Assembly (NCBI RefSeq): GCF_013362815.1
Contig: NZ_JABFVK010000001.1
Location: forward strand, 124,001-188,000
DNA from: Hamadaea sp.
GTDB taxonomy: Bacteria; Actinomycetota; Actinomycetes; Mycobacteriales; Micromonosporaceae
Length of the DNA stretch: 64,000 nucleotides
Direction of reading: 5' to 3'
Position 1 is the stretch's first letter. The number at the start of each line of letters is the position of its first letter. Below, in pieces: positions 1 through 64,000 of the stretch. The translations under genes were made by a program, and so were the position numbers. A model generated the notes under the pieces. It did no database searches. It had not been told where the DNA came from and saw only the letters and a program-made list of their open reading frames with translations.

Positions 1-552
1 ACGAGCTCGGCCGCCCGGCCCAGCACCTCCGGCACGAGTGGCTCGGCTAGCTACTCGTCCTCGTCGTCCGGGACTGGCGGCAGCGGCGGTGGGGCGGCTG
101 CGTGCGGCAACACCGGCAAAACGCAGAACTTCATCTCGTCGATCCTGTCCGCGAAGCAGTCGGTGAACACGAAGACCGCGGCGCTGGCGAAAGCCGAGCG
201 GGAGCTGGCCGGCACCGTCATCACCGCCCCGGTCGCCGGAAAGGTGCTCACCGTCTCGATCAAGGTGGGCGACACCGCGAAGAGCAACGTGATCTCGATC
301 GGCGTGGTCTCCACCATGGTCGTCAAGGCGTCGTTCAGCGAGGCCGACGTCGTCGCCCTGACGATGGGCCAGTCGGCCACGGTCGCCCTGCCCGGCCACG
401 ACGGCGAGTACACCGCGAAGATCACCGAGATCGCCCAGACCGGCGTGACGTCGAGCAACCTGGTGACCTACAGCGTGGTGCTGACGTTCGACAAGGTGCC
501 GGACGGCATCCTCATCGGACAGAGCGCGAACGTCACCGTCAGCGCCGCCTGA
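1..552 (+). CDS. Efflux membrane-fusion (HlyD/RND adaptor-like) protein, 3' part
   Basis: This is the C-terminal 183 residues of a longer gene whose start lies before the window. A Ser/Gly/Thr-rich stretch (about residues 1-40 here) is followed by a short helix rich in Lys, Ala and Glu, then a lipoyl-like half motif, TVITAPVAGKVLTVSIKVGD. A beta-barrel-like region (VVKASFSEADV, GQSATVALPG) completes it. That order is typical of periplasmic adaptor proteins, which in Gram-positives link an ABC or MacB-type exporter to the cell exterior. The stop is 3 bp from the end of the convergent TetR gene. The partner transporter must lie outside the window. Family is fairly sure; substrate unknown. Confidence 0.75.
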   Translation, partial: TSSAARPSTSGTSGSASYSSSSSGTGGSGGGAAACGNTGKTQNFISSILSAKQSVNTKTAALAKAERELAGTVITAPVAGKVLTVSIKVGDTAKSNVISIGVVSTMVVKASFSEADVVALTMGQSATVALPGHDGEYTAKITEIAQTGVTSSNLVTYSVVLTFDKVPDGILIGQSANVTVSAA

Positions 553-555
553 GAA

Positions 556-1188
556 CTATCCGGTCTGGGGCTTCCAGACCTCGCCGTCGAGCTGGCGCTC
601 GGCCCCCAGCCAGATCGCGTTCATCAGCCGGGTCGCCGTACGCTCCGGGTCCTCGTCCGGAGTGTCCGCGAGCCGGTCCGCCAGCGCCTCTCCCGCACCC
701 ACCAGGGCCAGCGCCATCGTCTGCAGTTCCTCCGCTGGAACGTCTCGGCCGCGGGCACGCAACGCATCGGCCAGCTTCTCCGCGATCACTGCGACCATGC
801 CGCGTCGCATCCGGGCCAGCTCGCCCGCGAACGGCTCCCGCGTACGGGCCTGACGGAAGAGCACCGCCCAGCCGTCGCGGTTCGCTCCGACGTACCGGAA
901 GAATCCGCGCAATCCCCGCCAGAGTTGCTCGTCGGCGGACAGCTGCGGATCGACCACTCCGGCGACCGCCTCGAGCAGCCGGCCGGCTTCCCGGCGCAGG
1001 CACGCCACGAACAACTCGTCCTTCGTGCCCAGGTACGCGTACACCATGGGTTTCGACACGCCGGCGCGCTCGGCGACCTCGTCCATAGTCGCGGCGTGGA
1101 AGCCGCGCTCGGCGAAGACCCGTACGGCGGCCTCGAGCATCTGTTGTTCCCGCACGCTGCGCGGCAGTCGTTTCCCCACCCTTGCCAC
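556..1188 (-). CDS. TetR/AcrR-family transcriptional regulator
   Basis: Residues 10-57 form a clear TetR helix-turn-helix: a recognition segment near TMDEVAERAGVSKPMVYAYL is followed by KDELF. The C-terminal ligand domain is of normal length (210 aa total). The gene is divergent from an SCP2 protein and acyl-CoA dehydrogenase, and a 28-bp palindrome lies in between, so the protein probably represses both directions and may sense a fatty acyl-CoA; the ligand is inferred. The start could be the GTG at 1188 or the GTG three codons later at 1179, which has a better-spaced AAGG-type ribosome site. The end is convergent with the adaptor-protein gene. Confidence 0.9.
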   Translation of the reverse strand: MARVGKRLPRSVREQQMLEAAVRVFAERGFHAATMDEVAERAGVSKPMVYAYLGTKDELFVACLRREAGRLLEAVAGVVDPQLSADEQLWRGLRGFFRYVGANRDGWAVLFRQARTREPFAGELARMRRGMVAVIAEKLADALRARGRDVPAEELQTMALALVGAGEALADRLADTPDEDPERTATRLMNAIWLGAERQLDGEVWKPQTG

Positions 1189-1194
1189 CTTACC

Positions 1195-1222
1195 TACTCG
1201 CGCGTAAGGTTACGCGCGAGTA
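1195..1222. promoter_or_regulatory. Palindromic operator between TetR and SCP2 genes
   Basis: TACTCGCGCGTAA (1195-1207) and TTACGCGCGAGTA (1210-1222) are perfect inverted arms separated by GG. Each arm can also be read as one copy of TACTCGCGAGTAA with a single mismatch, so the site may be two offset operators. It overlaps the promoter region of both divergent genes. The exact motif TACTCGCGAGTA recurs at 43904-43915. Binding by the adjacent TetR protein is inferred. Confidence 0.75.
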
Positions 1223-1253
1223 AGTTATCAAGCTCAGCGTGACGGAGGACATG

Positions 1254-1706
1254 ATGCCCGACTTCGACCTCTCCGATTTCTCGTCGCTCGACCCGAGCGC
1301 GTTCGCCCAGCTCGTCAAGACCGCGCCGGACGCGCAGATCGCCGAGGTCATGAGCAGCGACCTGCGGCCGAAGGTGCTCGACGAGATCTTCCGCCGCATG
1401 CCGGCGCTGTTTCGCCCGGAGCGGGCCGGCAACACCGAGGCCGTGATCCACTGGAGCATCACCGGCGCCCCGGACGGCGGCGCGGACACGTATGAGCTGG
1501 TCATCTCGAAGGGCGCGTGCACCCTGTCGGAGACGCCGCAGCACGACCCGAAGCTGGCGCTGACGGTCGGCCCGGTGGACTTCCTCAAGGTCGTCTCCGG
1601 CAACGGCAACCCGGTCATGATGTTCATGACGGGCAAGCTCAAGGCCAAGGGCGATCTAGCCCTGGCTTCCAATATCGCCAACCTGTTCAGCATCCCGAAG
1701 GCCTGA
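1254..1706 (+). CDS. SCP2 sterol-carrier-domain protein
   Basis: A small (150 aa) lipid-binding protein of the SCP2 fold, which holds fatty acyl chains or sterols in a hydrophobic tunnel. Visible family features are an amphipathic N-terminal helix, a central beta-sheet (AVIHWSITG, YELVISKGACTLSE) and the C-terminal segment DFLKVVSGNGNPVMMFMTGKLK, with the usual small-chain tail. I chose ATG 1254 because GGAGG at 1244-1248 sits five bases before it; an in-frame GTG at 1239 would place that site inside the gene. The stop is 2 bp before the acyl-CoA dehydrogenase start, so the two are co-transcribed and probably act on the same acyl substrate. Confidence 0.88.
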   Translation: MPDFDLSDFSSLDPSAFAQLVKTAPDAQIAEVMSSDLRPKVLDEIFRRMPALFRPERAGNTEAVIHWSITGAPDGGADTYELVISKGACTLSETPQHDPKLALTVGPVDFLKVVSGNGNPVMMFMTGKLKAKGDLALASNIANLFSIPKA

Positions 1707-1708
1707 CC

Positions 1709-2920
1709 GTGGAGTTCTCGCTCGACCTCAATGAGGACCAGCGCGAGCTGCGTGACTGGGTGCACGGCTTCGCCGCCGACGCCGTCCGCCCGGCGGCCGC
1801 GGAATGGGACGAACGCGAGGAGACGCCCTGGCCGGTCCTCCAGGAGGCGGCGAAGATCGGGCTTTACGGGTTCGAATTCCTCGCCAACGCCTGGGCGGAC
1901 CCGAGCGGGCTGTCCATGTGCCTCGCCAACGAGGAGCTGTTCTGGGGCGATGCCGGCATCGCGATGTCCATCATGGGCACGTCGCTGGCGGTCGCGGCGA
2001 TCTTCGGCAACGGCGATCCCGAACAGCTGGCCGAGTGGGTGCCGCAGTGCTTCGGCACCGAGTCCGACCCGGCGGTCGCGGCGTTCTGCTCGACCGAACC
2101 GGAAGCCGGCTCCGACGTCGCCGCCATGCGTACGCGGGCGGTGTATGACGAGGCGACCGGTGAGTGGGTGCTCAACGGCCAGAAGGCGTTCGCCACCAAC
2201 GGCGGGATCGCCGCGGTGCACGTCGTCACCGCGTCCGTCGACCCCTCGCTCGGCAGCCGGGGCCAGGCCGCCTTCGTGGTCCCGCCCGGCACGCCCGGTC
2301 TGCACTCCACCCGGAAGCTGAAGAAGCTGGGACTGCGCGCCTCGCATACGGCCGACGTGTTCCTCGACGACGTCCGGCTCCCCTCGTCCTGCCTGCTCGG
2401 CGGGCGCGAGCGGCTGGAGGAGCGGCTGGCGCGGGCGCGATCCGGCGAGCGCACCGGCGGCCAGGCCTCCATGCGTACGTTCGAACTGTCCCGGCCGACC
2501 GTCGGAGCGCAGGCCCTCGGCATCGCCCGCGCGGCCTACGAGTACGCCCTGGACTACGCCAAGCAGCGCGTCCAGTTCGGCCGCCCGATCATCGAGAACC
2601 AGGGCATCGCCTTCGCGTTGGCCGACATGAAGATGGAGATCGACGCCGCCCGGCTGCTCGTCTGGCGCGCGGCCTGGATGGGCCGCAACAACCGCCCGTT
2701 CACCGCGGGCGAGGGTTCGATGTCCAAGCTCAAGGCGGGCGAAGTCGCCGTCGACGTGACCTCCAAGGCGGTGCAGATCCTCGGCGGAGCCGGCTTCACC
2801 CGGGAGCACCCGGTCGAGCGCTGGTACCGCGACGCCAAGATCTACACGATCTTCGAGGGCACCAGCGAGATCCAGCGCCTCGTCATCGCCCGCGCCATCT
2901 CCGGCCTGCCCCTGCGCTGA
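1709..2920 (+). CDS. Acyl-CoA dehydrogenase
   Basis: FAD-dependent flavoenzyme (403 aa, normal family length) that introduces the alpha-beta double bond in acyl-CoA. N-terminal helical domain (EFSLDLNEDQRELRDWV), middle beta-domain with the FAD/substrate motif AFCSTEPEAGSD, and C-terminal helical domain ending in YTIFEGTSEIQR, whose first Glu is the catalytic base of the family. The GTG start at 1709 follows a GAAGG site and lies 2 bp after the SCP2 stop. A run of about 20 residues (GRERLEERLARARSGERTGG) looks like a small surface insertion. A repeat copy begins 4 bp past the stop. Chain-length preference cannot be read from sequence. Confidence 0.93.
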   Translation: MEFSLDLNEDQRELRDWVHGFAADAVRPAAAEWDEREETPWPVLQEAAKIGLYGFEFLANAWADPSGLSMCLANEELFWGDAGIAMSIMGTSLAVAAIFGNGDPEQLAEWVPQCFGTESDPAVAAFCSTEPEAGSDVAAMRTRAVYDEATGEWVLNGQKAFATNGGIAAVHVVTASVDPSLGSRGQAAFVVPPGTPGLHSTRKLKKLGLRASHTADVFLDDVRLPSSCLLGGRERLEERLARARSGERTGGQASMRTFELSRPTVGAQALGIARAAYEYALDYAKQRVQFGRPIIENQGIAFALADMKMEIDAARLLVWRAAWMGRNNRPFTAGEGSMSKLKAGEVAVDVTSKAVQILGGAGFTREHPVERWYRDAKIYTIFEGTSEIQRLVIARAISGLPLR

Positions 2921-2924
2921 CGCG

Positions 2925-2985
2925 TTGATCATGAACCTATGGTCCCCGTCGCCCGGCGTGTCAGACCCCCAACCTCATGATCAAC
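2925..2985 (+). repeat. TGATCA-ended intergenic repeat, copy A
   Basis: Begins TTGATCATGAACC and ends TGATCAAC, with GGCGTGTC in the middle. It is an inverted, diverged partner of copy A' at 4093-4151, matching at both ends, at GGTCC, TCGCC, GGCGTGTC and the CCCC/AACC blocks. It lies 4 bp after the acyl-CoA dehydrogenase stop. Confidence 0.75.
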
Positions 2986-3103
2986 ATTAGATGGCGGCGA
3001 CGGAGCCGGGTTTGTGGCGCACTTGTCCACAAGCCCGGCTCTGTCCACAGCCGGCAAGATCACGCGCTGGCGACCGCCTCGGAGCGGGCGCGAGGCTCGC
3101 CCC

Positions 3104-4027
3104 ATGATGTGGGCCGACCTCGTTCAGCCGTTCGCCGAAACCCAGGACGGGCTGATCACAGCCGAACAGTGTCACGCCGCGGGGCTCAGCCGGGATCAGG
3201 TAAAGCGCCTGTGCCGCAGCGGCGAGTGGCACCGCATCTTCCGCGGCGTCTATCGAGTCTGGGTCTCTGCGGCGACACGTGACGATGACATCCGGCTACA
3301 CATCCGCGCGGCACTCCTTGGAACGGGACCGCAGGCGGTCGTCGTCGGATCCAGTGCCGCCCATCTCTTCGGCCTGCCCAGCGGACAGCAGGACCTGGTT
3401 CACCTCGCGGTTCCGGGCGGAAACGGAAAACCGCGGCGGATCCAGGACGCGGCGGTGATCGTTCATCAACGCGTACTTGATGATGCTGAAGTGACCACTG
3501 TGGACGGCATGCGATGCACGACGCCGGCGCGAACGGTGGCCGGTCTTCTATTGGCCGCGGACCGATTCACCGCGGTGTCGGTCGCGGACGCCGCTCTGTA
3601 CGCGGGCCTCTTGGCCGAACCGGACCTGACGCTCGTCGAGCGGATGCTCTTTCGCCATCGCGGCGCCGTCGCCGCGCGGGAATGGCTGGAACAGGTCGAC
3701 GGACGGGCTGAGTCGCCGTTGGAGACGCGCGGCCGGTTGAGATGCGCGGACGCGGGCGTCGGGCCCGACGATCTCCAAGTGTCGCTGACCGACCGCGACG
3801 GTGCTTTCCTCGGGCGCGTCGACCTCTATTGGCATCGATATCGGCTGGTGGCTGAGGCCGACGGCGCCGAGTTCCATGACCGGCCGGAAGCCCTGTATCG
3901 CGATCGCCAACGACAGAACGGCCTGATGGCGGCCGGTTTCACCGTCGTCCGGTTCACCTGGGAGGACGTGCGGTCGCGCGGCCGCCTCCCGGCAATGGTG
4001 CGCGCGGCGATGGGTCGCCCCTTGTGA
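3104..4027 (+). CDS. AbiEi-type winged-helix + DUF559/Vsr-like nuclease-fold protein (copy 1)
   Basis: Product of 307 aa. The N-terminus (QDGLITAEQCHAAGLSRDQV through FRGVYRV) is the winged-helix domain of AbiEi antitoxins. A middle region follows (DGMRCTTPARTVAGLL). The C-terminus (VDLYW, LVAEADGAEFHDRPEALYRD, GFTVVRFTWED) matches DUF559/Vsr-like PD-(D/E)XK folds, with candidate active-site Asp, Glu and Asp. AbiEi normally pairs with an AbiEii nucleotidyltransferase, but none is present. The start ATG 3104 has CGAGG eight bases upstream; longer in-frame starts would run into the DnaA-box region. The closest relative in the window is 10345-11259, almost identical in the last domain. DNA-binding or nuclease activity is inferred. 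Confidence 0.75.
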   Translation: MMWADLVQPFAETQDGLITAEQCHAAGLSRDQVKRLCRSGEWHRIFRGVYRVWVSAATRDDDIRLHIRAALLGTGPQAVVVGSSAAHLFGLPSGQQDLVHLAVPGGNGKPRRIQDAAVIVHQRVLDDAEVTTVDGMRCTTPARTVAGLLLAADRFTAVSVADAALYAGLLAEPDLTLVERMLFRHRGAVAAREWLEQVDGRAESPLETRGRLRCADAGVGPDDLQVSLTDRDGAFLGRVDLYWHRYRLVAEADGAEFHDRPEALYRDRQRQNGLMAAGFTVVRFTWEDVRSRGRLPAMVRAAMGRPL

Positions 4028-4092
4028 TCTACGCCGCCATGCGTCATGTTGTTACCCATCGGTAATGAAACGTTCGCGCGGTGACACCGATG

Positions 4093-4151
4093 TGATCAAG
4101 GGGTTCGGGGCGGCGACACGCCGGCGAACCGGACCCTGGGTTCATGATCAA
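4093..4151 (-). repeat. TGATCA-ended intergenic repeat, copy A' (inverted)
   Basis: Read on the minus strand it runs GTTGATCATGAACCC ... GGCGTGTC ... TTGATCA, mirroring copy A. It separates the copy-1 gene from the acyl-CoA synthetase gene and contains an ATG (4144) that should not be taken as the synthetase start. Confidence 0.7.
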
Positions 4152-4173
4152 CACGGCAGGTGGGAGGCGTCGG

Positions 4174-5688
4174 ATGCTCTGGGTGCTGGCGAAGCGGGGA
4201 CTGCTCAACCCGGGTCCGCCCGGCAAGATCGTCTCGCAGCTCGCGACGCTCAAGCGCTGGGGCTTCTCGGTCGCCGGCGAGCTGCGGGCCGCGGCGGAGC
4301 GGTCACCCGATCGGCTCGCGGTCATCGACCCCGAGGGCAGCTACACGTACGCCGAACTGTGGGACCGAGCCGAGAAGCTGGCCCTGGCTCTCCGCGTACG
4401 CCACGGGATCGGCGTCGGCGGCCGAGTCGGGGTGCTGGCCCGCAACCACGCCGGGATGATCACCGCCATGGTGGCCGGCTGTGCGCTCGGTGCCGAAGTC
4501 GTGCTGCTGAACCCGGCGTTGTCGGCGGCCGCGATCGACGCCGTCGCGCACGACCAGCGCATCGAGCTGGTGATCGCCGACAACGACCTGATGGAGCTGA
4601 TCCCCGGCGTACCGGCCGTCAACGAGGTCGCGGTGGAGAAGCTCATCGCCGACGCACCGCCCGGCAAGCTGACCCCGCCGGTACGCGCGGGGCGACTGAT
4701 CGTGCTGACCTCGGGCACCACCGCCGCCCCGAAGGGCGCCCGGCGCAAGACTCCGGGTGGGCTGGGCCCGCTGGCCAGCGTGATCGACCGCATCCCCCTG
4801 AAGGTCGGCGACCGGATCTTCGTCGCCGCCCCGCTGTTTCACACCTGGGGCCTGGCCGCCTTGCAGGTCGCCCTCGCCCTGCGCGCGACGGTCGTCCTCC
4901 AACGCCGGTTCGAGCCGCTCAGCACCATCGCGGCGATTCGCGACCTCGACTGCCAGGGCCTCATCGCCGTGCCGGTGATGGTGCAGCGTCTCCTGGAAGC
5001 GACCACCCAACCCGGCATCACTCCGCGAGTGGTCGCCGTCAGCGGTTCGGCCCTACCCGGTGGACTCGCGACCGCCTTCATGGACGCGTACGGGGACTGC
5101 CTGTACAACCTCTACGGGAGCACCGAAGCGTCCTGGGTGTCCATCGCGACCCCCGAAGACCTGCGCCGCGATCCGCGTACGGCCGGACGTCCGCCGCTCG
5201 GCACCACTGTGGAGATCAGATCTCGCAGTGGGCATCCACTGCCGACCGGCGAGATCGGCCAGATCCACGTACGCAACGACATGCTCTTCGAGGGCTACAC
5301 CTCCAGCCGGGAAGGAACCCCGAACGGGTTGCTCGGCACCGGCGACCTCGGCCACTTCGACGACCATGGACTGCTCTATGTGGATGGACGGGCTGACGAC
5401 ATGATCATCTCGGGTGGGGAGAACGTCTTCCCCCGCCCGGTCGAGGAACTGATCGGCCAACTCCCGCAGGTACGCGAAGTCGCCGTCGTCGGCGTACCCG
5501 ATCCCGAATTCGGCCAGCGTCTCGCCGCCTACGTCGTGCTTCACCCCGGCGAGCGCCTCGACTCCGACTCCGTACGCGAATACGTCCGGCACTACCTCGC
5601 CCGGTTCTGCGTACCTCGGGAGGTCGTCTTCCTGCCGGAGTTGCCGCGTACGGCCACCGGCAAAGTCATCCCCCGCCTGCTGCGTTGA
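4174..5688 (+). CDS. AMP-binding acyl-CoA synthetase (FadD-like)
   Basis: ANL-superfamily enzyme (504 aa) that activates a carboxylic acid to acyl-AMP and then acyl-CoA. Motifs in order: phosphate loop TSGTTAAPKGA, YGSTEAS (A5), GTGDLGHFDDHGLLYVDGRADD with IISGGENVFP (A7/A8), and the C-terminal catalytic Lys motif RTATGKVIPR. ATG 4174 is preferred because GGGAGG at 4162-4167 precedes it by seven bases; the in-frame ATG at 4144 lies inside repeat A'. The gene follows the SCP2/acyl-CoA dehydrogenase pair, separated by unit 1, so all three may once have formed one fatty-acid degradation cluster. The acid substrate is unknown. Confidence 0.9.
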   Translation: MLWVLAKRGLLNPGPPGKIVSQLATLKRWGFSVAGELRAAAERSPDRLAVIDPEGSYTYAELWDRAEKLALALRVRHGIGVGGRVGVLARNHAGMITAMVAGCALGAEVVLLNPALSAAAIDAVAHDQRIELVIADNDLMELIPGVPAVNEVAVEKLIADAPPGKLTPPVRAGRLIVLTSGTTAAPKGARRKTPGGLGPLASVIDRIPLKVGDRIFVAAPLFHTWGLAALQVALALRATVVLQRRFEPLSTIAAIRDLDCQGLIAVPVMVQRLLEATTQPGITPRVVAVSGSALPGGLATAFMDAYGDCLYNLYGSTEASWVSIATPEDLRRDPRTAGRPPLGTTVEIRSRSGHPLPTGEIGQIHVRNDMLFEGYTSSREGTPNGLLGTGDLGHFDDHGLLYVDGRADDMIISGGENVFPRPVEELIGQLPQVREVAVVGVPDPEFGQRLAAYVVLHPGERLDSDSVREYVRHYLARFCVPREVVFLPELPRTATGKVIPRLLR

Positions 5689-5699
5689 GCTGAGCCGAG

Positions 5700-7628
5700 T
5701 CAGAGGCCGGAGGCTACGGCGGCGGCTACCTTCAGCCACGCGTCCGCAGTCGCGGTCGACAGCCGGTTGTACGCGATCGGCTCGCCGGCGTCGATGATCC
5801 GCTCGTACGGCACACGCAACACCGCACGCGTACGCGAGGCGAAGTGGCGTTCGATGCCGGGCACGTCGAGTTCGCGGTGGCTCGGTGGCATGGACAGGAC
5901 CGTCACGGCCTGCCGCACTGTGCGTACGCGGCCGGTCTGTTCCAGGTGGTCGAGCATGCGCGCGGCGGTCTCGGCGGAGTCGTTGCGGGCGGACAGCGTC
6001 ACCACCAGCTGATCCGTGGCGTCGACGGCAGCCTGCCAGTTCGGCGCGCGTACGTTGTTGCCGGTGTCCACCACGATGATCTTGTAGAACCGGCTGACCA
6101 CGTCGCGAATGTCGCCGAAGGCGAGCTCGGTCAGCATTTCGCCCGCGGTCGCCGACTCGTCCGAGGCGAGCACCTCGAACATGCCTTCGCCCTGGGCGCG
6201 TACGTAGTGCGAGAGGTCGCCGACCCGGCCCTGAGCGCCTTGGAACAGATGCAGGTCCCGCAGCAGGTCCCGCACCGTACGCGAATGGAAGTCCTGCTGG
6301 GCCCGCATGCCGAGGGTGCCCTGGGTCTCGTTGTTGTCCCAGGCGAGCACGTAACCGCCGCGGCGCTGGCCGAACGTCATCGCCAGCATCAACACCGCGA
6401 CCGTCTTGCCCGCGCCGCCCTTCGGGTTGACCACGGTGATCTGCCGGAGCCCGCCGAAGTTGCGCCGGATGAGGTCGATGTCGGCGTGCTGCTCCTGCTC
6501 CCGGCGACCGGGAGCCGGGTTGATCAGGCCGAACGTCGACTTTCGCAGCGCGCCCTGGAGACCGCGTTCGGCCTGCGGCTGGGGTCGCCGTTCGGCCCGC
6601 CGCCGGGCGAACTCCTCGGCCGTGATCGGGCGTACGGCGGGGCCGGGCAGCTGGTGCGGGCCGAGTTGGTAGGGCTCCTGGGGCGGATGATCGGCAGTCC
6701 ACCCGGTCGAGGACTCGGACGAGGGCGAGTGAAATGACGGGCCGGGGTCCGGCACCGAGTCCGCTGACCCGTCTAGCACCGGAAGATCGGCGTCGTAGTG
6801 ATGAACCGGCTCCTCGGCAGGCGGCTGCGGCCAGTAAGCAGGCGGCTCGACCGGCGGTACGGCGGCCCCAGAAGGCGCGTAAACCTCAGGCGGCGCGGAC
6901 GCCGAAGGTGGCGCGGACGCCGAAGGAGGCGCGGACGCCGAAGGAGGCGCGGACGCCGAAGGAGGCGCGGACGCCGAAGGAGGCGCGGACGCCGAAGGAG
7001 GCACAGAAGACGCCGGTGGCTCGAAGGACGAAGGTGGTGCAGCGGTCGGAAGCGGCATCGGCGCCGGCGGAACCTGATGCGGTACGCCGTGCAGCGGCTG
7101 GATCTGCGGCCGCGCCGGCGAGTCCGCCTCGGCGACCTCGCCCCGGCCCACCATCGGGTACTGCGACGAGGGCGGCTGGGCCCACGCGGACTCCGGCGCC
7201 TGCGGGAGGTCCCCGGGCATCGGCGGCACGTACTGCGTGGGCAGCGTCGGCTTCGTGCGCTGTGGCAAGGCGACCGGCACTCCGGCTCGCGCGACCGTCC
7301 CCTCCGCTGATGGCGGGGCGTAGATCGTCGGCTCGTCGAGCTCAGGTTCGGGGTCGACCGGTGCCGGCTGCACAACCGGACTGGGAGAAGGCTGCGAACC
7401 TAGGGCCGCCGCCATCGGGCCACTGCCGGCCTCGGCCGCCTGAGCTGGACCGGGCCAGGCCCCATCAGGTCGCGGAGCCCGGTGCGCTGCTTTCGGCGTA
7501 CCAGTTGATGATGATGAGGAGACGGACCCGACGCCGGGGCGCGGCGCCGCAGCACCGTCGACCTCGTCCTCGGGCCAGAATTCGTCATCCACGCAGGCAA
7601 GGGTAGCGATCCTTGCGAGGGTTGCCAC
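5700..7628 (-). CDS. EspI-like Pro/Ala-rich MinD/ParA ATPase
   Basis: A 642-aa protein in two parts. Residues 1 to about 330 are Pro/Ala/Ser-rich and probably disordered, including six near-identical PPSASA repeats. The rest is a MinD/ParA-type P-loop ATPase: deviant Walker A KGGAGKT at residues 403-409, ETQGTLG switch region, and VVDTGNNV as the Walker B region. EspI of mycobacterial ESX-1 has this architecture and a similar length, but no ESX gene is nearby, so the role could equally be polar positioning or chromosome/plasmid segregation. The GTG start at 7628 lacks a good ribosome site; a GTG twelve codons in (VDDEFWPED) is an alternative. Convergent with the synthetase gene, 11 bp apart. 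Confidence 0.75.
   Translation of the reverse strand: MATLARIATLACVDDEFWPEDEVDGAAAPRPGVGSVSSSSSTGTPKAAHRAPRPDGAWPGPAQAAEAGSGPMAAALGSQPSPSPVVQPAPVDPEPELDEPTIYAPPSAEGTVARAGVPVALPQRTKPTLPTQYVPPMPGDLPQAPESAWAQPPSSQYPMVGRGEVAEADSPARPQIQPLHGVPHQVPPAPMPLPTAAPPSSFEPPASSVPPSASAPPSASAPPSASAPPSASAPPSASAPPSASAPPEVYAPSGAAVPPVEPPAYWPQPPAEEPVHHYDADLPVLDGSADSVPDPGPSFHSPSSESSTGWTADHPPQEPYQLGPHQLPGPAVRPITAEEFARRRAERRPQPQAERGLQGALRKSTFGLINPAPGRREQEQHADIDLIRRNFGGLRQITVVNPKGGAGKTVAVLMLAMTFGQRRGGYVLAWDNNETQGTLGMRAQQDFHSRTVRDLLRDLHLFQGAQGRVGDLSHYVRAQGEGMFEVLASDESATAGEMLTELAFGDIRDVVSRFYKIIVVDTGNNVRAPNWQAAVDATDQLVVTLSARNDSAETAARMLDHLEQTGRVRTVRQAVTVLSMPPSHRELDVPGIERHFASRTRAVLRVPYERIIDAGEPIAYNRLSTATADAWLKVAAAVASGL
6892..6999 (-). 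repeat. 18-bp tandem repeat inside the MinD/ParA gene
   Basis: Six head-to-tail copies of GGCGCGGACGCCGAAGGA (+ strand), five exact and the first with one change. In the coding frame they give repeated PPSASA. This is a coding minisatellite that may vary in copy number between strains. Confidence 0.95.
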
Positions 7629-7648
7629 CCCTCGTGATCAATTCGCGA

Positions 7649-10064
<2,416 letters not shown>

Positions 10065-10073
10065 TCCCGCCCT

Positions 10074-10147
10074 GTCCGCGCGGACCCTTTCCCGTCCGCG
10101 CGGACCCAGCCCTCTCCGCGCTCTCCGCGCTCTCCGCGCTCTCCGCG
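10074..10147. repeat. Short palindromes and 9-bp tandem array before unit 2
   Basis: Two copies of the perfect palindrome GTCCGCGCGGAC (10074-10085, 10094-10105) are followed by four head-to-tail copies of CTCTCCGCG (10112-10147). The last copy runs into the terminal repeat of unit 2. A different tandem array borders the other end of the unit. Confidence 0.9.
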
Positions 10148-10230
10148 CGATCATGAACTATCGGGCGTGATCGATCGGCGTGTCGTGGCCGTTGCACCCT
10201 GATCGACTCCCGAAGCAGGTGATCGACAAC
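10143..10230 (+). repeat. TGATCA-type intergenic repeat, copy B
   Basis: Starts CCGCGCGATCATGAAC, has CGGCGTGTCGTG in the middle, and ends with two TGATCGAC elements exactly 20 bp apart (10200 and 10220). Positions 10143-10187 are a perfect inverted match to 11306-11350. Confidence 0.92.
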
Positions 10231-10245
10231 GCCCGGTTGGCTTCG

Positions 10246-10302
10246 TTGTCCACAGGCCCGTTGACCTGGCCTTTCAACGGCGGACGACCCGGTTTATCCA
10301 CA
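10246..10302 (+). promoter_or_regulatory. Pair of DnaA-box-like sites upstream of copy 2
   Basis: TTGTCCACA (10246-10254) is the usual actinobacterial DnaA box, and TTATCCACA (10294-10302) is the general bacterial consensus; they lie 48 bp apart, start to start. Copy 1 has an equivalent pair at 3023-3031 and 3041-3049. DnaA binding is inferred from sequence only. Confidence 0.55.
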
Positions 10303-10344
10303 GGGATAGCCGGGCCCGCTCGACGGGGAGAAACATCGCCCGAT

Positions 10345-11259
10345 GTGAGAGATCCCATCGCGCTCCAACAAATCGCAGCGACACAACAGGGCCTAGTGAC
10401 GATGCGCCAGTGTGCGGCTGCGGGCTATACCCCGGACGACGTGAAGAAGCTCGTACGCAGCAAGTTCTGGGCACGGCTAGCCCGCGGCGTCTATCTACTC
10501 GACGCGGATCTACAGCCGGAGCCGTTTCAGAGCCGGGTCCTCGCCCGTGCAGCACAACTCGGCGCCGGCAGTCAGGCTGCCGTCGTGCTGCACGACGCGG
10601 CCGAACTGCACGGAATCAAAGGCTTACGAGACACCGATCGAATCCATCTGTCCTTGCCTGGCAACGCTGCGGTGCCCCGCCGGATGTGCCACCGTCAGGT
10701 TGTCCCACACCAGTTCGTACTTCGACCGGTCGATCTCACCATGGTCGATGGAATGCTCACTACAACCGTGGTCCGCACTGTCGCCGACCTGCTCCTGTAC
10801 GTCGATCGAATGAGCGCGGTGTCGGCCCTGGACTCGGCGCTGTTTCAGAGTCTCTTGGCTCCCGACGATCTTCCCCTGGTAGAAGGACTAATACGCGGCC
10901 GGCGCAACGCAGCTATATCGCGTACCTGGATCGGTTTGGCCGACTGGCGCTCCGAATCACCATTGGAGACCCGAGGTCGTCTTGTATGCGTAGACGCCGG
11001 GCTGCCCCCGGACGAACTGCAGGCCACGATCTGCCGGCCCGACGGCAGCATCGCCGCCCGGGCGGACATGCTGTGGCAGCGTTCGCGACTGATCGCCGAG
11101 GCCGATGGTGCCGAATTCCACGACCGTCCGGAGGCGCTCTACCGCGACCGTGAACGACAGAACGAACTGGCTGCTCTCGGTTACACCGTCGTCCGCTTCA
11201 CCTGGCAGGACACGCTTGACGGCGACCGACTGCCGTCAATGATTCGTCGATTCCTGTGA
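10345..11259 (+). CDS. AbiEi-type winged-helix + DUF559/Vsr-like nuclease-fold protein (copy 2)
   Basis: Product of 304 aa with the same design as 3104-4027. The N-terminal winged helix (QQGLVTMRQCAAAGYTPDDV, LARGVYLLD) is followed by a middle region (VDGMLTTTVVRTVADLL) and a C-terminal PD-(D/E)XK-like domain (SPLETRGRL, ADMLW, LIAEADGAEFHDRPEALYRD, YTVVRFTWQD). The C-terminal block is nearly identical to copy 1; the rest has diverged. I chose GTG 10345, which matches where homology to copy 1 begins. GGGGAG lies 14 bases upstream, which is far, so the start is uncertain. An in-frame GTG at 10180 lies within the terminal repeat and is unlikely. No AbiEii partner is present. Confidence 0.75.
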   Translation: MRDPIALQQIAATQQGLVTMRQCAAAGYTPDDVKKLVRSKFWARLARGVYLLDADLQPEPFQSRVLARAAQLGAGSQAAVVLHDAAELHGIKGLRDTDRIHLSLPGNAAVPRRMCHRQVVPHQFVLRPVDLTMVDGMLTTTVVRTVADLLLYVDRMSAVSALDSALFQSLLAPDDLPLVEGLIRGRRNAAISRTWIGLADWRSESPLETRGRLVCVDAGLPPDELQATICRPDGSIAARADMLWQRSRLIAEADGAEFHDRPEALYRDRERQNELAALGYTVVRFTWQDTLDGDRLPSMIRRFL

Positions 11260-11263
11260 ACGT

Positions 11264-11350
11264 CAGTCGATCAGGCTCGCCGGGGATTGATCAAGGCGCT
11301 CCGGACACGACACGCCGATCGATCACGCCCGATAGTTCATGATCGCGCGG
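11264..11350 (-). repeat. TGATCA-type intergenic repeat, copy B' (inverted)
   Basis: Mirror of copy B. Positions 11306-11350 match it perfectly, then TTGATCAA (11287-11294) and, 20 bp further inward, TGATCGACTG (minus strand, 11264-11273). It starts 5 bp after the stop of the copy-2 gene. Confidence 0.92.
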
Positions 11351-11448
11351 AAAGGGCAGGGCCCGCGGAAAGGGCAGGGCCCGCGGAAAGGGCAGGGCCC
11401 GCGGAAAGGGCAGGGCCCGCGGAAAGGGCGGGGCCCGCGGAAAGGGGG
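11347..11448. repeat. 18-bp tandem array after unit 2
   Basis: Five copies of GCGGAAAGGGCAGGGCCC (the fifth with one change) plus a partial sixth directly abut the outer end of copy B'. The same CCCTTTCCGCG word precedes the solo repeat at 46166, so the array seems to have grown from the repeat's flank. It lies just upstream of purD. Confidence 0.95.
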
Positions 11449-11504
11449 TGTGAGGTGGGTGGGTGAACGGAGGGGGTGCGGAGCGCCCCCGGTAGGGTCG
11501 GGGA

Positions 11505-12731
11505 ATGCGCGTACTCGTGATCGGGACTGGGGGGCGCGAGCACGCCCTGGCGGCTGCTCTCGCCAAGGATGCCGAGGTCACTGAGGTGGTGGCGGCGCCC
11601 GGCAATCCGGGGATCGCCCAGGTGGCCCGGTTGGCCGAGGTGGATCCGCTGGATCCGACGGCGGTCGCCGAGCTGGCCGTACGCGAGCTGGCCGATCTCG
11701 TGGTGATCGGCCCGGAAGCGCCGCTCGTCGCCGGGGTGGCGGACGCCGTACGGGAGCGCGGGATCCCGACGTTCGGTCCGTCGAAGCAAGCGGCCCAGTT
11801 GGAGGGCTCGAAGACGTTCGCCAAGGAGGTCATGCTCGCGGCGGCCGTACCGACAGCGGGCGCGATCACGGCCGAATCCGAGGAGCAGATCCAAGCGGCG
11901 CTCGACCGGTTCGAAGCCCCGTACGTCGTGAAGAATGACGGTCTTGCCGCGGGTAAGGGCGTCGTCGTCACAGACGACCGGGCCGTAGCGGAAGCGCATG
12001 CCCGGGAGTGCGGCCGGGTCGTCATCGAGGAGTACCTCGACGGCCCGGAGGTCTCCCTGTTCGTGGTGACCGACGGCGAGGCGGCGATCCCGTTGCTGCC
12101 CGCGCAGGATTTCAAGCGCATCGGCGACGGCGACACCGGCCCCAACACCGGCGGCATGGGTGCGTACACACCGTTGCCGTGGGCCGAGGCCGATCTGGTC
12201 CCGACCGTCATGCGTACCGTGGTCGAGCCGACGCTCGCCGAGATGCGTCGCCGGGGCACGCCGTTCAGCGGCCTGCTCTACGTCGGCCTGGCGATCACCA
12301 AGTCCGGCCCCAAGGTCATCGAATTCAACGCGCGGTTCGGCGACCCGGAGACCCAGGTCGTGCTCAGCCTGCTCGAGACCCCGCTGGCCGGTCTGCTGCT
12401 GGCCGCCGCGACCGGCGCACTCGCCGCGCATCCGCCGTTGTCCTGGTCCGCCGACAGCGCCGTCACCGTCGTGGTCGCGGCCGCGGGCTACCCGGCCGCG
12501 CCCCGGCTGGGCGACGTGATCACCGGTGCCGAGGCCGCCGGGGTCTTTCATGCAGGCACAGGGGTACGCGACGGAGCACTGACCGCCACGGGTGGCCGAG
12601 TGCTGGCGTGCACTGCGACCGGACGTGACCTTGCCGAGGCACGGCTCAACGCGTACCACTTGGTTGATCAGATCAAGCTGGACGGCATGCAGTTCCGCAC
12701 GGACATCGCGTTGAAGGCAGCTGAACTTTAG
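11505..12731 (+). CDS. purD: Phosphoribosylamine-glycine ligase (GAR synthetase)
   Basis: ATP-grasp enzyme of de novo purine synthesis, joining phosphoribosylamine and glycine. The N-terminal Rossmann-like domain begins MRVLVIGTGGREHALA, and VIGPEAPLVAG follows. The ATP-grasp core has VVKNDGLAAGKGVVV, the PurD signature RFGDPETQ, and FNARFGDPE near residue 280. The C-terminal domain ends near residue 408, a normal length. The start ATG 11505 is the first Met of the family-conserved N-terminus. The stop overlaps that of the convergent DUF3151 gene by four bases. Confidence 0.97.
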   Translation: MRVLVIGTGGREHALAAALAKDAEVTEVVAAPGNPGIAQVARLAEVDPLDPTAVAELAVRELADLVVIGPEAPLVAGVADAVRERGIPTFGPSKQAAQLEGSKTFAKEVMLAAAVPTAGAITAESEEQIQAALDRFEAPYVVKNDGLAAGKGVVVTDDRAVAEAHARECGRVVIEEYLDGPEVSLFVVTDGEAAIPLLPAQDFKRIGDGDTGPNTGGMGAYTPLPWAEADLVPTVMRTVVEPTLAEMRRRGTPFSGLLYVGLAITKSGPKVIEFNARFGDPETQVVLSLLETPLAGLLLAAATGALAAHPPLSWSADSAVTVVVAAAGYPAAPRLGDVITGAEAAGVFHAGTGVRDGALTATGGRVLACTATGRDLAEARLNAYHLVDQIKLDGMQFRTDIALKAAEL

Positions 12732-13132
12732 CCCGCGAGGGCGTCGGCGGCGGCCGGATCGCAGTCGCGCAGGAATTGGGCGCAGCGGGCGGCCTCGTCG
12801 GCCTCGCCGATGGCGTCGGCCGCCACGGCCAGCAGGTGAAGGCAGCGCAGGAAGCCGCGGTTGGGCTCGTGCGACCACGGAACCGGGCCCGAGCCACGCC
12901 AGCCGGACTTGCGAAGCTGGTCGAGACCCCGGTGATACCCGGTACGCGCGAAGGCGTAGCCGGTGACCGACTCGCCTTCTGCCAGTGCCCGGGCGGCGAG
13001 CGCGGCCCAGGCGGCCGACGAGGCCGGATGCGCGGCGGCGACGGCGGCCGGATCGAGGTCGGCGGCGAGATCGGCGACGGCCGGATCGGCGGGCAGCAAC
13101 GTGGCCGGCGGCTCGGGCAGGAGGTTTTGCAT
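12728..13132 (-). CDS. DUF3151 family protein
   Basis: A 134-aa protein of the actinobacterial DUF3151 family; function unknown. Recognised by the opening MQNLLPEPPATLLP and the blocks SSAAWAALAARAL, YAFARTGYHRGLDQLRKSGW and GPVPWSHEPNRGFLRCLHLL. The sequence is all-helical in character with no signal or membrane segment. Start ATG 13132 has GGAG four bases upstream. In many actinobacteria this family lies near the class II aldolase gene; here fba is about 3 kb away. Confidence 0.85.
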   Translation of the reverse strand: MQNLLPEPPATLLPADPAVADLAADLDPAAVAAAHPASSAAWAALAARALAEGESVTGYAFARTGYHRGLDQLRKSGWRGSGPVPWSHEPNRGFLRCLHLLAVAADAIGEADEAARCAQFLRDCDPAAADALAG

Positions 13133-13418
13133 GATCTCCAACCTACCCCTGTGGCCTGCGGCCGTGGCCGGGACCGTCCCCGTTCGGCGCGACCGGGCCA
13201 CGCGTTCGGATGAGCGACACGTCCCGCGAGCGGCCGGTACTCCTCATTGCTCAAGTCGCGTATAACTGGAGGTCCGGAGCCTCCCCAGGACCCGGTAAGC
13301 GAGGCCCGGCGGTTCACCGCCGGGCCTCGTCCGTGCGTACACGGGGTTCGAGGACGTGTGTACCGGCTGTGCGAGGACGTGCGTACCGCGTGTGCACGGA
13401 AAGGCTAGGATTCGGCGC
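13133..13418. other. 286-bp intergenic region with a strong hairpin
   Basis: Between the divergent DUF3151 and LOG genes. It contains TATAAC (13261-13266), a small GGAGG...CCTCC stem, and a perfect 13-bp GC-rich hairpin (13300-13329, loop TTCA). It then carries three GTACAC/GTACCG-type words in a GGACGTG-rich stretch. I see no convincing open reading frame here. Confidence 0.5.
13300..13329 (+). terminator. Strong GC hairpin without T-tract
   Basis: CGAGGCCCGGCGG / CCGCCGGGCCTCG, 13 perfect pairs with loop TTCA. Because it lies upstream of the LOG gene and after a TATAAC word, it may end a short untranslated RNA or attenuate the LOG transcript. There is no U-run. Confidence 0.5.
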
Positions 13419-14588
13419 GTGTCACCGACGCCACGATCCGAGGTCATCACCCCGATCGACCACAGCCCGGACGAGATCGAGTCCTACGAGGAGCTTCGGC
13501 TTCACCTCGACCGAGGGACGCTGTCCCGGCTGACGGTTCAGGGACTGGACCTCAAAGAAGTAGACCTGACCGAGGTCGACGTCGCGGACGCACTCTTCGT
13601 CGGCTGTGCGCTGGCTGATCGCCAAGTTCTGGCGCTGATCCAGCGTGGCGCGCACGTCGTGCCGGTCTTCCCGGATACGCCGTTCCCGACGCAGCCGTCG
13701 CAGTTGTACACGCCCGAGGAACTGGCGGCAGGCTTCGCCGCGGGCGGGTTCGACGCGATGTACGACACCGTCGTCTACCGCCACTACCTCGATCGGGGTG
13801 GCGCGAACCCGGATCTCCGCGAGGCGCTCGCTCAGCGCATCCACGACCACGGCATCGAGAACGCGCTGGCCGGAGTGTCGGCCGAGTGGATCGACCGGCA
13901 CGGTGCGGCGAGCGTCGTCGGGATCATGGGCGGTCACGCCGAGCATCGGGGCTCACCGGGATATCGGGACGCCGCGGCGCTGGCGTGGCGGTTGGCCCAG
14001 GCCGGCCGTCTGGTACTCACCGGTGGCGGGCCCGGCGTCATGGAAGCGGCCAATCTGGGGGCGTACCTCGCCGGGCGGTCGCCGGAGGAACTGAGCGCGG
14101 CGATCGACGACCTCGCAGGTCACCCCGACTTCCATGACACTCAGGACTACACCGCGGCTGCGTTACGCGTACGCGACAAGTACGCCCCACCGCCGTCGGC
14201 GAGCTGGGAACGGGCCGGCGGGCTGGCCATCCCGACCTGGTTCTTCGGCCACGAGCCGGCCAATCTGTTCGCCGCGCGGATCGCCAAGCTCTTCAGCAAC
14301 GCCGCCCGTGAGGAGGTGATCCTCAAGCTGTCGCGCGGCGGGATCGTCTTCGCGCCGGGGCGAGCCGGCACGGTCCAGGAAGTCTTCCAAGCCACGACGA
14401 TGACGTTCTACGGAACCGTCAGCCCGTCCGGGCCGTATGTGTTCCTCGGCCGCCGATTCTGGACCGAGGAACTGCCGGTGAGATCACTGCTCGCGCCGCT
14501 CTTGCGCTCATCGCCGCTCGGCGATCTCAGTGATCTCATCCACATCACCGACGACGTCGACGAGGCCGCCGCCCTCCTGCTCACCTGA
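13419..14588 (+). CDS. LOG-family Rossmann nucleotide-binding protein (long form)
   Basis: A 389-aa member of the LOG/TIGR00730-like group, whose short forms remove ribose-5-phosphate from nucleotides. Rossmann motifs are IMGGHAEHRGSPGYRDAAAL, LVLTGGGPGVMEAANLGAYL and a C-terminal PGRAGTVQEVFQ, which replaces the classical PGGxGTxxE. The N-terminal 120 residues (EEVDLTEVDVADALFVGCAL) are an added domain of the actinobacterial long form. GTG 13419 follows an AGGA site by eight bases; longer in-frame starts have none. The Gly-to-Arg change in the signature means hydrolase activity is not certain. Confidence 0.75.
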   Translation: MSPTPRSEVITPIDHSPDEIESYEELRLHLDRGTLSRLTVQGLDLKEVDLTEVDVADALFVGCALADRQVLALIQRGAHVVPVFPDTPFPTQPSQLYTPEELAAGFAAGGFDAMYDTVVYRHYLDRGGANPDLREALAQRIHDHGIENALAGVSAEWIDRHGAASVVGIMGGHAEHRGSPGYRDAAALAWRLAQAGRLVLTGGGPGVMEAANLGAYLAGRSPEELSAAIDDLAGHPDFHDTQDYTAAALRVRDKYAPPPSASWERAGGLAIPTWFFGHEPANLFAARIAKLFSNAAREEVILKLSRGGIVFAPGRAGTVQEVFQATTMTFYGTVSPSGPYVFLGRRFWTEELPVRSLLAPLLRSSPLGDLSDLIHITDDVDEAAALLLT

Positions 14589-14611
14589 GGCACGGCGCCC
14601 TTTTCTGCACC

Positions 14612-14666
14612 AGATCAGGGTTCCGGGTCGAATCTTGGTGCAAGATTCGACCGCGAACCCTGATCT
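14612..14666. repeat. Long palindromic repeat F1
   Basis: Arms 14612-14637 and 14641-14666 pair in 24 of 26 positions around a GTG loop. Each arm begins AGATCAGGGTTC and continues GGTCGAATCTTG. A second, decayed copy lies at 58645-58699. Found between two genes in the same direction; it could act as a terminator but is longer and more symmetric than usual. Confidence 0.9.
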
Positions 14667-14704
14667 GCCGCCAACGCACAAGGCGCGGCTAGGGGTCGCA
14701 CGCG

Positions 14705-15379
14705 ATGGGTATGCTCGCCCCCGTGACGACCCCCGAGCCCGCCTCCCGTTCCCGGCTGCTGCTGTGGATCGGGTTGCCGCTCGTCGTCGTACTGCTCAGC
14801 TGCCTCGGCGCGGGTGCGGGAGCACTGCTCGCCCGCCGCGATGCCCGGTCGGGTGAGCCGACCGGGCTCGATGTGACGACGACGCCGTCCAGTTCCACTT
14901 CGCCGAGCGCTCGGTCCACGCGTTCGGTCGTGATACGCCTGCCGAAGACTCTGCTCGGGCGAGCGAAGACGACCGACAAGACGTTGCTGGACTCGGCCGA
15001 GAAGGCCGCCGCGACCCAGCGCGCCGCCGAGGCCACCACCAGCCAGGTCCTCGCCACCTACTACGGGACGTTCGCCAAGAAGAACCTGGTGTTCGTGCTG
15101 GCCGTGCAGGGCGACGTCGTCGATCCCGACCACCTGTTCGCCACCGTCACGGCGGCCCTGGAGAGTCAGCGCAAGGGCCTCAAGCTCGTCGAGATCGCCC
15201 CGGGACCACTCGGCGGCCGGGCGGCCTGCGGCGACTCGACGGTCTCCGGCGGGACGGTGGCCGAGTGCGTCTGGGTCGACTCCGGGTCCTATGCGTTCGT
15301 CGAGTTCTTCGGGGTGAAGGCGACGACGGTGAAGGACCAGTTCGCCCTGGCCCGGGGCCAGTTGGAGACGGCGAACTAG
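14705..15379 (+). CDS. Membrane-anchored protein of unknown function
   Basis: A 224-aa protein. One transmembrane helix at about residues 18-42 (LLLWIGLPLVVVLLSCLGAGAGALL) is followed by positive residues, a Thr/Ser-rich linker and an extracytoplasmic domain of about 130 residues (LATYYGTFAKKNLVFVLAVQ, FFGVKATTVKDQFALARGQL). Two Cys in the outer domain (AACGDSTV, AECVWVD) could form a disulphide. I recognise no family. The start is ambiguous between ATG 14705 and ATG 14711; AGGGG at 14690-14694 fits either poorly. The end overlaps the convergent gene by four bases. Confidence 0.65.
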   Translation: MGMLAPVTTPEPASRSRLLLWIGLPLVVVLLSCLGAGAGALLARRDARSGEPTGLDVTTTPSSSTSPSARSTRSVVIRLPKTLLGRAKTTDKTLLDSAEKAAATQRAAEATTSQVLATYYGTFAKKNLVFVLAVQGDVVDPDHLFATVTAALESQRKGLKLVEIAPGPLGGRAACGDSTVSGGTVAECVWVDSGSYAFVEFFGVKATTVKDQFALARGQLETAN

Positions 15380-15894
15380 GCGATCGGGATCCGGGTCCAG
15401 CGGCCGACCGGGAGGACGACCTCGGGCTCGCCGGAGATTCCGTTCTCGTCCATCGCGTTGAACAGCTCGAGGCGTACGCCGTCGAAGAGCAGTTCCACCG
15501 AGTGCAGAGCGGTCGGCCGCCAGTGGGCCGGCATCACCCGTTCGATGAGGTTCACCCCGCGCAGTTCCCGTCCCCGCGCCTCGACGACGGTCGGGTGGGT
15601 GTCGCTCCACCAGTCGAGCCGCAGACCCGGCCAGTCGAGCGGAGCCTGCATGTCGATGGTGTCCCAACTGATCGCGCACTCGTCGAACTTGCGATGAGTG
15701 ATCTCGATGTTCGCGTCGGGGAAGCCGAGAACGACCGGGCCGCTGGTGAACCAGGCGTGCGCGTCGAGATCCCACATCAGCCACGAGCCGACCAGCGGCT
15801 GGCCGATGATCTGCTGGAACCGGGCCCGGTGAGCGGCCGCCAGCGCCTGGGCGTCGTGATGCCAGATCGGCTCGTATCCCTCGATACCCAGCAC
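15376..15894 (-). CDS. Conserved hypothetical protein
   Basis: A 172-aa soluble protein of unknown role. Notable motifs are GYEPIWHHDAQAL at the start, GSWLMWDLDAHAWFTSGPVVL in the middle, and DWWSDTHPTVVEARG with VNLIERVMPAHWRPT further on. It is rich in Trp. The GTG at 15894 has GGGGAAGG six bases upstream. An in-frame opening that extends further runs through the aldolase terminator and cannot be translated from its own message, so I discount it. It lies directly downstream of fba but beyond its terminator. Confidence 0.6.
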   Translation of the reverse strand: MLGIEGYEPIWHHDAQALAAAHRARFQQIIGQPLVGSWLMWDLDAHAWFTSGPVVLGFPDANIEITHRKFDECAISWDTIDMQAPLDWPGLRLDWWSDTHPTVVEARGRELRGVNLIERVMPAHWRPTALHSVELLFDGVRLELFNAMDENGISGEPEVVLPVGRWTRIPIA

Positions 15895-15964
15895 GACCGA
15901 CCTTCCCCAAACGACAGACCGCAGTGACAATGGACCGGACGATCCTACCCAATCGGGCATAAAA

Positions 15965-15999
15965 AACGGGGGCGCACGCCTGACGGCGCGGCCCCCGTT
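15965..15999 (-). terminator. Intrinsic terminator of the aldolase gene
   Basis: On the minus strand, a GC-rich stem (AACGGGGGC...GCCCCCGTT with an inner GCGCC/GGCG part and loop GTCA) is followed by six T. It begins 17 bp after the fba stop. This is one of the few classical rho-independent terminators in the window. Confidence 0.9.
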
Positions 16000-16016
16000 A
16001 TACAACGATCAAGCAA

Positions 16017-17042
16017 TCACTTGCCGAGCGAGGTCCCGACCGAGCGGAGCTGCTGGCAGGCCTCGACGACGCGGGCGGACAGGCCGGCCTCGGCCGACTT
16101 GCCCCACGAGCGCGGGTCGTAGAGCTTCTTGTTGCCGACCTCGCCCTCGACCTTCAGGACGCCGTCGTAGTTCTTGAACATGTGGTCCACGACCGGGCGG
16201 GTGAAGGCGTACTGCGTGTCGGTGTCGATGTTCATCTTCACCACGCCGTAGTCCACCGCGTCGCTGATCTCCTGCGCAAGGGAACCCGAGCCGCCGTGGA
16301 AGACCAGGTCGAACGGCTTCTCCTTGCCGTACTTCGCGCCGACCGCGTCCTGGATCTCCTTGAGAATCTCCGGCCGCAGCTTCACGTTGCCCGGCTTGTA
16401 GACGCCGTGCACGTTGCCGAAGGTGAGCGCCGCCATGTAGCGGCCCTTCTCACCGAGGCCGAGCGCGGCGGCGGTGGCCAGACCGTCCTCGATCGTGGTG
16501 TACAGCTTCTCGTCGATCGCGCCGACGACGCCGTCCTCCTCGCCGCCGACCACGCCGATCTCGACCTCGAGGACCACCTTCGCGGCGGCCGTCAGGGCGA
16601 GCAGCTCCTCGGCGATCTCGAGGTTCTCGGCCAGCGGGACCGCCGAGCCGTCCCACATGTGCGACTGGAACAGCGGGTTCTCGCCCTTCTGGACCCGCTC
16701 GGTCGAGATCGCCAGCAGCGGCCGGACGAACTTGTCGAGCTTGTCCTTCGGGCAGTGGTCGGTGTGCAGCGCGATGTTCACGCCGTAGTTCTTGGCGACC
16801 TCGTGGGCGAAGGCGGCCAGCGCGACCGAGCCGGTCACCATGTTCTTGACCGTCGGGCCCGACAGGTACTCACCGCCACCGGTGGAGACCTGGATGATGC
16901 CGTCGCTCTCCGCCTCGGCGAAGCCCCGGATCGCCGCGTTGAGGGTCTGGGAAGACGTCACGTTGATCGCCGGGTACGCGAAGGCGCCGGCCTTGGCGCG
17001 ATCGAGCATCTCGGCGTAGATCTCGGGTGAGGCAATAGGCAT
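16017..17042 (-). CDS. fbaA: Fructose-bisphosphate aldolase, class II
   Basis: Zinc-dependent glycolytic/gluconeogenic aldolase splitting fructose-1,6-bisphosphate into DHAP and GAP. Of 341 aa, the conserved blocks are YPAINVTSSQTLNAAI, the catalytic/zinc motif IALHTDHCPKD (near 110), LEVEIGVVGGEEDG, the zinc-ligand region TFGNVHGVYKPG, LVFHGGSGS and VVKMNIDTDTQYAF. The length and the long-form order match type A class II enzymes. ATG 17042 has AAGGAG eight bases upstream. Its own terminator follows, so it is monocistronic. Confidence 0.97.
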   Translation of the reverse strand: MPIASPEIYAEMLDRAKAGAFAYPAINVTSSQTLNAAIRGFAEAESDGIIQVSTGGGEYLSGPTVKNMVTGSVALAAFAHEVAKNYGVNIALHTDHCPKDKLDKFVRPLLAISTERVQKGENPLFQSHMWDGSAVPLAENLEIAEELLALTAAAKVVLEVEIGVVGGEEDGVVGAIDEKLYTTIEDGLATAAALGLGEKGRYMAALTFGNVHGVYKPGNVKLRPEILKEIQDAVGAKYGKEKPFDLVFHGGSGSLAQEISDAVDYGVVKMNIDTDTQYAFTRPVVDHMFKNYDGVLKVEGEVGNKKLYDPRSWGKSAEAGLSARVVEACQQLRSVGTSLGK

Positions 17043-17190
17043 CTCTGCTGCTCCTTGACTGCACTCCTGGCGGCTCGCGCTAGGGCTCCCCGGCGGGCCT
17101 GTGCTGAACTGCGGGGACCGCGCTGTCCTTCGTTATCTGGAGTATCTCGCATGCAGCTCAGCCGCATGCAGCCGGGCCGAAGAACGCTCG

Positions 17191-17892
17191 TCAGGCGGCG
17201 ATGCGCTCGTGCTTGCCGCGCTGCCGGTTGCGCTTCTTCTCCTGGCGAGCCCGCCACATCTCGATGAAGACCGGGATGAGGGAGATCAAGATGATGAGGA
17301 AGACGAACGGCAGGATGTACTTGTCGATCTTGTCCGGCCCACCGATGGCGTCGATGATCTCCTGAGCGAAGAAGTAGGCGGCCAGCAGGATGCCGTCGGT
17401 CCAGAGGATCGCGCCGACGCAGTTCCAGATGAAGAACTGCCGGGCCGGGACCTCCAGGACACCGGCGACCGGGTTCATGAACGTCCGCACGATCGGGATG
17501 AAGCGAGCGAGCACGATCGCCTTACGCGGGCCGAACTTCTGGAAGTAGTGCTCGGCCTTCTCGACGTACTCCCGCTTGAAGAGCTTCGAGTCCGGCTTGT
17601 CGAACATCTTGCGCCCGTACCGCGCGCCGAGGAAGTGCCCGAACTGCGCGCCCGCGATGGCGCACAGCGGGGCGAAGATCAGCAACGGAACGATCGGGAT
17701 CTGCCAGCCGATCACCTGGGGCGCAGCGGACGAGGCAGCCACGCCGGTCAGGAACAGCAGCGAGTCGCCGGGGAAGAAGAACCCCACCATCAGGCCGGTC
17801 TCGGCGAAGATGATCGCCAGTACGCCGACGAGAGCCCAGCTCGGCCCCATCCACTCCAGGTAGTCCATCGGATTGAGCGGATTGAATCCCAT
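17191..17892 (-). CDS. DedA-family membrane protein
   Basis: Polytopic membrane protein (233 aa) of the DedA/SNARE-associated superfamily, members of which flip undecaprenyl phosphate or other lipids. Features: hydrophobic helices starting ALVGVLAIIFAETGLMVGFFFPGDSLLFLTG, the family signature FxPGDS, a central GAQFGHFLGARYGRKMF, the amphipathic re-entrant ARFIPIVRTFMNPVAG with the conserved Arg, and a basic C-terminal tail (RARQEKKRNRQRGKHERIAA). I chose ATG 17892 (GGAGAG upstream); an in-frame GTG at 17973 would add 27 residues without a ribosome site. Substrate unknown. Confidence 0.9.
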   Translation of the reverse strand: MGFNPLNPMDYLEWMGPSWALVGVLAIIFAETGLMVGFFFPGDSLLFLTGVAASSAAPQVIGWQIPIVPLLIFAPLCAIAGAQFGHFLGARYGRKMFDKPDSKLFKREYVEKAEHYFQKFGPRKAIVLARFIPIVRTFMNPVAGVLEVPARQFFIWNCVGAILWTDGILLAAYFFAQEIIDAIGGPDKIDKYILPFVFLIILISLIPVFIEMWRARQEKKRNRQRGKHERIAA

Positions 17893-17998
17893 GGACTCTC
17901 CGGCCGCCTGCACGCTCTCACTCGTCTTCACGCCGACCAAGGGTACCGGGCAAGCTTTCGCGGTGTGACGCACGTCTAGAGAGGCGGAGGAGGTGGAT

Positions 17999-18499
17999 GT
18001 GACCTACGAGGAGTTCGCCGCGACCCGTCTGGCATCACTTGCCCGATATGCCATGGTGCTGACCGGCGACACCCACACCGCTCAGGATCTCGTGCAAGAA
18101 ACCATGGTGCGAGCCCAACTGCACTGGCGGAAGGTCAGCCGGGCCGATTCGCCGGAGGGCTACGTCAAGCGCATGATGATCAACTTGTATGTCGACTGGC
18201 GTCGCGGCTCCTGGTGGCGACGCGTCCTGGTGCGGTCGGACGCCGGCGCCGAGGTACGCGTATCGGCGGATCTCGCCGAAGGCGCGGCGGACCGGGATCT
18301 CGTCTGGCAGGCCTTGGCGCGGTTGCCTCGCCAGCAGCGGGCCGCCCTGGTCTTGCGGTTCTACGAGGATCTGCCGGACGCGCAGATCGCCGAGGCGCTC
18401 GGCTGCACCGTCGGCACCGCGCGGGGCTACATCTCGAAGGCTCTCGCCACACTCCGCACCCGGATCACCCCGGGTCTCGTCTCAGGAGGATCACGGTGA
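17999..18499 (+). CDS. SigE-type ECF RNA polymerase sigma factor
   Basis: A short (166 aa) group IV sigma factor. Region 2: LARYAMVLTGDTHTAQDLVQ and YVKRMMINLYVDWRR. Region 4: ALARLPRQQRAALVLRFYEDL with the helix-turn-helix AQIAEALGCTVGTARGYISK. GTG 17999 is selected because AGGAGG at 17988-17993 lies five bases upstream; the GTG at 17993 overlaps that site. The stop overlaps the LCP gene start in a GTGA junction, so the two are translationally coupled. Such factors usually have a membrane anti-sigma gene next; here an LCP gene takes that place. Confidence 0.92.
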   Translation: MTYEEFAATRLASLARYAMVLTGDTHTAQDLVQETMVRAQLHWRKVSRADSPEGYVKRMMINLYVDWRRGSWWRRVLVRSDAGAEVRVSADLAEGAADRDLVWQALARLPRQQRAALVLRFYEDLPDAQIAEALGCTVGTARGYISKALATLRTRITPGLVSGGSR

Positions 18500-19593
18500 A
18501 CGAGGAGGACATCCGGGCCGCGTTCGCCCGCCACGAAGCGGAGGCACCTGACGTGCACGAATTGCAAGAGTCGATCGATCAGGAGGTACGCCGACGTCGG
18601 CGCCGCCGGACGCGTACGCTCACCGGCGGCCTCGCCGCCGTGGTGGCGCTGGCGATCGCTGTGCCGATCTGGCTGGCCAATCGGGCCGGCGTCACCCCGT
18701 CCGACGTGGCGAACGTCGCCGCCGCCGCGACGAGTTCGGCCCCGAAGAGGGACCTGAACCTTCTCATTCTCGGCTCGGACAAGCGGGCGGCCTGGGAGGC
18801 GAACACGTCGCGCAGCGACACCATCCTGATCGTCCACATCCCCGCCGACCGGCGAAAGGCGTACACGATCTCGGTCGAGCGTGATCTCGTCGTGGAGATG
18901 CCGGCGTACGCGCCGAGCGGCTTCAAGGGTGGACGCGACAAGATGAATGCCGCGTTCTACTACGGATCGATGAACGGAGCGGGGTGGCGCGGCGGACTCG
19001 AGCTTGCGGAGCGGACCCTCCAACGGCTCACCGGCGTGGCCTTCGACGGCGGCGCGGTCCTGGAATACAGCTCGGTCAAGCAGATCGTCGACGCCCTCGG
19101 CGGCGTTCAGGTGTGCGTGCCGAAGACCATCAGCTTGCGGTTGACGCAGAAGGCCGAGCCGGGCGACAAGACGCTCACCGCCGGCTGCCACACCCTGAAC
19201 GGAGCAGATGCGCTGCTTCTGATGCGTACCCGGTACGGGCTGCCGAACGGCGGCTACGACCGCGACCGCAATCAGCAGCGGGTGCTCCTCGGCGTAGCAG
19301 AGAAGGTCACGAAACTCAACGTGCTTACCGACGCCGGCCGGCTCGCGAACCTGCTCGAGGTCAAAGGTCTGCAGCTCGACCTGCGCGACGTCACTGCTGT
19401 CACGCTCGCGGCTCAATTGAGCGGCCTGACCGCGGCCGATGTCGTGCCGATGTCGCTCGCGAACACTTACGTGGGCGGGGCAAACGGCGGCGAAGGCCTC
19501 GCGCCCGACGGCAAGGCGCTACTCGTGGCCCTCGGGGCCGGGACCCTCGCCGAGTTCGCGGCCGCGCATCCCGACCTCGTACTCCAGCGCTGA
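18496..19593 (+). CDS. LytR-CpsA-Psr (LCP) family protein
   Basis: Membrane enzyme family that transfers lipid-linked glycopolymers to peptidoglycan. The 365-aa protein has about 42 cytoplasmic residues ending in an Arg-rich run, one transmembrane helix (GGLAAVVALAIAVPIWLA) and an outer LCP domain. LCP motifs are LLILGSDKR, SRSDTILIVHI, SVERDLVVEMP and the Arg-rich YDRDRNQQRVL. GTG 18496 sits after AGGAGG and overlaps the sigma gene stop. The cytoplasmic part is acidic and helical (NEEDIRAAFARHEAEAPDVHE), a form seen in anti-sigma proteins; a dual role is only an inference. Confidence 0.88.
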   Translation: MNEEDIRAAFARHEAEAPDVHELQESIDQEVRRRRRRRTRTLTGGLAAVVALAIAVPIWLANRAGVTPSDVANVAAAATSSAPKRDLNLLILGSDKRAAWEANTSRSDTILIVHIPADRRKAYTISVERDLVVEMPAYAPSGFKGGRDKMNAAFYYGSMNGAGWRGGLELAERTLQRLTGVAFDGGAVLEYSSVKQIVDALGGVQVCVPKTISLRLTQKAEPGDKTLTAGCHTLNGADALLLMRTRYGLPNGGYDRDRNQQRVLLGVAEKVTKLNVLTDAGRLANLLEVKGLQLDLRDVTAVTLAAQLSGLTAADVVPMSLANTYVGGANGGEGLAPDGKALLVALGAGTLAEFAAAHPDLVLQR

Positions 19594-19598
19594 GGTCA

Positions 19599-19628
19599 CC
19601 GGTGGCCGGGGTCTCCCCCGGCCACCGG
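19599..19628. terminator. Bidirectional hairpin between LCP and VWA genes
   Basis: Thirteen perfect pairs, CCGGTGGCCGGGG / CCCCGGCCACCGG, around loop TCTC. It lies 5 bp after the LCP stop and 1 bp from the end of the convergent VWA gene, so it can serve both. There is no T-tract. Confidence 0.75.
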
Positions 19629-19629
19629 G

Positions 19630-21300
19630 TCACGCCAGCAGCGCCTTCAGGAAGATCTGGTCCAGCTGCCCGGCCGCGGTCAACGGGAACGCGCCGCCGC
19701 CGGTGATCTCCGCGATCTGCGTCAGTTCGCCCAGGTCCGCGGAGCCGATGCCCAGCAGGATCACGCGGATCGGCCGCGCCACGTCGACCAGCGCCTCAAG
19801 CTCCAGCTTCAGCTTCGCCAGCGTCAGGCCACCGGTCAGGTTGCTCTTGCCGTCGGTGAAGACCACGATCGTGTTCGAACGCTCCGGGTCATATGCGGCT
19901 TTCAATGACTTGTACGCCGAAAGCAGTGCCTCGAACAGGGGACATTCGTCGGTGGCGGCCAACTGCGCCGCTTGCATGGTCTGGTCCAATTTCTGGCGCT
20001 GAGTCTTGTCCAGTGTGCCCATCGGGACGAGGGGCTGCGTACCTCGGCCGGCGAAGCCCCACAGGGCCAGCTGACTGTCCGAGGTGAACAGCGTCAGTCC
20101 ATGGGTGGCCGACTCCTGCATCAGCTTCAGCCGGGTCTTCCCCGACGCGTTCAACGGCAGGCTCATCGACGACGTCACGTCGGCCAGCGTGATCACCTTC
20201 GACGGCGTCTTGGCCGCCACCCAGATGCTGAGCACCGTGCGTACGGAGGTCATGTCGGTCACGGGCTGCACGTGCGCCTGCGACGCAGTGACCCCGTGCC
20301 CGACCGTGAACCCCGGACCGGCCGCCCCCGACGGCGTACGCAGGCCGTGCCGGCCCAGCACATCGGCGTACGCCTCGCCGCTGAGCGCCGACCGGAACGC
20401 CTCGGCCGCCGCCTTCACCTTCGGCGACTTCTGCGCCAGGATCGCGTACGGGAAGTCCAATGTGGGTTCGACCGCGAGCGGGACCGCGGCTACCTTCACG
20501 GCCGGATTGCCCGCGTTGTACTGGATCACCGACTGCTCGCTCACCGGCGCCGCGCCGAGACCGGTCGCGAATCCGGCGAAGACGTCCTTCGTGTCCGCGT
20601 ACGCCTTGTCGGTGTTGACCCGCAAACGGAAGGCGCCGACGAGTTTGGGCAGATCGGCGTCCTGGGTGACGACGACGTCCTTGAGGAGCATCGCGCCCGC
20701 GAGGCTGGCGGTGTCTCGGCGCGGATCGGTCATCCCGAGCTTCACCTTGCCGTCGGCGAGGATCGCGCCCATCGCGCGGGCGTCCAACGCCGTACTGCCG
20801 AGCTGCCGGGCGAGCGCCTCGGGCATGCCGACCACGACCGGGCTGATCGCCACCGACGGCGTGTTCAGATCGAAGGCGTCCCGGTCGATCGCGCGTACGC
20901 GGCCGAGCCAGGCCGTCGAGTCGGGAATCCACACGGCGGGCAGGTCGGACTCGGTCGGCGTGGGCACCGGACTGGTCCCGATGTCCACCGTGCCACCGGA
21001 ATACGTACCCAGCCCGTTGGCCATCTCCGCGGAGGACCGAGGCTGCACCTCGACGCTGACACACGAGGAGACTTCCTTGGCCGCCGTCTGCTGCCACGAA
21101 TTGGCGATCTCGATGAGCGCTGGAGCGATCGCCGGATCAGCCGCGACGACCAGCCGCGTACCGGTGCTGGTCCCGCACCCGTCCGCGTCCGCCGCCACAT
21201 TTTTCACGAGTATGCCCAGGCCCAGCAGGAGCACGGTGGCTCCGGCTACCGCCAGGGTGAGCTGCCCCGGTCCACGCCGAGGGCGATGCCGCCCTGCCAT
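19630..21300 (-). CDS. Substrate-binding + von Willebrand A domain protein
   Basis: A 556-aa exported or membrane-anchored protein. After a basic N-terminus comes one hydrophobic helix (LTLAVAGATVLLLGLGILV), then a periplasmic-binding-protein-like region (TRLVVAADPAIAPALIEIANSW, VWIPDSTAWLGRVRA). The C-terminal VWA domain has a MIDAS-like DVTSSMS and FTDGKSNLTGG. Such two-domain proteins recur in actinobacteria; their ligand is unknown. An outer-face metal-dependent adhesion or sensing role is likely. The start Met precedes RHRPRRGPG, a typical positive flank. It is convergent with the sigma/LCP operon. Confidence 0.8.
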   Translation of the reverse strand: MAGRHRPRRGPGQLTLAVAGATVLLLGLGILVKNVAADADGCGTSTGTRLVVAADPAIAPALIEIANSWQQTAAKEVSSCVSVEVQPRSSAEMANGLGTYSGGTVDIGTSPVPTPTESDLPAVWIPDSTAWLGRVRAIDRDAFDLNTPSVAISPVVVGMPEALARQLGSTALDARAMGAILADGKVKLGMTDPRRDTASLAGAMLLKDVVVTQDADLPKLVGAFRLRVNTDKAYADTKDVFAGFATGLGAAPVSEQSVIQYNAGNPAVKVAAVPLAVEPTLDFPYAILAQKSPKVKAAAEAFRSALSGEAYADVLGRHGLRTPSGAAGPGFTVGHGVTASQAHVQPVTDMTSVRTVLSIWVAAKTPSKVITLADVTSSMSLPLNASGKTRLKLMQESATHGLTLFTSDSQLALWGFAGRGTQPLVPMGTLDKTQRQKLDQTMQAAQLAATDECPLFEALLSAYKSLKAAYDPERSNTIVVFTDGKSNLTGGLTLAKLKLELEALVDVARPIRVILLGIGSADLGELTQIAEITGGGAFPLTAAGQLDQIFLKALLA

Positions 21301-21450
21301 CTCTCACCTCGTCGCGGACCGGACCGGCTCCATCGGTGCCGGTGGGGAGACCGGTCGCGCTCGAAGTCCACAGCTTAGAGGCGAATGAATTTCGCGCAAC
21401 ACCCGGATATCGGCGCGGTGACCGAGCGGAAGAGGCGAAGAGAATATGAC

Positions 21451-21483
21451 GAAGGGAGCGCCTCGCTCGCAGGCGCTCCCTTC
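21451..21483 (-). terminator. Hairpin downstream of the ArsR gene
   Basis: GAAGGGAGCGCCT / AGGCGCTCCCTTC, 13 perfect pairs with a 7-nt loop, followed on the minus strand by an AT-rich stretch (GTCATATTC). It lies 50 bp after the ArsR gene stop and before the VWA gene promoter region. Confidence 0.75.
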
Positions 21484-21532
21484 GGTGATGCCGTAGTTCG
21501 TCGGAATCGTTTGCGCGATTCACCGACGAAGT

Positions 21533-21901
21533 TCAGCGGGCCTTCTTCGTGGCACGCTTGCGGGGCGGCGTCAGCAGCTCGGCCACGGTGGCGATCGCCG
21601 ACGGAACCAGGCTGTAGTAAGCCCAGACACCGCGCTTGTCCCGGTTGAGCAGACCGGCCTCGGTCAGGATCCGCAGGTGGTGGCTCACAGTGGGCTGGGA
21701 CAGACCGAGCGGAGCGGTCAGGTCGCAGACGCAGGCCTCACCCTCCGGAGCGGACTGGATGAGGCTGAGCAGGCGCAGGCGGGCCGGGTCGGCCAGAGCC
21801 TTGAGGACCCCGGCGAGGCGCTCCGCGTCCGCCTTCTCGATGGGCTCACCGGCGAGCGGCGAGACGGGGGGCAATGGGTTATCCACCAGGGCAGTTCCCA
21901 C
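21533..21901 (-). CDS. ArsR/SmtB-family metalloregulator
   Basis: A 122-aa winged-helix repressor. The core LADPARLRLLSLIQ and the recognition helix LGLSQPTVSHHLRILTEAGLL are typical. ACVCDLT just before it holds two Cys in the alpha-3 site used by ArsR-type sensors for As(III), Sb(III) or soft metals. The C-terminus is basic (PPRKRATKKAR). The GTG start at 21901 is preceded by GGAG and by AT-rich palindromes that fit an autoregulated operator. No metal transporter or arsenate reductase gene adjoins it, so its target is unknown. Confidence 0.88.
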   Translation of the reverse strand: MGTALVDNPLPPVSPLAGEPIEKADAERLAGVLKALADPARLRLLSLIQSAPEGEACVCDLTAPLGLSQPTVSHHLRILTEAGLLNRDKRGVWAYYSLVPSAIATVAELLTPPRKRATKKAR

Positions 21902-21915
21902 TTACTCCATCCTTC

Positions 21916-21958
21916 CAAGTGAACAATTGACTTGTCTGCATATTAGCAGGTCCAAGTC
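21916..21958 (-). promoter_or_regulatory. Probable ArsR operator (CAAGT/ACTTG palindromes)
   Basis: GACTTG (21929-21934) and CAAGTC (21953-21958) form an inverted repeat with inner CTGC/GCAG around ATATTA. A further CAAGT at 21916-21920 pairs with ACTTG at 21930-21934. The stretch is the most AT-rich piece in the neighbourhood, lies directly before the ArsR start, and resembles the imperfect dyads bound by this family. Confidence 0.6.
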
Positions 21959-21968
21959 TAAAGATGTG

Positions 21969-22508
21969 CTACCGACTCAATCCGAGGTCGGACAGGGTGA
22001 AAGCGGCGCGGTACGGCAGACCAGCTGCTCGAACCGCATCGCCGGCGCCTCGATCGACAATAACCGCAACGCCGATCACGTCGGCACCGGCCTCCCGCAA
22101 GGCGTCGACAGCGGTGAGAACGCTACTCCCCGTAGTCGAGGTGTCCTCCACAGCGACGACCTTGCGGCCGGCGACGTCTGGTCCCTCGATCCGGCGCTGC
22201 AGACCGTGGGCTTTGCCGGCCTTGCGTACGACGAACGCGTCGACCGGCCGATCCGTTGTGGCGCTGGCATGCATCATCGCCGCCGCGACCGGGTCGGCGC
22301 CGAGGGTCAGACCCCCGACGGCGTCGTATTCCCAGTCGGCGACGAGGTCGAGCAGAACCCGCCCCACCAGCGGCGCACTCGCGTGGTGCAAAGCGATGCG
22401 GCGCAGATCGAGGTAGTAGTCGGCCTCCGCCCCAGACGAGAGGATCACCCGTCCATGCACCACTGCTAGGTCAGTGATGAATTTACGGAGGTCTTCGCGA
22501 TCCGACAT
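21969..22508 (-). CDS. pyrE: Orotate phosphoribosyltransferase
   Basis: Transfers ribose-5-phosphate from PRPP to orotate in UMP synthesis. It is 179 aa long. The PRPP-binding signature VVAVEDTSTTGSSVLTAV is near residue 120, and GLTLGADPVAAAMMHAS and FVVRKAGKAHGLQRRIEG form the flexible catalytic loop region with the conserved Lys. Start MSDREDLRKF is the usual N-terminus. It lies in front of the ArsR gene in the same direction but 67 bp apart, with the ArsR operator between, so it is probably a separate transcript. Confidence 0.95.
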   Translation of the reverse strand: MSDREDLRKFITDLAVVHGRVILSSGAEADYYLDLRRIALHHASAPLVGRVLLDLVADWEYDAVGGLTLGADPVAAAMMHASATTDRPVDAFVVRKAGKAHGLQRRIEGPDVAGRKVVAVEDTSTTGSSVLTAVDALREAGADVIGVAVIVDRGAGDAVRAAGLPYRAAFTLSDLGLSR

Positions 22509-22541
22509 GCTGCCGACTGTACCGCATGCTACCTGGGAGTC

Positions 22542-23336
22542 TTACTGGGAGTCACCGACAGTCCGGCCCATGCTCTTCGCGCCACGCGGCATGATGCGGT
22601 GCAACACGGCCCGTGGCGTGATCTTCAGAGCGCCGACGGCGACCTTGTAGCGCATGCTCGGAACACTGACGAGTTTGCCTTTACGCAGGTCACGCATTCC
22701 CTGCCGGACGACGTCGGTGGCGCGCAGCCAGACGAAGCCCGGCATCTGATGCGCCGCGATCCCGGCGCGCTCGTGGAATTCGGTACGCGTGAAGCCCGGG
22801 CACAACGCCATCACGCGTACGCCCCGGTGTTTGACGAGCATTCCGACCGCCTCACTGAAGCTCGTCACCCATGCTTTGCTGGCCGGATACGTCGAACCCG
22901 GCATTGTCGCGGCGAATCCGGCGACCGAGGAGACGTTGACGATCGCGCCTTTTCCGCGTTCCACCATCTTCGGCAGCACGGAATGAGTGAGACGCATCAC
23001 TGCGACGATGTTCAGGTTCAGCAGATGGAGTTCATCCTCTACATCGGACTTGAGGAACGACTTGTTGAGTCCGAGTCCGGCATTGTTCACGAGAAGGTCG
23101 ATCGGCTGCGTCGTGAGCACCTGCTCAACCGCCGCCAGCCCCTCCGGCTTGGTCAGGTCGGCCGGAACCGCCGTTGTGCGTACCCCATGCTCTTGCGAAA
23201 GCTCGGCGCAGAAGGCGTCGAGCCGCGCACCGTCCCGCGCGATCAGAATGAGGTCCATGCCCGCGGCCGCGCGGTCCCGCGCGAACGCCGCGCCGATGCC
23301 GGCCGTGGCACCAGTGATGAGAGCGGTCGGTGCCAT
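22542..23336 (-). CDS. Short-chain dehydrogenase/reductase
   Basis: Classical SDR oxidoreductase (264 aa). The NAD(P) site is ALITGATAGIGAAFA, the structural motif is NNAG, and the catalytic Ser-Tyr-Lys triad lies in NVSSVAGFAATMPGSTYPASK. ARDGARLD after the second strand suggests NADPH preference. C-terminal VVRQGMRDLRKGKLVSVPS with hydrophobic flanks resembles the DltE/estradiol-dehydrogenase-like group that reduces fatty or steroid ketones; substrate unknown. It starts at ATG 23336, 11 bp after the end of the upstream membrane protein gene on the same strand, and could be co-transcribed with it. Confidence 0.88.
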   Translation of the reverse strand: MAPTALITGATAGIGAAFARDRAAAGMDLILIARDGARLDAFCAELSQEHGVRTTAVPADLTKPEGLAAVEQVLTTQPIDLLVNNAGLGLNKSFLKSDVEDELHLLNLNIVAVMRLTHSVLPKMVERGKGAIVNVSSVAGFAATMPGSTYPASKAWVTSFSEAVGMLVKHRGVRVMALCPGFTRTEFHERAGIAAHQMPGFVWLRATDVVRQGMRDLRKGKLVSVPSMRYKVAVGALKITPRAVLHRIMPRGAKSMGRTVGDSQ

Positions 23337-23347
23337 GGCGTCCGTCC

Positions 23348-23962
23348 TTACGCGGTGGGCGGCTGCCAGCTGGGGGCGACCTTGCGGAAGAAGGCGTTCG
23401 CCGCGGGCATCGCGAGAAGTATGGCTACCGCGAGGTAACCGAGCAACTGGAGAACTGCGGCCGTTCCACCGAGGCCGACCTGCCAGCCGGGCACCGCGTC
23501 GCCCATCGCGCGAGCCAGATCCAGCTGTTCCTGGTCCTGCTGGTTGCCTTCGGTGGAGAACCGGTCGAGGTTCTTGAGGAAGATGAGCCCGACACCCCCG
23601 CAGCACGCGCACAGCGCGCCGATGCCGCACAGCACCCAGGTGGTGATCCGAGCCGCGTTGCTGCCCTTGACGAGAAAGTATGCCAACGCCAGCAACAGGA
23701 GTGCGATCAGAAGACCGATCACCGCACCGGCAATCGTCTGGATGCGCAGCTGGGTGACCTGGTCGTCGATCTTCTGCGCCGATACGCCGATCTGCTGGGC
23801 CAGAACCCGGAATCGGTCGACGGTGGACCCCAGCGACGCGAAGCTGACGATCGTATTGATCAGTCCGATGACGCCCAGGACGACGAGAATGATCGCGGCG
23901 GTGACCACGACCGCGGGCGCTTTGCGGGCCGGCTGCGCCGCCGGCGGGCCGTAACTCGACAT
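23348..23962 (-). CDS. Four-helix membrane protein (paralogue 1)
   Basis: A 204-aa protein with a short Pro/Ala-rich cytoplasmic start and four predicted transmembrane helices: VVVTAAIILVVLGVIGLI, AGAVIGLLIALLLLALAYFLV, ITTWVLCGIGALCACCGGVG and AVLQLLGYLAVAILLAMPAA. A loop of about 45 residues between helices 3 and 4 contains a charged DRFSTEGNQQDQEQLD stretch. It shares with the next gene the LKG-type loop, a paired Cys in helix 3, LPAANxFFRK near the end and overall order, so the two are tandem duplicates. Function unknown. Confidence 0.75.
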   Translation of the reverse strand: MSSYGPPAAQPARKAPAVVVTAAIILVVLGVIGLINTIVSFASLGSTVDRFRVLAQQIGVSAQKIDDQVTQLRIQTIAGAVIGLLIALLLLALAYFLVKGSNAARITTWVLCGIGALCACCGGVGLIFLKNLDRFSTEGNQQDQEQLDLARAMGDAVPGWQVGLGGTAAVLQLLGYLAVAILLAMPAANAFFRKVAPSWQPPTA

Positions 23963-24034
23963 GATTCATCCCCCCGGATCGGTTCAGGACGAAACTAACC
24001 CGAGGGGATGCGATGGCGCAGACGTTTCGGCAGG

Positions 24035-24673
24035 TCAGGTAGTGGGATACGTCGGGTAGTTCGGGTACGGCGTAGTCGCACCCGCGGTCGGGTCAAACTT
24101 CCGGAAGAACGGGTGAGCCGCCGGCAGCGCCAGCAAGACGATGATCGCGATCGCCGTGAGCAGCTGGATCACCGCCATCGTGATCGACACCGCGTGGGAC
24201 CAGCTGGGCAGAGCCGCCTCGAGCTTGCGGGTCACTTCGGCCGGGTCGACGCCGTTGGCGTTCTGGCCGCCGCCGAAGTTGTTCATGTTGATGCCGCTGC
24301 CCGCGACACCGACGCCGGAGCAGCACAGCTGCAAGCCGACCACGACCCAGGTGACGATGCGAGCCGGCTGCTTGCCCTTGAGGACCAGCGCGCCCAGCGT
24401 GAAGTATGCGGCCATCATCAGCACCGCGATACCGATGCCGACGACCATGGTGACCGTCGCGAGCATGTCGCTGGAGTCCTCCAGCGGCGTGCCCTTGTAG
24501 ACCTCGGGATAGACGTCGCGCATCGCCTGATAGGTCGGGATGCTGACGAGAAGGCTCACCAGTTGCAGCCCGGCGAGCAGGAAGAGCAAGTATCCGGCAG
24601 TGGTCACGACGGACGGACGAGAAGGCCGCTCCGGTTCCACCGCGAAGCTCGGGGCGAGGGGTGGCATGGTCAT
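24035..24673 (-). CDS. Four-helix membrane protein (paralogue 2)
   Basis: A 212-aa relative of the adjacent 204-aa gene. Four helices are predicted (GYLLFLLAGLQLVSLLVSI, VTMVVGIGIAVLMMAAYFTL, ARIVTWVVVGLQLCCSGVGV, AVIQLLTAIAIIVLLALPAA). It shares helix-3 CC, a loop ending in LPSW, and the C-terminal PFFRK before a Pro/Tyr-rich tail (ATTPYPNYPTYPTT). Three starts are possible (GTG 24682, ATG 24673, ATG 24667); none has a good ribosome site, and I give the middle one. Function unknown; the tail may bind partners at the membrane. Confidence 0.7.
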   Translation of the reverse strand: MTMPPLAPSFAVEPERPSRPSVVTTAGYLLFLLAGLQLVSLLVSIPTYQAMRDVYPEVYKGTPLEDSSDMLATVTMVVGIGIAVLMMAAYFTLGALVLKGKQPARIVTWVVVGLQLCCSGVGVAGSGINMNNFGGGQNANGVDPAEVTRKLEAALPSWSHAVSITMAVIQLLTAIAIIVLLALPAAHPFFRKFDPTAGATTPYPNYPTYPTT

Positions 24674-24729
24674 GCGGCACACCGTACCGGTTGACGGCCA
24701 CCTGCACAGGTCCGCGAAGGTGGCCTACC

Positions 24730-24790
24730 GGTCCATTTCGCGGGTGCGGCCGCTAGAGGTCCACTTCGCCGGTGCGGCGCTAGAGGTCCA
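24730..24790. repeat. 27/28-bp direct repeat at the 3' end of the GTPase gene
   Basis: GGTCCATTTCGCGGGTGCGG... and GGTCCACTTCGCCGGTGCGG... are two tandem units ending CTAGA (24730-24757, 24758-24784), followed by a third GGTCCA. On the minus strand this duplicates the last codons and stop (GACCTCTAG) of the GTPase gene just past its end. Confidence 0.8.
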
Positions 24791-26162
24791 TGAGGGCGGC
24801 CCGGCCCGCGCTGTACGCCGTCACGACGTCTCGCACCGGAGCCAGCACATAGGACTCCGCGACCCGGGCGTACTCGGCCTTCGTCCGGCGGTCCTTTTCC
24901 TCCTGCGCCTTGCGCCCGAGCCCCGGAACCACCGCGCCGACTGCACGCCGCCAGCCGCCGCCCTTGTCGAAGGCGTTGACCCGTTCCGAGGCGCGTTCCA
25001 AGGCGGCGGGCAACTCGGCGGCCCGCAGGGTCGCGGCCTCCGTGATCGCCTCGAACCAGACCTTCGGCAACCCGTACGCGGCGTGCTGCGCGTACTGCTC
25101 GGCCGCCTCGACGAGCCGATCGCGGGAACCGCCCGCCCGATGGAGGCCGTCGGCCAGCACGGACGGGCTGACGACCGGGGCGGCTCCGGCGAAGAGCTCG
25201 CCGAGATCGTCGAGGACGACCGCCAGGTCGACCTCGAGCCGCTCCAGCACCGCCCGCCGACCGGCGACCGCCGGTTCGAGCAGCTCCCGGAGTTGCCGGA
25301 TGCCCGCGAAACCGGGAATCCCGGCCCCGGTCGCCGCAAGCGGCGTCTTGGCCGGATCGGGCTTGCGGAAGGTGGACCTCGGCCGGGCCGGCGGCCCGGG
25401 TACTTCATCGGTCGCGGAGGTGGCGACGAGCGGAACGTCGGTCAGGCCGCCCTCGTCGAGCAGCCGCCGCAGATCCGCCGCGACCTGCGGCAGGTTCGCC
25501 GGGAGCAGCCGGTCGGTCTGGTTCAGCGCCACCACGAAGCCGCCCCGGCTGGTGGCGAGCCGGCGCAGGTACCCGTCGTGGACCACGAGATCGGAGTACT
25601 TCTGCGGGTCGGTCACCCAGACGACGACGTCGACCAGTTCCAGCAGCCGGTCCACTTCGGCCCGGTGGGCGGGCTGGATGGAGTCGACGTCGGGCAGGTC
25701 GAGTAGCACCATCCCACGCAGGCCCACTTCGTCGTCGCCGTCCAGCGCCGACTCCCGCGTGAAACGCCGCCGGGGCTGCACTCCGAGCCAGTCGAGCAGG
25801 GCCTCGCCGCCGTCGCGATCGCCCCAGACACAGGCGTACGCCTCCGCAGTGGTCGGCCGCAGCACCCCGACCGGCGACCGGTCCAGGGAGGTGAAGGCGT
25901 TGAACATGCTGGACTTGCCGCTGCCCGTCGTGCCGGCCAACGCCACCGTCGTATGCGAGAGAGACAGCTCCAGCCGGGCCGACGCGCGGGCCGCCGCTGC
26001 CCGGGCGGCAGCCAGCCGCTCGCCGGGCAGGTAGGGACCGGCCGCGTCGAGGACGGCTCGGAGGGTGTCGACCTTGGCGTGCACCGACGACGGAGTCGGT
26101 GCGTCGGCCCGTTGGGCGCCCCCCGCGCGATCCGGCATCAGCCGGGCGGTCTTCCTGCTCAT
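24780..26162 (-). CDS. Dynamin/YfjP-like GTPase
   Basis: A 460-aa GTP-binding protein. G1 is AGTTGSGKSSMFNAF (near residue 77), G2 region VLRPTTAEAYACVWG, G3 LLDLPDVDS, G4 VALNQTDRL and G5 ATSATDE. The C-terminal half is helical with a basic, weakly hydrophobic segment (GWRRAVGAVVPGLGRKAQEEKDRR) that could touch membrane. Its start overlaps the stop of the preceding GTPase gene in an ATGA junction. Paired genes of this sort occur next to each other in many actinobacteria and are thought to act as a heteromeric membrane-remodelling or stress pair; this is inference. Confidence 0.82.
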   Translation of the reverse strand: MSRKTARLMPDRAGGAQRADAPTPSSVHAKVDTLRAVLDAAGPYLPGERLAAARAAAARASARLELSLSHTTVALAGTTGSGKSSMFNAFTSLDRSPVGVLRPTTAEAYACVWGDRDGGEALLDWLGVQPRRRFTRESALDGDDEVGLRGMVLLDLPDVDSIQPAHRAEVDRLLELVDVVVWVTDPQKYSDLVVHDGYLRRLATSRGGFVVALNQTDRLLPANLPQVAADLRRLLDEGGLTDVPLVATSATDEVPGPPARPRSTFRKPDPAKTPLAATGAGIPGFAGIRQLRELLEPAVAGRRAVLERLEVDLAVVLDDLGELFAGAAPVVSPSVLADGLHRAGGSRDRLVEAAEQYAQHAAYGLPKVWFEAITEAATLRAAELPAALERASERVNAFDKGGGWRRAVGAVVPGLGRKAQEEKDRRTKAEYARVAESYVLAPVRDVVTAYSAGRAALMDL

Positions 26163-27040
26163 AGTGTGACAGTCTCCCCGACGTCTGAACCCTGCGGAAC
26201 GTCAGCCGCGGGCCGTTCCGGTCGCCCGTTCGGCTGACCGTTAGACGTCGAGGATTGGACCACACCTTCGGGGCCCGCAACGGCGGGGTCGCCCGCCGGC
26301 GAGGTGGGCGCGGCGGTTTCCGCCTCAGGTTCCGCCTGTGCCTGCGCCTCCACCGTCGCGGACTGGCCGCTGGTGTCCGGTTGGCGGCTTGTTTCGGGCG
26401 CGGATTGCCCGGCGGTTTGCGGGCCGGATTGCCCGGCGGTTTGCGGGCCGGGTTGCCCGGCCACGACCGCGGCCAGCCAGCCGCGCAGCGGCGCGACCAA
26501 GTCGTCGGGCAGCATCCCCTGCCGGTCGAGCCGGGTCTCCGGGATCAGGAACAGCGGCGGCTCGGGCGGCCCGAGCAGCTCCCGCATATGGTCGACGATG
26601 TCGTACGCGAAACCGGCGGGCACCCGGTCGAGGATGATCCCGAGCGCGATCTGCCGCTCCCGGGCGGCTCGCAGCCGAGCCCAGGCGGCGGCGTCGGCAT
26701 ACCGGGACGCGGTGGTGACGAAGAGCCAGAGGTCGGCCGCGGCGAGCACGCGATCCGCGGCGGCCCGGTCGACCTCGCCGACCGAGTCGGTGTCCGGCGC
26801 GTCGACGAGGGCGATCCCTTCGGGCATCACCGGAGCGCAGATGGGACGCAGGCCGTGGCGGCCGACCGTCGCCCAGTCGCGGGGATTGCAGACCAGCACC
26901 GGCTGGCGGGTGGTCGGGCGAAGCACCCCGGCTGCGCTGACGGGCGCCCTGACCAGGCTGTTGAGCAGCGTCGACTTCCCCGCGCCGGTGGGTCCGCCGA
27001 CCACCGCGAGCAGGGGAGCCTGGGCCGCGCCATAAGTCAC
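26159..27040 (-). CDS. Partner GTPase, lacking the usual N-terminal helices
   Basis: The reading frame starts right before the G1 loop (LLAVVGGPTGAGKSTLLNSL); VLRPTTRQPVLV, LVDAPDTDS and ILDRVP follow as G2-G4. After the GTPase core comes a Pro/Gln/Ser-rich low-complexity tail of about 100 residues with QTAGQS repeats. Relatives normally have a helical region of over 100 residues before G1; here the upstream 150 bp are the dnaK promoter, so the N-terminus appears lost. GTG 27040 is the most likely start; an upstream in-frame extension to 27196 would cover two HspR operators. Stop overlaps the next gene by four bases. Confidence 0.68.
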   Translation of the reverse strand: MTYGAAQAPLLAVVGGPTGAGKSTLLNSLVRAPVSAAGVLRPTTRQPVLVCNPRDWATVGRHGLRPICAPVMPEGIALVDAPDTDSVGEVDRAAADRVLAAADLWLFVTTASRYADAAAWARLRAARERQIALGIILDRVPAGFAYDIVDHMRELLGPPEPPLFLIPETRLDRQGMLPDDLVAPLRGWLAAVVAGQPGPQTAGQSGPQTAGQSAPETSRQPDTSGQSATVEAQAQAEPEAETAAPTSPAGDPAVAGPEGVVQSSTSNGQPNGRPERPAADVPQGSDVGETVTL

Positions 27041-27075
27041 GCAGACCAGACTAGACTGCCGTACGCCGATGTGAC

Positions 27076-27094
27076 TTGACTGTGAAAGACTCAA
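27076..27094 (+). promoter_or_regulatory. HspR operator (HAIR) 1 at dnaK
   Basis: TTGACT-N7-ACTCAA, one mismatch from the HAIR consensus CTTGAGT-N7-ACTCAAG. It is located between the divergent GTPase gene and dnaK, upstream of the putative -35 box. HspR with DnaK as co-repressor binds such sites in actinobacteria. Confidence 0.85.
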
Positions 27095-27102
27095 CCCTCG
27101 GC

Positions 27103-27130
27103 TTGACGATGAGCGCACGTGTGTCAGTAT
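27103..27130 (+). promoter_or_regulatory. dnaK promoter
   Basis: TTGACG (27103-27108) and CAGTAT (27125-27130) are separated by 16 bp, an acceptable vegetative promoter. The -10 box touches the second HAIR site, so bound HspR would block RNA polymerase. Confidence 0.65.
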
Positions 27131-27148
27131 TGAGTCCGGTTCACTCAA
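27130..27148 (+). promoter_or_regulatory. HspR operator (HAIR) 2 at dnaK
   Basis: TTGAGT-N7-ACTCAA, an exact match to the HAIR core. It lies immediately downstream of the -10 box and 42 bp before the dnaK start codon. Confidence 0.95.
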
Positions 27149-27189
27149 CTTAGGCTCAAGTACCTGCTCGATACTTGGAGGATTACGAC

Positions 27190-29033
<1,844 letters not shown>

Positions 29034-29037
<4 letters not shown>

Positions 29038-29942
29038 CCGAGCGCAACGGCGGCACCCCGGCGGAGCAGTCCGCCGGGACCGCCGAACGCATCGTGATCC
29101 GGGACAAGCGGAAGATCACTCCGATGGGAGACGCGGCCGGGAAGGGCAAGCCCGCGTCGCAGAAGGACGGAGCGACCATGCCTACGCCTGAAGACTCGGT
29201 GGTCGAGGCCACCGAGCCGACGGAGACCCCGGCCGAGTCCGCCGACGTCGCCGCCACGGCGGAGTCCGACGCCTCGGCGACTTCGGAAGCCGCCGCCACG
29301 GACGGCGCGCCCGATGCTTCCTCGGAAGCGTCGGACGCGCCTGACGCCGGCGAGTCTTCTGAGGAGGCCGACGAACCCTCGGCCGAGTCCGCGGAAGCTG
29401 GGGAGAACTCCCCGGAGGCCGTGACGGAGCCGGCCCCCGAGGCTGCTCCGGAGACTTCGGCGGCCGGGAAGACGGCGACCGAGGATGAGGACGGTTCGGG
29501 AGCGCTCGGCGCGGAACTCGAGATGCTGCGCAAGCAGCTCGACGAGGCCCAGGTCGACATCAAGCGGGTGGCCGCGGAGTACAAGAACTACCGCGACCGG
29601 GTGAAGCGGGACCAGGCCGCCGCGGCGGAGATGGCCGTGGCCGGGGTGCTCGCGGCCCTGCTCCCCGTGCTCGACGACCTCGACCGCGCGCGTGACCACG
29701 GCGACCTCACCGGGCCGTTCGGCTCGGTCGCCGAGCAGCTGCTCACGGTCGTCGGCAAGTTCGGCCTGACCGCGTTCGGGGCCAAGGGCGACGCGTTCGA
29801 CCCGAAGCTGCACGAAGCGGTCGCGCACCTGCCGTCGCCGGACGTGACCGAGGAGACCTGCATCGACGTCATGCGCCGCGGCTATCTGCTGGGCGACCGG
29901 CTGCTGCGACCGGCGATGGTCGCGGTCGCCGCACCGGAGTAA
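29034..29942 (+). CDS. grpE: Nucleotide exchange factor GrpE, with a long acidic N-terminus
   Basis: Releases ADP from DnaK. The conserved part starts near residue 160: a long coiled coil ([30 protein letters not shown]), then the four-helix/beta-wing domain ([41 protein letters not shown]). Residues 45-155 are almost entirely Ala, Glu, Ser, Pro, Asp and Thr, a disordered acidic extension making the protein 302 aa instead of about 200. GTG 29034 overlaps the dnaK stop, so translation is coupled; a later ATG before the acidic run (MPTPEDSV) is possible. Confidence 0.95.
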
Positions 29943-29962
29943 GAACCGAACACGGGGATCAC

Positions 29963-29994
29963 GCGGGTCCCGTCCGGCGACGGCGGGACCCGCG
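29963..29994 (+). terminator. GC-rich hairpin between grpE and dnaJ
   Basis: CGCGGGTCCCG pairs with CGGGACCCGCG, extended by two more pairs near the loop, beginning about 20 bp after the grpE stop. There is no T-run. It may trim expression of dnaJ-hspR relative to dnaK-grpE. Confidence 0.5.
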
Positions 29995-30030
29995 CACATC
30001 AGTCGGGGTGAGAAGGGAGGACGGGCACCG

Positions 30031-31212
30031 GTGACCTCGAAGGACTGGCTGGAGAAGGACTTCTACGCCGTGCTCGGAGTGGCGAAGAACGCCACCGCCG
30101 ACGAGATCAAGCGCGCGTACCGAAGGCTGGCCCGCGAGCTCCACCCGGACCACAACCCCGGCAACCCGGAGGCCGAGGAGCGCTTCAAGAGCGTTTCCGA
30201 GGCGTACGCCGTGCTGTCCGACGACAAGCAGCGCCGTGAGTACGACGAGATGCGGTCGCTCTTCGAGGCGGGCGCGTTCCGCCGGGGTGCCCGGACGGGC
30301 GGCTACACCGCTCCCGGCGGCTTCGAAGACATGTTCGGCGGAGACAACCGCTTCGGCGGCGCGGGCTTCTCCGACCTGTTCAGCACGATCTTCTCCGGCG
30401 GCAACGCGCCCGGCGCGACCCGCCGAGGGCCCGCCCGCGGACGGGACGTCGAGACCGACGTGATCCTGGAGTTCCGTGAGGCGGTCAAGGGCACGACCAA
30501 GCCCGTCACCGTACGCTCGCCGGGCGTCTGCGACGTGTGCCACGGCAACGGTGCCCGGCCGGGCACCCTGCCCCGGACCTGCCCGATCTGCCAGGGCAGC
30601 GGTTTCGTGCCCCGAGCACAGGGCGCGTTCAGCTTCTCCGAGCCCTGCCGGGAATGCCAGGGCGTCGGCACGGTCGTCGACGAGAAGTGCGCCGAGTGCC
30701 ACGGCACCGGCGGCGTCACCAAGACGCGTACGCTCAACGTCCGCATCCCGGCCGGGGTGGCCGACGGCCAGCGCATCCGGTTGGCCGGACGCGGAGAACC
30801 CGGCGAACGCGGCGGCTCGGCCGGCGACCTGTACGTGCTGGCGCGCGTACGCCCGGATGCGATCTTCGGCCGGTCCGGTGACGACCTGACCCTGACGGTG
30901 CCGATCGGTTACTGGGAGGCGGCGTTCGGCGTCGACCTCCGGGTGCCCACCCTCGACGGTCCGGTGACCCTCCGGGTTCCGGCCGGTACGCCCAGCGGTC
31001 GCACGCTGCGCGTACGGGGCAAGGGGGTGGCCCGCAAGGACGGCCGGACCGGTGACCTGCTGGTGACGGTCGAGATCGAGGTCCCGAAGGACCTCACCGC
31101 CGACGCCCGGGCGGCGTTGGAGAACTACGCGCATTTCGCGCCGCGTCCGTCCCGCCAGCACCTGGACGTGCACCTGCGGGAGCCGAGCGAGGGAGAGGTC
31201 CACTATGGATAA
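30031..31212 (+). CDS. dnaJ: Chaperone DnaJ (Hsp40, class A)
   Basis: Co-chaperone stimulating DnaK ATPase; 393 aa. The J domain (residues 9-75) holds HPD in ARELHPDHNPGN. A Gly/Phe-rich linker follows (GGFEDMFGGDNRFGGAGF). The zinc region has four CxxCxGxG-type repeats: CDVCHGNG, CPICQGSG, CRECQGVG and CAECHGTG. Client-binding C-terminal domains finish the protein. GTG 30031 is preceded by GGGAGG. This is the DnaJ1-type protein of the HspR operon; the hspR start lies inside its last codons. Confidence 0.97.
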   Translation: MTSKDWLEKDFYAVLGVAKNATADEIKRAYRRLARELHPDHNPGNPEAEERFKSVSEAYAVLSDDKQRREYDEMRSLFEAGAFRRGARTGGYTAPGGFEDMFGGDNRFGGAGFSDLFSTIFSGGNAPGATRRGPARGRDVETDVILEFREAVKGTTKPVTVRSPGVCDVCHGNGARPGTLPRTCPICQGSGFVPRAQGAFSFSEPCRECQGVGTVVDEKCAECHGTGGVTKTRTLNVRIPAGVADGQRIRLAGRGEPGERGGSAGDLYVLARVRPDAIFGRSGDDLTLTVPIGYWEAAFGVDLRVPTLDGPVTLRVPAGTPSGRTLRVRGKGVARKDGRTGDLLVTVEIEVPKDLTADARAALENYAHFAPRPSRQHLDVHLREPSEGEVHYG

Positions 31213-31633
31213 CAGTGGCTGGCGGGAGACCGAGATCCACCTCGACGCCAAGGTCCTCATCATCTCCGTGGCCGCGCAGATGGCCGGGATGCATCCGCAG
31301 ACGCTGCGGCAGTACGACCGCCTCGGTCTCGTGCAGCCGGGCCGGGCCACCGGCGGCGGCCGTCGTTACAGCCTCCGCGACGTGCAGCTGCTCCGCGAGG
31401 TGCAGCGGCTCAGCCAGGACCAGGGCGTCAACCTGGCCGGCATCAAGCGGATCATCGACCTCGAGAACCTGGTGACGCAGCTCCAGGAGCAGGTCGCCGA
31501 GCTGCAGGAAGTCGCACAGGCGGCGATGCAGCGAGTGGCCGAGCTAGAGGCGATGGCACCCTTCCCCCGCCGCGACCTGCTGCCTTCTCCCCGCCAGACA
31601 ACAGCTCTCGTCGTATGGAAGCCCCGCTCTTGA
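31205..31633 (+). CDS. hspR: Heat-shock repressor HspR (MerR family)
   Basis: Autoregulatory repressor of the dnaK operon and clpB, 142 aa. The MerR winged helix has SVAAQMAGMHPQTLRQYDRLGLVQPGR and GRRYSLRDVQLLREVQRLSQDQG; the coiled coil LENLVTQLQEQVAELQEVAQAAM makes the dimer. The C-terminal VVWKPRS resembles the hydrophobic tail of HspR proteins. ATG 31205 overlaps dnaJ by eight bases, with GGGAGAGG just upstream. Targets visible in the window are the HAIR sites at 27076, 27130 and 32359. Loss of free DnaK on heat stress is known to relieve HspR repression. Confidence 0.95.
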   Translation: MDNSGWRETEIHLDAKVLIISVAAQMAGMHPQTLRQYDRLGLVQPGRATGGGRRYSLRDVQLLREVQRLSQDQGVNLAGIKRIIDLENLVTQLQEQVAELQEVAQAAMQRVAELEAMAPFPRRDLLPSPRQTTALVVWKPRS

Positions 31634-31651
31634 GCCCTGTGGGCTTTTATT
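31633..31651 (+). terminator. Intrinsic terminator of the dnaK operon
   Basis: AGCCC-TGT-GGGCT followed by TTTATT, overlapping the hspR stop codon. The stem is short (5 bp), but the T-rich tail is rare in this GC-rich DNA. Confidence 0.7.
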
Positions 31652-31671
31652 CTTGATCTAACGCTGGTGGC

Positions 31672-31765
31672 ACCCGTCATTTGGCTCCTGGCAAGGCGCA
31701 CGACACCGCCGTTGGCCGGGGCCAACAAGGTGGCGAGCAACGCCGCCAGGGGGCAAATGACGGGT
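31672..31765. repeat. Highly structured 94-bp inverted element
   Basis: Outer arms ACCCGTCATTTG (31672-31683) and CAAATGACGGGT (31754-31765) pair perfectly. A 3-nt internal loop leads to CCTGGC/GCCAGG; inside lies a separate GTTGGCC-GG-GGCCAAC hairpin (31711-31726). It ends 3 bp before the stop of the convergent gene. This may be a MITE-like insertion or a structured RNA; no second copy was seen in the window. Confidence 0.75.
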
Positions 31766-31768
31766 GTC

Positions 31769-32197
31769 TCACAACCTCCGGCCGGAGCGGACTAGACCGC
31801 CCTCGCACCAGTCGTGGTACTCGAACAGCTCCTGGCGGGCCATGAGCATCCGCGTGTTGTGGGCCCAGGTCACCATCAGCTCGTCGCCTTCTTCCTCGGC
31901 GACTTCGACGAGCTTGCGCAGCTTCTTGCGCGGGTGCGCCCGGAAGCTCGTGCGGATGCCGTCGGCGGCGTAGATGTAGACGCAGTGCAGGGCGAATCGG
32001 CGGGCTGGGCAGCTCGGGTCCATCGCGAGGTCGAACAGCGGGTCGATGAGCCGGTCGTTGGAGACCAGCAGGTCCCAGTCGGGCGGCAGCGTCTGGAGCG
32101 GGACCGAGTCGGGCGAGTACGCCCACGCGCGCAACTCCGCCGGACGTGGATCGACCGGATTCACGAAACCGCGGAACACCGCCTGTTGGACGCTCAC
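31769..32197 (-). CDS. Conserved hypothetical protein between hspR and clpB
   Basis: A 142-aa soluble protein with no family I can name. Distinct segments are WDLLVSNDRLIDPLFDLAMD, CPARRFALHCVYIYAADGIRTSF, HPRKKLRKLVEVAEEEGDEL and LFEYHDWCEGGLVRS. It is mostly helical with two Cys and several Trp. GTG 32197 follows GGGAG at six bases. It is divergent from clpB, whose promoter carries an HspR site about 160 bp away. Confidence 0.7.
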   Translation of the reverse strand: MSVQQAVFRGFVNPVDPRPAELRAWAYSPDSVPLQTLPPDWDLLVSNDRLIDPLFDLAMDPSCPARRFALHCVYIYAADGIRTSFRAHPRKKLRKLVEVAEEEGDELMVTWAHNTRMLMARQELFEYHDWCEGGLVRSGRRL

Positions 32198-32358
32198 CTT
32201 GTGCTCCCGAGGAAGGGCTTCCTGGCTCAGCCGCGATGCTGCGGCGACACCGTAGCGTGTTCGCTCGATGACTCGGCATTTCCGATGCCAAGCCGTTATA
32301 TGTCAATCCCGCGACGGATCCGTGACGTGGCCGCGACGGGCCGGCTGGCGTCCGGAAG

Positions 32359-32377
32359 TTGAGTCGACTAGACTCAA
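32359..32377 (+). promoter_or_regulatory. HspR operator (HAIR) at clpB
   Basis: TTGAGT-N7-ACTCAA, an exact HAIR core, ending 6 bp before the clpB ATG. There is no room for a ribosome site between them, so the clpB message may be leaderless or nearly so. Confidence 0.95.
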
Positions 32378-32383
32378 CCCACG

Positions 32384-34966
32384 ATGGACACTCAACGCCT
32401 CACCACCAAATCCCGGGAGGTCATCGCTGGTGCGGTGGCCATCGCCGGACAGCGCGGCCACGCCGTCGTCGAAGCGTGGCACCTGCTGCTCGCTCTGCTC
32501 GACACGGGCGGTTCGACCGCCGCGGGGCTCCTGCGCGCGGTGGGCGCGAACCCCGCCGACGTACGCCGAGCAGCCGCCCGCGCGGTCGAGCAGATGCCCA
32601 CGGCTCGCGGCTCCAGCGTCGCCGAGCCGACGCTGTCGCGGGAGTTCCTGAACTCCCTCAACGCGGCCGAACAGATCGCCCGGCCACTCGGCGACGAATA
32701 CGTCTCGACCGAGCATCTGCTGGCCGGGCTGGCTCAGGTCGGCGGAGCCGTCGGCGACCTGCTCAAGCAGCACGGCGCGACGGAGAAGCAGCTGGTCGCC
32801 GCGTTCCCGACGATCCGCGGCGGCGAACGCCGGGTCACCAGTCCCGACCCCGAGCAGCAATACCAGGCGCTCGAGAAGTACGGCATGGATCTGACCGCCC
32901 GCGCTCGCGAGGGCAAGGTCGACCCGGTCATCGGGCGCGATGCCGAAATCAGGCGGGTCATTCAGGTGCTTTCTCGGCGTACGAAGAACAATCCGGTGCT
33001 CATCGGCGAGCCGGGCGTCGGCAAGACCGCCATCGTCGAGGGCCTCGCCCAGCGCATCGTCGCCGGTGACGTCCCCGAGTCGCTCCGCGACAAGCGACTG
33101 GTCAGCCTCGACCTCGGGGCGATGGTCGCCGGCGCGCAGTACCGGGGCCAGTTCGAGGAGCGACTGAAGAGCGTCCTCGACGAGATCACCGGCAGCGACG
33201 GCCAGATCATCACCTTCATCGACGAACTGCACACCGTGGTCGGGGCGGGCAAGGGCGAAGGCTCGATGGACGCCGGCAACATGCTCAAGCCCATGCTCGC
33301 CCGGGGTGAGCTGCGGATGGTTGGCGCGACGACGCTCGACGAGTACCGCGAGCACATCGAGGCCGACCCAGCCCTCGAACGGCGCTTCCAGCCCGTCCTC
33401 GTCGGCGAGCCGTCCATCGAGGACACCATCGGCATCCTGCGGGGCCTCAAGGAGCGCTACGAGGTGCACCACGGCGTACGGATCACCGACGCCGCGCTGG
33501 TCGCCGCCGCTTCGCTCAGCGACCGCTACATCGCCGACCGGTTCCTGCCCGACAAGGCGATCGACCTCGTGGACGAGGCCGCGTCGCGGTTGCGCATGGA
33601 GATCGACTCCCGGCCCGTCGAGGTCGATGTCATGGAGCGAGCGGTACGCCGACTGGAGATCGAGGAGATGGCGCTGGCGAAAGAGAGCGACCCGGCTTCG
33701 GTCGAGCGCCTCGATCGGCTGCGCGCCGAACTCGCCGACAAGCGCGAACAGCTCACCGCGTTGAGCGAGCGGTGGCAGACCGAGAAGTCGCGGATCCAGG
33801 CGATCTCGCAGGCGAAGGAAGAGCTGGAGACGTTGCGCGGTGAGGCCGACCGGGCCGAGCGCGACGCCGACCTCGGGCGTGCCTCCGAACTGCGCTACGG
33901 CCGCATCCCGGACCTGGAGCGCAAGCTGGCCGAGGCCGAGGGCGAACTCGCCGGACTGCAAGACCACGGCGCGATGCTCAAGGAGGAGGTCGGCCCGGAC
34001 GACATCGCCGAGGTCGTCGCCTCCTGGACCGGCATTCCGGCCGGTCGCATGCTCGAAGGCGAGACGGCCAAGCTGCTGCGGATGGAGGAGTCCCTCGGTT
34101 CCCGGGTCATCGGGCAGCCCGAGGCGGTCGCCGCGGTCAGCGACGCCGTACGCCGAGCGCGAGCGGGCATCGCCGATCCGGACCGCCCCACCGGCTCGTT
34201 CCTGTTCCTCGGCCCGACCGGTGTCGGCAAGACCGAGCTGGCCAAGGCGCTTGCCGAGTTCCTGTTCGACGACGAGCGTGCGATGGTCCGCATCGACATG
34301 AGCGAGTACGCCGAGCGCCACTCGGTCGCCCGGCTGGTCGGTGCCCCGCCCGGCTACGTCGGCTACGACGAGGGCGGGCAGCTGACCGAGGCGGTCCGGC
34401 GGCGTCCGTACTCCGTGGTGCTCCTGGACGAGGTGGAGAAGGCGCACCCGGACGTCTTCGACGTGCTGCTGCAGGTGCTGGACGACGGACGGCTCACCGA
34501 CGGCCAAGGGCGTACGGTCGACTTCCGCAACACCATTCTGATCTTGACCTCGAACCTGGGCTCGCACGCCATCGCCGACCCGACGCTGACCGATCAGCAG
34601 CGGCAGGACTCGGTGATGGCGACGGTGCGGGCGCACTTCAAGCCCGAGTTCCTCAACCGGCTCGACGACATCGTGGTCTTCCACGCGCTGAGCCAGGATG
34701 AGCTGTCCGCCATCGTGGAGATCCAGATCGACCGGCTACGCCGCCGGCTCGCCGAACGGCGGCTGACGCTGGAGGTCACGCCGGAGGCGCTGGGCTGGCT
34801 CTCCGGGCACGGCTACGACCCCGTGTACGGCGCTCGCCCGCTCCGGCGGCTGGTGCAGACGGCGATCGGCGACAAGCTCGCCCGGGCGATTCTCGCCGGC
34901 GAGGTCCACGACGGTGACACCGTTCGCGTCGACCGAGAGAACGACGGCCTGATCCTCAAACAATGA
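32384..34966 (+). CDS. clpB: ATP-dependent disaggregase ClpB
   Basis: Hexameric AAA+ chaperone that rescues aggregated proteins with DnaK-DnaJ-GrpE; 860 aa, normal length. Clp N-domain (residues 1-145), first AAA domain (Walker A GEPGVGKT, then [13 protein letters not shown]), coiled-coil middle domain (residues about 400-525, e.g. [19 protein letters not shown]), and second AAA domain (Walker [23 protein letters not shown]). No IGF loop for ClpP is seen. ATG 32384 directly follows the HAIR operator. Lack of a ribosome site at ATG suggests leaderless translation. Confidence 0.98.
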
Positions 34967-35045
34967 CGGCTCTCCCTCGAACAGCGGGGTTGTCCTGCTG
35001 AAACAGCCGAGGTAGGGGGCGGTCTAGATCGGATACCTTCCGGTC

Positions 35046-35858
35046 ATGACCGCCCCCGCCGCCATCACCGGTGACTTCGTCCCGGCCGGGCCAGCCCGTG
35101 GCCCCCGCCCGGCCACCGTCACCATCGGAGCCGCCTTCCAGGCCGTGGCGGTGGTGTTGCTGTTGGCGCTGATCGCGCTCGCCTGGATCAGCCGCGCCCA
35201 GTACGACGGGTTCGCCGATGAAGCCGCCCGGCTCGTCTCGGCCCGGCCGGACGAGCTGGCAGCCGAACACACCAGCAATCTGATCATGGCGGTCGTCGTG
35301 AGCGTGCTCGCCGGGGTGCCGGCGTTGTGGTTCGGCAGCACGCTCTGGCCGTTGTTTCGCGGGGCGAACGTCGCCCGCATCCTGGCCGCCGTCGGCGCCT
35401 TCGCCATCCCCGGGCTCGGCATCCTCCTGGTGATCGGAAGCTGCGTCAGCGGAATGTTCCTCGTCTTCTTCCTCGCGAGTGCGCCGTTCGAGGAAGACCC
35501 GAATATGGTCGACGACTATCCGGACGACTTCGGCGACTTCTCCGGTACGCCGTTCCAGGAGAAGCTCTGGGATCTCCAGTCGTCGGCGGCGTTCGACTGG
35601 GCAGGGTTGATGCCCGTGCTCGCGCTGCTGATCGTCGCCGCCCTCACGGTCAGCGCGATCATGTACGTGCTGCCGCCCACCAACCGCTGGTACAACCCCG
35701 CCCGGGCGGTTGCTCGCGGGCGGCCCTACCCCGTGCCGGTCTACTACCCGGTGTACTACCCGTACCCCGGCCCGCCGCCGGTCGCTCCGCCTGTTGCTCC
35801 GCTGCCGGACGCCCAGCTGCCCGTCGAACCGCCCTCGGCGGAACCGCCGACCAGTTGA
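35046..35858 (+). CDS. Membrane protein with Pro-rich tail
   Basis: A 270-aa protein with four likely transmembrane helices (AAFQAVAVVLLLALIALAWI, LIMAVVVSVLAGVPALWF, ILAAVGAFAIPGLGILLVIG with the adjoining MFLVFFLA, and LMPVLALLIVAALTVSAIMY). The 40-residue tail of Pro, Tyr, Val and Ala (PVYYPVYYPYPGPPPVAPPV) is probably cytoplasmic. No family recognised. The stop is the TGA of a TTGATCA at the edge of solo repeat C, so the last residues may have been set by insertion of that repeat. Confidence 0.68.
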   Translation: MTAPAAITGDFVPAGPARGPRPATVTIGAAFQAVAVVLLLALIALAWISRAQYDGFADEAARLVSARPDELAAEHTSNLIMAVVVSVLAGVPALWFGSTLWPLFRGANVARILAAVGAFAIPGLGILLVIGSCVSGMFLVFFLASAPFEEDPNMVDDYPDDFGDFSGTPFQEKLWDLQSSAAFDWAGLMPVLALLIVAALTVSAIMYVLPPTNRWYNPARAVARGRPYPVPVYYPVYYPYPGPPPVAPPVAPLPDAQLPVEPPSAEPPTS

Positions 35859-35938
35859 TCATGCTGTCACGGAGTTGATCAGTGCGCCCGGGACACGACA
35901 CGCCGGTCGATCAAGACCACAAGTTCATGATCAACGGG
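35855..35938 (-). repeat. TGATCA-type intergenic repeat, solo copy C
   Basis: Read on the minus strand: CCCGTTGATCATGAACTTG, then CCGGCGTGTCGTGTCC, then TGATCAACTCCG and a second TGATCAACT 20 bp on. It matches copy D at 46166-46251 almost throughout and copies B/B' at all conserved blocks, but it has no gene beside it. Both flanking genes end in its boundary TGATCA motifs. Confidence 0.9.
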
Positions 35939-36851
35939 AAAGGGCGCCGAGGTCGACGGTGACGTGGATAGCGCCGTCGACCAACGGGCGCGTGGGACGG
36001 TCGACGGCCGGATGGGTCGGGCGGTCCACGACGGCGCGCTCGACGGTGACACCGCCAGTGCGGGAGACGAGACCGCGGGAGGCAAGACCGCGGGAGGCCA
36101 GACCGGAGCGGGAGGCCGCCACGGGGCGGAGGACGGGGCGGCGAACGATCGCCCGGCCCATCGGCGGCAGCTTGACCGCCGGCAGCCCGGCGATCGCGGG
36201 CAGGTCAGCGACAGCAGGCAGGTCGGCGGGCAGTGCGACGACGACCGGCCGGACGAAGGGCTGCCCCGGCCGTGTCCGGGCCACCACGATGGGGGCCGCC
36301 GGCTCGGCGGCTCGACGCGGGGGCGTGACCGCCACCGGGCGCTCCGCCGGCGGCTTCGCGAGATTCGCCCGCTCCGCTACGCGTACCCGTTGAGGCTGAG
36401 CGAGGACGGCGGTCTTGTGTGGACGGGTCTGGGTCCGGGCCGGCTCGACCTGGAGCGGCAGCGGGGCCTGGCCGTGCGCACGGACCTTGACCGGCGCAGG
36501 CCCGGCAGGCTCGGTGAGCAGTACGCCGGCGGGCTCGCGGAAGGTCGGCGCGAGATCGTCGAGACCGGTACGCATCACGACGAAGGTAGGCAGCGAAGTG
36601 AGCCCGACCATCGCGGCGACGAGCAGGCCGAACCGGCCTTGACCACCACGGAGCGCGGCCCGGATGCGCTGGCCCACCACGGTCGGCAGGTACGCCTCCG
36701 CGGCCTCGTCCTCGGCGTCGGGCTCGTCGGCTGAGCTGGGGGCGGTCGGGGCGGGCCAGCGCCGATCGCTGCTCCGGGGCTGCTTGTGGCGGCTGGACTC
36801 GAGAACGGAATCCAGGAAGCTCTCGGAGGTCGATTCCGCATCCTGCGCCAT
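35931..36851 (-). CDS. Low-complexity single-pass membrane protein
   Basis: A 306-aa protein of unknown function. An acidic start (MAQDAESTSESFLDSVLES) and a charged linker are followed by one hydrophobic helix near residue 80 (GLLVAAMVGLTSLPTFVVM). The rest is an Ala, Pro, Arg, Val-rich region with repeats such as RGLASRGLVSR and DRPTHPAVDRPTRPLVD. ATG 36851 has GGAGG five bases upstream. The stop codon is the TGA of TGATCA in repeat C. The C-terminus reads smoothly into the repeat flank (GALSR), so it may be a repeat-fashioned end. Confidence 0.55.
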   Translation of the reverse strand: MAQDAESTSESFLDSVLESSRHKQPRSSDRRWPAPTAPSSADEPDAEDEAAEAYLPTVVGQRIRAALRGGQGRFGLLVAAMVGLTSLPTFVVMRTGLDDLAPTFREPAGVLLTEPAGPAPVKVRAHGQAPLPLQVEPARTQTRPHKTAVLAQPQRVRVAERANLAKPPAERPVAVTPPRRAAEPAAPIVVARTRPGQPFVRPVVVALPADLPAVADLPAIAGLPAVKLPPMGRAIVRRPVLRPVAASRSGLASRGLASRGLVSRTGGVTVERAVVDRPTHPAVDRPTRPLVDGAIHVTVDLGALSR

Positions 36852-37186
36852 GAAGGCCTCCAAACCTCAAATCCCGGGGAATTTCCACAGAATGCCGCAT
36901 AGCGCCATAGAAACCGCGGATTCCACGCCGAAGTCGGGTGGACTAAAGCGACACTGGGTATTAGTGAGGGCATAAGCGGCCGCATGATCTCGGCCACGCT
37001 GTGAGCGCGGCCACGGATGCGGCAGGATATGGGGGTAAGGCGGCAACGGTGCCGCGGGTCTTCCGTGACTGCACCTGCCGGCGAACTCCCGTCGCGCGAC
37101 AGCCCCCACCTGGGCGAGGCGCGACGCCGAACCGCTCTGCGGCAGGCCAACCCCGCCGCCGAGCACATAAGAACAGGGAGATACGG
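36852..37186. other. 335-bp leader region of the E1a-E1b-E2 operon
   Basis: No credible gene. A weak TGGACT (36939-36944) with TATTAG (36959-36964) is spaced only 14 bp and is not a convincing promoter. Several GGCC/GCGGCC words could fold, but no riboswitch pattern is recognised. A reading frame opening at 37001 enters the E1a gene in frame but lacks family similarity, and GGGAG before ATG 37187 marks the real start. Confidence 0.5.
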
Positions 37187-38335
37187 ATGACCAAGGGCGC
37201 AACCGCCCCGCGCCGTTCCGGCGGCAGCCGGGGCAGCGGTGGCACTCCCCCGGAGCCCGACTACGTACAGCTGCTCACCCCCGATGGCGAGCGGGTGAGC
37301 CACCCCGACTACTCGGTCGACTTCTCTGACGAGGAGCTGCGCGGGCTCTACCGCGACCTCGTCACCGTCCGCAAGCTGGACGCTGAGGCCACCGCCCTGC
37401 AGCGGCAGGGTGAGCTGGGCATCTGGGCGAGCCTGCTCGGGCAGGAGGCGGCTCAGGTCGGTTCGGGGCGCGCGCTGCGCAGCCAGGACATGGCCTTCCC
37501 GACTTATCGCGAACACGGCGTGCTCTACTGCCGGGGCATCGACCCGATCATGCCGCTGAGCTTGTTCCGCGGCGTCGACCAGGGCGGCTGGGACCCGGTG
37601 GCGAACAAGTTCAACCTCTACACCATCGTCATCGGCGCGCAGACTCTGCACGCGACCGGTTACGCGATGGGGATCGCGAAGGACGGCAAGGTCGGCACCG
37701 ACGACGGTGAGGCCGTCATCGCGTACTTCGGCGACGGTGCGACCAGCCAGGGCGACGTCAACGAGGCCTTCATCTGGTCCTCGGTCTTCCACGCCCCGGT
37801 CGTCTTCTTCTGCCAGAACAACCAGTACGCCATCAGCGAGCCGCTGGAGCGCCAGACCCGGATTCCGCTGTTCCAGCGCGCGGCCGGCTTCGGCTTCCCC
37901 GGCGTACGCGTCGACGGCAACGACGTGCTGGCCTGCTACGCGGTCACCCGTGCGGCGCTGGACAACGCGCGACTGGGCCAGGGCCCGACGCTGATCGAGG
38001 CGTACACCTATCGGATGGGTGCCCACACCACCTCGGACGACCCCACTCGCTACCGGGTCTCCTCCGAAGTGGAGGCTTGGCAGGCCAAGGACCCGATCGC
38101 CCGCGTACGCGCCCTGCTCACGCGCGAGCAGATCGCCTCCGACGACTTCTTCGACGCCGTCGACGCCGATGCGAAGGCCGAGGCGGTGCGGTTGCGGGAA
38201 CGGGTGCTGAACATGCCCGATCCCGACCCCAGCCAGATCTTCGAGAACGTCTACGTCGAGGGTTCACCGCTGGTCGACGCCGAGCGCAAGCAGTTCGAGG
38301 CGTACGCCGCGTCGTTCGAGGGAGGTGCTCACTGA
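37187..38335 (+). CDS. bkdA: 2-oxoacid dehydrogenase E1 alpha subunit (branched-chain/pyruvate type)
   Basis: Thiamine-diphosphate subunit that decarboxylates the 2-oxoacid. The ThDP/Mg motif GDGATSQGDVNEAFIWSSVF...NN is complete, and the phosphorylation-loop-like YRMGAHTTSDDPTRYR is present. The family opening QLLTPDGERV and IWASLLGQEAAQVG also match. 382 aa. ATG 37187 follows GGGAG. Its stop overlaps the E1b start (TGATG). The three-gene order without E3 and the sequence type match the actinobacterial bkdABC/pdhABC system, which mainly handles branched-chain oxoacids and supplies primers for branched fatty acids; substrate is inferred. Confidence 0.92.
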   Translation: MTKGATAPRRSGGSRGSGGTPPEPDYVQLLTPDGERVSHPDYSVDFSDEELRGLYRDLVTVRKLDAEATALQRQGELGIWASLLGQEAAQVGSGRALRSQDMAFPTYREHGVLYCRGIDPIMPLSLFRGVDQGGWDPVANKFNLYTIVIGAQTLHATGYAMGIAKDGKVGTDDGEAVIAYFGDGATSQGDVNEAFIWSSVFHAPVVFFCQNNQYAISEPLERQTRIPLFQRAAGFGFPGVRVDGNDVLACYAVTRAALDNARLGQGPTLIEAYTYRMGAHTTSDDPTRYRVSSEVEAWQAKDPIARVRALLTREQIASDDFFDAVDADAKAEAVRLRERVLNMPDPDPSQIFENVYVEGSPLVDAERKQFEAYAASFEGGAH

Positions 38336-39324
38336 TGGCAGTCGAGACTCTGACCTTGGGCAAGGCGCTCAACACCGGCCTGCGTCGCGCCATGGAGCGT
38401 GACGACAAGGTCATCCTGATGGGTGAGGACATCGGCAAGCTGGGCGGCGTCTTCCGGATCACCGACGGCCTGCAGAAGGACTTCGGCGAGGAACGCGTCA
38501 TCGACACCCCGCTCGCCGAGTCCGGCATCATCGGCACCGCGATCGGCCTGGCCCTGCGCGGCTACCGGCCGGTCTGCGAGATCCAGTTCGACGGGTTCGT
38601 CTACCCGGCGTACGACCAGATCGTGTCGCAGGTGGCGAAGTTCCGCTACCGCTCGCGGGGCCACGTCAAGCTGCCGATGGTCATCCGCATCCCGTTCGGT
38701 GGTGGCATCGGCGCGGTCGAGCACCACAGCGAGTCGCCTGAGGCGTACTTCTCGCACACCGCCGGTCTCAAGGTGGTCGCGTGCTCCAACCCGGAGGACG
38801 CGTACTTCATGATCCAGCAGGCGATCGCGTCCGAGGACCCGATCATCTTCCTGGAGCCCAAGCGCCGGTACTGGGAGAAGGGTGCCGTCGACACCGCGCT
38901 CGGTCTCGACGCCGTCACCCCGCTGCACTCCAGCCGCGTGGTCCGGTCCGGCGCCGACGCCACCGTGGTCGCGTACGGCCCGATGGTCAAGACCGCGCTC
39001 GACGCGGCCACCGCGGCTCAGGAAGACGGGCGATCGCTCGAGGTCATCGACCTTCGCTCGCTCTCGCCGATGGACCTGGCTCCGGTTTTCGATTCGGTAC
39101 GCCGGACGGGGCGACTCATCGTCGTGCACGAAGCGCCGGGGAACCTGGGGATGGGCTCGGAGATCGCCGCCCGGGTGACCGAGGAGTGCTTCTACTCCCT
39201 GGAAGCGCCCGTCCTGCGGGTCGCCGGGTACAACACCCCATACCCGGCCTCGCGCCTGGAGGAGGAGTACCTGCCCGACCTGGACCGCGTCCTCGACGCC
39301 GTCGACCGCTCGTTCGGGTGGTGA
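38335..39324 (+). CDS. bkdB: 2-oxoacid dehydrogenase E1 beta subunit
   Basis: Second half of the E1 heterotetramer (329 aa). Conserved pieces are LGKALNTGLRRAMERDDKVILMGEDIG, the ThDP contact region DTPLAESGIIGTAIGLAL, EIQFDGFVYPAYDQIVSQVA, GGGIGAVEHHSESPEAYF and the C-terminal domain with IDLRSLSPMD and VHEAPGNLG. The start ATG overlaps the E1a stop by one base, with GGGAGG upstream. Translationally coupled to both neighbours; acts with E1a to hand the acyl group to the lipoyl arm of E2. Confidence 0.94.
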   Translation: MAVETLTLGKALNTGLRRAMERDDKVILMGEDIGKLGGVFRITDGLQKDFGEERVIDTPLAESGIIGTAIGLALRGYRPVCEIQFDGFVYPAYDQIVSQVAKFRYRSRGHVKLPMVIRIPFGGGIGAVEHHSESPEAYFSHTAGLKVVACSNPEDAYFMIQQAIASEDPIIFLEPKRRYWEKGAVDTALGLDAVTPLHSSRVVRSGADATVVAYGPMVKTALDAATAAQEDGRSLEVIDLRSLSPMDLAPVFDSVRRTGRLIVVHEAPGNLGMGSEIAARVTEECFYSLEAPVLRVAGYNTPYPASRLEEEYLPDLDRVLDAVDRSFGW

Positions 39325-39328
39325 ACCG

Positions 39329-40687
39329 ATGAGCGTCAAGGAATTCAACCTGCCCGACCTCGGTGAGGGTCTGACCGAGGGCGAGATCCTGAAGTGGCTG
39401 GTCAACGTCGGTGACGTGATCGAGCTCAACCAGCCGATCGTGGAGGTCGAGACGGCGAAGGCGGCCGTCGAGATCCCCGCGAAGTGGGCCGGCAAGGTCG
39501 TCGAGATCCACCATCCGGAAGGGACGGTCGTGGAGGTCGGTTCGCCGATCATCGCGATCGACACCGACCCGTCCGGCTCCTCCGCGTCCGCGTCCGCCCC
39601 CGCTCCCGCTTCGGCCCAGGCCGATCCGGACGCGGGGCTTATCGGCGGGCCTGCGCCGGGTGGGCGCACTGCGGTGCTCGTCGGCTACGGGCCGCGCACG
39701 ACGGAGGCGAAGCGGCGTCCGCGGGTTTCCTCTGCGCCGGCTGCGCCGGCGGAAAAGGTGCCGGCTCCGACGGCTCCTGTTGCCGTTGAAAAGCCCGCGG
39801 CGCCCGTCAACGGCGGCGCTTCGGTGCTGGCCAAGCCGCCGGTCCGCAAGCTGGCCCGCGACCTCGGCGTCGACCTGACGACGATCGCGGGCACCGGTCC
39901 GCAGGGTTCCATCACGCGCTCCGACATCGAGGCGGCCCGGTCCACCCCGGCCGCCCCGGCGCGCGTCGTAGCCGGCTCGCTCGAACGAGAGCAGCGGATT
40001 CCCGTCAAGGGCGTACGCAAGCTGACGGCGGCCAACATGGTGGCGTCGGCCTTCACCGCACCGCATGTCACGGAGTTCCTGACCGTCGACATGACCCGGT
40101 CGATGAAGGCCCTGGACCGGTTGCGTGCCCAGCGCGACTGGCGCGACGTACGCATCTCGCCGCTGCTCATGGTGGCGAAGGCGGTCCTGCTCGCGGTCCA
40201 GCGGCACCCGATGGTCAACTCGACGTGGGACGAGGCCGCCCAGGAGATCGTGGTGAAGAACTACGTGAACCTCGGCATCGCCGCCGCCACCGAGCGGGGC
40301 CTGATCGTGCCCAACATCGCCGACGCTCAGGCGCTCTCGCTGCGCGAGCTGGCGGACGCGATGACCGACCTGGTGGCGGTGGCGAAGTCAGGTAAGACGC
40401 CGCCCGCCGCGATGACCGGGGGCACCTTCACCATCACCAACGTCGGCGTGTTCGGCATCGACACCGGTACGCCCATCCTGCCCCCCGGCGAAGCGGCGAT
40501 CCTCGCCTTCGGTGCCGTACGCGAGCAGCCGTGGGCGTACAAGGGGAAGGTCAAGCTGCGTCAGGTGACGACGCTCGGCCTCTCCTTCGACCACCGCATC
40601 ATCGACGGGGAACTCGGTTCGCGCTTCCTCGCCGACGTCGGCGCGTTCCTGTCGGACCCCGAGGCCGCCCTGCTCGCCTGGGGCTAA
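39329..40687 (+). CDS. bkdC: Dihydrolipoamide acyltransferase (E2)
   Basis: Core of the complex, 452 aa. One lipoyl domain (residues 1-80; Lys in VETAKAAVEIP carries lipoate), then an Ala/Pro-rich linker, E3/E1-binding domain (VRKLARDLGVDLTTIAGTGPQG), second linker and catalytic domain (KGVRKLTAANMVASAFTAPH to the end). The active-site His-Asp motif is in LSFDHRIIDGELG. Start ATG lies 2 bp after the E1b stop. The E3 gene (lpd) is absent, as is common; it must be supplied elsewhere. The message probably ends at the long hairpin 40717-40768. Confidence 0.95.
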   Translation: MSVKEFNLPDLGEGLTEGEILKWLVNVGDVIELNQPIVEVETAKAAVEIPAKWAGKVVEIHHPEGTVVEVGSPIIAIDTDPSGSSASASAPAPASAQADPDAGLIGGPAPGGRTAVLVGYGPRTTEAKRRPRVSSAPAAPAEKVPAPTAPVAVEKPAAPVNGGASVLAKPPVRKLARDLGVDLTTIAGTGPQGSITRSDIEAARSTPAAPARVVAGSLEREQRIPVKGVRKLTAANMVASAFTAPHVTEFLTVDMTRSMKALDRLRAQRDWRDVRISPLLMVAKAVLLAVQRHPMVNSTWDEAAQEIVVKNYVNLGIAAATERGLIVPNIADAQALSLRELADAMTDLVAVAKSGKTPPAAMTGGTFTITNVGVFGIDTGTPILPPGEAAILAFGAVREQPWAYKGKVKLRQVTTLGLSFDHRIIDGELGSRFLADVGAFLSDPEAALLAWG

Positions 40688-40716
40688 TCCCACGCCAGCG
40701 GCGGCGCGGATCCGCT

Positions 40717-40768
40717 TGATCAGCGGAGTTTTTGTGGGGTTATGGCCCCGCAAAAACTCCGCTGATCA
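40717..40768. repeat. TGATCA-ended 52-bp hairpin, copy E
   Basis: TGATCAGCGGAGTTTTTG... pairs with ...CAAAAACTCCGCTGATCA, 23-bp arms with one T/G mismatch, loop TTATGG. It is homologous, in inverted orientation, to copy E' (about four fifths identical over 52 bp, sharing GGGGTTATG). It may also terminate transcription from both sides. Confidence 0.92.
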
Positions 40769-41707
40769 TGTCAGTACCCGAATTCCGGGGCGGATGCCGG
40801 CTCGGAGGCGCTCCACATAGGCGCGCTCGATCTCGGCCAGCACCGAATGAGGCGACTCGCGGATCTGCTTCGGCGTGAAGTGCAGGACCAAGATCCCGGC
40901 TGCGGCCAATCTGTTGTGATGGCGCAGGGTTGCTTCCCAGCCGGGCGCGCTGAGATGGAACTCGCGCGAGTCCACCTCCAGCGCGATCCCCACCTCTTCC
41001 AGGTAGCCGTCCGGCGTCGGCAACGGACCGCCGGAACCGTCCGCCAGCTGGGGATTCCACCGGATGGTCGGCAGCAGCAGACTGTTCTTGGCGAGCGTAC
41101 GGAGTTCGGCCTCCGGTGCCGAGCGAACGCCGTCCGCCACCTCGTCGAGCACCGCTCGAAGGGCTGCCGTTCCGTTGCGACGTGCCAGTTCAAGTTCTAT
41201 CTGCAACGAGGTCAAGGACGTGATCTCGTTCTGAATGGCTTCGGCCACCACTGCGCGGATTGTGCGGACGTCGTAGCCGGTACGCATTCCGTCGATGACG
41301 GCTCGAGCGGGCGAGCAGACTCGAACACACCCCGCATACGGCCAATATGTCGGATCGAGCCGATCCGTGCGGTGGATCTCGACCCGGGGTACGCGTGCCA
41401 ACCGGCGTTGTTCTGGCAGGAGCACATGCACGACCGGTTCCCGTGGTGCGTACCGGAAGCCATGGATCTCCAACGCGCTCAGCCCGGCAAGTTGTGCCCT
41501 GTCACCGGCGTAGAGCCCGGCTGCGATGAACTGCTGGCGGCGAGTCAACGTGCCGGAGAACGCGGCGACGATCCGAGGCAGTACCCGCTGCCAAGTCCCA
41601 CGCCGAATCCGCCAACGAATGGCTTCCTTGGTGAAGCCGACTTCGCGGAGCTGGCTGTCGGTGGCGATCTTCTCCTGCCGGAGAAGTAGCTTCGCTAAAG
41701 CGTCCAC
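40766..41707 (-). CDS. AbiEi-type winged-helix + DUF559-like protein (copy 3)
   Basis: A 313-aa protein, more distant from copies 1 and 2. The N-terminal winged helix (LRQEKIATDSQLREVGFTKEAIRWRI, RVLPRIVAAF) is followed by VHVLLPEQRRLARVPRVEIHRT and the conserved ARAVIDGM block. The C-terminal nuclease-like fold has GIALEVDSREFHLSAPGWEATLRHHNRLAAAGILVLHFTPKQI, keeping E-x-D and the Arg/His-rich helix. GTG 41707 is the best start; longer starts fall in the repeat. The TGA stop is part of the TGATCA end of hairpin E. Nuclease or DNA-binding role inferred. Confidence 0.7.
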   Translation of the reverse strand: MDALAKLLLRQEKIATDSQLREVGFTKEAIRWRIRRGTWQRVLPRIVAAFSGTLTRRQQFIAAGLYAGDRAQLAGLSALEIHGFRYAPREPVVHVLLPEQRRLARVPRVEIHRTDRLDPTYWPYAGCVRVCSPARAVIDGMRTGYDVRTIRAVVAEAIQNEITSLTSLQIELELARRNGTAALRAVLDEVADGVRSAPEAELRTLAKNSLLLPTIRWNPQLADGSGGPLPTPDGYLEEVGIALEVDSREFHLSAPGWEATLRHHNRLAAAGILVLHFTPKQIRESPHSVLAEIERAYVERLRAGIRPGIRVLT

Positions 41708-41763
41708 AGGACAATCCAATGCCGGAACGAACCGCATGGGATAGCCCTGTGGATGGAGCCGCA

Positions 41764-41815
41764 TGATCAGCGGAAGTTCTGAGGTGTCATAACCCCTCAA
41801 GATCTCCGCTGATCA
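41764..41815. repeat. TGATCA-ended 52-bp hairpin, copy E' (inverted)
   Basis: TGATCAGCGGAAGTTCTGAGG ... CTCAAGATCTCCGCTGATCA with loop region CATAACCC (plus strand). The inner part of the stem is more decayed than in copy E. The TGA stop of the htdX gene (41813-41815) is inside its end. Confidence 0.88.
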
Positions 41816-42580
41816 TGAGAACTCGACGAATACGTTCGCCCGTTCGCTGGAGCGGACCTCGGCGGCAGCCGAGGTGGAGCGAAGCGAGGCCGACCGGCCG
41901 AGCAGGATAGGCGCGCGAAAGCGAGCCGTAACCGCGGAAGCGGAAGGCCGCGTAGCGGCAAGAACACGCGCAAGCGTGTACATGCCATGAGCGATAGGGC
42001 GCGAGAAGCCGAAGGCGCGAGCGCCCAGAAGCGAAGTGTGAATGGGGTTGTAGTCGCCGGAAACGGCGGCGTACCGCCGTCCCGCGTCAGCGGGAAACCG
42101 GAGGACCGCCGAAGGCGGCCCGTCCAAAGTCTCCTCCGGCGAGGCCGGAAGCTCAGAAGGAGCACCCCGCCGCAGATAGGTCGACGTCTCCTCCCACACC
42201 AACACACCATCTAGCGAAGCGCTGGTGACGACGTCGAACTGCCGCCCCCGCCGATGCGGCCGCAGATCCCGCGCGACGACCGAGAAGTCGAGCGAAGCGC
42301 CGAGCGGCAGCAGACCATGCACCCGAAAAGAGTTGGCGACGTGCACCAGTCCGACCACCGGAAACGGGAAGTCGCCGCCCGACATCAGCCGCATCGTCGG
42401 ACCGAACGCCATGATGTGCGGATAAGTGGCGGGCAAAGAGGAGCGCAGGGGAAATCCGCATACCGCGTTGTAGTCAGCAACCGCAGCGACCGACGACGAG
42501 GCGGTAAAGCTCACCACAGTGGACGGCAGCACCGCCGGTCGCGGCCGGGGGATCAGCGACAACGCCGCACGCGCCAGCAT
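41813..42580 (-). CDS. htdX: MaoC-like 3-hydroxyacyl-thioester dehydratase (HtdX-like)
   Basis: Double-hotdog dehydratase of 255 aa. The C-terminal hotdog holds the hydratase motif YAAVSGDYNPIHTSLLGARAFGFSRPIAHGMY with catalytic Asp and His. The N-terminal half (YNAVCGFPLRSSLPATYPHIMAF, PVVGLVHVANSFRV) is the inactive partner. It starts directly after the fabG4-like stop (TGAATG). The order htdX-fabG4, divergent from fadA2, is that of the mycobacterial Rv0241c-Rv0243 locus (known synteny). It is about 25 residues shorter than its relative, and its stop lies in repeat E', so a small C-terminal loss by insertion is possible. Confidence 0.85.
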   Translation of the reverse strand: MLARAALSLIPRPRPAVLPSTVVSFTASSSVAAVADYNAVCGFPLRSSLPATYPHIMAFGPTMRLMSGGDFPFPVVGLVHVANSFRVHGLLPLGASLDFSVVARDLRPHRRGRQFDVVTSASLDGVLVWEETSTYLRRGAPSELPASPEETLDGPPSAVLRFPADAGRRYAAVSGDYNPIHTSLLGARAFGFSRPIAHGMYTLARVLAATRPSASAVTARFRAPILLGRSASLRSTSAAAEVRSSERANVFVEFS

Positions 42581-43879
42581 TCAGGCCCCAAGCATCTGCT
42601 GGCCGCAGACGCGCAGCACGTTGCCCGTGACGCCGGCCGAGCCGGGTTCGGCGAAGTAGCCGATGGTCTCCGCGACGTCGATCGGGAGACCGGCCTGGGC
42701 CAGCGAGTTCATCCGGCGGCCGCCTTCGCGTACGACCAACGGCAGGTGGGCGGTCATGGCCGTCTCGATGAAGCCGGGCGCGACCGCGTTCACCGTGATG
42801 CCGCGCTCGGCCAGCACCGGGGCCAGCGCGCGGACCCAGCCGGCGACGCCCGCCTTGGAGCTCGCGTAGTTCGTCTGGCCGCGGTTGCCGGACAGGCCCA
42901 CCACCGACGCGACGCCGACGATCCGGCCGCCGGACGGAATCAGGTCCGCCGCGACCAGCGCGTCGGTCACGCGTACCGGTGCGGCGAGGTTCACTGCCAA
43001 GACCTGGTCCCATTGGTCCGGCTTCATGTTGGCCAGCGTCTTGTCCCGCGTGATGCCCGCGTTGTGCACGACCACGTCCACTCGGCCGTGGCGGTCCTTC
43101 AGGTGGTCGACGAGACGCGCGGCCGCGTTCTCCACGGCCAGATCCGACTGGTACGCCGTACCACCGAGCGAGTTGGCGACAGCGGCGAGGGAGTCACCTG
43201 CGCTCGGCACGTCGAGACAGACCACGTGGGCGCCGTTGCGGGCGAGCACCCGGGCGATGTCCGCCCCGATCCCCCGGGCGGCCCCGGTGACCAGGGCGAC
43301 CTTGCCCGCCAGCGTGTCCTGCGACAACGGTCCGACCGGAGCGCCGACGGTCACCACCTGACCATCCACGTACGCGGAGCGCCCGGACAGGAAGAAGTCC
43401 AGCGTGGAGCGCAGGGTTTCCGGCTCCGTGGACTCCGCTGTGCGTACCAGTTGAACGGTTGTGCCGCGACCCGCCTCTTTGGCGAGGCTGCGGGTGAACC
43501 CCTCGACGGCCTGGCGCACCGCGGCGGCCTCGACCGACGAGGCTTCCGCGGGCAGACCGGCCAGCACGACCACGCGACCGGTGGGCGTGAAGCCGCGCGC
43601 GATCGGGTGCACAGCGTCGTAGAGATCGCGCAGGTCTTCGACGGTGGCCAAGGTCGTCGCGTCGAGGATGAGCCCACCCAGCTTGCCGCCCTCGGTGGGA
43701 GCGGGATACCAGCCGCTCACACCCGCCGCGAACCGGCCCTCGCCCGCGACCTGCACCGGGCCGGATAGCGGATGGTCCGCGTCGTAGCGGCGGAGGCGGG
43801 GCGGATTGGGCAGGCCGAGGCGCTTGACCAGGACACTGCCACCGGCGCTGCGTTCGAACGACGCGTATCGGTCCGACAT
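42581..43879 (-). CDS. fabG4: High-molecular-weight 3-oxoacyl reductase (FabG4-like)
   Basis: A 432-aa two-domain reductase. The N-terminal 195 residues are a flavodoxin-like degenerate Rossmann domain (GLILDATTLATVEDLRDLYDAV). The C-terminal SDR domain has the cofactor motif ALVTGAARGIGADIA, HNAG, catalytic Ser in GVASVVGLSGN and YASSK. FabG4 proteins reduce 3-oxoacyl-CoA with NADH. Start ATG 43879 (MSDRYASFE) fits the family; the GTG at 43897 is possible. The shared TetR-type operator lies 24 bp upstream. It is probably co-transcribed with htdX, making consecutive steps with the divergent thiolase. Confidence 0.9.
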   Translation of the reverse strand: MSDRYASFERSAGGSVLVKRLGLPNPPRLRRYDADHPLSGPVQVAGEGRFAAGVSGWYPAPTEGGKLGGLILDATTLATVEDLRDLYDAVHPIARGFTPTGRVVVLAGLPAEASSVEAAAVRQAVEGFTRSLAKEAGRGTTVQLVRTAESTEPETLRSTLDFFLSGRSAYVDGQVVTVGAPVGPLSQDTLAGKVALVTGAARGIGADIARVLARNGAHVVCLDVPSAGDSLAAVANSLGGTAYQSDLAVENAAARLVDHLKDRHGRVDVVVHNAGITRDKTLANMKPDQWDQVLAVNLAAPVRVTDALVAADLIPSGGRIVGVASVVGLSGNRGQTNYASSKAGVAGWVRALAPVLAERGITVNAVAPGFIETAMTAHLPLVVREGGRRMNSLAQAGLPIDVAETIGYFAEPGSAGVTGNVLRVCGQQMLGA

Positions 43880-43903
43880 AGGGTTGACTGTACCCACAAG
43901 ACC

Positions 43904-43915
43904 TACTCGCGAGTA
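43904..43915. promoter_or_regulatory. TACTCGCGAGTA operator at fabG4/fadA2
   Basis: Perfect 12-bp palindrome between divergent fabG4 and fadA2 starts, followed by AGTTAT exactly as at the TetR/SCP2 site (1195-1222). It lies 11 bp before the fadA2 ATG. I infer control by the TetR protein at 556-1188 or a close relative. Confidence 0.7.
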
Positions 43916-43926
43916 AGTTATACCGC

Positions 43927-45219
43927 ATGAGAAACGTACGACGGGTCGGCGTCCTGGGCGGGAACCGGATTCCGTTCGCCCGGTCCAACGGCCGCTACGC
44001 CAAGGCGTCGAACTCCGACCTGCTCGGCGCGGCGCTGGACGGCCTGGTCGCCCGGTTCGGGCTGGCCGGTGAGCGGATCGGTGAGGTCGCCGCCGGTGCG
44101 GTCCTCAAGCACAGCCGCGATTTCAACCTCACCCGCGAAGTAGTCCTCGGCTCGACGCTCGACGGGCGTACGCCGGCCGTCGACCTCCAGCAGGCGTGTG
44201 GAACCGGTCTGCAGAGCGTGATCTACCTGGCCAACAAGGTCGCCTTGGGCCAGATCGACTCCGGCATCGGCGGCGGCGTCGACACGACGAGCGACGCGCC
44301 GTTGGCCCTGAACGAGAGCTTCCGCAAGGCGCTGCTCGAACTCAGCCAGGCCCGTACGCTCGGCGGCCGGATGCAGGCCGCGCTGAAACTGCGGCCGTTG
44401 CAGCCGTTCCAGCCGGAGATCCCGCGCAACGCCGAACCGCGTACGGGGATGTCGATGGGCGAGCACGCGGCGCTCACCGCACTCAAGTGGGGCATCACTC
44501 GGGAGGCACAGGACGAGCTCGCCCTCGACTCGCACCGCAATCTGGCGGCGGCGTACGACGAGGGGTTCCTCGACGACCTGATCACCCCGTATCTGGGCCT
44601 GGCGCGGGATCAGAACCTGCGCGCCGACAGCACCCTCGACAAGCTGGGTTCGCTCAAACCGGTCTTCGGCACTCGTGGTGAGAACCCGACGATGACCGCA
44701 GGAAACTCGACTCCGTTGACGGACGGCGCGGCATTGGTACTACTCGGGACCGATGAGTGGGCCGCCGAACACCATCTGCCGGTGCAGGCGTACTTCGTCG
44801 ACGCGCACACTGCCGCCGTCGATTTCACGCCGCGCAGTCCTCAGCCGGAAGGGCTGCTCACCGCCCCGGTGTACGCCGTGCCCGAGCTGCTCGCCCGCAA
44901 CGGCCTGACCCTGCAGGACTTCGACTTCTATGAGATTCATGAGGCGTTCGCGTCGCAGGTGCTGGCCACTTTGGCCGCCTGGGAGTCGGAGGAGTTCTGC
45001 CGGGAGAAGCTCGGCCTGGAGAAGGCGCTCGGCTCGATCGACCGGACGAAACTCAACGTACGCGGCGGTTCGCTCGCGGCCGGTCACCCGTTCGCGGCGA
45101 CCGGTGGCCGGATCGTGGCGACCCTGGCCAAACTGCTCGCCACTCGGGGCAGCGGACGCGGGTTGATCTCCATCTGCGCCGCCGGTGGACAGGGCGTCGT
45201 CGCCATCCTCGAACGCTGA
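43927..45219 (+). CDS. fadA2: Acetyl-CoA acetyltransferase / thiolase (FadA2-like)
   Basis: Thiolase of 430 aa that cleaves 3-oxoacyl-CoA or condenses two acyl-CoA. The N-terminal active-site Cys is in VDLQQACGTGLQS. C-terminal motifs are NxxEAF-like EIHEAFASQVLATLAA with catalytic His, NVRGGSLAAGHPFAATGGRI, and the last Cys in SICAAGGQG. An insertion (FRKALLELSQARTLGGRMQAALKLRP) is typical of the FadI-like subgroup. It lacks a good ribosome site before ATG 43927 and may be translated from a short leader overlapping the operator. Forms a beta-oxidation set with fabG4 and htdX. Confidence 0.93.
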   Translation: MRNVRRVGVLGGNRIPFARSNGRYAKASNSDLLGAALDGLVARFGLAGERIGEVAAGAVLKHSRDFNLTREVVLGSTLDGRTPAVDLQQACGTGLQSVIYLANKVALGQIDSGIGGGVDTTSDAPLALNESFRKALLELSQARTLGGRMQAALKLRPLQPFQPEIPRNAEPRTGMSMGEHAALTALKWGITREAQDELALDSHRNLAAAYDEGFLDDLITPYLGLARDQNLRADSTLDKLGSLKPVFGTRGENPTMTAGNSTPLTDGAALVLLGTDEWAAEHHLPVQAYFVDAHTAAVDFTPRSPQPEGLLTAPVYAVPELLARNGLTLQDFDFYEIHEAFASQVLATLAAWESEEFCREKLGLEKALGSIDRTKLNVRGGSLAAGHPFAATGGRIVATLAKLLATRGSGRGLISICAAGGQGVVAILER

Positions 45220-45224
45220 CGATC

Positions 45225-45255
45225 CCGGCTGGGGCGGCGCGCCCGCCCCAGCCGG
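45225..45255 (+). terminator. Hairpin after fadA2
   Basis: CCGGCTGGGGCG / CGCCCCAGCCGG, 12 perfect pairs with a 7-nt loop, starting 5 bp after the fadA2 stop. There is no T-run. Confidence 0.75.
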
Positions 45256-45277
45256 TCAGCTCGGCTAGGCTTCGCGG

Positions 45278-46153
45278 GTGAGCAAGCGAGCCCGTGTCGC
45301 GGCCAAGTCTGCCGCGCCCAAGAAAGCCAAGGTCCGCGACGTCTTCGTGGCGGTTCCGTTCGACGGTCTGACCGACGAGCCGGAGTGGATCGCCCTGCGC
45401 GAGCTGGTCCCGGCGGCCACCGCGCCGCTGAAGCTGAACGCCGAACTGACCGAGAAGTACGGCGACCGTGACATCACGCTGGCCACCATCCTGCCGATGG
45501 CGTGGCCGGCGATGGTCAAGGCGGACGGCCGCATCCTGCTCGGGCTCCAGCGGCACGTGCAGTCCGGCGATCCCAACCGCGACCTGGCGGTGGCCCTGCT
45601 GAACGCGCTGGAGACGACGCCCGGTCAGTCGGTCGCCGTTCCGGCGCTGCCGGGCCAGGGCGAGCGCCTCGGCGACCTTCTCGCCGACGGCCCGCTCGAC
45701 ATCACCATGCACGAGACGTTCGGCTTCTGGCTGGACGAAGGCCAGGACGACGACCCCGGTGTGGCGTCGTCGCTCGAATCGGCCAACGGGGCGATCGCAC
45801 CGACCGTGAAGATGGCGGCGGTGAAGGCGGCGTACTGGACTCGCATGGGGGAGAAGTCGCACATCCGCTGGGTTCTCCCGCACGCCGAGAGTGAGGCGCT
45901 CGACGCGCTGGCCACCCTGGGCGCCGCAGGCGAGCTCACGCTGGGGGAGCAGACCCGGTTCGCCGGGATGTTCCGGGCACACGGCCGGCTCGTCCCGGTG
46001 TGGGATCTGCCCGTCGACGCCGTGGCTGGGGACTGGGAGGACGCGCTCGCTGCGTTCGCCACTCGCTTCGAAGCCGCGCGTGGTGTTCCGCTGACCGCCG
46101 AGGCGCGCAAGGCCAAGCAGGGCCTGATCGGCCGCCAGCTCACCCTCCGCTGA
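45278..46153 (+). CDS. DUF5926 family protein
   Basis: A 291-aa actinobacterial protein of unknown function. It has a basic start (SKRARVAAKSAAPKKAKVRD), then the family blocks VFVAVPFDGLTDEPEWIALRELVPAATAPL, ITLATILPMAWPAMVKADGRILLGLQ and WTRMGEKSHIRWVLPHAE. No membrane segment or catalytic motif is evident. GTG start at 45278. The basic N-terminus resembles an RNA- or ribosome-binding tail (speculation). Solo repeat D begins 12 bp after the stop. Confidence 0.8.
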   Translation: MSKRARVAAKSAAPKKAKVRDVFVAVPFDGLTDEPEWIALRELVPAATAPLKLNAELTEKYGDRDITLATILPMAWPAMVKADGRILLGLQRHVQSGDPNRDLAVALLNALETTPGQSVAVPALPGQGERLGDLLADGPLDITMHETFGFWLDEGQDDDPGVASSLESANGAIAPTVKMAAVKAAYWTRMGEKSHIRWVLPHAESEALDALATLGAAGELTLGEQTRFAGMFRAHGRLVPVWDLPVDAVAGDWEDALAAFATRFEAARGVPLTAEARKAKQGLIGRQLTLR

Positions 46154-46165
46154 CCCCCGCCCTTT

Positions 46166-46251
46166 CCGCGCGATCATGAACTTTCGGGCATGATCCACCG
46201 GCGTGTCGCGTCCCCGTGGCCCTGATCAACTCCGCAAGAGACTGATCAACT
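46166..46251 (+). repeat. TGATCA-type intergenic repeat, solo copy D
   Basis: CCGCGCGATCATGAACTTTC, then CACCGGCGTGTCGCGTCC, then TGATCAACTCCG and a second TGATCAACT 20 bp further. It is preceded by CCGCCCTTTCC, the same word that forms the tandem array next to copy B'. The arginine deiminase stop codon is in its final TGATCA. No gene of the AbiEi/DUF559 type is adjacent. Confidence 0.9.
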
Positions 46252-47448
46252 GAGGGGTTCGCGGGAGATCGGGCAGGACATGCATCTCGGACCGCCCCGG
46301 CCGGAGCCCAGCTCCGAGCCGGGGATCCGGATGACCTCGATGCCGGCCCGTTCCAACTGCGCATTCGTCTCGACGTTGCGCTCGTAGGCGACGCACAACC
46401 GCGGCGCGATCGCCAGCGTGTTGTTGCCGTCGTCCCATTGCTCGCGCTCCGCGGTCACCGAGTCCAGTCCGGTGTGGAGCATCCGCAACCGGTCGATCCC
46501 CATGGCTTTGGCCGCCGCGTCGAGGAACGGATCCGGGCCGCTCACGGCTGGTTCGGTCACGCCCGGGGTCAACGTGTACGCCATCAGGTCGTCGGCGATG
46601 TTCGGATACATGAGGACGGTGTCGACGTCGACCATCGTGCATACCGTGTCGAGGTGCATGGTGGCCCGGGTCTGTGCGATCGGCACCGCCAGCACGGTGT
46701 GCGCCAATGGATCGGGGTGGCCGAAGAGCGTACGGGCCAGCCGTTCCGCTCCGGCCGGAGTGGTGCGCTCCCCGACGCCGACTGCGACGACGCCGGGCGC
46801 AAGGAGCAGGACGTCCCCGCCCTCCAACGGTTCCAGCCACGGGTCGTACGCGGTAGCCACCCCGGCGAATCGCGGATGGTGCTCGTAGATGGTGTGGGTG
46901 ATGCTCGTTTCCCGGCGGCGTGCGTTCATCGCCAACGAGGTGACCGCCACGCGATCGCGGATCCACACCGAGGAGTCCCGCGTGAAGAGCAGGTTCGGCA
47001 GCGGGTCCACGACGAAGTCGAGCCGGTCCATCAGCTTGTAGACCAGGCCGGGGCCGGACGTCAGCTCTTCGTGCGCCAGTCCGGCGGTGAGGACTCGGGC
47101 GAGCCCCGACGGGTCGAGATACCCCAGATGTTCGCGTACGCGCCGCCGCAGTGAATCGCCGAGCCGCACATCGGCCAGTACGGCGTCGACGAGCTCGGCC
47201 CGGGCGGCTTCGATACCGAGCACGTCCGTGAGCAAGTCCGTGAGGTAGAGCACTTCGACGTCGTGTTCCCGCAGCCGGGCGGCGAAGGCGTCGTGCTCCT
47301 CCTGGGCCCGGCCGACCCAGGGGATGCCGTCGAAGAGGAGCGTGTCGTTGTTCCGGGGCGTCAACCGGGCCAGTTCCGGGCCGGGCCGGTGCAGGAGCAC
47401 CGTGTGCAGCCGGCCGACCTCGCTGTCCACATAGCGCACACCATCCAC
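46246..47448 (-). CDS. arcA: Arginine deiminase
   Basis: Hydrolyses arginine to citrulline and ammonia. 400 aa. The catalytic Cys is in RGGPRCMSC near the C-terminus; the catalytic His and substrate Asp/Glu are in [13 protein letters not shown] and [14 protein letters not shown]. The N-terminal [26 protein letters not shown] and [11 protein letters not shown] are family marks. No ornithine carbamoyltransferase or carbamate kinase gene is adjacent, so it is not in a full ADI operon. Its stop is the TGA of the last TGATCA in repeat D (LS-TGA). The C-terminus may have been trimmed or extended by a few residues. Confidence 0.95.
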
Positions 47449-47631
47449 GGATGCCAGCCTAGGTCGCGAAGCCGTCGCCCGGCGTTATCCGCAAAAATCG
47501 GGATGTCGCAATATTCACGTGCCGTGAATGAGATGTCATTCCGGTGTAGACCCCTGTCGCACGCCAGGATCGGTCACGTATTGTGACGGATACAACTCAA
47601 TGAGTGCCAGCGGAACGCCGGAGGCCCCACG

Positions 47632-48318
47632 ATGACCACATTCCCCGTCCGCCCCATTCCTCTGTCGACGCCGAAGATTCCCAGCCTGGATGCGCTGAAG
47701 GAGGGCCCGCTCGACCGGGTTCGCCGTCAGCGTGAGGAGAAGGCCCGGATTCGGCAGGAGGCCGCCGGCACTCGCGCCGCCAACCATCTCAACCAGCTGG
47801 GTCCGGCGTGGCAGTTCGTCGAGTGGCCGCACTCCGTTGCCACGACGAGCGCCGAGACCGCCTCGGCACCGGGCCGGGCCGCCGACACCCACGGCGGCTT
47901 CCTCGCCTTCGGACCAGGCGGCGTCTTCTCCGTCACCGTCGTCGACATCGGATCGAAGCGCGTACTGGTCGCGGGTGATGTCGTGCAGATCAAGGGACGG
48001 CGGCCGGCGTACATCCCGGCCGCGCGCAAGGACGCCAAACGGGCCAGCAAAGCCATTTCCGCCGCCACCGGGCACACCATCCCGGTCGTGCCGGTGCTCG
48101 CGTTGATGGGCCGCGGCGTCGTCACCGTCTACGGACTGCCCAAGGACTGCGTCATCACCACCTATCGCGAACTGCATCGGGCGTTGCTCGGCGGCGGCGA
48201 ACGCATCTCCGTGATGACCGCGCAGAAGCTGTCCGACGTGGCCCGCAACCCGTGGACCTGGATCAACGAGCCCGCCAACGCGTACCGCTGGTTCACCGAC
48301 GGCAAACACGACGAGTGA
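47632..48318 (+). CDS. NERD-like (nuclease-related) domain protein
   Basis: A 228-aa protein. A basic helical start (LDRVRRQREEKARIRQEAAGTRAANHLNQL) is followed by a region like the NERD fold: WQFVEWPHS, then FGPGGVFSVTVVDIG, VLVAGDVVQIKGRRPAYI, then AKRASKAISAATG and PVVPVLALMGRGVVTVYGLPKDCVI. NERD proteins carry a restriction-endonuclease-like fold, but the expected acidic pair before the GPGGVF strand is not clear here, so catalysis is doubtful. ATG 47632 has GGAGG-type GCCGGAGG upstream. It heads a row of small genes in the same direction. Confidence 0.6.
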   Translation: MTTFPVRPIPLSTPKIPSLDALKEGPLDRVRRQREEKARIRQEAAGTRAANHLNQLGPAWQFVEWPHSVATTSAETASAPGRAADTHGGFLAFGPGGVFSVTVVDIGSKRVLVAGDVVQIKGRRPAYIPAARKDAKRASKAISAATGHTIPVVPVLALMGRGVVTVYGLPKDCVITTYRELHRALLGGGERISVMTAQKLSDVARNPWTWINEPANAYRWFTDGKHDE

Positions 48319-48376
48319 CAAGCTCGCGACACCGGAGTACCGTGCGGGTATTCCGCCGCGGCGAAGGGAGACACGT

Positions 48377-48844
48377 GTGACGCATGTCGAACTGTCGCTG
48401 TCGACCAGCGTCACACCCGACTGGCGTCCCCCGGTCACCGTCCCCGAAGAACTCAGCCGCTGGGTGACCGCCGTCGTGGAGTCAGCCGAACCGGCGCTCA
48501 TCATCGACGCTTCGGCGACCATCGTCGCGACGACACCGTCCTGCGCGGCCCTCCTCGGGCTGCCGGACCCCTGGGTGGGCGAGCGGCTGCCCGACTCGCT
48601 GCACCTCATCGACTTCACGGCCAACGGCGCCGAGCTGCCCGAACCCGAGCGTGAACTGATCCCGCCCCTGCTGGCGGTCGCCTCCGGCCGACTGGCCCGG
48701 GGGCTCATTCGCGTACGCACCCATCGCGCGCCCGCCGCCGCCCGCGGTGAGGAGTCCGAGACGCGGACGCTGGACGCGATCGCCACGCCGTTGCACGCCG
48801 ACGACGTCGCTGTGGGCTCGCTGACGTTCTTCTGCGAGATCTGA
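48377..48844 (+). CDS. PAS-like domain protein
   Basis: A 155-aa soluble protein. The central region ALIIDASATIVATTPSCAALLGL reads as the start of a PAS domain (hydrophobic strands, AALLG helix), and the end TPLHADDVAVGSLTFFCEI as its last strand. No kinase, HTH or GGDEF output domain is attached, so it may be a stand-alone sensor or partner module. GTG 48377 is preceded by GAAGGGAG at a good distance. Neighbours do not reveal the partner. Confidence 0.6.
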   Translation: MTHVELSLSTSVTPDWRPPVTVPEELSRWVTAVVESAEPALIIDASATIVATTPSCAALLGLPDPWVGERLPDSLHLIDFTANGAELPEPERELIPPLLAVASGRLARGLIRVRTHRAPAAARGEESETRTLDAIATPLHADDVAVGSLTFFCEI

Positions 48845-48933
48845 GCGTCTCCGTCTCTACGCAGTGCGAGATCGATCGCACTTGTGGTGATCGTCGCAGC
48901 GCCGGAAGCCCCGAGGGACGTAGATTGCGTGGC

Positions 48934-49428
48934 ATGGAGACGCTGGGTGACGGTCAGCCCCCCGTGACCCGTACGCCGGGCGCACCGGTGGGGGTCGATC
49001 TGACCCTGCTCGCCGACGTGTACGCCGTGTGCCGTCTACCGGCCGGCGCACCGTTCCCGGTCGAACTGCTCCCGTCGGCCTCCCGTCCCGGTGCCCGCGC
49101 CCGATCGGCGGCCGGTGGCGGCGCTGCGGACTCGGGGGTCGTCTCGTTGACGTGGACGCCGACGGAGACCTCCGTCATCTGCCGGGCCGACCGCGTACCG
49201 GCGGGTGCGGTGGTCGAGACCGGCTGGCGCTGCTTCGAGGTGGCCGGGCCGATGGCGCTGACCCTGACCGGCATCCTCGCCTCGATCGCGACTCCGTTGG
49301 CACACGCCCGGATCAACATCTTCGCGTTCTCCACCTTCGACACGGACTACGTCCTCGTCCCGTCGGTACGCCTCACCGCCGCCCTGGCCGCGTTGACCGG
49401 CGCCGGGCATCGCATCAAGCAGGCTTGA
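48934..49428 (+). CDS. ACT-domain protein
   Basis: A 164-aa protein with ACT-like architecture: the first half includes DLTLLADVYAVCRLPAGAPFPVE, a Gly/Ala/Arg linker, then TWTPTETSVICRADRVP, ALTLTGILASIATPLAHARINIFAFSTFDTDYVLVP. The last strand-helix pattern is that of the paired ACT (ACT_7) fold that binds amino acids. No enzyme domain is present. It may sense an amino acid; the nearby pheA gene also contains an ACT domain. ATG 48934 is chosen over GTG 48925; neither has a strong ribosome site. Confidence 0.65.
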   Translation: METLGDGQPPVTRTPGAPVGVDLTLLADVYAVCRLPAGAPFPVELLPSASRPGARARSAAGGGAADSGVVSLTWTPTETSVICRADRVPAGAVVETGWRCFEVAGPMALTLTGILASIATPLAHARINIFAFSTFDTDYVLVPSVRLTAALAALTGAGHRIKQA

Positions 49429-49508
49429 TCCGGTCGGCTCACCCGGACATATGATCGGGGGCGGTTCGTCCCCGCAAACCACGCCGACCCCCGAGAGGAC
49501 TCCCCCCG

Positions 49509-49997
49509 GTGCCTCGGATCCGCCCCCTCGCCGCTGTAGCCGCGACTGCCGCCATCCTGCTCGCGGCGGGCTGCGGCAAGCCACCCGACCTGCGAGAACA
49601 AGGCGTACCGGTGCCCAGCCCCTCGGGCGACACCCGGTCGACCCGGCCGCGGTTGCCGGTGCCGACCGCGACACCGAGCACCGCGCCGACGTTCCCCGAC
49701 AACTACTACGTCGCCTGCCTCGGCAACCCGAGCGGCGACCAGGTGGTGGCGACCGTTCGGGCGAAGACCAAGCTGCTGCCCAAGACGGGGACGATCGCGG
49801 TGACCACCGGCCCGCTGTGCTCGGGGATGTGGCAGTTCACGATCGTCCAGGCCCCGGGCAAGGACTCACTCGTCGTGGTCACGAAGGGCCCGGCGACCGC
49901 GCTCCAGATCGTCACCGCCGGCTCCGACGTCTGCACCATCACGGTACGCACCCAGGCCCCGGCCGGGCTGCTCGCCGCAGCTCGCTGCGATGCGTAG
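49509..49997 (+). CDS. Small lipoprotein
   Basis: A 162-aa exported protein. The signal sequence RPLAAVAATAAILLAAGCGK has a lipobox LAAGC (Cys near residue 22), so it should be lipid-anchored. A Pro/Ser/Thr linker follows, then a domain of about 95 residues with three Cys (YYVACLGNP, GPLCSGMW, SDVCTITV) plus one at the very end. No known family. GTG 49509. It lies 9 bp ahead of pheA and could be in one message with it. Confidence 0.7.
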   Translation: MPRIRPLAAVAATAAILLAAGCGKPPDLREQGVPVPSPSGDTRSTRPRLPVPTATPSTAPTFPDNYYVACLGNPSGDQVVATVRAKTKLLPKTGTIAVTTGPLCSGMWQFTIVQAPGKDSLVVVTKGPATALQIVTAGSDVCTITVRTQAPAGLLAAARCDA

Positions 49998-50006
49998 GGT
50001 TGCCGT

Positions 50007-50957
50007 ATGCCAGGCGTACCACCGACCCGTTTCGTCTATCTCGGCCCGGAGAGCACCTTCACCGAGCAGGCGCTGCTGACCATCCCGGCCGCCGGGCGCG
50101 GAACGCGTACGCCGGCGCGCAGTGTGCCCGAGGCATTGGATGCGGTCCGGCACGGTGAGGCCGACGCCGCCCTCGTGCCGATGGAGAACTCCGTCGGCGG
50201 CCAGGTCGGGGTGACCCTGGACGAACTCGGCATAGGCGATCCGCTGGTGATCACCCGGGAGGTCGTGATCCCGGTCGAGTTCGTGCTCGCCGCCCGGCCC
50301 GGGATGCGGCTGGACCGCGTGACTTCGGTGGCCGCCCATCCGCAGGCGAGCGCACAGTGTCGCGCCTGGTTGCGCGCGCACCTGCCCGACGCCACCGTCA
50401 TCGACGTGCTCTCCAACGGAGCGGCCGCCCAGGACGCCGCGAGCGGCGCAGTGGACGCGGCGATCTGCGCGCCGATCGCGGTCGACCGCTTCCGGCTCGC
50501 ACTGCTCGCCGACAAGATCGCCGACCATCCCGACGCGGTGACCCGATTCGTGCTGCTCTCCCGGCCAGGTTCACCACCCGCACCGACTGGTGACGACATC
50601 ACCTCGCTCGCCGTGTTCATCGCTCACGACCGGGTCGGCGCGCTCCTCGCCGTCCTCACCGAGCTCGCCGTACGCGGAGTGAACCTCATCCGCATCGAGT
50701 CGCGTCCCACCGGTGAGGCGCTCGGCCGGTACGCCTTCTTCCTGGACTGCACCGGTCACGTGGCCGACGCCCGGGTCGGCGAGGCGCTGCAAGGGCTGCG
50801 CCGGATCTGCGCCGCCGTACGCTTCCTCGGCAGTTATCCGCGTGCGCTGCCCCCCGGCGCCGTGGAGCGTCCGGTGCCGCCGCCCGCCGGGCTGGCCGAC
50901 ACCGATTACGCCGACTCCGCCGCCTGGCTCGCCCGGCTGCGTACCGACGGGGCCTGA
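50007..50957 (+). CDS. pheA: Prephenate dehydratase
   Basis: Converts prephenate to phenylpyruvate in phenylalanine synthesis. The catalytic domain (residues 8-190) has FVYLGPESTFTEQAL, VPMENSVGGQVG and the Thr-Arg-Phe motif in AVTRFVLLSR. The C-terminal ACT domain has GALLAVLTELAVRGVNLIRIESRP, the ESRP motif of phenylalanine feedback control, and YAFFLDCTGH. 316 aa, a monofunctional form without chorismate mutase. ATG 50007. Downstream zincin gene starts 3 bp later. Confidence 0.96.
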   Translation: MPGVPPTRFVYLGPESTFTEQALLTIPAAGRGTRTPARSVPEALDAVRHGEADAALVPMENSVGGQVGVTLDELGIGDPLVITREVVIPVEFVLAARPGMRLDRVTSVAAHPQASAQCRAWLRAHLPDATVIDVLSNGAAAQDAASGAVDAAICAPIAVDRFRLALLADKIADHPDAVTRFVLLSRPGSPPAPTGDDITSLAVFIAHDRVGALLAVLTELAVRGVNLIRIESRPTGEALGRYAFFLDCTGHVADARVGEALQGLRRICAAVRFLGSYPRALPPGAVERPVPPPAGLADTDYADSAAWLARLRTDGA

Positions 50958-50960
50958 ACA

Positions 50961-51314
50961 ATGCCGGTCGAGATGTCCCGCGAACGGTTCGAGGAGCTGG
51001 TCGGCGAGGCGCTCGACGAGGTGCCCCAGGAACTGCTGCGCCTGCTCGACAACGTGGTGATCCTGGTGCAGGACGAACCGCCGCCGGGCGAGGGCAATCT
51101 GCTCGGGCTGTACGAGGGGTACGCGCTGACCGAACGCGGCTGGGACTATGCGGGTGTGCTGCCCGACCGGATTCTCATCTTCCGCGGTCCGACCCTGCGG
51201 ATGTGCGAGGACGAGGACCAGGTGGTCGAGGAGGTCGCCGTGACCGTCGTCCACGAGCTGGCCCATCACTTCGGCATCTCCGACGAACGGCTGCACGAGC
51301 TCGGCTGGGACTGA
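50961..51314 (+). CDS. Minimal zincin metallopeptidase
   Basis: A 117-aa protein of the PF06262-type minigluzincin-like family. The zinc motif HELAHHFGISDERLHELGW is near the C-terminus: two His, Glu, and a following Asp/Glu ligand. N-terminal FEELVGEALDEVPQELLRLLDNVVILVQD and the loop LLGLYEGYALTERGWDY complete a compact single domain. Activity and substrate unknown. It is found next to pheA and serS in many actinobacteria (from general knowledge). The ATG lies 3 bp after the pheA stop, so it is co-transcribed. Confidence 0.88.
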   Translation: MPVEMSRERFEELVGEALDEVPQELLRLLDNVVILVQDEPPPGEGNLLGLYEGYALTERGWDYAGVLPDRILIFRGPTLRMCEDEDQVVEEVAVTVVHELAHHFGISDERLHELGWD

Positions 51315-51395
51315 CTCGGCTGGAGTCGGGAGCTTGCGGGGAGGTCGTAGGCTGCTGGTTCACACCCCTGTCGTTGCTGTCAAGGAGCACCCCTC

Positions 51396-52136
51396 ATGCG
51401 CAGTGCGCTGTTTTCCGCGGAGAACCTGGAGAAGGAGTCCACCGAGCCCGGTCTGCGCCTTCAGAGCTCGAAGATGCTGAAGGTCGAGCTGAACGGCGAG
51501 GTCATGGCGCGTACCGGTGCCATGGTCGCGTACCAGGGTCAGATGCAGTTCCAGGCGCTCGGCTCAGGCGGCGTCGGCAAGTGGATCAAGAAGGCGATCA
51601 CCGGTGAGGGTGTGCCGCTGATGAAGGTCAGCGGCCGGGGCGACCTCTTCCTCGCCGACCGCGCCTCCGACATCCACCTGATCGACCTCGACCAGGGCGA
51701 CGCGCTGTCCATCAACGGCGCGAACGTGCTGGCCTTCGAACCGACCCTGAACTACGACATCAAGATGGTCCAGGGCATGGGCATGCTCTCCTCGGCGGGC
51801 CTGTTCAACTGCGTCTTCAGCGGCAAGGGCCGCATCGCGATCACCACCAAGGGCACGCCCGTAGTGCTGACCGTCGACGCCCCGACGTACGCCGACCCGC
51901 AGGCCGCGATCTGCTGGTCGGCCAGCCTGCAGACCGGCTACCACCGCGCCGACCAGCTCGGCATCGGTACGCTCCTCGGCCGGTCGACCGGCGAGGCGTT
52001 CACCATGAGCTTCACCGGCCAGGGCTTCGTCGTCGTGCAGCCGTCCGAGGAGCCGCCGCAGGGCTTCGGCGCGGGCCACGGCTCCGGTCAGCAGGCCGGT
52101 GGCGGTGGCATGCTGGGTGGCCTGCTCGGCGGCTGA
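51396..52136 (+). CDS. AIM24 family protein
   Basis: A 246-aa protein of the AIM24/TRAP-like beta-helix family. Repeated beta units are visible (LKVELNGEVMARTGAMVAY, VSGRGDLFLADRASDIHLIDL, LFNCVFSGKGRIAITTKGTPVVLTV). The tail is Gly/Gln-rich. Family members are often linked to tellurite-resistance or membrane-stress proteins, but no such gene is nearby and the function is unknown. ATG 51396 has AAGGAG in the leader. A hairpin follows the stop. Confidence 0.88.
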   Translation: MRSALFSAENLEKESTEPGLRLQSSKMLKVELNGEVMARTGAMVAYQGQMQFQALGSGGVGKWIKKAITGEGVPLMKVSGRGDLFLADRASDIHLIDLDQGDALSINGANVLAFEPTLNYDIKMVQGMGMLSSAGLFNCVFSGKGRIAITTKGTPVVLTVDAPTYADPQAAICWSASLQTGYHRADQLGIGTLLGRSTGEAFTMSFTGQGFVVVQPSEEPPQGFGAGHGSGQQAGGGGMLGGLLGG

Positions 52137-52161
52137 TCCGCCGGTAGATCGAGGCAAGCGG

Positions 52162-52194
52162 ACGGCCCGCCGAGCGGACAGCGCGGCGGGCCGT
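52162..52194 (+). terminator. Hairpin after the AIM24 gene
   Basis: ACGGCCCGCCG / CGGCGGGCCGT, 11 perfect pairs with an 11-nt loop, 25 bp after the AIM24 stop and 20 bp before the next start. No T-run. Confidence 0.7.
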
Positions 52195-52213
52195 TCGGCG
52201 TCAGAATGGCCCC

Positions 52214-52798
52214 ATGTCCGAAGACGTCCTCGAGTTCGGTACGCCCCGACCGGCTATCCTCCGCTTCGCAGTGCCCTCGGCGGTGCCGCCGATCCTGGCA
52301 GTGCTCAGCGTCGCCGTCTTCTTCGGCTCGCTGATGTATCCGTGGCAGACGACTCGGCTCACCGGGACCGACGAGTACATGTCGTTGAGCGGCAACGACA
52401 TCATCGAGTACGCCCTCACCACCGGCGCCGGTTTCGCGTACCTCATGGGAATGATGGGCCTGGGCGCGATCACCGCGACGGTGGTCTTCGGACGACGGCG
52501 GCACCGGCGGCCGTTGATCGTGGCCGGAACCGGTTTGGCCGTGATGATCGTGGTGGTGCTGGTCTCGCTGATCGCGCTCGGGGGACGAGCGATCGCCGCC
52601 AACTACGGCCTGGCCGGCCGGGCCACCACGGAGACGATGGTGGAGGTGGGCCTCTATCTGGCCCTCGCGGCACCGATGATCGCCGGCGCGGCCCTGCTCC
52701 TCAGCCTCTCGACGACGCGGCGGCGGCGGATTCCGGCCGAGCCGTACTACGACGAGGAGGGCGACGCGGTCGCCGACCTGACCGTGACCGCCGCCTGA
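52214..52798 (+). CDS. Four-helix membrane protein
   Basis: A 194-aa protein with transmembrane helices near VPPILAVLSVAVFFGSLMY, YALTTGAGFAYLMGMMGLG, LIVAGTGLAVMIVVVLVSL and VGLYLALAAPMIAGAALLL. The extracellular loop DEYMSLSGNDIIEY is acidic; the C-terminal tail is acidic and cytoplasmic (YYDEEGDAVADLT). No family recognised. ATG 52214 lies close to the preceding hairpin. It precedes serS by 75 bp on the same strand. Confidence 0.68.
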   Translation: MSEDVLEFGTPRPAILRFAVPSAVPPILAVLSVAVFFGSLMYPWQTTRLTGTDEYMSLSGNDIIEYALTTGAGFAYLMGMMGLGAITATVVFGRRRHRRPLIVAGTGLAVMIVVVLVSLIALGGRAIAANYGLAGRATTETMVEVGLYLALAAPMIAGAALLLSLSTTRRRRIPAEPYYDEEGDAVADLTVTAA

Positions 52799-52872
52799 CC
52801 GGGGGACTGCCCCGGTAAGCACAGGGCGAAACCGAGGTGAGACAGATCAACGGCGCTCGGTAGGCTTGTCGC

Positions 52873-54132
52873 ATGATTGATCTGCGCCTGCTCCGGGACG
52901 ACCCGGACCTCTTCCGAGCCAGCCAGCGCGCCCGCGGCGAGAACGAGTCGTCCGTGGATCGCCTGCTGAGTGCGGACGAGGCGCGCAGGTCCGCTGTGCA
53001 GCGCTTCGAAGGGCTGCGGGCCGAGCAGAAGACCCTGGGCACCGAGATCCGCCAGGCGAAGGGCGATGAGAAGACCGCCCTGCTGGAGCGGACCAAGCAG
53101 CTCGCGGCCGAGGTGAAGGCGGCGGAGGCGGCCGGCGCGGAAGCCGAGGACGAGCTGCGCCAGGCTCACCTCGCCGTGGCGAACCTGGTCGAGCCGGACG
53201 CCCCGCCCGGGGGCGAGGACGACTACATCGTGCTCAAGGAGGTCGGGGTCAAGCCCGAGATCGCCGATCCGAAGGACCACCTGGCCCTCGGCGAGCTGCT
53301 CGGCGCGATCGACACTCCGCGCGGCGCGAAGGTGTCGGGCGCCCGCTTCTACTACCTCACCGGGATCGGCGCGCTCCTGGAGAACGCCCTGCTTCAGCTC
53401 GGCATCCAGCAGGCCGTCGAGAACGGCTTCATCCCGATGGTGCCGCCGGTCCTGGTCAAGCCGGAATCGATGGAGGGCACCGGCTACCTCGGTGCGCACG
53501 CCAGCGAGGTCTACCATCTGCCGGCCGACGACCTCTACCTCGTCGGCACGAGCGAGGTGCCGCTGGCGGCGTACCACAAGGACGAGATCCTGGACCTCGA
53601 CGGACCGCGACGCTACGTGGCCTGGTCGACCTGCTTCCGGCGGGAGGCGGGCTCCTACGGCAAGGACACCCGGGGCATCATCCGCGTGCACCAGTTCAAC
53701 AAGGCCGAGATGTTCGTGTTCTGCGCCCCGGAAGAGGCGCAGGCCGAGCACAAGCGCCTGCTGGCCTGGGAGGAAGAGCTGCTCGGCAAGCTGGAGCTGC
53801 CCTACCGGGTGATCGACACCGCGGCGGGCGACCTCGGCTCCAGCGCGGCCCGCAAGTACGACTGCGAGGCTTGGCTGCCGAGCCAAGGCCGGTACCGCGA
53901 GGTCACGAGCACCTCGAACTGCACCACCTTCCAGGCGCGGCGGCTCAACATCCGCCACCGTGACGCCGAAGGCAAGTCGCAGACGGTGGCGACCCTGAAC
54001 GGAACGCTCGCCACGACGCGCATGCTCGTGCCGCTGCTGGAGAACCACCAGCAGCCGGACGGATCGGTCCGGGTGCCCAAGGCGTTGCAGCCCTTCCTCG
54101 GCGGCCGCGACCTGCTCGAACCGATCAAGTGA
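52873..54132 (+). CDS. serS: Seryl-tRNA synthetase
   Basis: Class II aminoacyl-tRNA synthetase charging tRNA-Ser; 419 aa. The N-terminal helical arm (residues 1-105; [30 protein letters not shown]) contacts the long variable arm of tRNA-Ser. Catalytic motifs: motif 1 region [19 protein letters not shown], motif 2 [21 protein letters not shown], motif 3 [18 protein letters not shown]. The product starts [18 protein letters not shown] as usual. The stop overlaps the downstream HAD gene start in GTGA. No T-box-like leader is seen. Confidence 0.98.
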
Positions 54133-54971
54133 CTGTTCCGAGCCGTCCGGCCCGCCTCGCCGGGCCGGACTTCGCTCCGCAAGCCCGGCGCCCGAAACTC
54201 GTGGTGACGGACCTGGACGGCACCATCGTCCGGACCGACGGCACCGTTTCGGCGCGCACCGACGCCGCTTTCGACCGCGTACGCGACGCCGGAGTGCCGA
54301 TCGTGGGAGCCACCGGGCGCGGGCCCCGGCTCACGGGCATGTCCCGGGGCGACCTGCCGTCGGCGGACTACTTCGTGCTCGGCGGCGGCGGACGGGTGCT
54401 CGACCTGACCGGCGACGACCCGCGAGTGCTGCTGGACCTGCGGTTTCCTGGTCGCGTACTGGCGGAGTTGATGCCGCAACTGGAAGCCGAGTTCGGCCCC
54501 TTGCAGCTGACTGTGGAAGCACTCGACGCCGAGAACGCACCACTGTGGAGCGAATGGGAGCAGTGGCCCTATCCCGACCCGATCGACTTGCGTACGCGGG
54601 ACGAGATGTTCGCCGCCTCCATCATCAAGGGATTCCTGCAGGTCGCACCGGAGTTGGGCGCACGCCTCACCCAGGAGGCGCACCACCCCGACGTCGAGAT
54701 CATCCAGGCCTGGCCGGGCTTCGTAGAGATCCATCCGCCGGGAGTGGACAAGGCGAGCGGGCTGACCGTCGTCACCGAGCTGCTCGGCATCGACCCGGCC
54801 GACGTGCTGGTCTTCGGCGATCAGCTCAACGACGTACCGAGTTTCGCCTGGGCCGGTCACCGGGTCGCGGTCGCCAACGGGCATCCGACAGTGCTCGGGA
54901 TGGCTGACGAGGTCACTGCCGCCAACGACGCCGACGGGGTCGCCGAGTACCTCGAGCGCCTCTTCTCGTAG
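54129..54971 (+). CDS. HAD-superfamily phosphatase (Cof-like)
   Basis: A 280-aa hydrolase. Motif I is [14 protein letters not shown] with nucleophile Asp, motif [14 protein letters not shown], motif III Lys in [10 protein letters not shown] and motif [18 protein letters not shown]. The large cap domain (residues about 90-195) is of the type IIB seen in Cof and sugar phosphatases. GTG 54129 overlaps the serS stop, so translation is coupled. The exact phosphoester is unknown; coupling to serS is common in actinobacteria (general knowledge). Confidence 0.9.
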
Positions 54972-55012
54972 CTCGCGTTGGGGTTCGCGGCGCGTCGGGT
55001 CCGCCTCGCAGC

Positions 55013-55072
55013 GCGTTATGCGGGATAACGCGGCCTCCGCGCGAAAAATAGCCGCGTTATCCCGGATAACGC
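55013..55072. repeat. GCGTTAT/ATAACGC palindromic pair G
   Basis: Arms 55013-55033 and 55052-55072 are inverted copies with one mismatch, loop 18 nt. Each arm is itself near-palindromic (GCGTTAT-N5-ATAACGC). The loop has GAAAAATA. It lies between two convergent genes and probably acts as a bidirectional terminator or folded barrier. Confidence 0.88.
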
Positions 55073-55116
55073 GGAAGGCCCGCGCAGAAGCCGCGCGGGA
55101 CAAAAGGGACAAGAAG

Positions 55117-55722
55117 CTAGAGCCACCCCTGCGCCCGAGCAGCCTGAACAGCCTCCATGCGGTTGCGCGTACCGGTCTTGCCGATGGCAGCCGAAAGGTA
55201 GTTGCGAACGGTGCTCTCGGAGAGGTGCAGCCGCGTAGCGATCTCCGCGATGGTCGCGCCGTCGACCGCAGCGGACAGGACGTCACGTTCCCGCTCGGTG
55301 AGCGGATTAGGGCCGGCCGCCAGGGCAGCTGTCGCCAGCGCGGGGTCGACGACGGTCTGCCCGGCCAGCACCTTGCGGATCGACGAGGCCAGCTCCTCGA
55401 CCGGCCCGTCCTTGACGAGGAAAGCGCGGGCGCCTGCGTCCATCGCGCGGCGCAGATATCCGGGCCGGCCGAAGGTCGTCAGGATGACGACCTTGCAGTC
55501 GGGCACCTCGGTCCGCAGGTCGGCGGCCGCGTCCAGGCCGGTCCGGCCGGGCATCTCGATGTCCAGCAGCGCCACGTCCGGCCGGTGTTCGCGGGCGGCG
55601 GGCACGACCTGGTCGCCCCGGTCGACCTGCGCCACCACCTCGATGTCTTCTTCCAGGCCCAGGAGCAGCGCCAACGCGCCGCGCATCATCCCCTGGTCCT
55701 CGGCCAGCAGCACGCGAATCAC
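55117..55722 (-). CDS. NarL/FixJ-type response regulator (DesR-like)
   Basis: A 201-aa regulator. The receiver domain has acidic pocket EDQ, phospho-acceptor Asp in VALLDIEMPGRTGL (about residue 54), Thr in VILTTFG and Lys in FLVKDGP. The C-terminal LuxR-type HTH has LTERERDVLSAAVDGATIAEIATRLHLSESTVRNYLSAA. Its start overlaps the kinase gene stop (ATGA), so they are coupled. With the kinase and ABC genes it forms a four-gene set, likely sensing membrane state or an antibiotic and adjusting export. Confidence 0.94.
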   Translation of the reverse strand: MIRVLLAEDQGMMRGALALLLGLEEDIEVVAQVDRGDQVVPAAREHRPDVALLDIEMPGRTGLDAAADLRTEVPDCKVVILTTFGRPGYLRRAMDAGARAFLVKDGPVEELASSIRKVLAGQTVVDPALATAALAAGPNPLTERERDVLSAAVDGATIAEIATRLHLSESTVRNYLSAAIGKTGTRNRMEAVQAARAQGWL

Positions 55723-56900
55723 GACTCGCTCCGTTCTCGCGGCACGTCCGCGCGCAACGTGAACCCCGGTCCGCTCTGGGTCAGCGTCCCGTCCAGGGCC
55801 GCCAGGCGCTCACGCAATCCCCGCAGGCCGTTACCCTCCGTCGCGGTCGCGGCGCGACCTCGGCCGTCGTCGCGCACCGTCAGCGACCAGGCGGTTGCGC
55901 TTCGGTCCAGCATGATCCGAGTTGTACGCGCACCGCTGTGCCGGATGACGTTGGTTGCCGCCTCGCGTACGACCCAGGCGAAGGCCTGATCCACAGCGGA
56001 CGGCAACTCGTCGGTGCGGATGGAGAGCCGGATGTTCGTCTCGATCCCCGCGTCCGTGAGCGCGCCGCGAGCCCCGTGGAGCTCGTCGGAGAGCGGGCGT
56101 TCGCGATAACCGGTGACCGCCTCGCGGACCTCGGCCAGCGCCTTGCGCCCGACCTCCTCGATCTCCGCGGCCTCCTTGGCGGCCGCGGCCGGATCGCGTT
56201 CGGCGAGCCGGCGGACCACTTCGGACTTGACCACGATGAGCGACAGCGAGTGGCCGAGCAGGTCGTGCAGATCGCGGGCGAAGCGCAGGCGCTCTTGCTC
56301 GACAGCGGACCGGGCCAGCTCGGTCCGGGTGCGGTCGAGTTCTCGGATCAGCCGGATCATGTTCCGCACGACGAGCACCATCGCGGTCGCGAGCAGCACG
56401 TTCAGGACGAGCGACGCGACGTCGCCCAGCTTGTCGCCGGCGAGCAGTCCCATCCCGCCCAGGAGGAGTGAGCTGCCCCCGACCCAGAAGTACGCCGTCG
56501 GCGGTGGATAGAGCGAGACTCCGGCGACCGCGACGTAGAGGATGAGGATCAGCGCGCCGCCGGCCGCCTCGCGGGTGTAGAAGACGGCGAGGATGATCCC
56601 GAGGATCGTGAACGCCCAGAGCGCCATCTGATCGCGCAGCGGTGGGAACGGCAGGCGACTGCCGAACCCCCGCATCACCACGTAGAGATACAGCGCGACG
56701 TAGGCGGCGAACAGGACGAAGGCCAGCCACGGGGTGTCCGTGGCTCGCAGGACGTCGTCCGCGAGGCTGAGGATCGGAAAGGACCAGACCAGCGCCCACA
56801 CCCCGCCGATCATTCGCCGCTTGCGCAGCTCCTTCGGGGTGATCGGATCGCTGAGCCGGGCCCTTTCCTCAGCCGACATGAACGGCGCGAAGATCTTCAT
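55719..56900 (-). CDS. Sensor histidine kinase (DesK/NarX type)
   Basis: A 393-aa membrane kinase. Several transmembrane helices lie in the first 190 residues (MIGGVWALVWSFPILSLA, FVLFAAYVALYLYVVM, FTILGIILAVFY, ALILILYVAVAGVSLY, LVLNVLLATAMVLVV). HisKA_3 with phospho-His in RFARDLHDLLGHSLSLIVVKSEV follows, then a HATPase with ATNVIRHSGA and VRDDGRGRAA. No extracellular sensor domain exists, so it probably senses the membrane itself. ATG 56900 is 6 bp after the permease gene end. The order ABC ATPase-permease-kinase-regulator is a common bacterial detoxification module. Confidence 0.94.
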   Translation of the reverse strand: MKIFAPFMSAEERARLSDPITPKELRKRRMIGGVWALVWSFPILSLADDVLRATDTPWLAFVLFAAYVALYLYVVMRGFGSRLPFPPLRDQMALWAFTILGIILAVFYTREAAGGALILILYVAVAGVSLYPPPTAYFWVGGSSLLLGGMGLLAGDKLGDVASLVLNVLLATAMVLVVRNMIRLIRELDRTRTELARSAVEQERLRFARDLHDLLGHSLSLIVVKSEVVRRLAERDPAAAAKEAAEIEEVGRKALAEVREAVTGYRERPLSDELHGARGALTDAGIETNIRLSIRTDELPSAVDQAFAWVVREAATNVIRHSGARTTRIMLDRSATAWSLTVRDDGRGRAATATEGNGLRGLRERLAALDGTLTQSGPGFTLRADVPRERSES

Positions 56901-56906
56901 CGCGGT

Positions 56907-57635
56907 TTATTTTGCCGCTGCCGAGCGTCGATAGGCCAGCGCCGCGAGCGCGGCGAAGACAAGAGCCCAGCCGGCGATGATCGCCCAGCCCGTTCCGGAC
57001 TGCGTATCGTGCTGGAGGACGGCGTACCCGGCCTGGGTGAACCGGTAGCTCGGCGACCACTCCACGATCTGCTGCATCGTCTTGGGCATGTCGTCGCTCT
57101 GGATGAAGATCCCGCCCGCGAAGGCCAGACCGAAGCTGACCAGGAAGCTCGCCGGCTGCGCCAGGTTCGGCGGCAGAACGAAGCCGACGGCCAGCCCGAC
57201 GAGGGCGAACGGCACGCTGCCCAGCCACATCAGCAGCACCAGGAGGGCCAGCTGCCCGACGCTGAAGTCCACGTTCCGGGCCATCCCGATGACGCTCACG
57301 ACCAGCACGGCCGGAATCGCGACGAGCGAGCAGGCGATCGCCTTGGTGATCACGACGGTCGCCGGCGGCAGCGGAGTGATCCGCAGCTGGCGCAGCCAGC
57401 CGGCCGAGCGTTCGTGCGAGACGCCGACGCCGCTGGAGAAGGTGCCCAGCAGGGCCCCGTATGCCGCCCACGCGACCATCAGGTAGGCGAGGATCTCCTT
57501 GGTCTTCTCCGGAGTGTCTCCCTTGATCGAGCCGCCCAGGGCGAGGAACAGGATCACCGGCATCGCCACGGTCAGGATGATCAGCCGCGGTTCCCGGTAC
57601 ATCCGGCGCAGCTCGAACTTCAGGTACGCGAGCAT
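56907..57635 (-). CDS. ABC-2 type exporter permease
   Basis: A 242-aa membrane subunit with six helices (LIILTVAMPVILFLALG, ILAYLMVAWAAYGALLG, TKAIACSLVAIPAVLVVSVIG, LALLVLLMWLGSVPFALVGLAVG, FLVSFGLAFAGGIFI, GWAIIAGWALVFAALAALA). The cytoplasmic-interface segment SHERSAGWLRQLRITPL is typical of ABC2_membrane proteins. It directly follows the ATPase gene. Relatives export lipids, antibiotics or toxins; substrate unknown. Confidence 0.9.
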   Translation of the reverse strand: MLAYLKFELRRMYREPRLIILTVAMPVILFLALGGSIKGDTPEKTKEILAYLMVAWAAYGALLGTFSSGVGVSHERSAGWLRQLRITPLPPATVVITKAIACSLVAIPAVLVVSVIGMARNVDFSVGQLALLVLLMWLGSVPFALVGLAVGFVLPPNLAQPASFLVSFGLAFAGGIFIQSDDMPKTMQQIVEWSPSYRFTQAGYAVLQHDTQSGTGWAIIAGWALVFAALAALAYRRSAAAK

Positions 57636-57636
57636 C

Positions 57637-58530
57637 TCAGACCTCCGAGGTGGCGCTGGTGAGGGCGAGGAAGGCTTCTTCGAGGCCGGCTCCGGCCACT
57701 TCGAGGTTGCCGAAGGCGCGTCCGCTGGTGACCAGGGCGCGTACGGTCGCGTCCGAGTCGTCGCAGCGGAGCAGGGCGCGGTCGCCCCGGATGTCGACGG
57801 CGGTGACGCCGGGCAGCCGGTCCAGTCCCACCGTCCCGGCTCCTTCGAGATCGAAGCTCACCGTACGCCCGGAGACCGCCTTCTTGATGTCCGCTCCGGT
57901 GCCGTCGGCGATGATCCGCCCACCCGAGACGACGATCACGCGATCGGCGAAGTCATCGGCCTCGGCGAGGTAGTGGGTGGCGAACAGCACTGTCCGGCCG
58001 CCCTCGGCGTACGAGCGCATCGTGGCCCAGAACGCCTGACGGCTCGCCACGTCCATGGCCGAGGTCGGCTCGTCCAGCACGAGCAAGTCGGGGTTGCCGG
58101 CGAGGGCGAAGGCGAACCGCGCCCGCTGGGCCTGCCCGCCGGAGAGCTTGTCCAGCCGCCGGCCCGCGATGTCGGTGAGGTCGGCGGTCTGCAGGATCTG
58201 CCCGGTGGGCAGTGGCTTCGGGTAGATCGCCCGGGCCAGCTCGACGAGCTCCCGCACGGTCGCGTTCGGCACGAAGCCCGCGTCCTGCAGCATCGCGCCG
58301 ATCCGGCCCGCGCGCACCGCCTTGTGCGGGTTGGTCCCGAACACCTCGACCGTGCCGGCGGTCGGCTCGATCAAGCCGAGCAGCATGTTGATCGTGGTGG
58401 ACTTGCCGGCGCCGTTCGGGCCGAGCAGAGCCACCGTCTCCCCAGGGGCGATCGACAGATCGATACCGTCGACCGCCCGCACCGAGCCGAAGTCCTTCGT
58501 GACCCCGGTCAGTTTCAGTGCGTCCGTCAT
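57637..58530 (-). CDS. ABC exporter ATP-binding protein
   Basis: A 297-aa ATPase (DrrA/CcmA-like). Walker A LLGPNGAGKSTTINMLLG, signature DKLSGGQAQRARFAFALAG, Walker B LLVLDEPTSAMDV and switch His in LFATHYLAEADDF. A C-terminal extension (residues 215-297) is typical of drug exporters. ATG 58530. First gene of the ATPase-permease-kinase-regulator operon; expression is probably controlled by the encoded regulator, but I see no clear operator. Confidence 0.94.
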   Translation of the reverse strand: MTDALKLTGVTKDFGSVRAVDGIDLSIAPGETVALLGPNGAGKSTTINMLLGLIEPTAGTVEVFGTNPHKAVRAGRIGAMLQDAGFVPNATVRELVELARAIYPKPLPTGQILQTADLTDIAGRRLDKLSGGQAQRARFAFALAGNPDLLVLDEPTSAMDVASRQAFWATMRSYAEGGRTVLFATHYLAEADDFADRVIVVSGGRIIADGTGADIKKAVSGRTVSFDLEGAGTVGLDRLPGVTAVDIRGDRALLRCDDSDATVRALVTSGRAFGNLEVAGAGLEEAFLALTSATSEV

Positions 58531-58644
58531 GAGATCGACGGTAGGCGGCCGCCGGCTCAGGTTTCAGATGCGCCGATCCCGAGTTCCGTAGGACAAATGT
58601 CCCGGTGGCCTTGTCGCCGGCCCGCGGCGCGGCCGTATCGCGGC

Positions 58645-58699
58645 AGATCAGGGTTCTCGGTCGAATCTTGGCGCATGACTCGACCCAGATCCGTGATCC
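58645..58699. repeat. Palindromic repeat F2 (decayed copy of F1)
   Basis: The left arm (58645-58670) matches the left arm of F1 at 24 of 26 positions. The right arm (58674-58699) has drifted (CATGACTCGACC, GATCCGTGATCC). Same loop size. It lies between the ABC operon promoter region and the end of the Bpa gene. Confidence 0.8.
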
Positions 58700-58729
58700 A
58701 GCGCGAAAGGCGCCCGGTGGCTGGACGGG

Positions 58730-59305
58730 TCAGAGGTACTGGCCGGTGCCCCGGCCGTCGCCGGTCGGCGGTTGCCCCGTGCCCGGCGGAAGGGTGAGCC
58801 CCGGCGGAAGCGCCCGCGGCTGCTGCCCACCGCGCATCTGCTCCAACTGCAGCCGGGCCGCCATCTGCTGAGCGACCAAGGTCGCCTGGATGCCGTGGAA
58901 CAAGCCTTCCAGCCAGCCCACCAGCTGGGCCTGCGCGATCCGCAGCTCGTCCACGCTGGGCGTCGTCTCCGCGTCGAACGGCAGCGACAGCCGCTCCAGC
59001 TCGTCTCGCAGTTCGGGGGCGAGCCCGTCCTCCAGCTCGACGATCGACCGGCGGTGGATCTCGGCCAGGCGCTGCCGGCCCGCCTCGTCCAGCGGGGCGG
59101 AACGGGCCTCTTCGAGCAGCTGTTTGATCATGCTGCCGATGCGCATGACCTTGGCCGGCTGCTCGACCAGGCGGGCCGGATCCTCCTCGGTCGGCTGACC
59201 TTCGCCCTGCGGCACTTCGACCGTGCCGACCGGACGCCCGTCCTGCCCGACGACCACCACCGTGGCCCGGTCGTCGTTGCGGCCCTCAGCCCGTTCCTCA
59301 GCCAT
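58730..59305 (-). CDS. bpa: Bacterial proteasome activator (Bpa/PafE)
   Basis: ATP-independent activator that forms a ring and opens the 20S proteasome. It is 191 aa: an acidic start, then the helical Bpa core (VMRIGSMIKQLLEEARSAPLDEAGRQRLAEIHRRS, LERLSLPFD, LRIAQAQLVGWLEGLFHGIQATLVAQQMAARLQLEQM) and a Pro/Gly tail ending GQYL, the gate-opening motif. It is known to deliver unfolded proteins, including HspR, for degradation in mycobacteria, which links it to the heat-shock genes here. ATG 59305. Confidence 0.95.
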   Translation of the reverse strand: MAEERAEGRNDDRATVVVVGQDGRPVGTVEVPQGEGQPTEEDPARLVEQPAKVMRIGSMIKQLLEEARSAPLDEAGRQRLAEIHRRSIVELEDGLAPELRDELERLSLPFDAETTPSVDELRIAQAQLVGWLEGLFHGIQATLVAQQMAARLQLEQMRGGQQPRALPPGLTLPPGTGQPPTGDGRGTGQYL

Positions 59306-59498
59306 GAATCCTCCGCGCTCGCCTGCCCGAACCCCTCATGCCTATCACATCCGCGTGGGGAGCGTCCCCAGACGTCTCTGGCTTGCCTTCCATAACAGTT
59401 CGATGATCAAGCATTGACCTAGTGACATTTCACCGGTAGAACGCCGAAGTGGACTTTGCTCGCCGGGTCGGGTGGGGGGCACCGCGCTTGGAGGACAT

Positions 59499-60692
59499 GT
59501 GAGTGAGATCGGCAAACCGCTCGTCCAGCGCCGGACGGCTCTGCGCGCCCTCGGTGGCCTGGCTCTCGGCGGGTTGACCGCCGGTGCGGTCAGCGGGTGC
59601 GACACGGCCGGTTCGGCCAGCGGGCCGACCGGGACCGTCTCCATCGGACTACTCATCCCGCAGACCGACGAACTCAAGGCCATCGGCTCGGACATCTACG
59701 ACGGATTCAAGCTCTACACCGATCTCAATCGGCCGTTCGGCACGTACGACGTCACGATCGTGCAGGCCGAGGAGCGGGACAAGCCGGAGGAGAGCAAGGC
59801 GGCCGTCGACCGGCTCATCAAGCAGGGCGTATCGGCGATCGCCGGCGTGGCCCTGCCGGAGACGCTGCTGGCCATTCGCGACACCGTGGAAAACGCGCAC
59901 ATCCCGCTGATCAGCGCGCACCAGAATCCGAACTCGCTGCAGAGCGTACTGTTCATCTGGAGCTCGTCCTATGTGGGCAGAGAGCCGGGCGTCGCGCTCG
60001 GCCGCTACCTGCAGGCCATCGGGGCCAGCGTCGTGGTCGTCGGGAACTCCGAACTCACCAGCACCGACGCCGTCGCGGGATTCCATGAGGGATACGCCAA
60101 GGCGATCCCCAAGGACCGCGTCTTCAAGCTCGGGACGCAGACTACGTCCTCAGTGGTGTCCTCGATCGAGGGTCTGAAGCCAGACGCGGTGTTCTGCGCG
60201 TTGACCGGGGCGACCGGACTCGCCTTCATCAAAGTACTCCGCGGTGCGGGCGTCGACGCCGACCTGTACGCACCAGGCGACCTCACCGAGGGCAGCGCGC
60301 TCGACACGGTGATCGGCAGTCTCGGGGAGAAGACGGCGGCGGGGATCTACACGGCGATGAACTACTCGGCCGACCTCTCCAACGCCACCAATCAGCTGTT
60401 CGCCTCGCGCTTCCGCGCCACCGTCCGGCGGACCCCCTCGGCGTACGCGGTCGCAGGCTGGGATGCCGCACAGGCGCTCGACAAGGCCATCCGGGCCTGT
60501 GGCGAGGCACAGCCGTCGCGCGACCTGATCAACGCCAAGCTCGGCGGCTTGGGTCAGATCACCAGTCCCCGGGGCACGATCGCGTTCAACCAGACGCGTA
60601 CGCCGCTCCAGAAGTGGTATCTGCGCCGGGTGATGAAGGACGGCCCGAAGCTGGCGAACGTGACCGTCCGGAGCCTGGCGACCCTGGGCTAG
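59499..60692 (+). CDS. Branched-chain-type ABC substrate-binding lipoprotein
   Basis: A 397-aa exported type I periplasmic-binding protein. The signal has twin Arg (VQRRTALRAL) and lipobox AVSGC near residue 36, so it is probably Tat- or Sec-exported and lipid-anchored. The two lobes include GLLIPQTDELKAIGSDIYDGF, GVSAIAGVALPETLLAI, VVVVGNSELTSTDAVAGF and AVAGWDAAQALDKAI. GTG 59499 lies four bases after GGAGG. No permease or ATPase genes adjoin it, so it is an orphan that may serve a distant transporter or act as a receptor. Confidence 0.85.
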   Translation: MSEIGKPLVQRRTALRALGGLALGGLTAGAVSGCDTAGSASGPTGTVSIGLLIPQTDELKAIGSDIYDGFKLYTDLNRPFGTYDVTIVQAEERDKPEESKAAVDRLIKQGVSAIAGVALPETLLAIRDTVENAHIPLISAHQNPNSLQSVLFIWSSSYVGREPGVALGRYLQAIGASVVVVGNSELTSTDAVAGFHEGYAKAIPKDRVFKLGTQTTSSVVSSIEGLKPDAVFCALTGATGLAFIKVLRGAGVDADLYAPGDLTEGSALDTVIGSLGEKTAAGIYTAMNYSADLSNATNQLFASRFRATVRRTPSAYAVAGWDAAQALDKAIRACGEAQPSRDLINAKLGGLGQITSPRGTIAFNQTRTPLQKWYLRRVMKDGPKLANVTVRSLATLG

Positions 60693-60714
60693 CCGAAGAC
60701 ACGGCGCCGGCGGA

Positions 60715-61515
60715 TCAGGAGCGCAGTTCGGCGACGCAGCACTTGACGCTGCCGCCGCCCTTCTTCAGCTCGCTGAGATCGATCGCCACCGGGCGGTATC
60801 CGGCGGCGGCCAGCTTCTCGGCGTACGCCGTCGCCTCGGTGTTGACCAGCACGTTGTGCCCGTCGCTGACCAGGTTGAGGCCGAACGCGAGGGCGTCGGT
60901 CTCGTCGGCGAGCACGGCGTCCGGGAAGAGCTGCGCGAGCACTCGTTGCGAGCTGGCCGAGAAGGCCCCGGGGTAGTACGTGATCCGGTGGTCGTCCAGC
61001 ACCGCCAACGCGGTGTCCAGGTGGTAGAACCGATCGTCGACCAGCCGCAGCGAGACCACCGGGCGGCCGAGCACCTCCTGCGCCTCGGCGTGGGCCGCGG
61101 TCTCGGTCCGGAAGCCGTGCCCGGCGAGGATCAGCCCCCGCCCCGGCAGGTACGCGAAATCGCCCTCACCCTCGTTGACCTGCGTCGGCGGGACGAACTT
61201 CCAGCCGCCGACCGATTCGTAGAAGGTGCGGTGGGCGTCCGCTTCGGCGGCGCGCTCGGCGTACTTGAACCGGGCGCCGTAGACGATGCCGTCGACGCTG
61301 AACGCGCCGTTGGCGGCGAAGACCATGTCGGGCAGGCCGGCGACCGGAGTGAGCACGTGCACCTGATGGCCGAGGTCGAGCAGCGCCGTCCGCAGCGCGT
61401 CCCACTGCTTCACCGCGCGGTCGCGGTCGACCGGCTGGTCGGCCCGCATCCACGGGTTGATCTCGTACGCCACGGTGAAGTGCTCGGGCGGGCTCATCAG
61501 GTAGATCACGATCAC
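60715..61515 (-). CDS. Dimethylarginine dimethylaminohydrolase-like enzyme
   Basis: A 266-aa guanidino-modifying enzyme. The catalytic Cys is in GGGSVKCCVAEL near the C-terminus, catalytic His in DRFYHLDTALAVL, and substrate carboxylates lie in NEGEGDFAYLPG. The family start VIYLMSPPEHFTVAYEINPWM is clear. Members hydrolyse methylated arginine or arginine. It is divergent from an Lrp regulator, the same pairing as mycobacterial Rv2323c-Rv2324 (general knowledge), where ornithine genes follow; none do here. Two starts (GTG 61515 and GTG 61509) are possible. Confidence 0.88.
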   Translation of the reverse strand: MIVIYLMSPPEHFTVAYEINPWMRADQPVDRDRAVKQWDALRTALLDLGHQVHVLTPVAGLPDMVFAANGAFSVDGIVYGARFKYAERAAEADAHRTFYESVGGWKFVPPTQVNEGEGDFAYLPGRGLILAGHGFRTETAAHAEAQEVLGRPVVSLRLVDDRFYHLDTALAVLDDHRITYYPGAFSASSQRVLAQLFPDAVLADETDALAFGLNLVSDGHNVLVNTEATAYAEKLAAAGYRPVAIDLSELKKGGGSVKCCVAELRS

Positions 61516-61577
61516 CTACAGTAAGGAGGGCCTGGGGACGCGAACAGCCGTTTATCATGCGTCTGAGGAGCGAAACG

Positions 61578-62021
61578 TTGCAGCTTGACGAGGTGGACAA
61601 GCGAATCATTGCGTCGCTCGTGTCAGACGCCCGAGCCTCGTACGCCGAGATCGGCGCGATCGTGTCGTTGTCGGCTCCGGCGGTGAAGCGCCGGGTGGAC
61701 CGGCTGCGCTCGGCCGGCGTGATCAAGGGCTTCACCGCGGTGATCGATCCGGCCGCGGTGGGCTGGACGACGGAGGCGTTCGTCGAGCTCTTCTGCACCG
61801 GGCGGACGACTCCGGCGCAGATCGCCGTGGCGGCTCGACGGCATCCGGAAGTGGTCGGGGCGTACACGATCTCCGGGCGGGCCGACGCGCTCGTGCATCT
61901 GCGCGCAGCCGACATCGCTCACCTGGAGCAGGCGCTCGAACGGCTGCGCGCCGAACCCTTCGTCACGAGTACGCACAGCATGATCGTGCTGTCGCGGCTC
62001 GTGGAGAATCCCGTGCCCTGA
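61578..62021 (+). CDS. Lrp/AsnC-family regulator
   Basis: A 147-aa amino-acid-sensing regulator. The HTH is LDEVDKRIIASLVSDARASYAEIGAIVSLSAPAVKRRVDRLRSAGVI; the RAM/ACT-like domain has AFVELFCTGRTTPAQIAVAARRHPEVVGAYTISGRADAL. I prefer TTG 61578 because GAGGAG (61563-61568) is correctly spaced and the product then begins like other Lrp proteins; ATG 61557 has no ribosome site. It probably regulates the divergent DDAH-like gene in response to arginine or ornithine (inference). Confidence 0.88.
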   Translation: MQLDEVDKRIIASLVSDARASYAEIGAIVSLSAPAVKRRVDRLRSAGVIKGFTAVIDPAAVGWTTEAFVELFCTGRTTPAQIAVAARRHPEVVGAYTISGRADALVHLRAADIAHLEQALERLRAEPFVTSTHSMIVLSRLVENPVP

Positions 62022-62022
62022 A

Positions 62023-63042
62023 CTACAGGTACATGCCGGTGCGCTCGGGGAGGCCGGGCTTGTCACCCTCGCTGTAGAAGCGCTTGCCCCCGAACTCGCC
62101 CTGCAGCCGGTCGTCGAGTTCGTCGGCGAGCCCGGTCATCACCTGGATGGCCAGCACGAGGTGGGTGGCCTGGAACCTGCGGCCCATCACGGGCACCGAC
62201 GCCCACACCGTCCCGTTCGTGCAGTAGAGCCGACCGATCGGCATCCGGTTGGTCAGGTCGGAGAGGCGTACGAACAGCTGCTCGGACGGCTCGACCTCGG
62301 TCAGCAGCGGGGAGAAGACGTCGACCAGCGGCGGGTTCTCGCGAACCTTGACGAAAACCATCGCCGAGCCGGACCGGATGCCGATGTCGCCGTCCTGGTC
62401 GACGGTCAGCTCCTCGGGCGTCGTCTTGAGCAGCGCGGCGACCACCGTACGCACGCGCTCCGGCAAGTCGAGGCCGCCGTCGTCGGGGTCGTCGCCGTCC
62501 GCCAGCTCCAGGTCGGCCTCGGTCAGCGCGAGCGAGGACTCGGGCCGGGCAGTACCCAGGCCGGTGAGCGTGATCGCCTCTTCCTCCTCGTCCCGCGCCC
62601 CGTAGACGACGAACGCCGGGTGCGGCGCGCCGTAGACGTCGCGCAGGGTCCGGGTCAGCGTCACCGCAAGCTGCGGCGCGAGGTCGACCGAGGTGTTCTG
62701 GCCGAAGTGCTCCCGCGAGCCCGGGATGACGCCGGGCGGCGACCAGCCGAGCTCGATCATCGCCGCGACGGCGTTGCGGTCGAGCTTGTAGCCGGTGGGC
62801 AGCAGGCCGTTGCCGACCGCCATGGCCGAGAGCAGGTTGTCCTCGCCGACGGTCACGCCGACGGAGTAGACGACGTCGCCGGTCCCGTACGCGGTCGGAT
62901 CGACCGTCAGGAAGAGCTCCGACTTCGGCGGCAACGTCGGCAGCGCCTCCGCCAGCGCGCCGGCGAAGTCCCGCCACGCCTGGGTCACCTTCGCGGCCAG
63001 GTCGGACGTGGTGGGTTCGTCCAGCAGATGGAACTCGGTCAT
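62023..63042 (-). CDS. YbjN-like/T3SS-chaperone-fold protein
   Basis: A 339-aa soluble protein in two similar halves. The first (TVDPTAYGTGDVVYSVGVTVG, LGWSPPGVIPGSREHF) and the second (ALLKTTPEELTVDQDGDIGIRSGSAMVFVKVREN, LYCTNGTVWASVPVMG) are linked by an acidic stretch (LADGDDPDDGGLDLPE). The C-terminal half resembles YbjN, a fold shared with type III secretion chaperones and common in actinobacteria. Function unknown. ATG 63042 has GGAGG six bases upstream. Ends 1 bp from the convergent Lrp stop. Confidence 0.7.
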   Translation of the reverse strand: MTEFHLLDEPTTSDLAAKVTQAWRDFAGALAEALPTLPPKSELFLTVDPTAYGTGDVVYSVGVTVGEDNLLSAMAVGNGLLPTGYKLDRNAVAAMIELGWSPPGVIPGSREHFGQNTSVDLAPQLAVTLTRTLRDVYGAPHPAFVVYGARDEEEEAITLTGLGTARPESSLALTEADLELADGDDPDDGGLDLPERVRTVVAALLKTTPEELTVDQDGDIGIRSGSAMVFVKVRENPPLVDVFSPLLTEVEPSEQLFVRLSDLTNRMPIGRLYCTNGTVWASVPVMGRRFQATHLVLAIQVMTGLADELDDRLQGEFGGKRFYSEGDKPGLPERTGMYL

Positions 63043-63137
63043 GACGGGCCTCCGATCCAGTCCCCGCAACCCTACCCACGCCGATATCGGCTTCGGCATC
63101 GCATGGTTGGTAGGCCGACAGCCCTACTGTTAGCCAT

Positions 63138-63740
63138 ATGACATTCGCGGCGATAGTGCTTGCCGGTGGAGCGGCCCGGCGGCTGGGCGGCGTCGCGAAA
63201 CCATTGCTCACGGTCGAGGGCACCGCTCTCCTCACGCGCGTCCTGACCGCAGTCGCAGACGCTCGGCCTCGCATCGTGGTGGGGCAGGTCGCCAGCCTTC
63301 CGGCGGACGTCCTGATCACCGTGGAGAATCCGCCCGGCAGTGGGCCCGTGCCCGCCCTTCGCGCCGGGGTCGCGCTCCTGCCCGACGACGTCGAGACCGT
63401 CGCGATCCTCGCCGCCGACCTGCCTTTTCTCACCGACGGCACGGTCCGCGCGCTGCGTACCGCCCTGGGGGAGAACGAGGCCGCCGTACTGCTCGACGCC
63501 GAGGGCCGCCGCCAGCATCTCGTCGCGTACTGGCGAGTGGGCGCGCTGAGAGCAGCGCTGGAGACCCGGTCGCCCCGGGTCCGCGATCTCTATCCGGTAC
63601 GCACAGCGGAAGCGCACCCCGCGCAAGCGCGGCTCCCGGAGTATCTGGACTGCGACACCCCGGCCGACTTGGAACTGGCCCGGAGATTGGCGGCTCAGAA
63701 CCCCAGCGCGTCGAGTTCCCCGAGGACGGCCGGGCGGTAG
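63138..63740 (+). CDS. mobA: Molybdenum cofactor guanylyltransferase
   Basis: Attaches GMP to molybdopterin. It is 200 aa. The nucleotide-binding signature AAIVLAGGAARRLGGVAKPLL is at the start, and GPVPALRAGVALL and ILAADLPFLT (metal-binding Asp) follow. The Ser/Arg-rich end is variable. ATG 63138 follows an AT-rich leader without a strong ribosome site. Its end overlaps the convergent fructosamine-kinase gene by 46 bp. No other moa/moe gene is in the window. A related nucleotidyltransferase role cannot be excluded. Confidence 0.85.
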   Translation: MTFAAIVLAGGAARRLGGVAKPLLTVEGTALLTRVLTAVADARPRIVVGQVASLPADVLITVENPPGSGPVPALRAGVALLPDDVETVAILAADLPFLTDGTVRALRTALGENEAAVLLDAEGRRQHLVAYWRVGALRAALETRSPRVRDLYPVRTAEAHPAQARLPEYLDCDTPADLELARRLAAQNPSASSSPRTAGR

Positions 63741-64000
63741 CCCCCGCCGAAGAGCGCGGTGTGCACCAGCATGAGGAAGATCCGATGGCAGGGGAGCAGG
63801 TTCCGCCAGCCGTGCGGCAGCGGGAACTCCTCCTGGTACGCCTCCAGCACCAGCCCCAAGTACGCGACTCCGCCGAACAGCCCGAGGCTGGCGAGATCGG
63901 TCAGCCGGTTGCCGCCGTGGGCCGCCGGATCGACGAGCCACCCGCGACCCGACTCGTCCCAGAGCACGTTGCCCGGCCAGAGGTCGCCGTGCAGGCGAGC
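63695..64000 (-). CDS. Fructosamine kinase family protein, C-terminal part
   Basis: The last 101 residues of a protein whose start lies past the window end. The catalytic loop LHGDLWPGNVLWDESG and the metal site VDPAAHGGNRLTDLASLGLFGG are visible, followed by the helical end of the family (YQEEFPLPHGWRNLLPCHRIFLMLVHTALFG). These aminoglycoside-phosphotransferase-like kinases phosphorylate ketoamine adducts on proteins or free amino acids. The gene overlaps the mobA end by 46 bp on the opposite strand. Confidence 0.88.
   Translation of the reverse strand, partial: ARLHGDLWPGNVLWDESGRGWLVDPAAHGGNRLTDLASLGLFGGVAYLGLVLEAYQEEFPLPHGWRNLLPCHRIFLMLVHTALFGGGYRPAVLGELDALGF

Follow-up and report, generated by a model that had tools for sequence, protein, structure and literature searches.

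Introduction

The closest described systems are the REP/REPIN-RAYT systems and the TIRtrons/TIRYT, where, as in the element reported here, a gene is enclosed by two inverted copies of a short dispersed repeat that is often palindromic and mostly intergenic. REP/RAYT-type systems may include several distinct gene–repeat pairs per genome, as well as miniature units of paired repeats (PMC3116915, PMC3733652), and the present system shares both traits. The RAYT itself is an HUH tyrosine transposase of the IS200/IS605 group. Other known proteins resemble parts of the protein studied here. I-Bth0305I, an EDxHD homing endonuclease from a phage intron, reportedly forms a dimer on its target of almost 60 bp (PMC3943268). 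AbiEi is the antitoxin of a type IV toxin–antitoxin system, Vsr is a stand-alone mismatch enzyme not known to have cognate dispersed repeats, and TnsA, a nuclease used in the transposition of Tn7, works with TnsB, C, D and E. Genes that join an AbiEi domain to a DUF559 domain are recurrent in actinobacteria; to our knowledge, no role has been ascribed to them beyond toxin–antitoxin labels. We found no description of a nuclease–repeat pairing in the open-access literature searched (titles and the beginnings of abstracts), a search that may have overlooked papers behind a paywall.

A nuclease gene between inverted repeats

The window (the whole stretch of 64,000 nucleotides of Hamadaea sp. DNA analysed) carries one gene between two repeat arms, with purA upstream and purD downstream. 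The arms, at 10142–10187 and 11306–11351, are exact reverse complements over 46 bp, and in each the matching continues inward, including two TGATC elements spaced 20 bp apart. The left repeat unit occupies 10142–10225 on the plus strand (TGATC at 10200 and 10220) and the right, inverted unit 11268–11351 on the minus strand; the inner end of either is approximate. The sole gene inside the arms is an open reading frame at 10180–11259 (plus strand), with Pfam matches to AbiEi_4 (E 4e-9) and DUF559 (E 3e-6) that each pass the cut-off, while MTES_1575 stays below its cut-off and one further match is weak and unrelated. We place the gene at 10345–11259, from a GTG start that is inferred from the preceding GGGGAGA and near which the relatives also start. 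The AbiEi_4 winged-helix part lies at 10363–10500 (residues 62–107 of the 359-aa frame) and the Vsr/EDxHD/DUF559 nuclease domain at 10957–11256, both on the plus strand. The Pfam scan found neither the Y1_Tnp domain of a RAYT in this protein nor, between the arms, a domain of any recognised transposase or recombinase, unlike in a DDE or serine/tyrosine-recombinase transposon.

Three claims of the first-pass annotation thus held: that the ends at 10143–10187 and 11306–11350 are perfect inverted copies (given there as 45 bp, actually 46), that two TGATC elements 20 bp apart follow inside each end, and that the only gene between them is of the AbiEi-type winged-helix plus DUF559/Vsr-like kind. 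One correction is that this gene does not have the repeat to itself, as the repeat occurs in 121 copies in the genome. This number was obtained with the 18-mer GATCATGAACTATCGGGC, allowing up to three mismatches (66 + 55 copies, versus 0 + 1 for the reversed control). Eleven of the copies, when aligned, have about 80 bp in common, with the likeness fading beyond. Two solo copies are located in the window, at 35850–35932 (minus strand; inner end approximate) and at 46172–46255 (plus strand; both ends approximate), each with convergent genes on either side. Perfect inverted pairs of 20-mers in the 64 kb are limited to the pair of arms 10142/11351 and one arm with the copy at about 46.2 kb. A second gene of the family, at 3122–4027 (plus strand) and about 50% identical to the first, is likewise bracketed by inverted, diverged repeat copies, at 2917–2983 (plus strand) and 4093–4159 (minus strand). 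Simple chance as the source of the arms, the repeat and the pairing is excluded by the reversed control, the flanks of control genes (see below) and the window-wide scan for inverted pairs.

Strong hairpins were predicted for four of the five repeats folded. The Hamadaea unit folds no better than its shuffled versions, so that a palindromic structure, considered as a general rule for these repeats, fails in this genus. There are nine family matches in the Hamadaea genome, of which L011, L013 and L015 lack a flanking repeat and L016 and L017 were not scored. One paralogue, L014 (contig C108), shares about 30% identity with the window protein; it has on both sides a strong palindrome that is multicopy in the genome and unrelated to the repeat of the window gene. 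L014 and its palindrome constitute a second gene–repeat system of this sort within one genome.

The predicted protein

The gene product is predicted to consist of an AbiEi-like DNA-binding part and a Vsr/EDxHD (PD-(D/E)XK-like) nuclease; that it binds and cuts DNA is inferred. The AlphaFold2 model, based on 16 sequences, has a mean pLDDT of 82.9 and a pTM of 0.73, with residues 1–8 and 52–64 below 50. In fold, the N-terminal two thirds resemble the AbiEi antitoxin (Z 12.0 over 176 residues, albeit with an rmsd of 7.5) as well as proteins of the nucleotidyltransferase fold, MenT1 among them (Z 9.9), and PADLOC AbiEi models match residues 13–189 of 311 (best E 2e-22). The last third is closest to I-Bth0305I (Z 11.3, rmsd 2.5 over 90 residues), followed by an endonuclease-like protein of Neisseria (10.0), Vsr (9.2; in keeping with the DUF559 match) and, more weakly, TnsA (6.4). 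Foldseek returned no hit for the modelled protein with E < 0.001. Residues E215, D248, E259, D261, H266 and D275 (numbering from 10324) are invariant in all 16 aligned relatives, and we infer that they make up the EDxHD active-site set.

Unlike I-Bth0305I, the family gene is not intronic, includes the AbiEi-like DNA-binding part and is tied to dispersed genomic repeats; the long target of about 60 bp and the dimer are reported for I-Bth0305I and only inferred for the family protein. The palindromes of Micromonospora measure 57–61 bp, close to the length of that target, and it is possible, by analogy, that the family protein dimerises on a palindrome of about 60 bp. Unlike an AbiEi antitoxin gene, the family gene has no adjoining AbiEii, encodes an extra nuclease domain and is flanked by repeats. 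Its neighbours are purA and purD, not the partner genes with which TnsA operates, and cognate dispersed repeats set it apart from Vsr.

Gene–repeat pairing across Micromonosporaceae

A family gene was detected at E ≤ 1e-40 in 105 out of 300 genomes of Micromonosporaceae, 99 of which have one match and six have two (with at most seven candidates scored per genome). The gene is, therefore, mostly single-copy and does not multiply with the repeats, much as one distinctive copy of the enzyme per genome is found in REPIN-RAYT systems. We compared the two flanks of each family locus (345 and 300 bp) with each other, using the flanks (300 and 300 bp) of 44 other genes of the window as controls. Among the 101 family loci with enough flank, 89 scored at least 30 for inverted repeats and eight below 25; the control genes had a median of 20.5 and a maximum of 28. 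Flanking inverted repeats are the rule for family loci. A previous reading, in which loci without GATCATGAA were taken as repeat-free (69 out of 117 scored as “none”), was overturned by this direct comparison of flank with flank, which revealed other repeat classes.

At the genome level, hits of the 14-mer TTGATCATGAASTT have a median of 14 in the 105 gene-bearing genomes versus 0 in the 195 others, and at least four hits occur in 75 of the former versus 18 of the latter, without correction for descent. Within Micromonospora (genus g4), the medians are 13 (77 gene-bearing genomes) and 3 (29 others; p 1e-4, descent again ignored). This 14-mer covers only part of the repeat classes. No more than one hit was obtained in 22 of the 105 gene-bearing genomes, some of which carry other classes. 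Conversely, three repeat-rich genomes, G022 (74 hits), G124 (46) and G146 (39), have no gene match at 1e-40. The purD gene was found in G022, where the purA–purD gap is empty, but not in G124 and G146; either the gene was lost from these three genomes or the mover is located elsewhere, both being possible. The first-pass annotation had proposed that the pairing would be refuted if related genomes showed the gene, as a rule, without flanking repeats, or if the repeats were equally common at random intergenic sites; neither was observed.

The flank repeats of eight gene copies, chained, were also searched in seven genomes, with 40 candidates scored per genome and only the best rows considered. 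None of the best rows fell mainly on the segment of another genome. Repeats were clearly multicopy in their own genome for L030 (in G030), L032 (in G012), L119 (in G040) and L014 (in the genome of the window), which, like the repeat of the window gene, recalls the multicopy flank repeats of REPIN-RAYT systems. Few rows were obtained for L036 (two in G026), L121 (one in G071) and L012 (one in its own genome), and none for L117. Family members, at several loci, pair with private repeat classes that are unrelated in sequence.

Co-evolution and exchange of gene and repeat

In Micromonospora, the flanks fall into two main classes, TGATCATG.. (ATG-type) and TGATCAAG.. (AAG-type); the former is found at 40 loci and the latter at 31, with one mixed locus and five others (n = 77). 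Among all 116 loci examined, the two flanks were of the same class in 53 of the 55 that could be scored on both sides. For pairs of loci with 93–99% identity in purD, the median identity of the nuclease gene is 89% when the repeat class is the same (40 pairs) versus 64% when it differs (44 pairs), albeit that the pairs share genomes. On the gene tree, the repeat class changes only three times, whereas shuffled classes change 23.8 times on average and 17 times at the least; on the purD tree, it changes 24 times, practically the shuffled mean (23.7), implying that the classes are distributed on the host tree as if at random. These trees comprise 75 loci, 71 of which have an assigned class, using a slightly wider pattern than for the above count of 77. 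Coherently, Mantel tests on 71 of the 75 loci (those with a readable upstream palindrome) gave a correlation of repeat similarity with gene identity of r 0.72, or 0.715 when purD is controlled for, versus −0.08 with purD after controlling for the gene. The repeat co-evolves with its gene, and the two are exchanged together, against the host background.

The class at the flank is also associated with, but does not fix, the genome-wide balance of the two classes (p 6e-6). AAG-type hits prevail in 29 of the 31 Micromonospora genomes with AAG-type flanks (the other two show the reverse), and in 20 of the 40 genomes with ATG-type flanks, where one tie was recorded. The ATG 14-mer misses subclasses, so that ATG counts may be low. 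G250 has an ATG-type flank, yet 43 AAG hits versus one ATG hit; where the resident gene is flanked by a class other than the commonest, the dispersed copies could be relics that predate a cassette swap. The dN/dS ratio of the gene ranges from 0.08 to 0.26 in 12 pairs.

Units and miniature derivatives

Copies sampled among the best matches in G030 and G012, ten per genome, have sharp edges within unrelated flanks. The gene-bearing element of G012 is 1082 bp long, with ends CCTGAATTTT..AAAATTCAGG. Eight of the ten copies sampled there, 88–123 bp in length, were recognised by script as the two ends joined with little in between, and one more, L317, by eye; at L313, there is no second arm. In this one genome, the short copies relate to the 1082-bp element as a miniature element does to its full-length parent. 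No target-site duplication was apparent among the sampled G012 copies. Unlike in REPIN-RAYT systems, the units show no GTAG tag at their edges, as judged by eye from consensus sequences for three genomes.

The purA–purD locus and repeat turnover

Both purA and purD adjoin the gene at 89 of 117 loci (a count that has the window gene twice and includes six paralogues from its own genome). This led us to reject the window locus as a freshly inserted transposon. The reading of the first-pass annotation is supported, with two corrections: transposition driven by the nuclease is inferred, and the purA–purD copy is no recent arrival. The gene is an old resident of the purA–purD gap in Micromonosporaceae that is swapped as a cassette and often lost. 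We sought purD in 30 genomes without a gene match at 1e-40 and recovered it in 27. Four of these regions contain partial or broken remnants of the gene, eight a single palindrome and seven a short gap (37–75 bp) with neither, while eight were unreadable; the empty sites between purA and purD that the first-pass annotation had suggested looking for do exist. In genus g11 (L035, L047, L053), the orientation of the gene with respect to purA–purD is reversed, which would fit the inversion expected between inverted repeats.

Turnover at solo sites was followed in the close pair G250/G270. Twenty solo palindromes were picked by class (AAG-type in G250, ATG-type in G270), a choice that favours differences. 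After dropping L162, a flank of the gene itself, and merging two mutual pairs, 17 orthologous sites remained, with left flanks 85–100% identical. By eye, three carry the same repeat, nine have another repeat in its place, in one the repeat is absent, two are decayed and two are cut by contig ends. Seven of the nine replacements are between classes and two within a class, with a different inner sequence. In-place replacement at fixed sites is the simplest reading; this is an inference, made because independent insertions into the same gaps would be improbable at that rate. No clean-ended insertion or target duplication was found, and the sole absent site (L155/L175) also misses about 100 bp of spacer. 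Thirty solo sites, including two orthologous duplicates and the gene flank L162, were classified by context: 19 lie between convergent genes, six between codirectional genes, one between divergent genes and one inside an ORF, with three undetermined.

Interpretation

On balance, we lean towards a nuclease–repeat element that works like REPIN-RAYT but with an unrelated enzyme, a parallel already drawn in the first-pass annotation that has held. The dispersed repeat, the recurrent bracketing, the private repeat families, the co-evolution, the cassette exchange, the miniature derivatives (in one genome) and the conservation of the nuclease are shown; the movement of the repeat by the nuclease is inferred, without any experiment. 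In the mechanism we propose, the protein would recognise its own class of repeat and cut it, perhaps as a dimer on a palindrome of about 60 bp. Repair or strand transfer would then spread the repeat to the 3′ ends of genes, overwriting older repeat classes there, and the gene cassette would, by the same route, replace its counterpart in the purA–purD gap. The system is not a member of REPIN-RAYT because the HUH transposase is missing, and it could be held to be of a categorically new kind because its enzyme is unrelated to any lone-acting mobility enzyme known to us. On a bolder reading, which we consider as apt to fail as to hold, it represents a new class of transposable element across Actinomycetota, with a lone AbiEi–EDxHD/Vsr nuclease as the mobility enzyme, member-specific repeats, miniature derivatives and the overwriting of rival repeats at fixed sites. 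A stricter view, in which it is a variant of the REPIN-RAYT kind, may also be defended.

Among the rival explanations, homing-type allele replacement remains possible. The nuclease would cut alleles bearing repeats of another class; these alleles would then be replaced by recombination, using either incoming or ectopic DNA, and the repeats would spread by break repair without transposition chemistry. A near fold is that of a homing endonuclease, I-Bth0305I, for which dimerisation on a target of almost 60 bp has been reported (PMC3943268); cassettes are swapped at one locus, gaps are found empty and repeats are replaced in place. Yet the gene does not split its target, since repeats persist on both sides of it, and copies in unrelated flanks share no homology that could template ectopic repair. 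An unlikely alternative is that the protein is a DNA-binding regulator, with the flanks as operators and the solo copies as hairpin terminators or regulon sites, the nuclease having no part in their spread. AbiEi antitoxins do bind inverted repeats in their own promoter, the majority of solo sites (19 out of 30, three being undetermined) are between convergent genes, and most of the folded repeats (four out of five) form strong hairpins. Against this view speak the repeats at both ends of the gene, the end-to-end derivatives of the whole element and the invariant catalytic residues; moreover, the repeat of the window's own genus folds no better than shuffles.

We deem it very unlikely that another enzyme moves the repeats and that the nuclease gene is a passenger trapped between two copies. 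In its favour, the link between protein and mobility has not been measured directly, the commonest class is often not that of the resident gene, and some repeat-rich genomes have no gene match. However, the pairing recurs with unrelated repeats and at other loci, and the class follows the gene. One candidate for such an enzyme, a RAYT, was rejected: PF01797 (Y1 transposase) was not found in the Hamadaea draft genome (97% complete) or, overall, in 18 of the 24 genomes searched, including 15 of the 19 that bear repeats; it is present in four repeat-bearing genomes (G072, G132, G196, G238). There is just as little to recommend an orphan type IV toxin–antitoxin or phage-defence gene of the AbiE type with merely incidental repeats. 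PADLOC AbiEi models do match, but there is no adjoining toxin gene (the neighbours being purA and purD), the additional domain is that of a nuclease, and co-evolution ties the repeats to the gene.

If nucleases of this family do move or convert the repeats, then unrelated enzymes have given rise to REP-like systems on two or more occasions, a PD-(D/E)XK-type nuclease is enough on its own to drive a mobile element, and a class of short dispersed repeats in the genomes of Micromonospora, Catellatospora and Hamadaea is accounted for. The natural nuclease–repeat pairs, several per genus and swapped between strains, make both recognition and mechanism directly testable.

Occurrence outside the family and further observations

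In a draw across the phylum, 22 out of 396 genomes matched at 1e-20, two of them being the Hamadaea genome itself and a Micromonospora. Thirty-one distant relatives had enough flank (29 outside Micromonosporaceae; L216 and L283 inside): in 15, the score passed the 99th percentile obtained for mixed pairs of flanks, and in three, including the gene of Nocardiopsis metallicus (L293), it exceeded the mixed-pair maximum of 69. Pairing outside the family is merely suggestive because this mixed-pair null is contaminated by shared, related repeats.

A TTRTCCACA motif, which matches the DnaA-box consensus, lies upstream of the window gene as TTATCCACA at 10294–10302 (plus strand), with another at 10246–10254. 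It occurs upstream, on the gene strand, at 98 of 104 family loci and downstream at none of the 104, and also upstream of five of six paralogues in the Hamadaea genome. The expression of the nuclease genes might, conceivably, be linked to replication.

Some draft contigs end at or near repeats or the gene (L183, L186; G190:C24, G294:C27, G115:C215), and these elements may be one cause of assembly breaks. In the window, a 9-bp tandem repeat, CTCTCCGCG, is present outside the left arm (10110–10148), and an 18-bp tandem repeat, CGCGGAAAGGGCAGGGCC, directly outside the right arm (11346–11446). At 51 of 110 loci, the TGA stop codon of the gene is contained in the terminal TGAYCA of the downstream repeat.
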